The position numbers and the translations under genes were made by a program. 37,267 bases of DNA from Halomonas sp. (lineage in GTDB: Bacteria; Pseudomonadota; Gammaproteobacteria; Pseudomonadales; Halomonadaceae). The stretch is taken from the NCBI RefSeq assembly GCF_007692655.1, contig NZ_REBQ01000119.1, positions 1 to 37,267 on the forward strand, given 5' to 3'. The notes under the pieces are model-generated. The model worked only from the letters and a program-made list of their open reading frames with translations. It did no database searches and was not told where the DNA came from. Below are positions 1-37,267 of the stretch, piece after piece. How positions within the stretch are numbered: position 1 is the first letter of the stretch; every line of letters begins with the position of its first letter.

Positions 1-974
1 ATCACCTTATCGATATCCGCATCATTTATATCGCGGTGAACCACAAAGCGCGTGGCGTAGAGTAGCTCAATCAAAATGCCGTGCTCTTTTAGCCAACTAG
101 AAAGCGGCTGGATATGGGCGTCGGGGAAGCGAGCAAATACCATATTGGTTGCCTGGGAGGTAATCTCGACCCCAGGCAGCGTCGCTAAGCCTTCCGCCAG
201 GCGTTTAGCACGGCGGTGGTCGTCGGCTAAATCGGCGACATGGTGATCCAAAGCATACTGGCAGGCGGCGGCAATAATCCCAGCTTGGCGCATGCCGCCA
301 CCCACCATTTTACGCCAGCGACGGGCGCGTTCGATAAGCGCTTGAGACCCCACCAGTGCTGACCCTATGGGTGCCCCCATACCTTTTGAAAAGCACAGCG
401 AAACGCTATCAAACGGCAGGCAGAGTTGTTTCAGCGAAGTATCCGTCGCGACTGCCGCATTGAACAGTCGAGCACCGTCCAAGTGGGTTGCCAAGCCTCG
501 CTCGCGAGCAAGCTCAGTGGCTTTTAGTACGTAGTCTGCAGGCAGCACTTTGCCGCCAATGGTGTTTTCCAATGCCAGTAGTTTACTGCGCGCAAAGTGA
601 AAATCATCGGCTTTAATGGCGGCGCTGATTTTCTCCAGGGGCAGGGTGCCATCGGCAGCGTTCTCAATGGGTTGAGGCTGGATACTGCCTAATACCGCTG
701 CGCCACCGCCTTCATATTTGTAGGTATGGGCTGACTGCCCAACAATGTACTCATCGCCGCGCTCGCAGTGGGCCATTAGCGCCACTAAGTTACTTTGGGT
801 GCCGCTAGGGAACAGCAGTGCCGCTTCCTTGCCTGTCAGTTCTGCCAGGTTGGCTTGAAAGTCATTCACCGTTGGGTCATCGCCCCATACGTCGTCTCCA
901 ACGGGAGCGGCCATCATTACTGTTAGCATATCGGGAGTGGGGCGGGTCACCGTATCACTGCGTAAATCAATCAT
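1..974 (-). CDS. ltaE: Low-specificity L-threonine aldolase (partial, 3' end off the window)
   Basis: A PLP-dependent fold-type I enzyme cleaving L-threonine/allo-threonine to glycine and acetaldehyde in the cytoplasm. The reading frame starts MIDLRSDTVTRPT, the typical family N-terminus, and contains the PLP-lysine region SKGMGAPIGS. It reads without a stop for 324 codons to position 1. The family is usually about 340-350 residues, so roughly 20 residues are missing outside the window; this is an edge effect, not a truncation. The start ATG (972-974 on the reverse strand) follows an AGGAG ribosome binding site. It is transcribed divergently from the FAD oxidoreductase at 1090. Identification rests on recognised family motifs. 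Confidence 0.93.
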   Translation of the reverse strand, partial: MIDLRSDTVTRPTPDMLTVMMAAPVGDDVWGDDPTVNDFQANLAELTGKEAALLFPSGTQSNLVALMAHCERGDEYIVGQSAHTYKYEGGGAAVLGSIQPQPIENAADGTLPLEKISAAIKADDFHFARSKLLALENTIGGKVLPADYVLKATELARERGLATHLDGARLFNAAVATDTSLKQLCLPFDSVSLCFSKGMGAPIGSALVGSQALIERARRWRKMVGGGMRQAGIIAAACQYALDHHVADLADDHRRAKRLAEGLATLPGVEITSQATNMVFARFPDAHIQPLSSWLKEHGILIELLYATRFVVHRDINDADIDKV

Positions 975-1089
975 GCGGAACTCCTTTTTTGTGTATGGGC
1001 GCTTACTTAGGAGCGCTTTATCGAGCAAGTTTGCAGGAACCATCTATGGTTAACAGCATACTGCAAGTCAATCCAGCATAGGCAACCTG

Positions 1090-2304
1090 ATGGATCTAAA
1101 AAGTGGCTACCCCTTTTGGGCGGTAAAGAACGGCCTGTTGAAGACCTTTCCTCAGCTTGTCCGCGACCATCAATGCGAAGTAGTGGTGATTGGCGGCGGT
1201 ATTACCGGTGCGTTAATTGCCGATGAGCTAAGTCGCAACGGTCACCATGTGGTGGTGCTTGAGCGGCGAGATGTGGGGTGGGGGAGTTCTGCCGCCAGCA
1301 CGGCGCTGCTGCAGTACGAAATTGACACCCATATGACTGATTTGGCAAAGCGTTATGGGGAAGCTGATGCAGTGCTCGCCTATCGCGCCTGTGCAGACGC
1401 TATTGGTGAGCTTGAGAGCTTAGCAGCGGGCATGGGGGATGTGGATTTTGAACGCCAGAAAAGCCTTTATTATGCCAGTAGCGAAGACGATGTGGCGTCG
1501 CTAAAAGAAGAGCTGGCGTTGCGCCAAAAGTACGGCTTCGACGCCGATTGGCTTGATCGCGAGGCTGTTTTAAAAGAGTACGGTTTTGCTGCCCCGGGCG
1601 CTATTCTCACTCACTTAGCCGCCAGTCTTGATCCTTACCGTATGGCGTATCAGCTGTTTGCCAAGGTAGTAGAGCGGGGCGGCGAAGTGTATGACCGTAC
1701 TCAAGTGGAAACGCTGGTGACTGCTGAGCAAGGGGTTAAGCTGACGCTGACCAATGGTGCCACGCTGCGCTGCCAGTATGTGGTCATGGCGGCTGGGTAT
1801 GAATCGCAATCTTGGTTGTCTGAATCGGTAGCGGTCAATCGTAGCAGCTACGCGCTTATCACCGATCCGCTTCCGCCAGAGGCGTTAGGCATGCTGCGCC
1901 ATACCATGATGTGGGAGTCAGCCAGGCCTTATCTTTACATGCGCACGACGCGGGATGGACGGCTTCTCGTCGGGGGCGATGATGACGACGAAGATATTCC
2001 CAAGCGCCGTGATGCACGGGTAGAAGAGAAAGCCGCAGGGCTAGCGCGTAAGGTAGAGGAACTTTTGCCTAAGCTGGATATCAACCCGACGTTCTCATGG
2101 GGCGGCACTTTTGCTGAAACCGCCGATGGCCTGCCTTTTTTTGGCCCCCACGAAGAGTATGGCCCACGGGTGCAGTTTGCCATGGCCTATGGCGGCAATG
2201 GTATCAGCTACAGCATGATTGGCGCCAAACTACTTCGGGCGCTTATTGAAGGTAGAGAGCATGCGCTGTCTACGCTGTTTTCATTTCAGCGCCTGAAAAG
2301 ATAG
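1090..2304 (+). CDS. FAD-dependent oxidoreductase, DAO (glycine/D-amino-acid oxidase) family
   Basis: A 404-residue protein of the DAO fold. Residues about 31-60 hold the dinucleotide-binding beta-alpha-beta unit (VVVIGGGITGALIADELS) followed by LERRDVGWGSSAAST, the usual FAD/substrate-gating segment. Near the C-terminus GGTFAETADGLPFFGP and YGGNGISYSMIGAK match the FAD-closing region of these oxidases. The substrate cannot be told from sequence; family members oxidise amines or imino acids and usually pass electrons to oxygen or quinones. No signal peptide is visible. The ribosome binding site is weak. It stands alone, divergent from ltaE and 70 bp upstream of speG. Domain call firm, substrate unknown. 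Confidence 0.85.
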   Translation: MDLKSGYPFWAVKNGLLKTFPQLVRDHQCEVVVIGGGITGALIADELSRNGHHVVVLERRDVGWGSSAASTALLQYEIDTHMTDLAKRYGEADAVLAYRACADAIGELESLAAGMGDVDFERQKSLYYASSEDDVASLKEELALRQKYGFDADWLDREAVLKEYGFAAPGAILTHLAASLDPYRMAYQLFAKVVERGGEVYDRTQVETLVTAEQGVKLTLTNGATLRCQYVVMAAGYESQSWLSESVAVNRSSYALITDPLPPEALGMLRHTMMWESARPYLYMRTTRDGRLLVGGDDDDEDIPKRRDARVEEKAAGLARKVEELLPKLDINPTFSWGGTFAETADGLPFFGPHEEYGPRVQFAMAYGGNGISYSMIGAKLLRALIEGREHALSTLFSFQRLKR

Positions 2305-2374
2305 TGGCGTAAAATGTTATCGCCAATCCCTAGACACCAAGTAATTTGAATGAATATGCAAAGAGTAGTGGGTG

Positions 2375-2902
2375 ATGGACAATAAACTTTATTTACGAGC
2401 ACTAGAGCGCAGCGACCTGCGCTTTGTCCACGAACTTAATAATAACCAGAGTATTATGTCGTACTGGTTTGAAGAGCCTTACGAATCCTTTGATGAGCTG
2501 GAGGAACTCTATAACAAGCACATTCACGATAACGCGGAGCGTCGTTTTGTCGCTGAAGATAGCAGCGGTAATGCTATTGGTTTGGTGGAGCTTATCGAAA
2601 TCGACTACATCCACCGGAGCGGTGAGTTTCAAATCATCATTACGCCTGATCATCAGGGTAAAGGGTTTGCACGTTCGCTGATTCAACAGGCACTGCACTA
2701 CTCGTTTACGATTCTAAACCTGCACAAGGTTTATCTGATCGTGTCGGTAGAGAATGTCAAAGCGATCCACCTCTATGAGGAGAGCGGTTTTATTGAGGAG
2801 GGACATCTGGTGCAGGAGTTCTTTATCAACGGCAAATACCGTGATGTGAAGCGGATGTATATCTTGCAGGATATCTATTTAGCGCAGTTGGCTGAGCGTT
2901 GA
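2375..2902 (+). CDS. speG: Spermidine N1-acetyltransferase
   Basis: A GNAT-fold enzyme that acetylates spermidine/spermine with acetyl-CoA and so limits polyamine toxicity. The protein (175 aa) carries long stretches typical of Spe[32 protein letters not shown], the acetyl-CoA loop DHQGKGFAR, and [16 protein letters not shown] close to the C-terminus. An in-frame GTG three bases upstream (2372) could also serve; I chose the ATG because an AAGAG lies 9 bases before it. It ends against a strong hairpin shared with the convergent M48 protease gene. A degraded copy of its 3' end lies about 1.1 kb downstream on the same strand. Confidence 0.92.
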
Positions 2903-2941
2903 AGCAAACGCTAAATCTTAGCCCTAATCTTAAACATGCTG

Positions 2942-2971
2942 CGACCGCTGGGAAGACTACCCCAGCGGTCG
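2942..2971. terminator. Convergent hairpin between speG and the M48 protease gene
   Basis: Perfect 11-bp inverted repeat CGACCGCTGGG / CCCAGCGGTCG with an 8-base loop, placed between two convergent stop codons. There is no strong T-run on either side, so termination efficiency is uncertain, but location and stem strength fit a shared transcript end. Confidence 0.7.
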
Positions 2972-2991
2972 ATATTACAAGACTAAATGCC

Positions 2992-3750
2992 TTAGAGCGC
3001 AGCTTCTAGACGATCTGCACGGTCACCCGCGGCTGGGTGGCTTGAAAATACGCTGCGGCTGTTGCCGTATTTTTCTTCCAGTTTACGCAGGGCCGTGATT
3101 GATGCCTCTGCGTCAAAATCATGGCGTTGCATCAGCTCAATCGCATAGTCATCAGCTTCATTCTCTTGGCGCTGAGAGAACTGGGCATTGATAAGCTTTT
3201 CGCCCAAATCACCAAGCTCAGAGGTTGAGAGTGCAGCAGCAGTGGTGCTGCCACTGGAAGCGGCGGCTTCACGTGCAGCAGACGCGGCATAGGCGACCTG
3301 GAAAGCACGCTTGGAGTGCCCTAGGGCAACGTGACCGATTTCGTGGGCGATGACGTAACGGACTTCATCGTCGGTCATTTCATCCATCAACCCGCTATAC
3401 AGGCGGATAGACCCATTGGGTACCGCAAACGCATTAATTTCGGATAACTGATAGACGTTATAGTCAAGCGTATGGCCATCAACGACTTCCCAGCCTTGGG
3501 TTAACTCTGCCAAACGTTCTGCATACTCGCTGTCGGCTGCAACAAGCTGGTTTTCGGTATCAAGTTGGGCAATGGTTTGATCGCCAAGTTGCTGCATTTG
3601 CTCGTCTGTCATCGTAGCCGCACCAGCAAAGCTTGAACCCGCAGACATCAAGCCACCAAGATCAGCCCCCGATTGGCATCCGCTAACAGCAAGTGCCGCC
3701 GTCAAACCTAAAATACAGGACGTTTTTCGTCCTAAAAAAGGGAGTTGCAT
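2992..3750 (-). CDS. M48-family zinc metalloprotease, lipoprotein (LoiP/YggG-like)
   Basis: A predicted membrane-anchored periplasmic zinc protease, 252 aa. The N-terminus is a lipoprotein signal (hydrophobic stretch ending in lipobox VSGC, Cys25). The catalytic motif is HEIGH (His136, Glu137, His140) in VIAHEIGHVALGH, and the third zinc ligand is probably Glu198 in NEADDYA, as in M48 peptidases. A TTG-initiated extension of six codons exists, but the AAGGA ribosome binding site lies inside it, so the ATG at 3750 is preferred. Relatives such as LoiP and BepA act in outer-membrane quality control; that role here is inference. Residues 151-175 form an Ala/Ser-rich linker. Confidence 0.9.
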   Translation of the reverse strand: MQLPFLGRKTSCILGLTAALAVSGCQSGADLGGLMSAGSSFAGAATMTDEQMQQLGDQTIAQLDTENQLVAADSEYAERLAELTQGWEVVDGHTLDYNVYQLSEINAFAVPNGSIRLYSGLMDEMTDDEVRYVIAHEIGHVALGHSKRAFQVAYAASAAREAAASSGSTTAAALSTSELGDLGEKLINAQFSQRQENEADDYAIELMQRHDFDAEASITALRKLEEKYGNSRSVFSSHPAAGDRADRLEAAL

Positions 3751-3949
3751 TGTCAGTTCCTTAGTCAATATACATATATTAAACGTAGAATTTACACGGT
3801 AAGTATTGAGCTTTATAAGCCGAAGTAATATTAGATGATTATCTTGCGTAACTCCATACCCATCTATAGAGATGGCATTTGATGTTGGCTAAATTTGTTT
3901 TTTTAGTTAGGAATTGTAGCGATTAGGAGTGTTAAAGCGATTAATCGTT
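3751..3949. other. AT-rich non-coding stretch upstream of the M48 gene
   Basis: No open frame of note. It presumably holds the protease promoter. A small inverted repeat CCATCT / AGATGG with a 4-base loop lies at 3860-3875. Nothing else is recognisable. Confidence 0.5.
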
Positions 3950-4085
3950 ACAGAAGAGTAGCGGTGCTCAAGAGGAAGTGCATGCAGCACAGGCGTTCTT
4001 TATCAACGGTAAATATCGGGATGTAAGGCGAATGTATATCTTGCAGAATACCTACTTTGGCGGGCGTCTATATTGCACAGCTTGA
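3950..4085 (+). pseudogene. Decayed 3' end of a second speG copy
   Basis: Reading 3957-4085 in one frame gives SSGAQEEVHAAQAFFING, then KYRDVRRMYILQNTYF and a divergent tail before TGA. This aligns with the C-terminus of the intact SpeG at 2375-2902 ([20 protein letters not shown], then [13 protein letters not shown]). The nucleotide match is also strong around TTCTTTATCAACGG. Nothing corresponding to the first ~130 residues is present upstream, no start codon or ribosome binding site is placed for it, and the last ~9 codons have drifted. I read it as the remnant of a tandem duplication or recombination event, not a working gene. Confidence 0.8.
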
Positions 4086-4133
4086 ACATAGAGAGGGGCC
4101 TAGGAAATTGGATCCAGTCATTTTTTAAAGGCT

Positions 4134-4164
4134 AAAAAAACGCCTCGTGACAACGAGGCGTTTT
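4134..4164 (-). terminator. Intrinsic terminator of the 43-aa mini-gene
   Basis: On the reverse strand the stem AAAACGCCTCGT / ACGAGGCGTTTT (12 bp, 4-base loop) is followed by a run of seven T. It lies 33 bp after the stop of the small gene at 4197-4328. Confidence 0.85.
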
Positions 4165-4196
4165 ATAGAGCTGACGTATCATACCGACGCCTATGC

Positions 4197-4328
4197 TTAA
4201 CGCAGGTAGGCCTTAATAGCCTCCAGTGCAGCATGTTGCTGCTGGGCGCGTTTTGCCCACACTTCCATCACATCAACTGTCATCACATCAACTTCCACCG
4301 ACTGACCTTGGGTAACTGAGGGTTGCAT
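4197..4328 (-). CDS. 43-aa small protein, paralogue of the 37-aa protein at 4634-4747
   Basis: A short open frame, MQPSVTQGQSVEVDVM..., ending EVWAKRAQQQHAALEAIKAY-LR. It has an excellent ribosome binding site (AAGGAGAGG, 6 bases before the ATG) and is closed by a strong intrinsic terminator, so it is very probably a real transcription and translation unit. Its C-terminal 25 residues align with those of the next small gene: the shared pattern is EV-x-E-x-W-x3-AQ-x3-AA-x-EA-x-KAYL. A short internal repeat (VEVDVM / TVDVME) marks the variable N-terminal half. No membrane segment or Cys; the C-terminus should form an amphipathic helix. I do not recognise the family and assign no function. Confidence 0.7.
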   Translation of the reverse strand: MQPSVTQGQSVEVDVMTVDVMEVWAKRAQQQHAALEAIKAYLR

Positions 4329-4385
4329 GGCGTCCTCTCCTTCTTCAGGGGGTTCGTTAAATGATTTTGTTATTCCCGGCTTTTT

Positions 4386-4415
4386 GTAGCACGCAATGTT
4401 TGTTGTGCACTACAG
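4386..4415. repeat. Imperfect inverted repeat upstream of the 43-aa mini-gene
   Basis: TGTAGCACGCAA and TTGTGCACTACA form an imperfect inverted repeat (9 of 12 positions) within the presumed promoter region of the mini-gene. It could be an operator or chance. The rest of the interval 4329-4565 shows nothing recognisable. Confidence 0.3.
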
Positions 4416-4565
4416 CATTTTTGACGGGATAAAGATCTTAAATGCTTTCAGTTTGAAGGTCTAGTCCAGGTGATGTAGGTGATTTGCCTGCCTTTTAAAG
4501 GATTTTATTGCATTTTTAACAGTGAATGGGTTATCCCATTGAGTGGAATGGGTTTTCATACGCGT

Positions 4566-4591
4566 AAAAAAGCCGGATGTTAATCCGGCTT
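4566..4591 (-). terminator. Intrinsic terminator of the 37-aa mini-gene
   Basis: Reverse-strand stem AAGCCGGAT / ATCCGGCTT (9 bp, 4-base loop) followed by a T-run (complement of 4566-4571). It lies 43 bp beyond the stop of the 37-aa gene. Confidence 0.85.
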
Positions 4592-4633
4592 CGGTGACTA
4601 GCTTTTGGTCAATAGAAGCTAAACGCGCTTGAA

Positions 4634-4747
4634 CTAGCCCAAATAAGCCTTCAGTGCTTCGACTGCGGCACGATGCCACTGTGCATTCAAGTTCCAGAAC
4701 TCTAGAACTTCATTATCGCGTGCAGGGGGTGTTATTAAAAATGTCAT
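4634..4747 (-). CDS. 37-aa small protein, paralogue of the 43-aa protein at 4197-4328
   Basis: The frame reads MTFLITPPARDNEVLEFWNL, then NAQWHRAAVEALKAYLG. A GGAGGG ribosome binding site lies about 8 bases before the ATG, a good -10 (TATACT) lies just upstream, and an intrinsic terminator follows, making a complete monocistronic unit. Residues 13-37 align with the C-terminal half of the neighbouring 43-aa protein (EVLEFW... versus EVMEVW..., then EALKAYL versus EAIKAYL), while the N-termini differ. No known domain recognised. Two adjacent copies with conserved protein but diverged DNA suggest an old duplication kept by selection. Confidence 0.72.
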   Translation of the reverse strand: MTFLITPPARDNEVLEFWNLNAQWHRAAVEALKAYLG

Positions 4748-4778
4748 ATCGTGGCCCTCCTAATGGGACTACACACCT

Positions 4779-4811
4779 AGTATAGCTCTTTTTTGTTGCA
4801 ATGCAGCAAAA
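4779..4811 (-). promoter_or_regulatory. Promoter and palindrome upstream of the 37-aa gene
   Basis: On the reverse strand TATACT (4779-4784) is a good -10 element. Just upstream, over the -35 region, lies a near-perfect palindrome at 4791-4811 with halves TTTTGTTGCA and TGCAGCAAAA (9 of 10 positions symmetric around one central base). The overlap suggests an operator, possibly also acting on the divergent poxB. The -35 spacing is not ideal (TTGCTG, 19 bp). Confidence 0.4.
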
Positions 4812-4921
4812 CTATGACAAAGCGTTAAGTGTCGGGGCTGTTTACAAAGCAGAACGGGCAATAACCAGCTAGGCTAGAGGGTGAATGATCCGTTACTACG
4901 CAATTGCGAAAGGAGTCGCTG

Positions 4922-6634
4922 ATGAGCACCAATGTTGCTGAAATTATGGTAGAAACCCTCCAGAATGCTGGCGCCAAGCGCTGCTACGGGGTGGTGGGGG
5001 ACACGCTTAATCACTTCACCGATGCCCTGCGACAAAGTGACATAGAGTGGATAGGCGTTCGCCACGAAGAAGTAGGTGGTTTTGCGGCTGGAGGTGAAGC
5101 CTACATCACCCAGGAGTTAGCACTGTGTGCCGGTTCCTGTGGCCCGGGAAGCCTGCACTTTGTGAATGGCCTGTTCGATGCCCACCGTAATGGCGCGCCG
5201 GTGGTATTTATTGCCACCCAGGTGCCGCTGGGCGAAACGGGGAGCAGTTTTCCCCAAGAAGTCGATCAATCCCGCGTGTTTGAACAATACAGCGTGTTTT
5301 GTGAAACGCTGAACTCCCCCGAACAGGCGCGTCGAGTGACGGCGCTCGCGGCGCAAACTGCGTTAGCTAAGCGCGGGGTTGCGGTGATTATTGTACCCGG
5401 TGATATTTTTACCCAAACGCCTGATAACCAACTTGCCTATCGTACCCACCGTTTTAGCTACTCCTTGCGGCCATCTGCCGAGGCATTGGTGCCCGCCGTC
5501 CAGCAGCTAAATAAAGGTGGAAATATCACTATTTTTGCTGGCGCTGGATGTGAGGATGCTCGCGAGCAGGTCATGGCATTGGCTGAAAAGTTACAGGCGC
5601 CCATTGCCTGGACATCCCGTGCTAAAGACTTTATTGAGTATGACAACCCCTACGAAGTGGGCATGACGGGCATTTATGGCCTTGAAGGTGGCTATCGAGC
5701 GGTGGCTGAGTGCGACACGCTGTTACTGCTTGGGTGTAACTTTGCGTTTAGTCAGTTTTACCCGGAAAGTGCTGCGATTATTCAGATTGATCATGATCCC
5801 GCCCAGATTGGAAAGCGCTATCCCGTTGATGTGGGGATCATCGGCAGCGTGCGTGATACCTGCGAAGCGCTTTCCCAAGTCGTCGAAGCCAATACCAGCA
5901 CACGTTGGCTGGAGAAGTGCCGCAAACGCTATCAAAAATCGTGGGAAAAATCGGCTCATAAAAGCAAAGACGATGGGCTAATTCACCCACAAGAGCTAAC
6001 CCTCGCCATTGACCGTTTGGCTAGCGATGATGCATTGATTACCGCCGATACGGGCAGTGTTAACGTATGGATGTTGCGCCATATTCGTGCTCTAGAAAAG
6101 CGCCGTACGCACTCAAGCTTGCAGCATGGCACCATGGCGAATGCCTATCCTCAGGCGTTGGGAATGCAACTGGCATATGCCGATCGCCAAGTGATCGCCA
6201 TGTGCGGCGATGGTGGCCTCAGTATGCTGATGGGGGATCTATTAACGCTGGTTCAGCGTCGGATTCCCCTCAAAATTGTGGTGTATAACAACAGCTCTTT
6301 AAGCTTTGTGGAGTTGGAGCAGAAAGTAGAGGGGTTGCTGGATGCTTATACTGAGCTGGAAAATCCTGACTTTGGGCAAGTCGCACTCTCTATGGGGTTG
6401 TGGGGTAAGCGTGTAGAGCGAGAAGACCAGCTTGAAGGTGCCATTGAAGATTGGCTAGCTTACCCTGGCCCTGCGCTGTTGGACGTGGTGGTTAACCCCA
6501 TGGAGCTAGTGATGCCGCCCAAAGTGGAGTCGGGACAAGTGGCGTCAACCGCGCTTTACTCCGCTAAAGCAGTGCTCAGCGGGCGTATGGATGAAGTGGT
6601 GCATCTGGTTAAAAGCAACTTTCTTAAGCGTTGA
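4922..6634 (+). CDS. poxB: Pyruvate:quinone oxidoreductase (pyruvate oxidase), TPP/FAD enzyme
   Basis: A 570-aa thiamine-pyrophosphate enzyme of the pyruvate oxidase branch, converting pyruvate to acetate and CO2 and passing electrons through FAD to membrane quinones. The N-terminal TPP-PYR domain has the conserved glutamate in GVRHEEVGGFAAG; the central FAD-binding domain has IFAGAGCEDA; the C-terminal TPP-PP domain has the GDG...NN motif (MCGDGGLSML to VVYNNSSLSF). The last ~20 residues (SGRMDEVVHLVKSN) are amphipathic, as in the membrane-attaching tail of PoxB. The ATG at 4922 is chosen because AAGGAG precedes it; an in-frame TTG at 4904 would swallow that site. A related acetolactate-synthase-like enzyme is the main alternative. 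Confidence 0.87.
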   Translation: MSTNVAEIMVETLQNAGAKRCYGVVGDTLNHFTDALRQSDIEWIGVRHEEVGGFAAGGEAYITQELALCAGSCGPGSLHFVNGLFDAHRNGAPVVFIATQVPLGETGSSFPQEVDQSRVFEQYSVFCETLNSPEQARRVTALAAQTALAKRGVAVIIVPGDIFTQTPDNQLAYRTHRFSYSLRPSAEALVPAVQQLNKGGNITIFAGAGCEDAREQVMALAEKLQAPIAWTSRAKDFIEYDNPYEVGMTGIYGLEGGYRAVAECDTLLLLGCNFAFSQFYPESAAIIQIDHDPAQIGKRYPVDVGIIGSVRDTCEALSQVVEANTSTRWLEKCRKRYQKSWEKSAHKSKDDGLIHPQELTLAIDRLASDDALITADTGSVNVWMLRHIRALEKRRTHSSLQHGTMANAYPQALGMQLAYADRQVIAMCGDGGLSMLMGDLLTLVQRRIPLKIVVYNNSSLSFVELEQKVEGLLDAYTELENPDFGQVALSMGLWGKRVEREDQLEGAIEDWLAYPGPALLDVVVNPMELVMPPKVESGQVASTALYSAKAVLSGRMDEVVHLVKSNFLKR

Positions 6635-6642
6635 ACGCGCCT

Positions 6643-6681
6643 CCTGTTTTAGCTTGCCATTGAGAGGTGAGCTAAAGCAGG
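6643..6681 (+). terminator. Hairpin after poxB
   Basis: CCTGTTTTAGCT pairs with AGCTAAAGCAGG over 12 positions (one G-T wobble) across a 15-base loop, directly after the poxB stop. The T-run is short, so it may be a weak terminator or a stabilising 3' hairpin. Confidence 0.55.
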
Positions 6682-6725
6682 TTTGCGATTAGACCCCTTG
6701 TCGTAATGCCTCTACGAGGAGCCCT

Positions 6726-7487
6726 ATGCGCCTGCGTATTTTGTCTGATTTGCATTTGGAATTTTTTGACGGCCACCGAGAGCTGCCTGATGTGGACGCA
6801 GATGTGGTCATCCTGGCCGGTGATATTCATCGTAAGAGCGAAGGCTTGGCCTGGGCGCGTCATTGCTTCCCTAACATGCCGATTATCTATGTGCCGGGCA
6901 ATCATGAATTCTATGGCACTTGCATGCCGCTGTTGCGTGATGAGTTAGCACTGGAAGCCGAACGACTGGATATTGAATTGTTGGATAACCGCGCCGTTAC
7001 CTTTAACGGCGTGCGTTTCTACGGCACGACATTGTGGACCGACTTTGCGCTTTACGCCGGTGATCCAACGCAAAATCCTGCCGATACCGAGTCTAAAGCG
7101 CTGCGCTTTATGCCCGATTTTAAGATCGTCCAAAGCTCTCCCGGCGTAACGTTCACGCCACAGGTTAGCCAGCAGGTTCATGCTGAAGCACTCGAGTGGT
7201 TAACCGTGGAGCTGGCTATACCCTTTGATGGCCCGAAAGTAGTGGTCAGCCACCACGCACCGCTGCACGACTGCATCCCTGGTCAATATTTAGGCGATGC
7301 GCTTTCCCCTGCGTTTGCCTCTCACCTGCCTCATCTGATGGGGAAAATGGATCTATGGGTGCATGGTCATGTGCATGAACCCGTGGATATTTTGCGCAAT
7401 GCTACCCGTGTTATTGCCAATCCTGGCGGTTATCCCGATGAGTTTTGTCCGTCAGTATTTCAGCCGGAGTTAGTGATTGAGGTTTGA
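6726..7487 (+). CDS. Calcineurin-like metallophosphoesterase
   Basis: A 253-aa cytoplasmic protein with all signature motifs of the metallophosphoesterase superfamily in order: D-x-H near the N-terminus (SDLHLEF, Asp8 and His10), GD in LAGDIH, GNHE in VPGNHEFYG, the histidine in VVSHHAPLH, and GHVHE near residue 220. These bind a two-metal centre. The substrate is not predictable; relatives hydrolyse phosphomonoesters, phosphodiesters or nucleotides. The start has GAGGAG 7 bases upstream. It is followed after 27 bp by an aldehyde dehydrogenase remnant, which probably lies in the same transcript. Confidence 0.87.
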   Translation: MRLRILSDLHLEFFDGHRELPDVDADVVILAGDIHRKSEGLAWARHCFPNMPIIYVPGNHEFYGTCMPLLRDELALEAERLDIELLDNRAVTFNGVRFYGTTLWTDFALYAGDPTQNPADTESKALRFMPDFKIVQSSPGVTFTPQVSQQVHAEALEWLTVELAIPFDGPKVVVSHHAPLHDCIPGQYLGDALSPAFASHLPHLMGKMDLWVHGHVHEPVDILRNATRVIANPGGYPDEFCPSVFQPELVIEV

Positions 7488-7514
7488 AAATGTATTCGTT
7501 TCAAAAGCTTAGCT

Positions 7515-7952
7515 ATGAGCGATTTCCTCGCATCAAAAGCGCTGCAAGCGGAAGTGTTCGGCGCCACTTCGCTGGTGGTTGAGTGCGAAGATGCGATGGA
7601 AGTCAAACGCGTTGCTGAGCAACTAGAGGGCCAGCTCACCGCCACGCTGCATATGAATGACGCTGATCTGGAGGCTGCTAAAGCGCTGCTGCCTACGCTT
7701 GAACGTAAGGCTGGGCGTATTCTCGCCAATGGTTGGCCCACCGGTGTCGAGGTTTGCCACGCCATGGTACACGGCGGCCCGTTCCCGGCTACCTCTGATT
7801 CACGCACGACCTCGGTGGGCTCGGCAGCCATTCACCGCTTCTTACGGCCGGTTTGTTACCAATCACTACCTGAGGCTTTACTGCCCGATGCCCTGAAGGA
7901 TAGTAACCCGCTTAACGTTACTCGTTTGGTAGACGGTAAGCGGGCGCAGTAA
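7515..7952 (+). pseudogene. C-terminal remnant of an aldehyde dehydrogenase (ketoglutarate-semialdehyde type)
   Basis: The 145 residues match only the C-terminal quarter of NADP-dependent aldehyde dehydrogenases of the 2,5-dioxovalerate (alpha-ketoglutaric semialdehyde) group, which are about 520 aa: [10 protein letters not shown], then [40 protein letters not shown] and [18 protein letters not shown]. The NADP-binding domain and the catalytic Cys and Glu are absent, so the product cannot be an active dehydrogenase. The homology starts almost exactly at the apparent ATG, right after the phosphoesterase stop, which points to a deletion joining the two. The frame itself is uninterrupted, so the event may be recent or the fragment may be tolerated. 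No good ribosome binding site. Confidence 0.82.
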
Positions 7953-7988
7953 TTGAGACTCTCTGAGCTTACGTTGGCTCTTTCCTTT

Positions 7989-8013
7989 AGCGGCCTGCGG
8001 GCCGCTTTTTATT
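7989..8013 (+). terminator. Intrinsic terminator after the ALDH remnant
   Basis: AGCGGCC / GGCCGCT stem with a 4-base loop followed by TTTTTATT. This is the original 3' end of the dehydrogenase gene and now ends the poxB-distal transcripts. Confidence 0.85.
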
Positions 8014-8124
8014 AACTCATCGGTATGAAAATTGTACCAAACTTGCTGCCTGTCTAGGTTTTTCCTATCTTAAAATGACGATGAAGACGTTGTCTTTTTA
8101 GTTAACTTCAGCAAGGAGCAAGTT

Positions 8125-9378
8125 ATGAAACCCCAAGGACTCCCTTTTGCCAGTCGTAAGACCCCTCTTTCAACCATCGTATTAAGCACAATGTTGATGG
8201 GTTCTGTAGGTGTCGCCAATGCCAACGTTAGCGCTGAAGAGGAAAGCGTTGAATCAGGCTACGAAACCGAAGAAGCCAACTTAACCATTACCCAAGTAGT
8301 AGGGGGGCTTGAGCACCCATGGGCGTTAGCTTGGCTACCTGATGGCCGTATGCTAGTGACCGAGCGTCCCGGGCGATTACATCTCATTGATGGTGATGAG
8401 GTCACTGAACTTGGTAATTTACCCAAAATCGACACGGATGAGGACCAGTTATCTGCCCCAGAGGGTGGCAACCAGGGTGGTTTGCTGGATGTAGCGGTCC
8501 ACCCTGACTATGAAGATAACGGCTGGATCTATTTCACCTATTCGAGTCCCGGCGACCCCCGCGCATTTAGTACTTACGAGCCAGATTATGGTACAGGCTT
8601 GGCGGTAGCCCGTGCCCGTATTGATGAAGATAATGGTGAGCTCACCGATTTAGAAACCATTTATAGCCAAGTCCCGCGTACTCATCCTGGCGCGCATTAT
8701 GGGTCGCGTATTGTATTCCCAGGCAATGGCGAGATTATCTTCCCCATTGGCGATCGTAACGTGCAAAACCTTCCTCAGGACTTAACTAACCCCGGTGGCA
8801 AGATGATCCGCCTGCTTGAGGAGGGTGGGGCGCACCCAGATAACCCCTTCGTTGGCGTTGAGCCTGGCAACCTGAGGCCAGAGATTTACTCGTTTGGCCA
8901 TCGCAACAACCAAGGGCTGACCATCCATCCCGAAACAGGAGAATTATGGGCCATTGATCACGGCCCGAATGGAGGCGATCTGCTCTACCAAGTGGTTGCA
9001 GGTGCCAACTATGGATGGCCGATGGTCGCCCATGGCACTGAGTACACCACCGATGAACACATTGGTTTAGGCACAGAGGCGCCAGGTGTTACGCCGCCTA
9101 ACCATGTGTGGGAGGAGTCTATGGCACCTTCCGGGATGGTCTTCTATACCGGCGATGACGTCAGTGAATGGCAAAATAGTCTCTTCGTAGGCTCGCTGGT
9201 TCGTGAGCAACTGCACCGTTTAGTGCTGGATGAAAATAACGAGGTAGTCCACGAAGAGGTGCTACTTGATGAGACGCTAGGACGCATTCGTGATGTGCGT
9301 CAGGGACCCGACGGCATGCTGTATGTCGTTACCGATGAAGATGGCGGCGGCGTCTACCGTTTAGAGCCAGAAGCGTAA
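8125..9378 (+). CDS. PQQ-dependent sugar dehydrogenase, soluble aldose dehydrogenase (YliI/Asd-like)
   Basis: A 417-aa exported beta-propeller enzyme. Residues 1-34 are a signal peptide ending near VANANVSA. The mature part opens with LEHPWALAWLPDGRMLVTER, the hallmark of the GSDH/YliI family, and continues with TYSSPGDPR, GSRIVFPGNGEIIFPIGDR, SFGHRNNQGLTIHP and EIYS...DHGPNGGD, which surround the PQQ and calcium site in this family. The likely reaction is oxidation of aldoses in the periplasm with PQQ as cofactor; no PQQ biosynthesis genes are in this window. The start follows AAGGAG. A short acidic Ala/Glu-rich linker (AEEESVESGYETEE) precedes the propeller. Confidence 0.9.
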   Translation: MKPQGLPFASRKTPLSTIVLSTMLMGSVGVANANVSAEEESVESGYETEEANLTITQVVGGLEHPWALAWLPDGRMLVTERPGRLHLIDGDEVTELGNLPKIDTDEDQLSAPEGGNQGGLLDVAVHPDYEDNGWIYFTYSSPGDPRAFSTYEPDYGTGLAVARARIDEDNGELTDLETIYSQVPRTHPGAHYGSRIVFPGNGEIIFPIGDRNVQNLPQDLTNPGGKMIRLLEEGGAHPDNPFVGVEPGNLRPEIYSFGHRNNQGLTIHPETGELWAIDHGPNGGDLLYQVVAGANYGWPMVAHGTEYTTDEHIGLGTEAPGVTPPNHVWEESMAPSGMVFYTGDDVSEWQNSLFVGSLVREQLHRLVLDENNEVVHEEVLLDETLGRIRDVRQGPDGMLYVVTDEDGGGVYRLEPEA

Positions 9379-9420
9379 TGGTGTCTGACGGAATGTTGTA
9401 AAAGCACCTTTACCGCACTT

Positions 9421-9450
9421 CACAATAGGCGCCTTAGGGCGCCTATTGTG
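9421..9450. terminator. Bidirectional hairpin between the sugar dehydrogenase and CDF genes
   Basis: Perfect 13-bp stem CACAATAGGCGCC / GGCGCCTATTGTG with loop TTAG, exactly between two convergent genes. Confidence 0.8.
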
Positions 9451-9461
9451 CAAATTAAATC

Positions 9462-10391
9462 TTAAGCCTTTTCTACCAACATCCCACAAGAGGGCGCCGC
9501 CCAGCGGGTATTCGCGGTAAACACCACGTCACATACCACGGGTGAGTAGTAGCGGCGGACTTCCTCGTCGACCCGCCCTCGCAGTTCATCCTGAATGGTG
9601 ATTGAGACATTAGGCTCTTCAGGCAACACCACATGCACGATCACATACAGCAGACGTCCTGGGCGCACCATTCGTACGCGTACTTCCGCCGTATCAACAT
9701 TGGCCAGCCCCCGTGCAACGGCTTGGCGAACGGGGTCTGCAATTGCCTCTTCGGGGGTTTTGTTGAGTAGTTCCTGCAGCGCTTGAGAGGCCATGCGCAC
9801 GGGCACGCCCAAGCAGAGAACGACCACGGCGATGACCAACACTGAATCGACATAGGGCAGAATGGCCAGCCAGCCTAACTGCTCAAACAGCATAACGAGG
9901 CAGAATGCGGCGAGCACAGCGGCTGAAATCACGCTATTAACCACCCAGTTAAGCTTGTCTGCGCTAACCAGCGGGCTTTGCACATGACGCTGGCTGCGGT
10001 GCATTACCCAGGCGGTGAGGGAGCAGGCTGCGGTAGCGAAAAGCGCATACAACACCGCTACACCCGCTGAAATTTCCCGCCCGCCAGTGATGAGAGCCGC
10101 AATGGCATCGACCAAGGCAAAGATAGAGACGCCTAAAATCAACAGCCCTTTGCATAGGTTAACCAGCGACTCAAAGTAGCTATAGCCAAAGGGGTAGGCC
10201 TCACTGTCCGGTCGGCTAGCTAATTTACTTACCTTAATGGTCACCAGTGCTACGCTAAAATAGATAAGGTTAAATAGCCCATCCAGCAGAATCGCTTGGG
10301 AGTTGGAGGCCAATGTGGCAATAATACCAACACAGCCAATTAATAACGCCATAAAGGCGGAGAAGGCTAGGGTGCTTGATTCACTCTTCAC
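9462..10391 (-). CDS. Cation diffusion facilitator-like membrane protein with altered metal site
   Basis: A 309-aa protein with the CDF layout: about six membrane segments in the first 200 residues and a C-terminal cytoplasmic domain (about 210-300) with the ferredoxin-like fold expected of CDF dimers. The motif YPFGYSYFESLVNL matches the family's TM3 region (PFGYGRxE). The transport-site residues are unusual: aligned with FieF, the Asp-Asp pair of TM2 is Asp37-Asn41 and the His-Asp pair of TM5 is Asn148-Asn152 (ADKLNWVVNS). Three of four zinc/iron ligands are thus Asn. The start is GTG with GGAG about 10 bases upstream. The substrate is therefore unclear; it may not be a classical zinc/iron exporter. 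Confidence 0.8.
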   Translation of the reverse strand: MKSESSTLAFSAFMALLIGCVGIIATLASNSQAILLDGLFNLIYFSVALVTIKVSKLASRPDSEAYPFGYSYFESLVNLCKGLLILGVSIFALVDAIAALITGGREISAGVAVLYALFATAACSLTAWVMHRSQRHVQSPLVSADKLNWVVNSVISAAVLAAFCLVMLFEQLGWLAILPYVDSVLVIAVVVLCLGVPVRMASQALQELLNKTPEEAIADPVRQAVARGLANVDTAEVRVRMVRPGRLLYVIVHVVLPEEPNVSITIQDELRGRVDEEVRRYYSPVVCDVVFTANTRWAAPSCGMLVEKA

Positions 10392-10537
10392 GAACGTTTC
10401 TGCTCCGATACTGGCCTAACAAAAAGGCTGGTAAGCATAGCAATATCATTGGTCGCAATGTCAGTGATTTGTTTATCTTATATTCGTAGAAATAGCCTTT
10501 AGCCCACCAGCTTTGCACCCCAGGGAGGGAAGTGCTC

Positions 10538-11056
10538 ATGCGCCATGCCAACGACTTGACCTTTAAATTAATCACTCCAGAAGATGCCGTGGAGCTATTG
10601 ATATTTGAAACCACAGAGCGCGAGTGGTTTGAACAACATATTGAGGCGCGCCCTAACAGTTTTTACACCCCTGAGGGCGTTGCCCGTCATGTAGTAGAGT
10701 GCTTGGCGCTTAACGCACAGCGGCGAATGAGCCCGCTACTCATTCGTCATGGAGGCACTATTATAGGACGCGCCAATTTACGTGATATGGACAACGGCCA
10801 TGGCAAAATTGGCTATCGCATCGCAAAGCACGCCTGTGGACAAGGGATAGCCCAGCGCGCGCTAGAGCGCCTGATTAATGACGCTCGCTGCGTTTACCGT
10901 CTGGATATGCTCACGGCGATTGTGTCCTTAGAAAACAGCGCTTCCCGGCACTTGCTGGAAAAGGCCGGGTTTGAAGTGGCGGAAACGCTGCCGGCGTATT
11001 CATTGGTGGGGGAGCGAAAGCTTGATTGTGTAGTTTATGAGAAGTGCATAAATTAA
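10538..11056 (+). CDS. GNAT-family N-acetyltransferase (RimJ/RimL-like)
   Basis: A 172-aa acetyltransferase. The acetyl-CoA-binding motif A reads IGYRIAKHACGQGIAQRALE (Q/R-x-x-G-x-A variant, here GQGIAQRA), and the C-terminal part LTAIVSLENSASRHLLEKAG is the motif B region typical of the RimJ/RimL/Acetyltransf_3 group. These acetylate ribosomal protein N-termini, amino acids or antibiotics; the target here is unknown. The ATG at 10538 is preferred to the in-frame GTG at 10532 because GGAGGG would sit too close to the GTG. It is divergent from the CDF gene, with about 146 bp between. Confidence 0.85.
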   Translation: MRHANDLTFKLITPEDAVELLIFETTEREWFEQHIEARPNSFYTPEGVARHVVECLALNAQRRMSPLLIRHGGTIIGRANLRDMDNGHGKIGYRIAKHACGQGIAQRALERLINDARCVYRLDMLTAIVSLENSASRHLLEKAGFEVAETLPAYSLVGERKLDCVVYEKCIN

Positions 11057-11184
11057 AGCGCAGTGTTGGCTATGACTATCTTCATCAGTCGTTCCAGCAG
11101 GCTAGTTTGGAAAGCCAGAAAAAGTTGTACTAGCCTTGTATGGCATATGAAGGATTCACGTTAACCAGATAAAAGGGTTAGACG

Positions 11185-12021
11185 ATGCCAATGTTGAGCG
11201 TGGGAACGCAAAACGGTACGCCCGTTGAGCTTTATTACGAAATGCACGGGGCAGGTAAGCCAGTGGTGCTGATTCATGGTTGGCCACTAAGCGGTCGCTC
11301 ATGGGAAAAGCAGGTGCCAGCGCTCGTTGAGGCGGGCTATAAAGTGATCACTTATGATCGCCGTGGTTTTGGTTGGTCTACTCAACCTTATGGCGGCTTC
11401 GACTACGATACTTTAGCAACTGACCTTAAGAAGCTGATTGAAACACTTGATCTGAACGATGTGACCCTGGTGGGTTTTTCCATGGGGGGCGGTGAAGTGG
11501 CACGTTATCTGTCAACTTACGGCACTGGGCGAGCCAGCAAAGCGGTATTTGCAGCAGCCGTGCCGCCTTACCTATATAAAGCTGACGATAACCCTGAAGG
11601 GGGTCTGGATGACGCCACGGTTAATCAGTTCTTGGAGGGGGTGAAAAGCGACCGTATTGCGTTTCTGGAAGATTTCACCAAAAATTTCTTTTCTGCAGGT
11701 GAGCACAGCGATTTAATTAGCGAACCGAGCCGCCGGTATCATCGTGATATTGCCGCTTTCGCCTCACCTAAAGCTACCTATGACTGCATCAAGGCGTTTA
11801 GCTATACCGATTTCCGCAAAGACCTGCCCAATATCGATATTCCTACCCTGGTATTGCACGGTGATTCAGATGGCATTGTGCCGTTTGAAGTAAGCGGTAA
11901 GCGTGCCCAGGAGCTTCTTCCCAATGCACAAACGGAATTAATCAAAGGCGGACCGCACGGCTTAAATGCCACGCACGCTGACGAGTTTAATCGGGCATTG
12001 ATTAAGTTTCTGGATAGCTGA
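11185..12021 (+). CDS. Alpha/beta hydrolase, non-haem haloperoxidase/perhydrolase type
   Basis: A 278-aa cytoplasmic serine hydrolase. The nucleophile elbow is GFSMGG with Ser99; the acid is Asp229 in HGDSDGIVPFE and the base His258 in GGPHGLNATH, in the spacing of the cofactor-free chloroperoxidase/esterase subfamily. The oxyanion segment IHGWPLSGRSWEKQ and the strand-turn YDRRGFGWSTQP are also typical of that subfamily. These enzymes are esterases with side perhydrolase activity on short carboxylic acids; the true substrate is unknown. It stands alone and ends at a hairpin shared with nirD. Confidence 0.9.
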   Translation: MPMLSVGTQNGTPVELYYEMHGAGKPVVLIHGWPLSGRSWEKQVPALVEAGYKVITYDRRGFGWSTQPYGGFDYDTLATDLKKLIETLDLNDVTLVGFSMGGGEVARYLSTYGTGRASKAVFAAAVPPYLYKADDNPEGGLDDATVNQFLEGVKSDRIAFLEDFTKNFFSAGEHSDLISEPSRRYHRDIAAFASPKATYDCIKAFSYTDFRKDLPNIDIPTLVLHGDSDGIVPFEVSGKRAQELLPNAQTELIKGGPHGLNATHADEFNRALIKFLDS

Positions 12022-12054
12022 ATATCCCCGCTATTTTTTGATGCAGACGTAACG

Positions 12055-12080
12055 AATCGCCGCCTACCCAGGCGGCGATT
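12055..12080. terminator. Convergent hairpin between the hydrolase gene and nirD
   Basis: Perfect 10-bp stem AATCGCCGCC / GGCGGCGATT with loop TACCCA, between two convergent genes. T-runs are poor on both sides. Confidence 0.65.
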
Positions 12081-12094
12081 AACATCGCTAAATA

Positions 12095-12502
12095 CTACCC
12101 CTCAATCCACACCTCATCGCCCTTGAACTCGATCTTCCAGGTGCGCAGCTTGACGTCTTCGTCCTCTAAGCACTGGCCGTCTTCGAGGCGGAAGTGCTGC
12201 TTGTAGATCGGCGAGGCAACCACCGCTGCACCTTTTAGATCGCCGATAATGCCTCGTGCAATGACGTGTGCGTTAGAGAAAGGGTCAAAGTGATCAAGGG
12301 CGAAAAGCTCACTGTTCAGCCCTTTTGAATGTTGACTCGGAAGATAAAAGATCGCCACTTGTGCTGGGCCCTCGGCGGTTTCGAGCCAGGCGGCGACGCC
12401 AGAAAATTCCACCAAATCAGCTTTGGTACATACTTTTTGCCATGCCATCGTGTGTTGAGACCCTGTTGTATCCATCTCGTTTTTCAATGCAGTTGCGGTC
12501 AT
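12095..12502 (-). CDS. nirD: Nitrite reductase (NAD(P)H) small subunit
   Basis: A 135-aa Rieske-fold subunit of the cytoplasmic NAD(P)H nitrite reductase that makes ammonium. The core AHVIARGIIGDLKGAAVVAS, then PIYKQHFRLEDGQCLED, follows the NirD pattern. The Cys and His pairs that hold a 2Fe-2S cluster in true Rieske proteins are absent, as is usual for NirD. The C-terminus (VKLRTWKIEFKGDEVWIEG) is also family-typical. It lies 48 bp after nirB as the last gene of the leftward operon. GAGGTG precedes the ATG. The first ~18 residues are an unaligned extension. Confidence 0.92.
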   Translation of the reverse strand: MTATALKNEMDTTGSQHTMAWQKVCTKADLVEFSGVAAWLETAEGPAQVAIFYLPSQHSKGLNSELFALDHFDPFSNAHVIARGIIGDLKGAAVVASPIYKQHFRLEDGQCLEDEDVKLRTWKIEFKGDEVWIEG

Positions 12503-12550
12503 TGGGCACCTCGTTTATAGCTAGTCATAAGAGTCAGTGAAAAGAGTGGA

Positions 12551-15058
12551 CTAGGCAGGCCTTGGCTGGCCGCGTTCCGAGGTCATGATGATCGAAGGAT
12601 CAGGGCGTTCGTCGTTAACAAAGCTGCGGAAGCGCTTAAGCTTTTCTGGATCGCTGATGGCATCCGCCCACTCGCACTGGTAGGTGTCGACCACGGTTTG
12701 CATTTGGCGATCTAGCTCGTCATTGATACCCAGACTGTCCTCCAGAATCACTTCTTTGAGATAGTCCAATCCGCCTTCGAGGTTTTCCCGCCATACCGAG
12801 GTGCGCTGCAGGCGGTCAGCGGTGCGTACATAGAACATTAAGAAGCGATCAATGGTGCGGTAGAGCTGTTCGTCGTCGAGATCGGTGGCAAACAGTTCGG
12901 CATGGCGAGGGCGCATGCCACCGTTACCGCAGACGTAGAGGTTCCAGCCGTTTTCGGTGGCGATGATGCCGATATCTTTGCTCTGAGCTTCGGCGCACTC
13001 GCGGGTACAGCCGGAAACACCAAATTTTATTTTGTGCGGTGAACGTAGGCCCTTGTAGCGGTTCTCTAACCATATCGCCATACCAACGCTGTCCTGTACG
13101 CCATAACGGCACCAGGTGCTGCCCACACAGGATTTCACGGTACGCAGCGATTTACCGTAGGCGTGACCCGTCTCGAAACCTGCGGCAATCAGCTCGCTCC
13201 AGATATCCGGCAGGTCTTCCAAGCGCGCGCCGAATAGGTCGATACGCTGGCCGCCGGTGACTTTGGAGTAGAGGCTGTATTTTTTAGCCACTTCGCCCAG
13301 AGCAATCAACTTGTCTGGGGTGATTTCACCGCCTGCTACGCGGGGCACTACCGAGTAAGTGCCGTTTTTCTGCATGTTGGCCATGAAGGTATCGTTAGTA
13401 TCCTGCAAGGGGATATGCGCCGCGTCGGTGATCGGCTCATTGAAGCAGGAGGCCAGAATGGACGCCACGGCGGGCTTGCAGATATCGCAACCAAGATGGT
13501 GGGTGTCGGCATTGCCGTGTTTTTCGATCAGTTCGCTAAAGGTTTTAATGCCTTCTACACGCACAATGTCGTAAAGCTCCTGGCGGGTATAAGCGAAGTG
13601 CTCGCAAATCGATTTGTCGACCTCGACACCGCGGGCTTCCAGCTCGTGATCCACTACGCTTTTGAGTAGTGCGGTACAGCCGCCGCAGCCAGTACTGGCT
13701 TTGGTGGCACTTTTGACGCCACCCAGGTCTACCGCTCCCGCATCAATAGTGGCGCAAATAGCGCCTTTAGTAACGTTATGGCAGGAGCAGATCATCGCCG
13801 TTTCTGGCAGCGCATCGGGGCCCAGTGCGGGGGCCGCGCCGCTGCTTTGCGGCAGAATCAACGAGGCGGGTTCTGCAGGTAACTCAATACTGTTGGAGTA
13901 GTACTGCAGCAGGGTATCGTAGACGCTGTTATCGCCCACCAGCATGGCGCCGAGCAGTTTTTTCCCGTCACTGGAAACCACCAGCTTGCGGTACTCCTGC
14001 TTGATCGGGTCTAGGTAGCGGAACATGCGGGCGCCGGGGTTCTGGTTGCCATGGGCGTCGCCAATGGAGCCCACATCCACGCCCAGTAGTTTGAGCTTGG
14101 TGCTCATGTCGGCGCCGCTAAAGTGGGTGTCGCCACCTGTCAGCGTCGAAAACGCTGCTTTGGCCATTTGATAACCGGGTGCCACTAGGCCGAAAATGCT
14201 CTGGTTCCACAGCGCTACTTCGCCAATCGCGAGGATGGCCGGGTCGCTGGTTTGGCACTGGTCATCCACCACCACGCCGCCACGTTCGCCCACTTCCAGG
14301 CCGCAGCCACGGGCTAATTCGTCGCGGGGACGAATACCTGCCGAGAAGACGATGAGATCGGTTTCAAGCACTTTATCGTCTTGAAAGACCATCCGGTGAC
14401 GGCTTGTCTCGCCATCTTCAATGCGTTGGGTGGCTCGCTCGGTGAGCACTTGTACACCCAACTCTTCAATTTTTTCCCGCAGCAGGCCGCCGCCTTCGCT
14501 GTCTACCTGCATGGGCATCAAGCGCGATGCAAATTCGATGACCGCGGTATCTAAATTTAAGCCGCGCAGGGCGTTAGCGGCTTCCAAACCAAGCAGTCCA
14601 CCGCCCACAACCACCCCAGTGGTGGCGTTTTCAGCGGCGGCTTGTATGGCGTCTAAATCGTCAAGGGTGCGATACACCAGACAGCCTTCGCGGTCGTTAC
14701 CAGGAATCGGCGGTACAAAGGGGTAGGAACCTGTGGCTAACACGAGCCGGTCATAAGGGTAACGCCCCTGGTCGGTGATGACTTCGTGCGTGCTACGGTC
14801 GATCTCAATAACGCATTCTGAACTGCGTAATGTGATGCCGCTGGTCGCGTAATAATCCGCATCGCAAAGCGCCAAAGAGTCGGCATTTCGGCCACTAAAG
14901 TATTCCGATAGGTGCACGCGGTCGTAAGCGCGGTGGCGCTCTTCACCAAAAACAGTGACCTGATACTGTGTTAGCGCTTCGCTTTCGACCAGTTGCTCGA
15001 CCAAGTGGTGACCGACCATACCGTTACCAATAATAATAAGCTGCTGTTGGGTAGCCAT
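12551..15058 (-). CDS. nirB: Nitrite reductase (NAD(P)H) large subunit, siroheme and FAD
   Basis: An 835-aa assimilatory nitrite reductase catalysing the six-electron reduction of nitrite to ammonium. Domains in order: FAD/NAD(P)H oxidoreductase (1 to ~400, IIGNGMVGHH and VVVGGGLLGLEAANAL); BFD-like 2Fe-2S domain (~420-470, CSCHNV... and CGGCTALL); sulfite/nitrite reductase half-domains (~540-770). The siroheme/4Fe-4S ligands are present as C-x5-C (Cys644, Cys650) and C-x3-C (Cys684, Cys688) in CVGSTWC and CTREC. Its start lies directly after the stop of the preceding diaphorase gene (TAG-ATG). All catalytic motifs look intact. Confidence 0.96.
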   Translation of the reverse strand: MATQQQLIIIGNGMVGHHLVEQLVESEALTQYQVTVFGEERHRAYDRVHLSEYFSGRNADSLALCDADYYATSGITLRSSECVIEIDRSTHEVITDQGRYPYDRLVLATGSYPFVPPIPGNDREGCLVYRTLDDLDAIQAAAENATTGVVVGGGLLGLEAANALRGLNLDTAVIEFASRLMPMQVDSEGGGLLREKIEELGVQVLTERATQRIEDGETSRHRMVFQDDKVLETDLIVFSAGIRPRDELARGCGLEVGERGGVVVDDQCQTSDPAILAIGEVALWNQSIFGLVAPGYQMAKAAFSTLTGGDTHFSGADMSTKLKLLGVDVGSIGDAHGNQNPGARMFRYLDPIKQEYRKLVVSSDGKKLLGAMLVGDNSVYDTLLQYYSNSIELPAEPASLILPQSSGAAPALGPDALPETAMICSCHNVTKGAICATIDAGAVDLGGVKSATKASTGCGGCTALLKSVVDHELEARGVEVDKSICEHFAYTRQELYDIVRVEGIKTFSELIEKHGNADTHHLGCDICKPAVASILASCFNEPITDAAHIPLQDTNDTFMANMQKNGTYSVVPRVAGGEITPDKLIALGEVAKKYSLYSKVTGGQRIDLFGARLEDLPDIWSELIAAGFETGHAYGKSLRTVKSCVGSTWCRYGVQDSVGMAIWLENRYKGLRSPHKIKFGVSGCTRECAEAQSKDIGIIATENGWNLYVCGNGGMRPRHAELFATDLDDEQLYRTIDRFLMFYVRTADRLQRTSVWRENLEGGLDYLKEVILEDSLGINDELDRQMQTVVDTYQCEWADAISDPEKLKRFRSFVNDERPDPSIIMTSERGQPRPA

Positions 15059-16375
15059 CTAAGCCGCCTCCGACGTTGGATGAGAAGAGTTTGCAGAAGA
15101 AACTGGGGTGTTTTCAGATGCCGCTTCGCGAAGAACCTCTACATCGGCCGCGCCAAACAGAAGCGCTTGGCGGCAGTCGTTAAGGTTGTTGCCCGCCAGT
15201 GCTTGTGCAAAGTACCAGGGGCCAAACGCGGTATCGCCGTACAGCACGGCACCTTCAATCTGTCCGTCGCGAAGTAGTAAACGACGGTAGTCGCCCAGCT
15301 CAGCGTCGTGATAGCTCAGCACTTCGTGCGCATTGGTCGCTTCGGTGGGGCCAAAGGCGTAGAGCGCAATGCCGCTAATTTTCAGTTTGGTCGCGCTAGG
15401 GGCGTCGGCGTAGCCATGAGTGGCCGCGCCGCAGAGGGTGGCAGCAAGTATGTCTACCTGGCGCCAAATCGGTTCTACTAACCCGTAAGTGTTGCCATCA
15501 AACTGGCAACACTCGCCAAGGGCGGAAATTGCCGGGTCAGACGTGGTCAGAAACTCATCCACGACGATGGCGTGTTCGATTGAAAGTCCGGCGCGGTGGG
15601 CCAGTTCAATATTAGGGGTAATGCCTGCGGCGACGATCACGCTGCTGGCGGGAATGCGACGACCATCCTTGAGGATGGCTTCACCCACTTGGCCAGGTTC
15701 GCCTTCGGCTAGATGCTGTAACTGCGCGCCGGTGATGATATTCAATCCACGCTGCGTGAGTTCGTCTTCAAGCAGGTGCGAAGCGGTGACATCCAACTGG
15801 CGATTCATTAGCCGTTCGCTACGCTGGAGCACGCTAACGCTCATACTACTATTGCGCTTGCGTAACCCCTCTGCGGCTTCCAGGCCTAACAGACCGCCAC
15901 CAATCACCACCACGTCGCCACCGCTCAGGGCAATTGCCTCAAGCGCGGCGGCGTCTTGTAAATCGCGAAAGCCGTGTACGCCGTTAAGCTCAATGCCGGG
16001 AACGCTGGGCATGGCTGGACGAGAGCCAGTGGCGATGACAAGGCGATCGTACTGAAGCGAGCGTCCTTTGTCGGTGGTTAAGGCTTTGCTGTCGCGATCA
16101 AGGATCTCGACTTTTTCGCCGAGCACCAGGGTGATGCCCTGTTCTGCATACCATGCCTCATCGCGTAAAGTGAGGGCATCATGTTGCATCTCACCGGCAA
16201 GCAGCGGCGATAGCAAAATGCGGTTGTAGGCAGGCGTTGGTTCAGCGCCAATGACCGTGATCTGCTGAGCGCGTTCTGGGTATTTTACCAGCGCCTCAAT
16301 CAGACGGTGGCTAGCCATACCGTTGCCAATAATTACCAGATGGTCGTTGGGTGAGCACCGGGAAGTGGTTTCCAT
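15059..16375 (-). CDS. FAD/NAD(P)H diaphorase of the nitrate-assimilation operon (NasB/NasC-type electron-transfer subunit)
   Basis: A 438-aa flavoprotein resembling the N-terminal half of the adjacent NirB (IIGNGMASHRLIEALVK versus IIGNGMVGHHLVEQLVE). It has an N-terminal FAD site and a second GGGLLGLEAAEGL dinucleotide site for NAD(P)H. No siroheme domain and no Cys cluster follow. In Klebsiella and Bacillus a similar protein passes electrons from NADH to the NasA-type catalytic subunit, and NasA here lacks a flavin domain, so I infer this is its partner. The ATG at 16375 is chosen because GAGGAG precedes it by 7 bases; the longer frame (from 16435) would start inside the leader terminator. 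First gene of the nir operon. Confidence 0.83.
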   Translation of the reverse strand: METTSRCSPNDHLVIIGNGMASHRLIEALVKYPERAQQITVIGAEPTPAYNRILLSPLLAGEMQHDALTLRDEAWYAEQGITLVLGEKVEILDRDSKALTTDKGRSLQYDRLVIATGSRPAMPSVPGIELNGVHGFRDLQDAAALEAIALSGGDVVVIGGGLLGLEAAEGLRKRNSSMSVSVLQRSERLMNRQLDVTASHLLEDELTQRGLNIITGAQLQHLAEGEPGQVGEAILKDGRRIPASSVIVAAGITPNIELAHRAGLSIEHAIVVDEFLTTSDPAISALGECCQFDGNTYGLVEPIWRQVDILAATLCGAATHGYADAPSATKLKISGIALYAFGPTEATNAHEVLSYHDAELGDYRRLLLRDGQIEGAVLYGDTAFGPWYFAQALAGNNLNDCRQALLFGAADVEVLREAASENTPVSSANSSHPTSEAA

Positions 16376-16417
16376 GGGTGGCTCCTCTATGTCTTTGCGG
16401 CTGCTTGAGCACCAAAC

Positions 16418-16466
16418 AAAAAACGCCCCTGACACACCTTCTTTGCAGAAAGCGAATCAGGGGCGT
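16418..16466 (-). terminator. Leader (attenuator) terminator of the nir operon
   Basis: Reverse-strand stem ACGCCCCTGA / TCAGGGGCGT (10 bp) encloses an inner 5-bp stem CTTTC / GAAGG with a hexaloop, and is followed by six T. It lies 40 bp before the first start codon and after the predicted promoter, so it must be read through for expression. Its 5' arm is shared with the P2 antiterminator hairpin. Confidence 0.9.
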
Positions 16467-16527
16467 CGTTGCCCGATAGCGTCGTTTTAAATCCTTATTA
16501 AAAACCAGGACAACCGCCATTGGCTGC
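16456..16527 (-). promoter_or_regulatory. ANTAR-type two-hairpin antiterminator RNA, nir operon leader
   Basis: P1 (16510-16527) has stem GCAGCC / GGTTGT (6 bp, with G-U pairs) and hexaloop AATGGC. P2 (16456-16477) has 5' arm ATCGGGC, hexaloop AACGAC and 3' arm GCCC-GAT with a 2-base bulge. Both loops carry A at position 1 and G at position 4, the known recognition rule for ANTAR proteins (NasR, NasT, EutV). The P2 3' arm overlaps the 5' arm of the leader terminator, so P2 and terminator are mutually exclusive. I infer nitrate/nitrite-induced antitermination by a NasR or NasT protein encoded elsewhere. Confidence 0.82.
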
Positions 16528-16555
16528 CAGCTATTTAAAACCTTGCCTTGTATCA

Positions 16556-16571
16556 AGCAAAGAATCAGCCA
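16556..16571 (-). promoter_or_regulatory. Sigma-54 -24/-12 promoter of the nir operon
   Basis: The reverse strand reads TGGCTGATTCTTTGCT, matching TGGCAC-N5-TTGCW with GG and GC exactly 10 bases apart; only the AC of the -24 block differs. Transcription should start near 16545, about 18 bases before hairpin P1, which fits an untranslated leader of about 170 nt. Confidence 0.7.
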
Positions 16572-16627
16572 ACTTGCCATGCAGCATTATTAATTTAAAT
16601 AACTTCAACTTCTTAGCTTGATAATAC

Positions 16628-16647
16628 CGCTGCGTTGTAGCGCAGCG
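16628..16647. repeat. Perfect inverted repeat in the nas/nir regulatory region
   Basis: CGCTGCG / CGCAGCG, 7 bp with a 6-base spacer, between the predicted NtrC site and the sigma-54 promoter. Possible protein-binding site; the loop does not fit the ANTAR rule on either strand. Confidence 0.4.
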
Positions 16648-16659
16648 CGTCAAACAGTC

Positions 16660-16676
16660 TGCACAGGGTTGGTGCG
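16660..16676. promoter_or_regulatory. NtrC-like enhancer site
   Basis: TGCACAGGGTTGGTGCG fits the 17-bp NtrC dyad (TGCAC-x-A, 3-base spacer, TGGTGCA) with 5 of 7 and 6 of 7 matches in the half-sites. It lies about 115-130 bp upstream of the predicted nir transcription start, a usual enhancer distance. Confidence 0.5.
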
Positions 16677-16804
16677 AAAGAGGGTGTGATTGCACTCTCA
16701 AGTACCATTTGCGCCGTGATGAGTGGTAAATAAATGGTTGCTGGAGAATTTGTTTATTTTTAACTGACTGTTTTTAAGAAATAAATACGAGATATGGCGG
16801 TTGG

Positions 16805-16820
16805 CGGCTTGGCTTTTGCA
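16805..16820 (+). promoter_or_regulatory. Possible sigma-54 promoter towards nasA
   Basis: CGGCTTGGCTTTTGCA has GG and GC 10 bases apart and a perfect TTGCA -12 block, but a poor -24 block. It would give a nasA leader of about 365 nt including the 15-bp repeats. Weaker than the nir promoter. Confidence 0.3.
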
Positions 16821-16870
16821 GCATTAGTAGTATCAGGCGAGTAACAAGTTATAACCGCTTATATTTAGTC

Positions 16871-16919
16871 TATGCCTAGAAAGGCTATCTCTAGAAAGGC
16901 TATGTCTAGTAAGGCTATG
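16871..16919. repeat. 15-bp tandem repeat, about 3.3 copies
   Basis: Consecutive units TATGCCTAGAAAGGC, TATCTCTAGAAAGGC, TATGTCTAGTAAGGC, then TATGG. It lies between the two divergent promoters/leaders of the nitrate genes. Function unknown. Confidence 0.85.
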
Positions 16920-17054
16920 GCAGCGAACAACACCAAAGCCGTTCTAAAAATAAATAGCCGTTAGAAATGATGCAGCTATAGAAAATTTTTAGTTGTAGTA
17001 ACCATATAGCGACAAAAAGTACGTAGTAGAAGATTAGTAGTAGAAAATTATTTG

Positions 17055-17091
17055 GCACCACTGAAGGTGCGCTGTGGCAACGACGTCCAGC
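17055..17091 (+). promoter_or_regulatory. ANTAR-type two-hairpin antiterminator RNA, nasA leader
   Basis: P1 (17055-17070): stem GCACC / GGTGC, hexaloop ACTGAA. P2 (17071-17091): 5' arm GCTG-T-GGC with one bulged T, hexaloop AACGAC, 3' arm GTCCAGC. Both loops have A1 and G4, and the P2 loop is identical to that of the nir leader. P1 and P2 are directly adjacent. The P2 3' arm overlaps the 5' arm of the following terminator. Same inferred mechanism as the nir leader: ligand-activated ANTAR protein binds P1-P2 and prevents terminator folding. Confidence 0.84.
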
Positions 17092-17147
17092 CCTCTTCTC
17101 TCTATGCATTCAATTGCATATGGGGACAAGGGACTGGGCGTTTTTTT
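17083..17147 (+). terminator. Leader (attenuator) terminator of nasA
   Basis: ACGTCCAGCCCT pairs with AGGGACTGGGCGT over 12 pairs (one bulged A, one G-U), followed by seven T. The loop contains a further small hairpin (ATGCA / TGCAT). It ends 50 bp before the nasA start, so readthrough is needed for nasA expression. Confidence 0.88.
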
Positions 17148-17197
17148 GTGCGGTATTTGTAGGCGGTTAGGAATGGCCCACGACCCGAGGAGATGTT

Positions 17198-20047
17198 ATG
17201 CAAGGGGCAGAAGCGGGACACCAGACTGAAGCAGAGCAGCAGTCCACAACGACGCAGCAGGCTAAAACAACATGCCCCTACTGTGGCGTTGGCTGCGGTT
17301 TGACGGCGACCGTTGAGGCGGGGACGCTATGTGCTGTCGAGGGAGATCGTGAGCATCCAGCGAACTATGGCCGACTGTGCGTTAAGGGTAGCGCCTTGCA
17401 TGAAACCTTAGGTCAGCATGACCGACTCACTCAGACAAGGGTAGACGGGGTAGACGTTTCCTGGGAAGAAGCGCTAGCAGCCACTGCCCAGCGTCTCAAT
17501 ACCCTGCGAAAGCAGCACGGCAATCATACGGTAGCCGGTTATCTTTCTGGGCAACTACTGACCGAAGACTACTATGTTGCTAACAAGTTGTTTAAAGGCT
17601 TTTTAGGCACGCCCCATTTAGATACTAACTCCCGACTCTGCATGGCTTCTGCGGTGGCGGGTTACAAGCGGGCCTTTGGCGCGGATGCGGTACCGTGCAA
17701 CTACGAAGATTTAGAAGAAGCTGAGCTGGTGGTATTGGTGGGCTCCAACCTCGCATGGAATCACCCGGTACTTTACCAGCGCATCAAAATTGCCAAAGAG
17801 CGCAACCCGCTGATGCGTCTGGTAGTGATTGACCCGCGCGTCACCGATAGCTGTGAAATCGCCGATCTTTATTTGGGTATAAAGCCGGGTAGCGATGCGT
17901 ACCTGTTTAATGGCCTGCTGGCATGGATGGCAAAGCGTCGTAAGCTTGATACCCTCTACCTTGAGCGTCATACCGAGGGCTTTGAGGAGGCTTTAATGGC
18001 CGCTCAGCAAACGGCGGGCTCAGTGGCGGAGGTGGCGGCTGCCTGCGATATCGATCCTGAACGCCTGGAAACCTTCTACTATTGGTTTGCCAGTCAGTTG
18101 CATGTGGTCACGCTTTATTCCCAAGGGGTTAATCAATCCTCCAGCGGTACCGATAAGTGTAATGCCATCATTAACTGCCATTTGGCTGGCGGCAAAATAG
18201 GCTTGCCAGGCGCTGGTCCGTTTTCGATCACCGGTCAACCTAACGCCATGGGGGGGCGTGAGGTGGGGGGACTCGCCAACCAGTTAGCCGCGCATATGGA
18301 TTACCATACTCCTGGCGCGCTCGATCTAGTCAGCCGTTTTTGGACCACTGATAGCCTAACGCCTAGCCTGCCGGATAGCCCTGGCTATAAAGCCGTGGAG
18401 CTGTTTGAAGCCATTGAGCGCGGCGAGGTGACCGCGCTATGGGTGATGGCCACCAATCCGGCGATTAGTCTTCCCGATGCCGCTAAAGTGCGAGCCGCAC
18501 TGGAGAAATGCCCGCTGGTCATTGTTTCCGAGTGCGCCGCCCACACCGACTTGCTGCCCTATGCGGATATCGTATTGCCCGCCTCAGGCTGGTCAGAAAA
18601 AGACGGTACGGTTACCAATTCTGAGCGCTGCATTTCACGTCAGCGGGGCATGTTGCCGCCCCCCGGTGAAGCACGTCACGACTGGTGGATTATCTGTGAA
18701 GTCGCTAAACGCCTGGGGTTTGCTGAGGCGTTTAACTACTCGCATCCCTGGGAAATCTTTGATGAGCATGCTCGGCTTTCAGGATTTGAAAACGGTCTCA
18801 ACAGCAATCTCAAAAACATTCTCGAAAGCACTCTCCAAAACACTCTCCAAAACACAGCCGACTCTGCTAGCCCGCGGCGACTGTTTGATATTTCGGGGCT
18901 CATTGGCTTGGGTCGTGAAGGATATGATGCCCTGGCGCCTATCCAGTGGCCGGTCACTGCGCAGGCGCCTAACGGCACTGCTCGGCTGTTTGAGAATGGT
19001 GAGTTTGCCACCCCAAATGGCCGCGCTAAGCTGCTAGCGATTCACCCTCAGGGGCCTGAGCAAATGCTCAGCACAGCCTATCCGTTGAGGTTAAATACTG
19101 GGCGAATTCGCGATCAGTGGCACACCATGACGCGTACGGCTCGTGCGCCACGTTTAATGAATCATCGTGCTGAACCCTTTATAGAAGTGCATCCCGACGA
19201 TGCGCTGACGACCGGTGTAAAAGATCAAGAGCTCGCCACGCTAAGCGCTATGTCAGGAGAGTTTCGTGCTCGCGTGCGGGTAACCAATGCCCAGCGGCGT
19301 GGTGAAGTCTTTGTACCCATTCACTGGACCGACTGTTTTACAAAACAGGCGAGAAGCAGTGCCCTAATTGCTGGTATTATTGACCCGTTTTCTGGTCAAC
19401 CGGAATCTAAGCATGGGGCAGTCGCGCTCGCGCCGTTGCCCGCCGCATGGCAGGCGACCTTGCTAGTCGCTGACGGTTTGGTAAACGATGAGGCTGATGG
19501 GGGGGCTGAGCCGTGGCGCGTAAGCGACTACTGGACGCGGATTCCTATGCGTGGTTGCCAGCGCTGGCAGTTGGCTAACACTCAGCAGGTTGAAGATTGG
19601 CTGCTTCGGCTGGAAGAGTGGTTGCCGGTGCCTGCCTCTTTGTGGTCCCAGGACCTTTCGAGCGGGCGGCTTCGCGCTGCGGCCGTAGAACACGGCAAAG
19701 TGCGTTGGTGGTTAATGGTGGGTCCGCCCAGTGAATTGCCGGGGCTCGCTTGGTTGGAAGCACGTTTCAATGAAGCTGCGCTAAGTGCCACCCATCGTCG
19801 CCGTTTATTAGCGGGCTGTGACGATGGCGCTGTGGATACTGGGTCTGTGGTGTGCAGCTGCCACCAAGTGGGTCAAACCACTATTATCCATGCCATCCGA
19901 GAGGGTGACATTAGTGTAGAAGCGCTGGGTGCTAGGCTCGCTTGCGGTACCCAATGTGGTAGTTGTATTCCAGAATTAAAATCCCTGATTGAAGAGGAGC
20001 GGCCAAATGCGCGCGCTAAGCAAACATCTAACCCAGAAGTGGCCTGA
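17198..20047 (+). CDS. nasA: Assimilatory nitrate reductase, molybdopterin catalytic subunit
   Basis: A 949-aa cytoplasmic bis-MGD enzyme reducing nitrate to nitrite. The 4Fe-4S cluster is held by Cys26, Cys29, Cys33 and Cys61 (CPYCGVGC ... CVKG). The Mo ligand should be Cys148 (NSRLCMASAV). Molybdopterin oxidoreductase and dinucleotide-binding domains follow (GQPNAMGGREVGG, NTGRIRDQWHTMTRTA). A C-terminal BFD-like 2Fe-2S domain has Cys886, Cys888, Cys920 and Cys923, an entry point for electrons from the diaphorase at 15059-16375. GAGGAG precedes the ATG. Residues 534-553 are an unusual four-residue repeat (LxxT/N) encoded by five 12-bp DNA repeats, probably a surface loop insertion. No Tat or Sec signal. 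Confidence 0.96.
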   Translation: MQGAEAGHQTEAEQQSTTTQQAKTTCPYCGVGCGLTATVEAGTLCAVEGDREHPANYGRLCVKGSALHETLGQHDRLTQTRVDGVDVSWEEALAATAQRLNTLRKQHGNHTVAGYLSGQLLTEDYYVANKLFKGFLGTPHLDTNSRLCMASAVAGYKRAFGADAVPCNYEDLEEAELVVLVGSNLAWNHPVLYQRIKIAKERNPLMRLVVIDPRVTDSCEIADLYLGIKPGSDAYLFNGLLAWMAKRRKLDTLYLERHTEGFEEALMAAQQTAGSVAEVAAACDIDPERLETFYYWFASQLHVVTLYSQGVNQSSSGTDKCNAIINCHLAGGKIGLPGAGPFSITGQPNAMGGREVGGLANQLAAHMDYHTPGALDLVSRFWTTDSLTPSLPDSPGYKAVELFEAIERGEVTALWVMATNPAISLPDAAKVRAALEKCPLVIVSECAAHTDLLPYADIVLPASGWSEKDGTVTNSERCISRQRGMLPPPGEARHDWWIICEVAKRLGFAEAFNYSHPWEIFDEHARLSGFENGLNSNLKNILESTLQNTLQNTADSASPRRLFDISGLIGLGREGYDALAPIQWPVTAQAPNGTARLFENGEFATPNGRAKLLAIHPQGPEQMLSTAYPLRLNTGRIRDQWHTMTRTARAPRLMNHRAEPFIEVHPDDALTTGVKDQELATLSAMSGEFRARVRVTNAQRRGEVFVPIHWTDCFTKQARSSALIAGIIDPFSGQPESKHGAVALAPLPAAWQATLLVADGLVNDEADGGAEPWRVSDYWTRIPMRGCQRWQLANTQQVEDWLLRLEEWLPVPASLWSQDLSSGRLRAAAVEHGKVRWWLMVGPPSELPGLAWLEARFNEAALSATHRRRLLAGCDDGAVDTGSVVCSCHQVGQTTIIHAIREGDISVEALGARLACGTQCGSCIPELKSLIEEERPNARAKQTSNPEVA
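18797..18856 (+). repeat. Five 12-bp tandem repeats inside nasA
   Basis: Units: CTCAACAGCAAT, CTCAAAAACATT, CTCGAAAGCACT, CTCCAAAACACT, CTCCAAAACACA. They are in frame and encode LNSN-LKNI-LEST-LQNT-LQNT. Copy-number change would add or remove four residues without a frameshift. Confidence 0.9.
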
Positions 20048-20903
20048 AGCCTTTGTGCGCCTTGGTCAGCGGGTGTTAGCGCCTTTTGGCCGTGAAACCT
20101 CCTCCTCATTGCGCCTGCCTTTAAGCGGTCAATGCCAGCCGGGTCACGTGTATTTAGTGGGCGCAGGCAGCGGCGATGTGGAGCTATTAACGCTTAAGGC
20201 GGCACGGCTTCTCATGCAGGCGGACGCGGTAGTGTATGACCGCTTGGTAGGTGACGACGTACTGGCGCTAATACCACGGGGAACCGAACGCTATTACGTC
20301 GGCAAAGCACGTGGCCATCACAGCGTTCCCCAAGCAGAAATTGGCGCACTGATGGTCAAGCTGGCTAACGCAGGTAAGTCGGTGGTGCGTTTAAAAGGCG
20401 GCGACCCCGGTGTGTTTGGACGCATGGGGGAGGAGCTGGCTGCTTTGGCTGCTGCTCATGTGCCTGCGACCATTGTGCCGGGCATTACCGCTGCATCAGC
20501 AGCGGCGGCCTGCATGGGAATTCCGTTAACTGACCGTGGCCATGCCCAACAACTACGCTTTGTCACTGCGCAACTTTGCCGCGAAGACGGCACCCCGGAT
20601 TGGGCGTCGCTAGCGCGTAAGGACGAAACCCTGGTGTTCTATATGGGGCTTTCCAAGGTAGACGCGATCTGTCATGGCTTACGACAAGCGGGCCTGCCGG
20701 ATGACTGGCCCATTATGCTGGTAGCCAATGCCAGCCAGCCTGAACAGCAATCACTGGTGGGAACCTTGGCAGATATGCCTGAGCAGTTAGCCGCTCAGCC
20801 ACTGCCTTCGCCGTGCTTGATTGTGGTGGGTAGCGTAGTGAGCATGGTGCCCATGGCCGCGGTGCGAGATAACAAGGAAGTCGTCACCGAGAGTTTGTTG
20901 TAG
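20007..20903 (+). CDS. cobA: Uroporphyrinogen-III C-methyltransferase (SUMT)
   Basis: A 298-aa SAM-dependent methyltransferase making precorrin-2, the siroheme precursor. The family signature VYLVGAGSGDVELLTLKA starts near residue 49; further hallmarks are VYDRLV, VRLKGGDPGVFGR and PGITAASAAAA. The CysG oxidase/ferrochelatase domain is absent, so another enzyme must complete siroheme. The N-terminal ~45 residues are an unaligned basic extension. The start ATG (20007) follows GAGGAG and lies 41 bp inside the end of nasA, indicating translational coupling; an upstream TTG frame start lacks a ribosome binding site. Its place in the operon ties it to NirB, the siroheme user of the divergent operon. 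Confidence 0.93.
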   Translation: MRALSKHLTQKWPEAFVRLGQRVLAPFGRETSSSLRLPLSGQCQPGHVYLVGAGSGDVELLTLKAARLLMQADAVVYDRLVGDDVLALIPRGTERYYVGKARGHHSVPQAEIGALMVKLANAGKSVVRLKGGDPGVFGRMGEELAALAAAHVPATIVPGITAASAAAACMGIPLTDRGHAQQLRFVTAQLCREDGTPDWASLARKDETLVFYMGLSKVDAICHGLRQAGLPDDWPIMLVANASQPEQQSLVGTLADMPEQLAAQPLPSPCLIVVGSVVSMVPMAAVRDNKEVVTESLL

Positions 20904-20988
20904 AGGCTTGAGCCAGACCTGCCGAAACGCTGGTATTCCACTAAGGCAGCTGCAATCATAGGCGATCTCATGAGGCAGGGAGCCATCT

Positions 20989-22272
20989 GTGAAACGCCAA
21001 ACTCGACTCATTGCCTCTACGACCATCGTCATTGCGTTGCTCTTCACCGTGGGCAGTGTGCTGTTCTATAACGCTATGCCCTCGCCCAAGCGGTTGCTGG
21101 AACCGGTCGCTGTAGATTTTGATACTAGCGATGACGACTTTCGCCGCAGCATGGGCCTTATCCTGGAACAGCCCATCGTGGCGGGTAACCGTATCGAACC
21201 TTTCCAGGATGGCGAGGCCATTTATGCGGCCATGCTCGATGCCATTGCCGCCGCAGAAGAATCAATTACCTTTGAGACATTTGAATTCTGGGGCGAAGAA
21301 GCTACCGAACCTTTTGTCGACGCTTTGATAGCGGCGGCTGAACGCGGGGTGGTGGTACACGCTTTGATCGACTATGTCGGCTCGATCTCCGCGGCAACAA
21401 GCAAGTTTGAGCGCCTTGATGAGGCAGGTGTCGAGGTGATTCGCTGGCGCAAGCCTGCCTGGTACGAGCTGGCGCACTTCAATCACCGTACCCACCGCAA
21501 ACTGATGATGGTCGATGGGCGAGTCGGCTTTATTGGCGGTGCCAATATCACCGATAGCTGGCTGCCCGATGACGATGGCCTGGCTTATCGCGATCACCAT
21601 TTTCGTGTAGAGGGGCCGGTAGTCGGGAATATGCAATCGGCGTTTGTCGATACTTGGTTGGATGCCAGTGGTCGACTCCTGCTAGGCGAAATCTATTTTC
21701 CCGAGCTGGAAACCGCCGGCGAGCTGGATGCACAAATGGTGACCAGCACCCCCAGCGAAGGCCGCCACCGTATGCGCAAGATGCTGATGGTCGCGATTGC
21801 CACGGCCGAGCAGCGTATAACCCTGGGCTCTGCCTACTTCTATCCCGATGAGGCGTTTCTTGAGGCGCTGATCGAAGCCCGGGAGCGCGGCGTTGAGATC
21901 AATATCCTGTTGCCTGACGATAGCATTGACAAGGGGTTTGTTCGCCACGCCTCGGTCAACCGCTGGCGGCCCATGCTTGAGGCTGGCGTGGCAATCTACG
22001 AGTACCAACCTTCGATGTATCATGCCAAGCTGATCAGTATAGATGATCGTTGGGCCAGCATCGGCTCCACCAATCTCGACAACCGCTCCTTTCGAATCAA
22101 CAAGGAGGGCAACCTCAATGTTTATGATGAGGAGTTTGCCCGTTACGTTCGCGAATTGGTGGAAGATGATATGCGCCAAGCCGAGCGCTATGACTTGGAA
22201 CGTTGGGATAACCGCCCCTGGCGCAAGCGGTTGGCAGGCTGGGTCAGCATGCTGGCAGGCGCGCATTTTTAA
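20989..22272 (+). CDS. Cardiolipin synthase-like phospholipase D protein
   Basis: A 427-aa membrane-anchored protein with one N-terminal transmembrane helix (about residues 8-28) and two PLD domains. The catalytic HxKxxxxD motifs are both intact: His169-Lys171-Asp176 (HRKLMMVD followed by GRVGFIGGANI) and His345-Lys347-Asp352 (HAKLISID then SIGSTNLDNRSF). This arrangement is that of ClsB/YbhO-type cardiolipin synthases, which join phosphatidylglycerol (or PE) molecules. It starts with GTG, preceded by GGGAG. It stands alone, 85 bp after cobA. No second N-terminal helix as in ClsA. Confidence 0.88.
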   Translation: MKRQTRLIASTTIVIALLFTVGSVLFYNAMPSPKRLLEPVAVDFDTSDDDFRRSMGLILEQPIVAGNRIEPFQDGEAIYAAMLDAIAAAEESITFETFEFWGEEATEPFVDALIAAAERGVVVHALIDYVGSISAATSKFERLDEAGVEVIRWRKPAWYELAHFNHRTHRKLMMVDGRVGFIGGANITDSWLPDDDGLAYRDHHFRVEGPVVGNMQSAFVDTWLDASGRLLLGEIYFPELETAGELDAQMVTSTPSEGRHRMRKMLMVAIATAEQRITLGSAYFYPDEAFLEALIEARERGVEINILLPDDSIDKGFVRHASVNRWRPMLEAGVAIYEYQPSMYHAKLISIDDRWASIGSTNLDNRSFRINKEGNLNVYDEEFARYVRELVEDDMRQAERYDLERWDNRPWRKRLAGWVSMLAGAHF

Positions 22273-22288
22273 ATATCAGCATAAGCAG

Positions 22289-22477
22289 TCATTCACTGGC
22301 ATCATCGAAGCGGTCAACCCGGCGTAGCGTTGGGAAGAGTTTCATCCAGGCACCGACGACCGTCAGCGTACCGACACCTCCAATCACAGCAGCAGGCACG
22401 ACCCAGCTAAGCTGCAAAATCCGTTTGCGTGAGAAGCGGGCTAATAGAGCACACCTTGGAACGCTAAGGGTTAGCAT
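22289..22477 (-). pseudogene. Possible C-terminal remnant of an MFS transporter
   Basis: A 62-residue frame whose last ~40 residues (LSWVVPAAVIGGVGTLTVVG, then AWMKLFPTLRRVDRF) resemble the final membrane helix and tail of major facilitator transporters. The preceding part is not recognisable, and there is no convincing ribosome binding site for the ATG at 22477. It may be a gene remnant; a real small membrane protein is the alternative. The rest of 22273-22548 shows nothing else except the arfA upstream region. Confidence 0.4.
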
Positions 22478-22548
22478 GTGTCATAATGTGGGTGCCTGCT
22501 TTCTAGCAGGCATTTATTCTAGGCAGGCATATAAGCCAGGAGAAAACG

Positions 22549-22698
22549 ATGAAGAAGCGCAAGATTCAAGACAACGCGTTAAAAGCGCAGCTACGCACAC
22601 CGATGTTTAAAATGCAGCAGCAAACGCCGAAAAAAGGCAAAGGTAGCTACTCCCGTAAAGGTCGCATTACTAAGCAGGGATATAGCCAAGCCGCTTGA
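22549..22698 (+). CDS. arfA: Alternative ribosome-rescue factor ArfA
   Basis: A 49-aa basic protein too short for most gene callers. It has the ArfA signature: KIQDNALKAQLRTPMF at the N-terminus followed by KKGKGSYSRKGR. ArfA binds ribosomes stalled on nonstop mRNA and recruits RF2 when trans-translation fails. E. coli arfA encodes about 72 residues, with a hydrophobic tail removed by mRNA cleavage; this gene ends with TGA soon after the functional core, so it already encodes the short active form. The ATG is preceded by AGGAG (7 bases). Confidence 0.9.
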   Translation: MKKRKIQDNALKAQLRTPMFKMQQQTPKKGKGSYSRKGRITKQGYSQAA

Positions 22699-22789
22699 GT
22701 TTGCTTGTTTTAAAAGAACAGTTTAAAGCAAGCAGTTTGAACGAAGCGATTTGGCTATATCTCTGCATGAAACGCGTTGACTCCATAAT

Positions 22790-22816
22790 GCCCCGACCAC
22801 TTCCTGTGGCCGGGGC
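22790..22816. terminator. Convergent hairpin between arfA and the DUF1127 gene
   Basis: GCCCCGACCAC pairs with GTGGCCGGGGC (10 of 11 positions) over a 5-base loop; T-runs are weak. It sits just beyond the DUF1127 stop. Confidence 0.65.
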
Positions 22817-22821
22817 GTTGG

Positions 22822-23070
22822 TTATGTCAATCTACTCCCGCAGTGTGGACAGGTTTCGTGGGCATCGCGAGTTTCGGCCTGATGGCGCTGCGTGCGCTTG
22901 TTTTGCTCATCGACGCCGTGAATCGACACCAGTTGGCCCTGTTCCCAACGCAGGCCAATATCTTTTAATAGGCGAGGATCGTGCAGGCGTAGTTCTGCAT
23001 GTAAGCGCTGCTGAGTGCGGCGATGCTTCAGCGCGTTTAGCACTTTGCGGGTAATCGTGGCAATTGCCAT
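22822..23070 (-). CDS. DUF1127 (YjiS-like) small protein with C-terminal CxxC
   Basis: An 82-aa protein. Residues about 5-50 fit DUF1127: RRTQQRLHAELRLHDPRLLK, then DIGLRWEQ, the arginine/leucine-rich helical core of YjiS-type proteins. Typical members end soon after this core; here about 30 further residues end HETCPHCGSRLT, a CPHCG knuckle that could bind metal or act as a redox pair. The ATG at 23070 is chosen because AGGAG lies 9 bases upstream, inside the longer possible frame. Function of the family is not well settled; some members affect phosphate metabolism or RNA interactions. Confidence 0.75.
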   Translation of the reverse strand: MAIATITRKVLNALKHRRTQQRLHAELRLHDPRLLKDIGLRWEQGQLVSIHGVDEQNKRTQRHQAETRDAHETCPHCGSRLT

Positions 23071-23308
23071 GTTGTCGGTCTCCTGGGTTAGGAGGCCGGG
23101 CATTGTCGCAATCAGGAAATATCAAAGGTAACGATACAACACTTGGCCGCGACATCTGCCGCGGCCAATTTTCTCCCTACACTTCTGGCGCGCGACAACA
23201 ATAAGCTGATACCGCATTATTCATAATGCGATGCAGCTTATTCATTCGTGTCGCAGGGATTTGCCAGCGCATGAGGAGGTCTCTGAAAAAGTCTCGTTAA
23301 TATAAAGA
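23071..23308. other. Intergenic stretch between DUF1127 and the response regulator gene
   Basis: No coding frame recognised. It contains a small perfect inverted repeat GCATTAT / ATAATGC (23213-23228 region) and presumably the DUF1127 promoter. Confidence 0.4.
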
Positions 23309-23310
23309 AG

Positions 23311-23335
23311 ACTGCCTTTAATAAGGCAGCCTTTA
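23311..23335. terminator. Terminator-like hairpin after the response regulator gene
   Basis: CTGCCTT / AAGGCAG with loop TAAT. On the reverse strand it follows the regulator stop with a broken T-run (TCTTCTTT); on the forward strand TTTACTTTTT follows. Confidence 0.6.
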
Positions 23336-23366
23336 CTTTTTAACCGATGCTTATATGAGCGTCAAC

Positions 23367-24080
23367 CTATTTAGCTACTTCTTCTAGGGGAGTAGTTTTG
23401 CAGGTTTCCATTCGGTATCCCGATTGATACACGCTCCGTAACCGTAAGCCGTGTCGTCCATCCAGCTCTAGCTTGCGCCTTAGTCGGCTGACATGGGTAT
23501 CAACGGTGCGTGTGGAAACATCGCCCTTAATGCCCCATACGAGCTCTAGCAAATGGGCTCGGGTGATCAATTCGCCGACTTTAGAGAAGAAGAGTGCTGC
23601 TAACCGATACTCGCGTTCGGTTAAATCAACGGCGGTGCCTGATACGCTGATGTAGTGCTCGTCAGTATGTAGGGTAAAAATATCGGGGCAGGCGGAAGCC
23701 TTAGGCGGGGTTGCGTACCCTGACCGCCTACCAAGAGCACTGACTCGAGCAATCAACTCTTTTGGACGAAGGGGCTTGGCTAGAAAGTCATCTGCGCCCT
23801 GTTCAAGCGCTTTAACGACGTCGTCTTCTCCCTGGCTAGCGGTAATGAACAGAATGGGTCCGCGCCAGCGATCATGTTGGCGCAAGTGGGCAACCACATC
23901 CATGCCACAGCTATCGGGCAGCCGCCAATCAATAATTAGGAAATCGTAAGCTTGCTGTTGAGTAGCACGACGCAGCTCGCTGGCGCGAGTAAATAAAGAA
24001 ACGCGGTGGCCTGCTGCGACTAAGCACTGCTCTATAAAAGCTTGCTGGTCGAGGTCATCCTCAAGTACACCAATATGCAT
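23367..24080 (-). CDS. OmpR/PhoB-family response regulator
   Basis: A 237-aa two-component regulator. The REC domain (1-~120) has the acidic pocket Glu7-Asp8-Asp9, phosphoacceptor Asp51 (LIIDWRLPDS) and the conserved lysine in FLAKPLRP. The C-terminal winged-helix domain (~135-230) has DLTEREYRLAALFF and VDTHVSRLRRKLE, the DNA-recognition helix pattern of this family. It is divergent from the exported sensor-like protein and hybrid kinase at 24247-27009, with which it probably forms a pathway. No ribosome binding site stronger than GGGAA is seen before the ATG. Confidence 0.9.
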   Translation of the reverse strand: MHIGVLEDDLDQQAFIEQCLVAAGHRVSLFTRASELRRATQQQAYDFLIIDWRLPDSCGMDVVAHLRQHDRWRGPILFITASQGEDDVVKALEQGADDFLAKPLRPKELIARVSALGRRSGYATPPKASACPDIFTLHTDEHYISVSGTAVDLTEREYRLAALFFSKVGELITRAHLLELVWGIKGDVSTRTVDTHVSRLRRKLELDGRHGLRLRSVYQSGYRMETCKTTPLEEVAK

Positions 24081-24246
24081 GGTGATTTCCCTTTTTGTCG
24101 TCTAGTAAAAATCACTCGATGGGAAACGGTAAACTCATACTTTAATTTTAGTTGATAGTAATGCGTTGACACAAAGGTTCACAGTTAACCATTAGGCGGC
24201 CGATATACACTACCCACATTGTCCACAACAAAAATTGAGGTACATC

Positions 24247-24747
24247 ATGATACTTCGTTATTTTGTATTACTAGCTGTGAGCTTGGGCCTGGTGTCATTC
24301 CATGCTATTGCCCTTGAACCTCCTGAAGGTACGGTAATATTAGTGGTGAGTGGCAAGGTGGGGCAGCCAAATGTGGGTGACGAAGCTCACTTCGATAAGG
24401 AGATGCTAGAGGCCTTGGTTCAGCACGAAACAATTACCCATACCCCCTGGCACGATGGCGCAGTAAGCTTCTCAGGCCCATTGGGACGGGCCATACTGGA
24501 AGCGGTCGGTGCTGGGGGCGAAAGCATGCGAGTGTTGGCACTCAATGATTACGCATCGACGATACCAGTTAGTGATTTTGAGCATTACGATGTGATTCTT
24601 GCTATGCAGGCAAACGGCAAAGCGCTGCGTGTTCGCAATCAAGGGCCGTTATTTGTTATTTATCCCTTCGATGATCATCCTGGTTTGCTTAATGAAGAGG
24701 TTCTTATGCGCTCGGTGTGGCAGGTGGCGCGTATCGTCATTGAATAA
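24247..24747 (+). CDS. Exported molybdopterin-oxidoreductase-like domain protein without cysteine
   Basis: A 166-aa protein with a signal peptide (MILRYFVLLAVSLGLVSFHA). The mature part resembles the small stand-alone 'oxidoreductase, molybdopterin-binding' proteins often found next to histidine kinases: LVVSGKVG, HDGAVSFSGPLGRAILEAVG, LNDYASTIPVSDFEHYDVIL and GPLFVIYPFDDH. It contains no cysteine at all, so it cannot ligate molybdenum as sulfite-oxidase-family enzymes do. I infer a periplasmic ligand-binding accessory to the kinase whose gene begins 18 bp downstream. GAGG precedes the ATG at 24247; an in-frame TTG at 24235 is less likely. Confidence 0.72.
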   Translation: MILRYFVLLAVSLGLVSFHAIALEPPEGTVILVVSGKVGQPNVGDEAHFDKEMLEALVQHETITHTPWHDGAVSFSGPLGRAILEAVGAGGESMRVLALNDYASTIPVSDFEHYDVILAMQANGKALRVRNQGPLFVIYPFDDHPGLLNEEVLMRSVWQVARIVIE

Positions 24748-24765
24748 AGTAACCGAGTAATTACC

Positions 24766-27009
24766 ATGCTAGCCGTCTTAAAGTTCTATTTTTCACGCAG
24801 CACTAGGGTCGCTACATTCTCAGCGATCCTTTTTTTTCTTTCAGCACTTACTACTGGCGGGGTTATTTATAATCGCCAGCATGCGCTGGAAAATCGGCTG
24901 CTCGAAAACTTGCTATGGGCTGGGTATCAGTTTGATCGGGAGGTGCGCGAGTTTCGATTGACGTTACTTGAAACAAGATCCGATAACGCCTCCATAGACG
25001 ATGTTTTGCTTCGTTATGAAATCCTCTTCAGTCGGCAATCACTCTTTTTTCAAGGTGAAATCGGAAAAGTTGTGACTAAACTTGAGGGCGTTAAAGATGT
25101 CACTCGGCAGAGCGAAATGCTGATTTTGGAGATGGAAGACCATCTTGAAATGCTATGGGACGACCCTGCTGGATTAAATAGTGTCTTAACAGCCACTCTC
25201 TTGGAGGGGGCGACACGCCTCCAGCAATTCACCAATACCATTCTGATCGAAACTAATGCTCACGTTTCTCGGATGCGTAGCGATGAACGTCGAATATTAA
25301 CGAACCTCTACGGTTTAGTTTTACTGTTGATCACTCTGCTCATGCTTTCAGGCGGTATGTTGGTTCGGGCGCTTATTCTTGAAGGACGCTCAAGTGATCT
25401 TAAGGCCCTGGCGTTAGAAGCCAAGAGCCGAGAGTTGAATGACGTGGCGTTGCGAGCAGAAAAAGCCAGCCAGGCAAAATCAGAGTTCATGGCTGTTATG
25501 AGTCATGAAATCCGAACGCCACTGAATGGCGTCGTCGGTATGGCAGACCTGCTAAGCGAAGAAATTAAAACAATAAACGCAAGGACGTATTTAGCGGCAT
25601 TGAAGCGCAGTGCCCAGAGCCTACGTGCGGCGATTAACGACATACTTGACTATACCAAAATCGAATCTGGCCGCCTTGACCTTGACGCACAGCCATTTGA
25701 CCTTCGCCGGTGTATTGACGAGCTATGCGAAAATTACATGCTTCAAGAGCCTAAGTCAGGGGTCGCGTTTAGTTACTCTATCGACCCTGGATTGCCACGT
25801 TATGTTGTCGGCGATATTGCACGGTTACGTCAGATAATGATGAACTTAATCAATAATGCGCTAAAATTTACAGAGGAGGGTTTTGTAAAGTGCCATATAA
25901 AGCCGTTAGAAGGCGATAGCATCCTGTTTGAAGTGCACGATACCGGCTGTGGAATCTCTCCAATCGATCAAGAACAACTGTTTTCCGCCTTCTCGCAAGT
26001 CGATACCTCAATGGGGCGTCGTCACGAAGGCACGGGGTTAGGACTTGCTATCTGCAAGCGGCTGGTAGAAGCGATGGAAGGGGAGATTGGGGTCAACAGT
26101 CAGCAAGGTTTAGGCAGCCGCTTTTGGTTTAGTGTTGTCATGCCAGAAACGAAGTTCTTACCAATTTATCAAAGAGGTGATAAGCATCGTGCGCTCACGA
26201 CTGATCAGCATATTTTAATTGTCGAGGATAACCCGCTTAATCAAACGGTTGCCAAGGTGATGCTTGAGCGGCTTGGGCAAAAAGCGACGGTCGCTGATAA
26301 TGGTCAAGAAGCGCTGGAGCAACTGAAGGCCGATCATCGCCGATTCGATTTAGTGTTAATGGACATGCAGATGCCTATAATGGATGGGACTGAAACCACC
26401 CAGCGTTGGCGTGATTTTGAAGCCCTCCATCAGTTGCCCCGGTTACCGATTGTGGCAATGACGGCTAATGTGATGCCGGAGCACCGCGAACGCTGCATGC
26501 AAAGTGGTATGGACGATATGATCCATAAACCTTTTACGCGGGATGAGCTATATCAGGTGATATGCCGCTATTTAAGCGAGCGTAAATCAGCGCTCGATAC
26601 TGAAGCCGCTGATGGCCACCCATCTGAAGACACTGAATCAGCGGTAGAGAAAACCGGCGCAGTTCAAGTGCTTGATGAGCGTATGTGCGCAGAGCTAAAA
26701 GAGACCTTTGAATCCAAGGCGTTGGATGCGTTGTTGACCACGTTTTTAATACGTCTAAGTGAACGTAATGCGCGGTTTAAGACCTATTGGCAGTCAGAGG
26801 ACCGCCAAGCCATGTGCCAAGAGGCGCACTCGTTGAAAGGTGCTGCTGGTTCTTTAGGCTGTATCGCCCTAGCCCAACAGGCCAGTCAATTAGAGCAAGC
26901 CGCTATGGACGCGCCATTAAGTGAACTCGCTGCTTATTTGAAGTGCATAGTCGCGCTGCAAACGACGACACAGCTGGCATTACAGCGTGCAAGCATGCTC
27001 TCCTCATGA
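24766..27009 (+). CDS. Hybrid sensor histidine kinase (HisKA-HATPase-REC-Hpt)
   Basis: A 747-aa inner-membrane kinase. TM1 is about residues 15-36 and TM2 about 180-204, enclosing a ~140-residue helical periplasmic sensor region with no recognised domain. A coiled segment leads to HisKA with His247 ([11 protein letters not shown]), then the ATPase domain with N box NLINNAL (~360), DTGCGI and GTGLGL, a receiver domain with Asp533 ([13 protein letters not shown]), and a C-terminal Hpt domain with His688 ([10 protein letters not shown]). This is a BarA/ArcB-type phosphorelay. It follows the exported protein by 18 bp and overlaps the convergent EAL gene by 6 bp. The final acceptors may be the regulators at 23367 and 27004. 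Confidence 0.93.
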
Positions 27010-28167
27010 CGGGAGAGGAGCTGTTTGTGAGCGCTCACACATCCAGGCGTTAAAGGCGTCTGCGGTTAACGGGGGAGCCATAAAATAACCCTGACCAACC
27101 GCACACCCCGCTTCAACCAATATATCGTATTGCTTCGCCGTTTCGATACCTTCAGCGACCGTTGTCAGTCCCAAGCGCTTACCTAAGTCAATAATTGATA
27201 GCGTGATTGCCAAGGCATTTTGATCTTGTTCAATGAGCGAGATAAAACTGCGATCAATTTTTAGCTCACTGAAAGGTAATCGATATAGCTGGGTCAGTGA
27301 CGAGTAGCCCGTGCCAAAGTCATCGACTGCCAACTTACAGCCACGCTGTCGCAACGCTTCAAGTACATGGCGCGCATAGCCTAAGCAATCAACTCCGACT
27401 GTTTCGGTAAGCTCAAGCGTAATATTAGCAAGCTCCACGCCACTGTTTTGTGCGAGCTGATCAAATATTTCCAACACGCCTTCTGCTTGAATAAAGGCTG
27501 CCGGTATGTTGATAGCGACGTTTAAGAGCCATCCTTGTGCCTGCCATTGAGCTTGCTGTTGAAAAGCCAGTTCAATCACACGCCAAGTAAGGGGGATCAT
27601 CAGTCTACTTTGCTCGGCCAGAGGAATAAAACTATCTGGACATAGCACGCCTCGCTGAGGGTCTTGCCAGCGTATGAGTGCTTCAGCACCGATAATGTTG
27701 CCTTTTTTAAGGTCTATTTTGGGCTGATAGGCTAGGAAGAGCTGATCTTCACGGATTGCGTTAGCTAAATCGTCTCTACTGGGTGCTTTAAGCGTATTTT
27801 TAAAGGGTTCAAGGAATGCCGTTAGATGGGTGAGGAGCTTGGGTTTAGGCAGAAAGCCGAGCATATGAAAGCCCTTGGCTTTGCCTGCTGCGATAGCATG
27901 CGCTGCGGTTTCTTCTGAGCAACTGCTAATCAACAGTATCGAAGCTTTCAGACGTAAATCATACAGGTAATCCAGTATATCAAGGCCTGTGAACTCGCCT
28001 AATCCGAGATCAAGTAAAATGAGTTCGGCATTGAGCAGTTCTGGTTTGCGTGCCAGTTCCCCTAAGCTGCTCGCCGTCACGACGTTATAGTCATGCTGTG
28101 TTAGCAGCATTTTGCTTAACAGCTGGACATCAAGGTCATCATCAATGACTAAAGCATTAGGCGGCAT
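27004..28167 (-). CDS. Response regulator with EAL domain (c-di-GMP phosphodiesterase)
   Basis: A 387-aa cytoplasmic protein. REC domain 1-~122 with Asp9-Asp10-Asp11 pocket and phosphoacceptor Asp53 (LLDLGLGEF). EAL domain ~130-380 with the residues needed for c-di-GMP hydrolysis: Glu162-Ala-Leu (GAEALIRW), Asn220, Glu252 (LELTE), Asp282-Asp283 (DDFGTGYSS), Lys303 (LKIDRSF) and Glu339 (AEGIE). It should therefore be an active phosphodiesterase gated by phosphorylation. The ATG follows AAGGA. It is convergent with the hybrid kinase, overlapping it by 6 bp, so no terminator separates them. Confidence 0.92.
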
Positions 28168-28478
28168 AATTGTTCCTTAGATGACGAATACCCAGAGCGG
28201 CTGATGATAGTGTGGCTCTATGAATGGAACAGGAAGCGCTACACGAGTTAATTCGTTAGTTTTCCAAAAGCCTAGGTGGATTTGATGCTTATTTTTATAC
28301 AAGTTACTCATCTCAAAAGCGCGTATTATAGAGGTAAGTTACCCACGTACATTACCTTTAAAGCATTATCATGGTCGACAGCTTTGTGACGCTTGTCACC
28401 TTTGTTTACGTTCTATTCTTTATGGCACTTTATAAAAATTAGCATCTTATATAATAAGAACTATTTGTGTTTGAACGG
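28168..28478. other. Intergenic region upstream of the REC-EAL gene
   Basis: About 310 bp, AT-rich, no coding frame recognised. A CRP-like dyad TGTGA-N6-TCACC lies at 28385-28400 (9 of 10 consensus positions), some 220 bp from the REC-EAL start. Nothing else identified. Confidence 0.4.
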
Positions 28479-30326
28479 CTACTTATAACCTGCTGCTTGC
28501 AGCTGAAAAAGTCTAGCATAACGACCATTGGCTTCAAGTAGGTCTTCGTGTGTGCCACGCTCAATAATATCACCCTGGTCAATCACCAGAATGATATCGG
28601 CGCTACGTACCGTGGAGAAACGGTGTGAGATCAAAATGGCCATTTTATCGCGGCTATGCTCGCGGAAGCGGGCGAATACCTCTGCTTCCGCGGCGGCATC
28701 CATGGCAGCAGTTGGTTCGTCCAATACTAAAATATCGGCATTTTTGCGCATGTAGGCGCGCGAGAGAGCAATTTTCTGCCACTGACCGCCAGAGAGCTCT
28801 TGGCCGTTTTTAAACCAGCGGCCAAGCTGGGTACGATAACCGTTAGCCATACGCCCAATGAAGTCGTCTGCCATGCCGTGGCGCGCTGCTTGCTGCCAGC
28901 GCTGCTCGTCGTCAAAGGCGAGCGTATCGCCTACCCCTAGATTTTCACCTACCTGAAGTTGGTAGCGCACAAAGTCCTGAAAAATGACGCCAGTGCGCTT
29001 CTGCAACGCTTGAGCACTCCATTCTCGCAGGTCGCTGCCATCTAACAGGATCCGCCCTTCGGTAGGGTGGTAGAGCCGTGTTAATAGTTTGATGAGCGTT
29101 GTTTTACCCGATCCGTTTTCACCCACTAAGGCAAGGCTCTGCCCTGGGGAAAGGTGCAGCGAAATATCATGCAAGACATTGGCTCCACCGGGGTATGAAA
29201 AGCTGACATGCTCAAAGCGCAGGCCGTCTCCAGGCTTAATGCCTCGGGTTAGCGTTCCGCTTTCAGCCTCTACCGGCTGCTCCAAATATTCGTATAGGTT
29301 GGAGAGATAAAGATTATCTTCGTACATGCCGCTAATCGCAGTGAGGCTGGCGGAAAGCGCGGCTTGGCCCTGCTTGAAGACCATTAAGTACATGGTCATT
29401 TGACCAAGCGTAAGGGTACCCGCAATGGTTTCAATGACTACCCAGCCGTAAGCTGCATAAAAGGTTAAGGTGCCGAGCAGGCCAAGTAAAAACCCCCAGC
29501 TTTCCCGACGTATCGTTAACCGGCGATCTTCCGCAAAGAGCTGGGTAAAAATATCGCGATAGCGCTTGAGAAATAGTCCTTCCAGGCCAAACAATTTGAC
29601 CTCTTTAATACTGTCTTCTCGTGCAAGCACCGTTTCTAAATAGATCTGCATTCGCGTTTGTGGCGAGCGCCAACGAAACAGCCGAAAAGCATCTCCGGAG
29701 AATTTGGCTTCTGAGATAAACACCGGTAGGGCACCGGCGACTAAAATCAGCAATGCCCAGGGAGAAAACTGCACCAGCAGTACGCCAAAGCTACCCAGCG
29801 AGATGGCATTTTGTAGCAAACCGAAGGTTTTGTTGACCAAGGCAAGGGGGCGCGTGGACGCCTCACGTCGTGCCCGCGTCAACTGGTCGTAGAGCTCTGA
29901 ATCCTCAAACTGACTGAGAGAGAGCTGGCCCGCTTTTTCCAGAATCATCACGTTGACCTTCTGCCCCAGCATTGCCCGCAGCAATGACTGTTGGGCCGAA
30001 AGGCCACGCTGGGCCAGGGCTATTAAGCCAATAATGACGGCCTCTACGCCCACGAGCTTTAGTACTGGGGTAATGGACGTCAGTAGATTGGGGTCGCTGG
30101 CTTCGCGGTGCGTCTCCATCGCATTGACCACACCATCCACGATCAACTGGCCTACCCAAGCGGCCACGGCAGGCAGCACCCCAGCGACTAACGTGCATAG
30201 CGCCAGGCCCAACATCATCCAACGGGAGGTTTCCCACACCAAGCCAAGCGCGCGACGGCTATAGCGAAACACGCCAAAAAAACCGCTTAGCGGTGAGGAA
30301 GCAGCAGGTTCAGGAGGTGGTGACAT
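28479..30326 (-). CDS. ABC exporter, fused permease and ATPase
   Basis: A 615-aa half-transporter of the MsbA/LmrA type. The N-terminal half (~25-330) has about six membrane helices; the C-terminal ATPase has Walker A GENGSGKTT (Lys408), signature ELSGGQWQKIALSRA, Walker B ILVLDEPTAAMD and the switch histidine in LISHRFSTV. Such proteins export lipids, peptides or drugs as dimers; nothing in the context reveals the substrate. The two sites would form by homodimerisation, as all motifs look intact. No good ribosome binding site is seen before the ATG. It is separated from ggt by 125 bp. Confidence 0.9.
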   Translation of the reverse strand: MSPPPEPAASSPLSGFFGVFRYSRRALGLVWETSRWMMLGLALCTLVAGVLPAVAAWVGQLIVDGVVNAMETHREASDPNLLTSITPVLKLVGVEAVIIGLIALAQRGLSAQQSLLRAMLGQKVNVMILEKAGQLSLSQFEDSELYDQLTRARREASTRPLALVNKTFGLLQNAISLGSFGVLLVQFSPWALLILVAGALPVFISEAKFSGDAFRLFRWRSPQTRMQIYLETVLAREDSIKEVKLFGLEGLFLKRYRDIFTQLFAEDRRLTIRRESWGFLLGLLGTLTFYAAYGWVVIETIAGTLTLGQMTMYLMVFKQGQAALSASLTAISGMYEDNLYLSNLYEYLEQPVEAESGTLTRGIKPGDGLRFEHVSFSYPGGANVLHDISLHLSPGQSLALVGENGSGKTTLIKLLTRLYHPTEGRILLDGSDLREWSAQALQKRTGVIFQDFVRYQLQVGENLGVGDTLAFDDEQRWQQAARHGMADDFIGRMANGYRTQLGRWFKNGQELSGGQWQKIALSRAYMRKNADILVLDEPTAAMDAAAEAEVFARFREHSRDKMAILISHRFSTVRSADIILVIDQGDIIERGTHEDLLEANGRYARLFQLQAAGYK

Positions 30327-30403
30327 AGTGAGACAAGTAAACCCCTAACAAAAAAGGACAGCCATGATGCGGCGCTTAAGCATGGATAGCTAGCCCAACC
30401 GCC

Positions 30404-30425
30404 GCTTGCCTTCAACGGCAAGACG
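30404..30425. terminator. Weak hairpin after the gamma-glutamyltransferase gene
   Basis: CTTGCC / GGCAAG with a 6-base loop, about 30 bp after the ggt stop (reverse strand). No T-run, so its role as a terminator is doubtful. Confidence 0.3.
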
Positions 30426-30451
30426 ACGGATGAGGATGGAGGGCTAGGGGA

Positions 30452-32059
30452 TTACCAGGGCAAGACGGCCCCATCGGTGCGGGGTTCGGTGCCACCTTGA
30501 AGTACACCGGTGTTAGGGTCACGCAGAATGATTTGACCGCGGCCAAAACTGATCGAATCCGCGACTTTGACAATGTCATGGCCGCGACGGGCGAGGGCAA
30601 GGGCTAAATGGTTAGGGAAGTCGGCTTCCACCTCAATGGTTTTGCCTTTGGTCCACTTCCAGCGGGGCATATCGAGTGCTGCCTGAGGGTTCAAATGATC
30701 CTCCAGCATAGCCGTCACCACTTGCACATGGCCTTGAGGCTGCATATAGCCACCCATTACCCCAAATGGCCCAACGGCCTGGTTATCTTTGGTGATAAAG
30801 CCTGGGATGATGGTGTGGTAGGTACGTTTGCCTGGCGCTAGTGCATTAGGGTGTTGCGGATCAAGAGAGAACGACCAACCTCGGTTTTGCAGGCTGATGC
30901 CGGTACCAGGCACCACCATGCCTGAACCAAAACCTTTAAAGTTGCTTTGGATCAGCGACACCATATTGCCTTCATTGTCTGCTGTCGCTAAGTAAACGGT
31001 GCCACCCTTTAGCGGATTGCCGTGTAGGGGGTCGACGGCTTTCTCACCGATCAGTGCTGCACGTGATTTCAAGTAATCATCGTCAAGCATTTGCTTAATA
31101 CTGGGTTGCATAGCGTCTTGATCGGTAACATGAGCAAACCCGTCAACATAAGCCAGCTTGGTCGCTTCAATACGGCGATGCAATGTCTCGACAGCATCAT
31201 GTCCTTCTCCGCCTAGGCGCTCAAGCATTCCCAGGGCTTGGAGCACTACAATGCCGCTACCGTTGGGTGGAATCTCCCAGATATCATGGCCTTTGTAGCG
31301 CACACTAATCGGATCGACCCACTCTGGCTGGTAAGCGGCTAAATCCTCTTTACGTAACAGGCCGCCATGCTCACGGGAGAAGGCGTCGATGGCCTCAGCC
31401 AGTTCACCCTCATAAAAAGCCTTGGCGTGGGTGTCAGCAATGGCTTTTAAACTATGAGCGTGGCCTTGGGAACGCCATAGTTCGCCGGTCTCAGGCGCTC
31501 GACCATCAGGAGCGAAAGTGTCAAACCAGGGCTTGAAAGAAGCCTCGCTATACGCTGAGTATGTGGTGAAAGCTTCTTTCCACATTTGGTGAATGACGGG
31601 CGATACGGGAAAGCCTTCATCAGCTAATGCAATGGCGGGGGCCAGTAAATCGGCAAACGGCAGCTTGCCGAAGCGCTCAGAGAGCGCCGCCCAAGCAGCG
31701 GGGGCTCCGGGTACCGTGACAGGCAGCATGCCATGGTTGGGGATCGCGTCGTGCCCGAGTGCTTTAAGTGCTTCAATCGTTGCTGCTTGCGGGGCGGGGC
31801 CGCTGGCATTAAGGCCATGCAGTTTGCCATTTACCCAGACAATCGCGAAGGCATCGCTGCCGATACCATTTGAGGTTGGCTCGACCACTGTGAGCGCTGC
31901 GGCCGCCGCAATGGCGGCATCGATAGCATTGCCGCCCTGCTGCAGAATGCTTATGCCTACCTGAGCCGCTAATGGTTGCGAAGTGGCCACCATGCCACGC
32001 TTGCCGAACGTCGCCATCCGGCGCGAGGCGCTAGGGTAGTAAAGTGCATCTTGTTGCAT
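30452..32059 (-). CDS. ggt: Gamma-glutamyltransferase family protein (cytoplasmic, YwrD-like)
   Basis: A 535-aa N-terminal-nucleophile hydrolase of the GGT family, cleaving gamma-glutamyl bonds or related amides. The self-processing threonine should be Thr354 in KGGTVYLATAD, followed by EGNMVSLIQSNFKGFGSG, and the C-terminal glycine-rich FGVMGGYMQPQGHVQ and GGTEPRTDGA segments are characteristic. There is no signal peptide, unlike the periplasmic E. coli enzyme, so it is probably cytoplasmic. AAGGAA precedes the ATG. It lies 47 bp after tctA in the same direction, so it probably acts on a substrate imported by TctABC; alternatives are cephalosporin- or glutaryl-amide-type acylases of the same fold. 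Confidence 0.88.
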   Translation of the reverse strand: MQQDALYYPSASRRMATFGKRGMVATSQPLAAQVGISILQQGGNAIDAAIAAAAALTVVEPTSNGIGSDAFAIVWVNGKLHGLNASGPAPQAATIEALKALGHDAIPNHGMLPVTVPGAPAAWAALSERFGKLPFADLLAPAIALADEGFPVSPVIHQMWKEAFTTYSAYSEASFKPWFDTFAPDGRAPETGELWRSQGHAHSLKAIADTHAKAFYEGELAEAIDAFSREHGGLLRKEDLAAYQPEWVDPISVRYKGHDIWEIPPNGSGIVVLQALGMLERLGGEGHDAVETLHRRIEATKLAYVDGFAHVTDQDAMQPSIKQMLDDDYLKSRAALIGEKAVDPLHGNPLKGGTVYLATADNEGNMVSLIQSNFKGFGSGMVVPGTGISLQNRGWSFSLDPQHPNALAPGKRTYHTIIPGFITKDNQAVGPFGVMGGYMQPQGHVQVVTAMLEDHLNPQAALDMPRWKWTKGKTIEVEADFPNHLALALARRGHDIVKVADSISFGRGQIILRDPNTGVLQGGTEPRTDGAVLPW

Positions 32060-32106
32060 ACCAGATTCCTTTTAAGTAATTCGTTTAGATAGTGGTTATT
32101 GGCATA

Positions 32107-33621
32107 TCAGAGGTTCTCTTGTTGAGCCGCTGTTTTTGAGCGTTGGATCTTTCGATCTTGATAGAGAGAAAAAATGATAGAGGCGACGGCTAACGCTAAG
32201 AAAAGTGCCGATAGTGGGCGGGTTAAGAAGGTAAGCCAACTTTCATTAAGCTCAAGGGCGCGAAAAAGCTGGCGCTCGAGATTATTGCCTAGTACCACAC
32301 CAAGTATTAGTGGCGTCAGCGGTACTTCAGCTTTCCAAAGCAGGTAACCTATTATCCCAAAGATGAATAGCACCCAAATATCGAACAGATTGTTATTCAA
32401 CGCATAGGCGCCAATCGCGCATAGCATCAGCACGACGGGGACGAGAATCTGCTGTGGAATGAGCGATATTTTCGCAAACCAACGCACCAGTAATAGGTTG
32501 CAGAGCACCATGACCACTGCGCCTATGAGTAGGCTGGCGTAGATAGCGCCTACCAATACGGGGTTTTGTTCAAACATCATCGGCCCCGGCGTAATGCCGT
32601 GCAGAATCAGTACGCCCATCATAATGGCCATGGGTAAATCACCTGGGATACCCAGCGCAAGCGTGGGGACAAAGGCACCACCGGCAACTGCACTGTTAGA
32701 GGCTTCTGAAGCCACAATGCCGCTAGGTGTGCCTTTGCCAAACTCTTCAGGATGGCGCGAGAATTTTTTAGCCTGGTCATAGCTTAGGAAGTTAGCCACG
32801 GTACCCCCGGTGCCGGGTAGCGCGCCGACTAAGCTGCCGATTAACGCAGAGCGTAGGGTGTTAAGTTTTTGCCCCGCCATATCTTTCATAATGCGGCCAT
32901 AGGGAATCAATACGTTGGTATCGATATTTTTAGCTTCGCTACCCTCATCTTTGAGTTTTTCGATATTGCCAAGCAGCTGTGAGAAAGCAAAAATGCCAAT
33001 CATGACGGGCAAGATTTCAAAACCTGATCCCAGGGCCGGAATACCAAAATCAAAGCGTAAGTTACTATTTCGGTCATAGCCTACGGTAGTGATCAATAAG
33101 CCTAATGCGGCAGCGAGCAAGCCTTTTAGTAGTGCACCGTTTGAAAGCCCAGCCACCAGTGTTAGTGCAAAAACGATCAGCGCAGTGATTTCCCAAGGGC
33201 GAAAATTCATACTGAAACTGGCAATCAACGGACCAAAAAAGACCAGTACAGCTACGCTAATAATGGTGCCTAAAAACGAGGCCATAACGCCAATGCCCAG
33301 GGCGCGTCCAGGCTCGCCTTTCTGCGCCATAGGATAGCCGTCGTACACGGTGGTAATGGAAGAGGGTGTCCCAGGTATCCCGAGCATTACACCAGACACA
33401 ATGCCCCCAGAATACCCACCGACGAATACGCCCACCATCAATGAAACGCCACTCACCGGATCCATCGCAAAGGTGAATGGAAAGACCACCAGGATAGCCA
33501 TCGTGACGGTAAAGCCTGGAATACTACCGCCGACAATCCCGAACAGTACGCCGATGACGATTAAGCCTAAAACAGACGGCGTGCCGACCTCAGCGAGGGC
33601 TTGGAGGAAAAAATTAGTCAT
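32107..33621 (-). CDS. tctA: Tripartite tricarboxylate transporter, large permease TctA
   Basis: A 504-aa permease with roughly 11-12 membrane segments. Family hallmarks are GIVGGSIPGFTVTMAILVVF near the N-terminus, GGIVSGVMLGIPGTPSSITT, and ALPGTGGTVANFLSYDQAKK with the second glycine/proline-rich hairpin LALGIPGDLPMAI. Uptake is driven by an ion gradient together with TctB and the binding protein TctC. GGAG precedes the ATG. It follows tctB by 15 bp. TctA family members serve many carboxylates, so citrate is not implied. Confidence 0.93.
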   Translation of the reverse strand: MTNFFLQALAEVGTPSVLGLIVIGVLFGIVGGSIPGFTVTMAILVVFPFTFAMDPVSGVSLMVGVFVGGYSGGIVSGVMLGIPGTPSSITTVYDGYPMAQKGEPGRALGIGVMASFLGTIISVAVLVFFGPLIASFSMNFRPWEITALIVFALTLVAGLSNGALLKGLLAAALGLLITTVGYDRNSNLRFDFGIPALGSGFEILPVMIGIFAFSQLLGNIEKLKDEGSEAKNIDTNVLIPYGRIMKDMAGQKLNTLRSALIGSLVGALPGTGGTVANFLSYDQAKKFSRHPEEFGKGTPSGIVASEASNSAVAGGAFVPTLALGIPGDLPMAIMMGVLILHGITPGPMMFEQNPVLVGAIYASLLIGAVVMVLCNLLLVRWFAKISLIPQQILVPVVLMLCAIGAYALNNNLFDIWVLFIFGIIGYLLWKAEVPLTPLILGVVLGNNLERQLFRALELNESWLTFLTRPLSALFLALAVASIIFSLYQDRKIQRSKTAAQQENL

Positions 33622-33636
33622 TATTTACTCCATAGG

Positions 33637-34107
33637 TTAAGGCAGCCAGACGTTCAGGCCATGGCGGAAAATGACAAAAATAACCAACGTCAGCGTAAAG
33701 CTGAGCGTGAGGTTGATGACCCACTTGCGTCGTGTATTGATGCCCATGAGAAGTGCCAGCGAGGCGACTAAGAAGCCTATAGTGGCTACGATGTAGCCGA
33801 CCACAGGGAGTAAAGCTGCATACAGCCCAAACAGGAGAAAGATAGCGACGATAACGCGTCGTTTCTGAAACCACTCTTTAAGCAGCTGTTTTGCTCCCGC
33901 ACGCTCAGGTACTTGAATCAACAATGAACGGACCAGAATCATTAGTGATAACAGCCCGATTACTACCAATAAGATGCGTGGGAAAAGCGCTGATCCATAC
34001 GGTTGCCAACTGGTAGGCGGGCGAATATCACCCGACTCTATCCACATGACCGCCACGATTATGAGCAGCACCAGCGCCAAGGCGCGGTCTTTAGTTAGCG
34101 TCAGCAT
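33637..34107 (-). CDS. tctB: Tripartite tricarboxylate transporter, small membrane subunit TctB
   Basis: A 156-aa membrane protein with four predicted helices (LALVLLIIVAVMW, ILLVVIGLLSLMILV, VIVAIFLLFGLYAALL, LTLSFTLTLVIFVIF) and the positively charged loop between helices 2 and 3, as in TctB. The ATG at 34107 is preferred because GGAGG lies 8 bases upstream; a frame starting six codons earlier would include that site. The ribosome binding site sits in a small hairpin (34112-34126), suggesting lower or regulated translation compared with tctC. Confidence 0.88.
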   Translation of the reverse strand: MLTLTKDRALALVLLIIVAVMWIESGDIRPPTSWQPYGSALFPRILLVVIGLLSLMILVRSLLIQVPERAGAKQLLKEWFQKRRVIVAIFLLFGLYAALLPVVGYIVATIGFLVASLALLMGINTRRKWVINLTLSFTLTLVIFVIFRHGLNVWLP

Positions 34108-34111
34108 TAGT

Positions 34112-34146
34112 GATGCCTCCGGCATCTCTAGCCCACATCAGTGGGC
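34112..34146 (-). promoter_or_regulatory. Two hairpins between tctC and tctB, one covering the tctB ribosome binding site
   Basis: Just after the tctC stop, GCCCAC / GTGGGC with a 4-base loop (34131-34146). Directly downstream GATGCC / GGCATC with loop GGA (34112-34126, reverse strand), in which GGAGG of tctB is partly paired. Likely tunes the ratio of binding protein to permease. Confidence 0.55.
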
Positions 34147-34160
34147 CAGAGGAAGCGTTC

Positions 34161-35141
34161 TTAGTTCTGGAAATCGATGTTCTCAGCAGCGGCTGATAGT
34201 GCCGCTTCGTTTTCATCCAAGAACGCTTGATAATCTTCGCCCGCTAGAAATCTCACGACAGAGCCAAATTCATTTTCAATGCGGCTTTGCACTTGCTCGT
34301 TTTCAAGCGCCTGACCATAAGCCTCGGCAATAGTATCGAGAACTTCTTGAGGCGTGCCTTTCGGGGCAAAAATTCCGCGGCTGGTGGAGTGATCCATTTC
34401 TATGCCAAGCTCTCGCAGCGTAGGCACATCAGGCATGCTTTCCAAACGCTCTGGGTGAGCGATACCAAGGGCACGGAAGGTTCCATCTTCAAAGAATGCT
34501 CCACCAGAAGGCAGATTAAACATCGCAAAGTCGATCTCTTCCGCCATTAAGGCGGACACCTGCTCACCGGTATCCGGGTAGCCGACTAGGCGTACGTCTG
34601 CCATATCAATACCCGCTTCCTGGAAAAACTGTGCCCAGAAGAAGTGGTCGGTGGAGCTTGGGATCATGCTGAAGCGTACTTGGCCGGGGTTTTCGCGAAC
34701 ATAGTCAGCGATCTCATCAGCGCTTTGTACATCATGGTTGGCGTGAGCTGCCGGGATATTGATGGTTTGGGTTAACAGCGCGACAGGCTCGAATGCGTCA
34801 AATGAATAATCGACGGTACCCGCTAACTTGGAAAGCGCAATGGTGTCGTGGCTACCTAGCAAAGTGTAGCCATCTGGAGAGGCATCTTTAACGTTGCGGG
34901 AACCGAGGGTCGCACCAGCACCTGCCATGTTGACGGGAACGATGGATTCACCAAGGGTCTTTTCAGCTTCCTGGGAGATCAAGCGAAACAGAATGTCTGT
35001 TGCTCCGCCTGGGCCATATGGAATGATTAAGCGTATATCCTGTTCAGGATAGTCAGCTTGAGCCGTGGTTGCGATCGCCATACTAGATGCAAATCCGATG
35101 GCTGCGATGGTAGTGCTTAGAGTAAATTTTAAACGCGTCAT
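34161..35141 (-). CDS. tctC: Tripartite tricarboxylate transporter, periplasmic binding protein TctC
   Basis: A 326-aa Bug-type periplasmic receptor. The signal peptide spans about residues 1-29 (cleavage near TTAQA-DYPEQ). The mature protein opens with DIRLIIPYGPGGATDILFRL, the ligand-binding loop of the Bug family, and contains NMAGAGATLGSRNVKDASPD, GYTLL, and APKGTPQEVLDTIAEAY, all typical. It delivers a carboxylate (or, in Bug proteins, an amino acid or aromatic acid) to TctAB. AAGGTG precedes the ATG. It is the first and presumably most expressed gene of tctCBA-ggt, 113 bp after the CHR pair. Confidence 0.93.
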   Translation of the reverse strand: MTRLKFTLSTTIAAIGFASSMAIATTAQADYPEQDIRLIIPYGPGGATDILFRLISQEAEKTLGESIVPVNMAGAGATLGSRNVKDASPDGYTLLGSHDTIALSKLAGTVDYSFDAFEPVALLTQTINIPAAHANHDVQSADEIADYVRENPGQVRFSMIPSSTDHFFWAQFFQEAGIDMADVRLVGYPDTGEQVSALMAEEIDFAMFNLPSGGAFFEDGTFRALGIAHPERLESMPDVPTLRELGIEMDHSTSRGIFAPKGTPQEVLDTIAEAYGQALENEQVQSRIENEFGSVVRFLAGEDYQAFLDENEAALSAAAENIDFQN

Positions 35142-35242
35142 TTTTCTACACCTTTATAGATTGGGGGTGCTATGGGAATCCGCCCTTACTGCAGCGGTGT
35201 GGTGAGCGCGTGGTCCCGTTATCGGGTTTTTGTTGTGTTTAT

Positions 35243-35248
35243 TGTCAA
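35243..35248 (-). promoter_or_regulatory. Possible -35 element upstream of tctC
   Basis: Perfect TTGACA on the reverse strand, about 100 bp upstream of the tctC start, overlapping the end of the second CHR gene region. The matching -10 is poor (a GATAAC 19 bases on), so this is only a candidate for an internal promoter. Confidence 0.25.
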
Positions 35249-35254
35249 CAAGTC

Positions 35255-35785
35255 TTAGCCGAGAAAAACGCCTCCATAAACCAATGCACCCATCACCACA
35301 AAGGCCGGATGCGTTTTAAAGCGAACCAATGCAACTGCCGCCACAATGCTGATAATCAGCGTATGGATGGCACCGCTCGTATTAAAGCTTTCGAGTAGAA
35401 AGCCCAAGGTTAACCACGCCATCATGATGGCAATGACCGGGCGAACCCACTGACTCATCCGTTTGACTCGGGGGGAGTCTCGGTGGCGATAGAGCAGACC
35501 CAGTGCACCTAGCATAAGCAGCAGCGAAGGTATGACGGTGGCAGCTACTGCAACGAATGCGCCACCCACTCCTGCTACCTCATAGCCGACATAACCGGCC
35601 ATCTTGGTCGCGATCGGACTAGGCAGTGCATTGCCCAAAGCCAACGTTTCAGCAAAGGCTTGAGACGTCATCCAGCCATAACGGCCCACAACTTCAGCTT
35701 CAATCAGTGGAATAATCGCTGGGCCACCGCCATAACCGATAATGTTGGGGATAAAAAACGCTAAGAAGAGATCCCAATAAATCAT
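35255..35785 (-). CDS. Short CHR-family (chromate transporter-like) protein, second of a pair
   Basis: A 176-aa single-domain CHR protein. It begins with FLAFFIPNIIGYGGGPAIIPLI and contains ALGNALPSPIATKMAGYVGY, both hallmarks of the CHR domain (F-x-GGGPA-x-IPL and G-x-x-x-P-G/S-P-x-x-T-K). About five hydrophobic segments follow. Its start codon overlaps the stop of the preceding gene (ATGA), so the two halves are co-translated and probably form a heterodimer equal to the long two-domain ChrA. Not all CHR proteins move chromate, and no chromate-resistance partner (ChrB) is present. Confidence 0.87.
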   Translation of the reverse strand: MIYWDLFLAFFIPNIIGYGGGPAIIPLIEAEVVGRYGWMTSQAFAETLALGNALPSPIATKMAGYVGYEVAGVGGAFVAVAATVIPSLLLMLGALGLLYRHRDSPRVKRMSQWVRPVIAIMMAWLTLGFLLESFNTSGAIHTLIISIVAAVALVRFKTHPAFVVMGALVYGGVFLG

Positions 35786-36366
35786 GCAGAGCCCTCCGCC
35801 TTTTTAGTGCCTGAGGGGCGTAGTAGGGCAGCAAGTAATATGGCGCCAATGACCCAGCCGGGGTGTATGCCGAGCCAGTAAATGAGTCCTCCTGCAGCCG
35901 CCGCCATGATAATGCTTGCCAGCCAGCCAAGAGCAGCTTGTGATTTATCAAAAAAATCCCAGGTGAGCTGCGCCATCATAATCATTACCACGGGCACGAC
36001 TGCCTGGCCCATACCGCGGATCCATGCCACATCTTGGTATCGGCTAAAAATGCCTAGCATGACGATCATCGCTACAATCATGGGTAAAATAACGGCAACA
36101 ACGGCGGCGATACAGCCGGTTATCCCGCCAACACGATAGCCAATATAACCTGGCATTTTGGTGGCGATGGGCCCTGGCAAGGTATTGCCGATTGCCAGCA
36201 CATCGGCGAACTCTTCATCGGTTAGCCAGTGATGACGGGTAACCACCTCGGCACGAACCAGTGGAATCATGGCGGGGCCGCCACCAAACCCGAAAATGCC
36301 GACGCGGAAAAACGCCCAAAACAGTTGCCAGGAAACGGCCCGAGTTTTCGTGACCTGCATTTTCAT
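35782..36366 (-). CDS. Short CHR-family (chromate transporter-like) protein, first of a pair
   Basis: A 194-aa single-domain CHR protein: FFRVGIFGFGGGPAMIPLVR, then LAIGNTLPGPIATKMPGYIG, followed by several hydrophobic helices. Here the second motif has PGPIATK (PSPIATK in its partner). It is the promoter-proximal gene, 179 bp from the divergent GntR regulator. Two ATG codons (36366 and six bases later) are possible; AGGA lies about 9 bases upstream of the first. The physiological anion is unknown; the link to TctABC and the regulator suggests co-expression with carboxylate uptake. Confidence 0.87.
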   Translation of the reverse strand: MKMQVTKTRAVSWQLFWAFFRVGIFGFGGGPAMIPLVRAEVVTRHHWLTDEEFADVLAIGNTLPGPIATKMPGYIGYRVGGITGCIAAVVAVILPMIVAMIVMLGIFSRYQDVAWIRGMGQAVVPVVMIMMAQLTWDFFDKSQAALGWLASIIMAAAAGGLIYWLGIHPGWVIGAILLAALLRPSGTKKAEGSA

Positions 36367-36545
36367 GGACGCGAATCCTGCAAAGCCAATGAGGAGATAA
36401 AAAGCATGCCCAGCCCTTATTTATCGTTTGTATGGTAAAAAATCGATTATTTTGTCTAAAGTAGAATATAGGTAGTGCCCGACCCAACGTCAACAGTGAA
36501 AATCAGGACAGACAGTGTAAGCTGAGATGAATAAAGGACATCGTC

Positions 36546-37223
36546 ATGAATAACTCTTTACCTAAGTCAGCAACGCCAGCAGGGACAGCATCAAGTCGCG
36601 TATTTGATCATTTGCGCAAGGACTTGGTGGGCGGCCGCTTTGTTGCCGGTGAAAAACTCGCTATCAATGCGCTCAAAGAGCGTTACCAGGTAGGTTTGAG
36701 CCCATTACGCGAAGCACTCAATAAATTAGCGGCCTATGGGTTGCTGGTGCAGGAGAATCAGCGTGGTTTTCGTGTCCCAAAGCTCTCGCGTGATGAGTTA
36801 GATGACATCGCACGAATGCGGCTTGAGCTTGAAGGAATGGCGCTTGAACGAGCCATTACCCACGGCAATTCATTATGGGAAGCCGATTTGCTGGGAGCCG
36901 CACACCGCCTAAAGCGTGCAGATATTACGTTGGACAAAGGTGAGGAGTGGGAACAGTTGCATACCCAGTTCCATCGCACGCTGGTAGCACCCTGTGGTTC
37001 AGTTTGGCTGCTACGGTTTATCGAGCAGTTGCACGACCAGTTTGATCGCTACCGCCGCTTGGGGCCGAAAATGCCCACTATTCGCCAAGAGCTCGATGAC
37101 CAACATCACCAGTTGGTGGAACTCGCGTTGCAGCGTGACGCTAAAGCCGCCCGTGAACTACTGGATGACCATATTCATAAATCCTACGAGGTTGCCCTGA
37201 AGCGTTATCAGGAACATGTGTAG
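36546..37223 (+). CDS. GntR-family regulator, FCD subfamily (FadR-type)
   Basis: A 225-aa DNA-binding regulator. Residues about 18-82 are the winged helix: VFDHLRKDLVGGRFVAGEKL, then LKERYQVGLSPLREALNKLA with the recognition helix, then GLLVQENQRGFRVPKLS. Residues ~90-215 are the all-helical FCD ligand domain (ARMRLELEGMALERAI, FHRTLVAPCG, DDQHHQLVELALQRDA), with histidines that bind a metal and a carboxylate in this subfamily. AAGGA precedes the ATG. Transcribed away from the CHR/TctCBA/GGT genes, it most likely represses them in response to their substrate. Confidence 0.9.
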   Translation: MNNSLPKSATPAGTASSRVFDHLRKDLVGGRFVAGEKLAINALKERYQVGLSPLREALNKLAAYGLLVQENQRGFRVPKLSRDELDDIARMRLELEGMALERAITHGNSLWEADLLGAAHRLKRADITLDKGEEWEQLHTQFHRTLVAPCGSVWLLRFIEQLHDQFDRYRRLGPKMPTIRQELDDQHHQLVELALQRDAKAARELLDDHIHKSYEVALKRYQEHV

Positions 37224-37231
37224 TAAGTAGT

Positions 37232-37267
37232 GTAGTTAATAGCGTAGTTAATAACGTAATTAATAAC
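37232..37267. repeat. 12-bp tandem repeat running into the window edge
   Basis: GTAGTTAATAGC, GTAGTTAATAAC, GTAATTAATAAC, three units with a degenerate unit before them (from 37220). It lies right after the GntR gene stop and may continue outside the window. Confidence 0.8.

Follow-up and report, generated by a model that had tools for sequence, protein, structure and literature searches.

A putative ANTAR attenuator in the nasA leader of a Halomonas strain, with a divergent nir partner and unequally conserved hairpin loops

The stretch of DNA analysed here (the window, 37,267 nucleotides of a Halomonas sp. contig) very probably carries, at positions 17055-17147 of its plus strand, an ANTAR attenuator forming the regulatory end of the 5' leader of nasA; it would be controlled by a NIT-ANTAR protein of the NasR type, respond to nitrate and share this control with the divergent nir operon. 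Both hairpins of such an attenuator, an overlapping terminator, conservation, covariation and the co-occurrence of leader and ANTAR protein were found. As an ANTAR leader the nasA site is ordinary; the unequal constraint on its first hairpin makes it a useful variant.

The published rules for ANTAR targets are a dual hexaloop, A1 and G4 in the loops, a C-G closing pair, and mutual exclusion of P2 and terminator (PMC3369931, PMC7496416, PMC3369936). In the nasA leader, sequence and fold place hairpin P1 at 17055-17070 (plus strand), reading GCACC[ACTGAA]GGTGC, with 5 bp and the hexaloop ACTGAA (17060-17065) closed by a C-G pair. Hairpin P2, the putative antiterminator (17071-17091, plus strand), was placed in the same way and abuts P1. 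It reads GCTG-T-GGC[AACGAC]GTC-CAGC, that is, a stem of 4 bp, a bulge of one nucleotide (T) and 3 bp, 7 bp in total, and a hexaloop AACGAC (17079-17084) that is also closed by a C-G pair. The spacing of the two hairpins is 0 nt between the full stems and 5 nt when counted to the 3-bp core of P2. The 49-nt piece that covers P1 and P2 folds into exactly both hairpins at -17.0 kcal/mol, and this structure makes up 97.6% of the ensemble; the z value of the piece alone is only -1.9, and 7 of 200 shuffles fold equally well.

An intrinsic terminator at 17082-17147 (plus strand), identified by fold and scan, overlaps P2 and ends in a T7 tail (17141-17147). When the downstream part is included (17070-17152) the terminator wins, at -39.1 kcal/mol with a z value of -5.1 and no shuffle of 200 folding as well. 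Its outer stem has 13 pairs by fold (9 and 4, separated by a single bulged base) and 12 pairs by the scan script with one mismatch allowed. P2 and terminator are mutually exclusive, because the 3' side of P2 and the final three bases of its loop are part of the terminator's 5' arm (17082-17094). The earlier sequence-only reading had described two adjacent hairpins with A1 and G4 in both loops, a P2 overlapping a 12-bp terminator with T7, and a P2 loop with flanks nearly identical in nasA and nir. Sequence and fold agree with the first description, fold and scan with the second, and the third is borne out by a 10-mer, GGCAACGACG, common to both P2 hairpins.

The nir leader lies on the minus strand of the same intergenic region. 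Its P1 (16509-16528; sequence, fold and scan) has 7 bp and the hexaloop AATGGC, its P2 (16461-16474) follows after 34 nt with 4 bp and the hexaloop AACGAC, and the terminator overlapping P2 (16418-16467) has a T6 tail at 16418-16423. Positions 16413-16483 fold at -38.7 kcal/mol, with a z value of -6.4. All four loops of the window, P1 and P2 of nasA and nir, have A1, G4 and the C-G closing pair.

On the plus strand the leader is followed by nasA (17198-20047), the assimilatory nitrate reductase catalytic subunit, with Pfam molybdopterin domains and a BFD [2Fe-2S] domain. The name is based on these domains, the neighbouring genes and NCBIfam matches, all of those shown being below cut-off, with formate dehydrogenase alpha as the best and NasC as the second. 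Downstream lies a uroporphyrinogen-III C-methyltransferase gene for siroheme synthesis (19989-20903, plus strand; TIGR01469 over cut-off), whose reading frame as listed overlaps the end of nasA. The nir operon is divergent from nasA and comprises, all on the minus strand, an NAD(P)H/FAD-dependent oxidoreductase as its first gene (15059-16375; Pfam Pyr_redox_2 and Rubredoxin_C), nirB for the nitrite reductase large subunit (12551-15058; TIGR02374 and NF011565 over cut-off) and a nirD-like small subunit of the Rieske_2 type (12095-12502; PF13806). The frame of the oxidoreductase is listed from 16435, and its likely ATG, read from the sequence, is at 16375. Among named loci, the best NasA matches are in Vreelandella, Halomonas and close relatives, in line with an origin of the window in the Halomonadaceae.

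Both strands of the window were scanned for C[ANNGNN]G hairpins that overlap a terminator. The sole matches were the nasA and nir sites, and at each of them another hairpin of this type lies upstream. Against these two full sites, 100 dinucleotide shuffles of the window gave a mean of 0.03 and a maximum of 1, and none of 2000 shuffles of the intergenic region yielded a full site. A generic terminator scan (loop 3-8) listed neither the nasA nor the nir terminator. The covariance-model scan that had been suggested as a check gave a divided result. A model built on 21 nir leaders (R1) recovered the nasA site in its own genome at E 0.004, ranked below two other matches, one of them a plain terminator and the other, on contig C85, a locus without an ANTAR P2 (judged by locus, the matched stretch not being displayed). 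Loci were examined for 10 of the 11 R1 matches: the nasA site, the nir site with a further match on its second strand, and seven more loci without an ANTAR P2, among which L154 was judged from its locus and not from the matched stretch. This limited search with a nir-based model found no third leader in the genome, and no leader was found on the nasR contig (20,000 of 20,005 bases searched). Rfam gave no gathering-level match. At a permissive threshold it gave five weak ones, including narK RNA at nir P1 with 14.9 bits against a gathering value of 43.2; a literature search for this family found no paper.

Eighty NasA loci of named genome records were fetched. L060 was incomplete and left out, and the other 79 together with the window made up 80 intergenic regions, in 77 of which a nasA leader and in 72 a nir leader was found. 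The script, with a motif including A1/G4, identified 69 of the nasA leaders, and eight were assigned by reading (L016, L022, L031, L045, L046, L050, L056, L080). Regions without a nasA leader were L069 (masked bases), L078 and L079. A nir leader was not found in L039, L045, L049, L052, L055, L057, L078 and L079, with the searched stretch set from an estimated start; all of these except L078 and L079, six of the eight, belong to genomes with an ANTAR protein. Of the 80 genomes with fetched loci, 78 encode an ANTAR protein, and the two genomes without one (L078, L079) have neither leader. Among readable nasA regions in ANTAR-protein genomes, none is without a P2-like hairpin at the terminator, the eight assigned by reading included. 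Both L078 and L079 are Kushneria, where nasA and nir are present, the leaders were not found and neither ANTAR nor NIT is matched in the genome, so that switch and regulator have apparently been lost together.

For the conservation analysis we used the clade defined by the bulged P2, consisting of the window and 39 relatives, whose 40 nasA leaders comprise 34 distinct sequences. The two nasA stems are kept: 99.2% of the cells are paired in the distinct sequences (98.7% for P1, 99.6% for P2), compared with at most 48.3% for slid versions. The covariation score of the stems lies above all 500 shuffles; taken singly, the three pairs with changes on both sides were reached by 47 and the five further pair types by 259 of 500 shuffles. 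One base pair of P2 is C-G in 17 and G-C in the other 17 of the 34 sequences.

The loops are constrained unequally. In P2 the loop sequence is AACG followed by A or G and then C, and A1 and G4 are present in 40/40 clade leaders; over all 77 nasA leaders G4 is found in 77 and A1 in 75, a conservation that is partly by construction because P2 was searched with a motif including A1/G4. In L022 and L031 the P2 loop is GACGAC, with G1 in place of A1. The P1 loop has both A1 and G4 in only four of 40 clade leaders (the window, L019, L020 and L041), where base chance would give 2.5. G4 by itself is present in 28 of the 29 six-base loops (28/40 clade leaders), with L015 counted despite two broken pairs in its P1 stem. 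In the remaining 11 of the 40 the conserved arms are separated not by a six-base loop but by 5 or fewer, 8 or 11 nt. The group of closest sequence has the P1 loops GATGAA, GACGAA, GAAGAA or GGCGAA; elsewhere in the clade the loop is GGTGCA, TTTGAC, TTTAAC, AAGGGT, AAAGTG, AAAGTT or CAGGGT. The nasA leaders of L021, L023, L024 and L040 would fall outside the dual-hexaloop definition. A1 and G4 in both loops is thus not supported as a conserved rule of these leaders: in relatives, where the sequence-only reading had proposed to check them, the two bases are conserved in P2 and not in P1.

In nir the first hairpin is better kept, with A1, G4 and the C-G closing pair in 39/40 clade loci; 36 of these have at least 4 bp (L008 included) and three have 3 bp (L016, L042, L043), and L015 is without it. 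A quick NasA tree (LG+G4, no bootstrap, 80 rows, L060 left out, L053 with its 3-bp stem set to canonical P1 by eye) implies at least 10 changes in the canonical P1 state of the nasA leaders; the sister rows of the window, L004 and L040, are without it and have 11-nt P1 loops. A P1 loop that keeps G4 and leaves A1 free fits the EutV structure, in which G4 is contacted and A1 is not (PMC8934654). The P1 of the window is probably still read, through G4. Across the lineage nasA P1 is predicted to be the weaker partner, with A1 free and a quarter of the leaders lacking a six-base loop behind a kept stem. Possibly, and here our doubt somewhat outweighs our confidence, the lineage would read P1 by G4 alone, leaders without a six-base P1 loop would antiterminate through P2 only, and one protein would also serve nir, whose two loops are intact but spaced more widely than EutV tolerated.

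Relocation of P1, as an A1/G4 hexaloop between the sigma-54-type element and P1, was considered for the 40 clade leaders and not accepted as a general explanation. Stem counting gave candidates in 9/40 leaders against 3.9 expected, and the five C-G-closed ones (L004, L018, L021, L023, L024) all belong to the 12 leaders whose P1 has no G4 hexaloop. Judged by pairing probability, L018 (0.74) and L059 (0.98) alone were convincing. These 12 leaders ranked higher (p 0.005 in a rank test, with nearly all values below 0.15 and the sequences related), and a Fisher test at 0.3 gave p 0.5. The linkers were also searched for a third hairpin. The arms GCGT...ACGC occur in many nir linkers, but no such hairpin is claimed for the window, whose own linker has a z value of +0.23. 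The mean z value was -1.24 for 55 distinct nir linkers, a set that includes L008 (P2 mis-assigned by the script) and distant weak P1 assignments in Chromohalobacter, and -0.69 for 20 nasA linkers.

Promoter candidates were scored against what we take to be the sigma-54 -24/-12 consensus. The predicted element of nasA (GCGGCTTGGCTTTTGCA; 16804-16820, plus strand) lies 260 nt upstream of P2 and has 8/13 consensus positions, and that of nir (TTGGCTGATTCTTTGCT; 16556-16572, minus strand) has 10/13, four positions being required by the scan in each case. The pattern GG-N8-TTGC is present 119-260 nt upstream of P2 in 40/40 clade leaders, where shuffles averaged 2.3 and never exceeded 6, and the promoter scan found no sigma-70-like promoter in the region. 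For these two reasons the nasA transcript is predicted to start, probably, well upstream of P1, and the predicted promoters argue against a start after the terminator. In some other Halomonas loci a near-consensus sigma-54 site directly precedes P1. The nasA leaders of Vreelandella relatives have a conserved block around CTCATTGC about 110-150 nt before P2, close behind the sigma-54-type element (for example L019, L021 and L004), and its sequence is kept even without a good stem (L029, L040). The predicted nasA leader of the window also holds a 15-bp tandem repeat of 3.3 copies (16870-16919), where the aligned near relatives are gapped.

In the mechanism we propose, without nitrate or nitrite the RNA would fold into the terminator and transcription would stop at T7 before nasA. 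With nitrate, the NIT-ANTAR protein of the genome (NasR type) would bind the hexaloop or hexaloops and P2 (17071-17091) would be held; because the held P2 occupies the 5' arm of the terminator, polymerase would continue through nasA and the siroheme methyltransferase gene. The divergent nir leader (16418-16528) would be controlled by this NasR-type protein as well, which would explain how the nitrate reductase operon and the FAD oxidoreductase-nirB-nirD operon can be switched together. The binder (NasR), the signal (nitrate), the outcome (antitermination) and the sigma-54 promoters are predictions from sequence.

In the genome, which is 90.6% complete, two ANTAR proteins were found, one NIT-ANTAR (NasR type) and one AmiR-like, and NasT (receiver-type ANTAR) was not found. 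The AmiR-like protein is on contig C171 (L002), beside an AmiC-like binding protein. The NIT-ANTAR protein, a frame of 482 aa, is on contig C105, away from the window and beside a transporter-like gene (read by eye). It matches PF08376 (4e-50), PF03861 (1e-19) and Klebsiella oxytoca NasR (4akk, E 6e-52), and it aligns with chain 6wsh, presumably EutV, onto which the published contact residues fall after a uniform shift of 2. Arg142, Lys143, Lys149, Glu160, Tyr164, Arg168 and Met172 are identical, Lys147 is replaced by Arg, and Asn173, Arg175 and Arg177 differ; the roles of these residues were taken from PMC8934654. NIT and ANTAR are joined in one frame in 38/39 clade relatives, the genome of L004 having them on different contigs (the NIT search covered 48 of the 80 genomes, including all 39 clade relatives). 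On account of the NasR match, the contact residues and this arrangement in relatives, the NasR-type protein, and not NasT, is the likely binder of the nasA leader. The earlier idea of one protein serving two divergent ANTAR attenuators thus stands as to both leaders and one likely shared binder, and NasT, which had been named as that protein, is not supported, NasR being the likelier one.

A different reading of the window is that NasR reads the P2 hexaloop only, with P1 as a structural spacer or stacking helix whose A1 and G4 are coincidence. We consider it unlikely, while several results speak for it: A1 with G4 in P1 is near its chance frequency (4/40 against 2.5), 11/40 leaders are without a six-base loop while the stem is kept and abuts P2, the canonical state changes repeatedly on the tree, no alternative upstream A1/G4 hexaloop is seen by pairing probability save in L018 and L059, and a single hexaloop is the minimal binding motif defined by Walshe et al. 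(PMC8934654). It is opposed by the A1, G4 and C-G closing pair of the window's own P1, by the retention of G4, the base EutV stacks on, in 28/29 six-base loops, and by the report that P1 deletion or loop change abolished or reduced eutP induction (PMC3369931).

Each of the remaining alternatives appears far less probable. That another ANTAR protein works the nasA leader, either the AmiR-like one or a NasT absent from the draft sequence, is very unlikely; the incompleteness of the genome, the presence of the AmiR-like protein and four genomes among other Halomonadaceae that bear ANTAR without any NIT match (G105, G113, G121, G123) would allow it, but in 4/4 genomes of the same genus that are 100% complete just one ANTAR protein is encoded, with the length of a NIT-ANTAR protein, and the one-frame NIT-ANTAR arrangement of the relatives points the same way. 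NtrC-type sites are GCAC...GTGC palindromes, which the half-sites of P1 resemble, and GCACC/GGTGC could accordingly be a DNA operator, for example NtrC-like, with only P2 and the terminator as RNA elements. We give this little credence, as the arms stand at different distances in relatives (with loops of 5 or fewer up to 11 nt), hardly tolerable for a DNA dimer site, the pairs vary in an RNA-like manner that includes G-U (8/19 cells in one pair), and the arms lie directly against P2 with loop G4 kept. Equally improbable is a fixed, unregulated partial terminator with chance hairpins upstream, which the moderate z value of the P1-P2 piece alone would permit; it is contradicted by the lack of any such site in 2000 intergenic shuffles, by the conservation of loops and stems and by the absence of leaders where the ANTAR protein is absent.

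The nasA and nir leaders were compared with the closest known systems. One of these is nasF/NasR of K. oxytoca, which shares the NIT-ANTAR regulator, the nitrate-assimilation operon and two C-G-closed hexaloop hairpins with A1 and G4, P2 overlapping an intrinsic terminator (PMC7496416, PMC3369936); the NasR SELEX motif likewise has A1, G4 and the C-G closing pair (PMC7496416). K. oxytoca has one leader for one operon, whereas here two divergent leaders serve separate reductase operons with nasR elsewhere, and, unlike in nasF, P1 abuts a bulged 7-bp P2 and its A1 is not conserved in relatives. Enterococcus faecalis EutV resembles the present case in the P1/P2 dual hexaloop, the exclusion of P2 and terminator and several leaders per protein (PMC3369931, PMC8934654). 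EutV reads G4 and can bind one hexaloop by itself; for antitermination both loops were reportedly required, and lengthening the linker by 20 nt abolished it (PMC8934654). Here, in contrast, P1 of nasA has a drifting loop in relatives, and in the window P1 and P2 of nir are 34 nt apart. The P1-P2 spacing of E. faecalis eut leaders is 5-12 nt (PMC3369931) and the published range is 2-25 nt (PMC8164766), against 0 or 5 nt for nasA by counting mode, which agrees with short spacing, and 34 nt for nir, which lies beyond the range.

NasT/NasS of Paracoccus denitrificans (PMC3795266) and Bradyrhizobium diazoefficiens (PMC6759348) also provide nitrate-responsive ANTAR control; their sensor is NasS plus NasT, whereas here there is a NIT domain and NasT was not found in the 90.6%-complete genome. 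Halomonas genomes were reported to have NasR (NIT-ANTAR) and NasST, almost mutually exclusively (PMC8014003), in passages that do not describe leader RNAs. The sequence-only reading had noted that most described nas systems have one such leader for one long operon. The arrangement in the window is not new in kind: several leaders and operons under one ANTAR protein are already in print (PMC3369931), and NasT-type hairpins were predicted at the nirA and narK leaders of B. diazoefficiens (PMC6759348). A search of open-access literature found no paper describing the nasA/nir leader pair. What is added here is the divergent pair, retained in most of the regions studied, whose two leaders, probably served by one protein, depart from the EutV rules in opposite ways: a drifting P1 loop in the nasA leaders of relatives and a long linker with intact loops in nir, both in one intergenic region.

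Walshe et al. (2022) reported that an EutV dimer binds only one hexaloop at any time; they suggested that P1 is bound first and P2 next, and asked for studies of how important single-hexaloop targets are (PMC8934654). The P1 drift in relatives could test what ANTAR switches really need. If P1 were read by G4 alone and P2 sufficed where P1 has no six-base loop, the holding of P2 would be separable from recruitment by P1 and the dual-hexaloop rule would be broken in nature.

Two further arrangements were observed among the relatives. In L062, L070, L071, L074 and L075, three of them Salinicola, a third ANTAR-like leader (P2 AACGGC and terminator) lies on the minus strand near 11256-12198, about 2.5-3.5 kb downstream of nasA. 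The nir leaders of L022, L027, L031 and L076 have three successive A1/G4 hexaloop hairpins before the terminator, with the loops ATCGCG, then AAAGGC, AATGGT or AATGGC, then ACAGAC.
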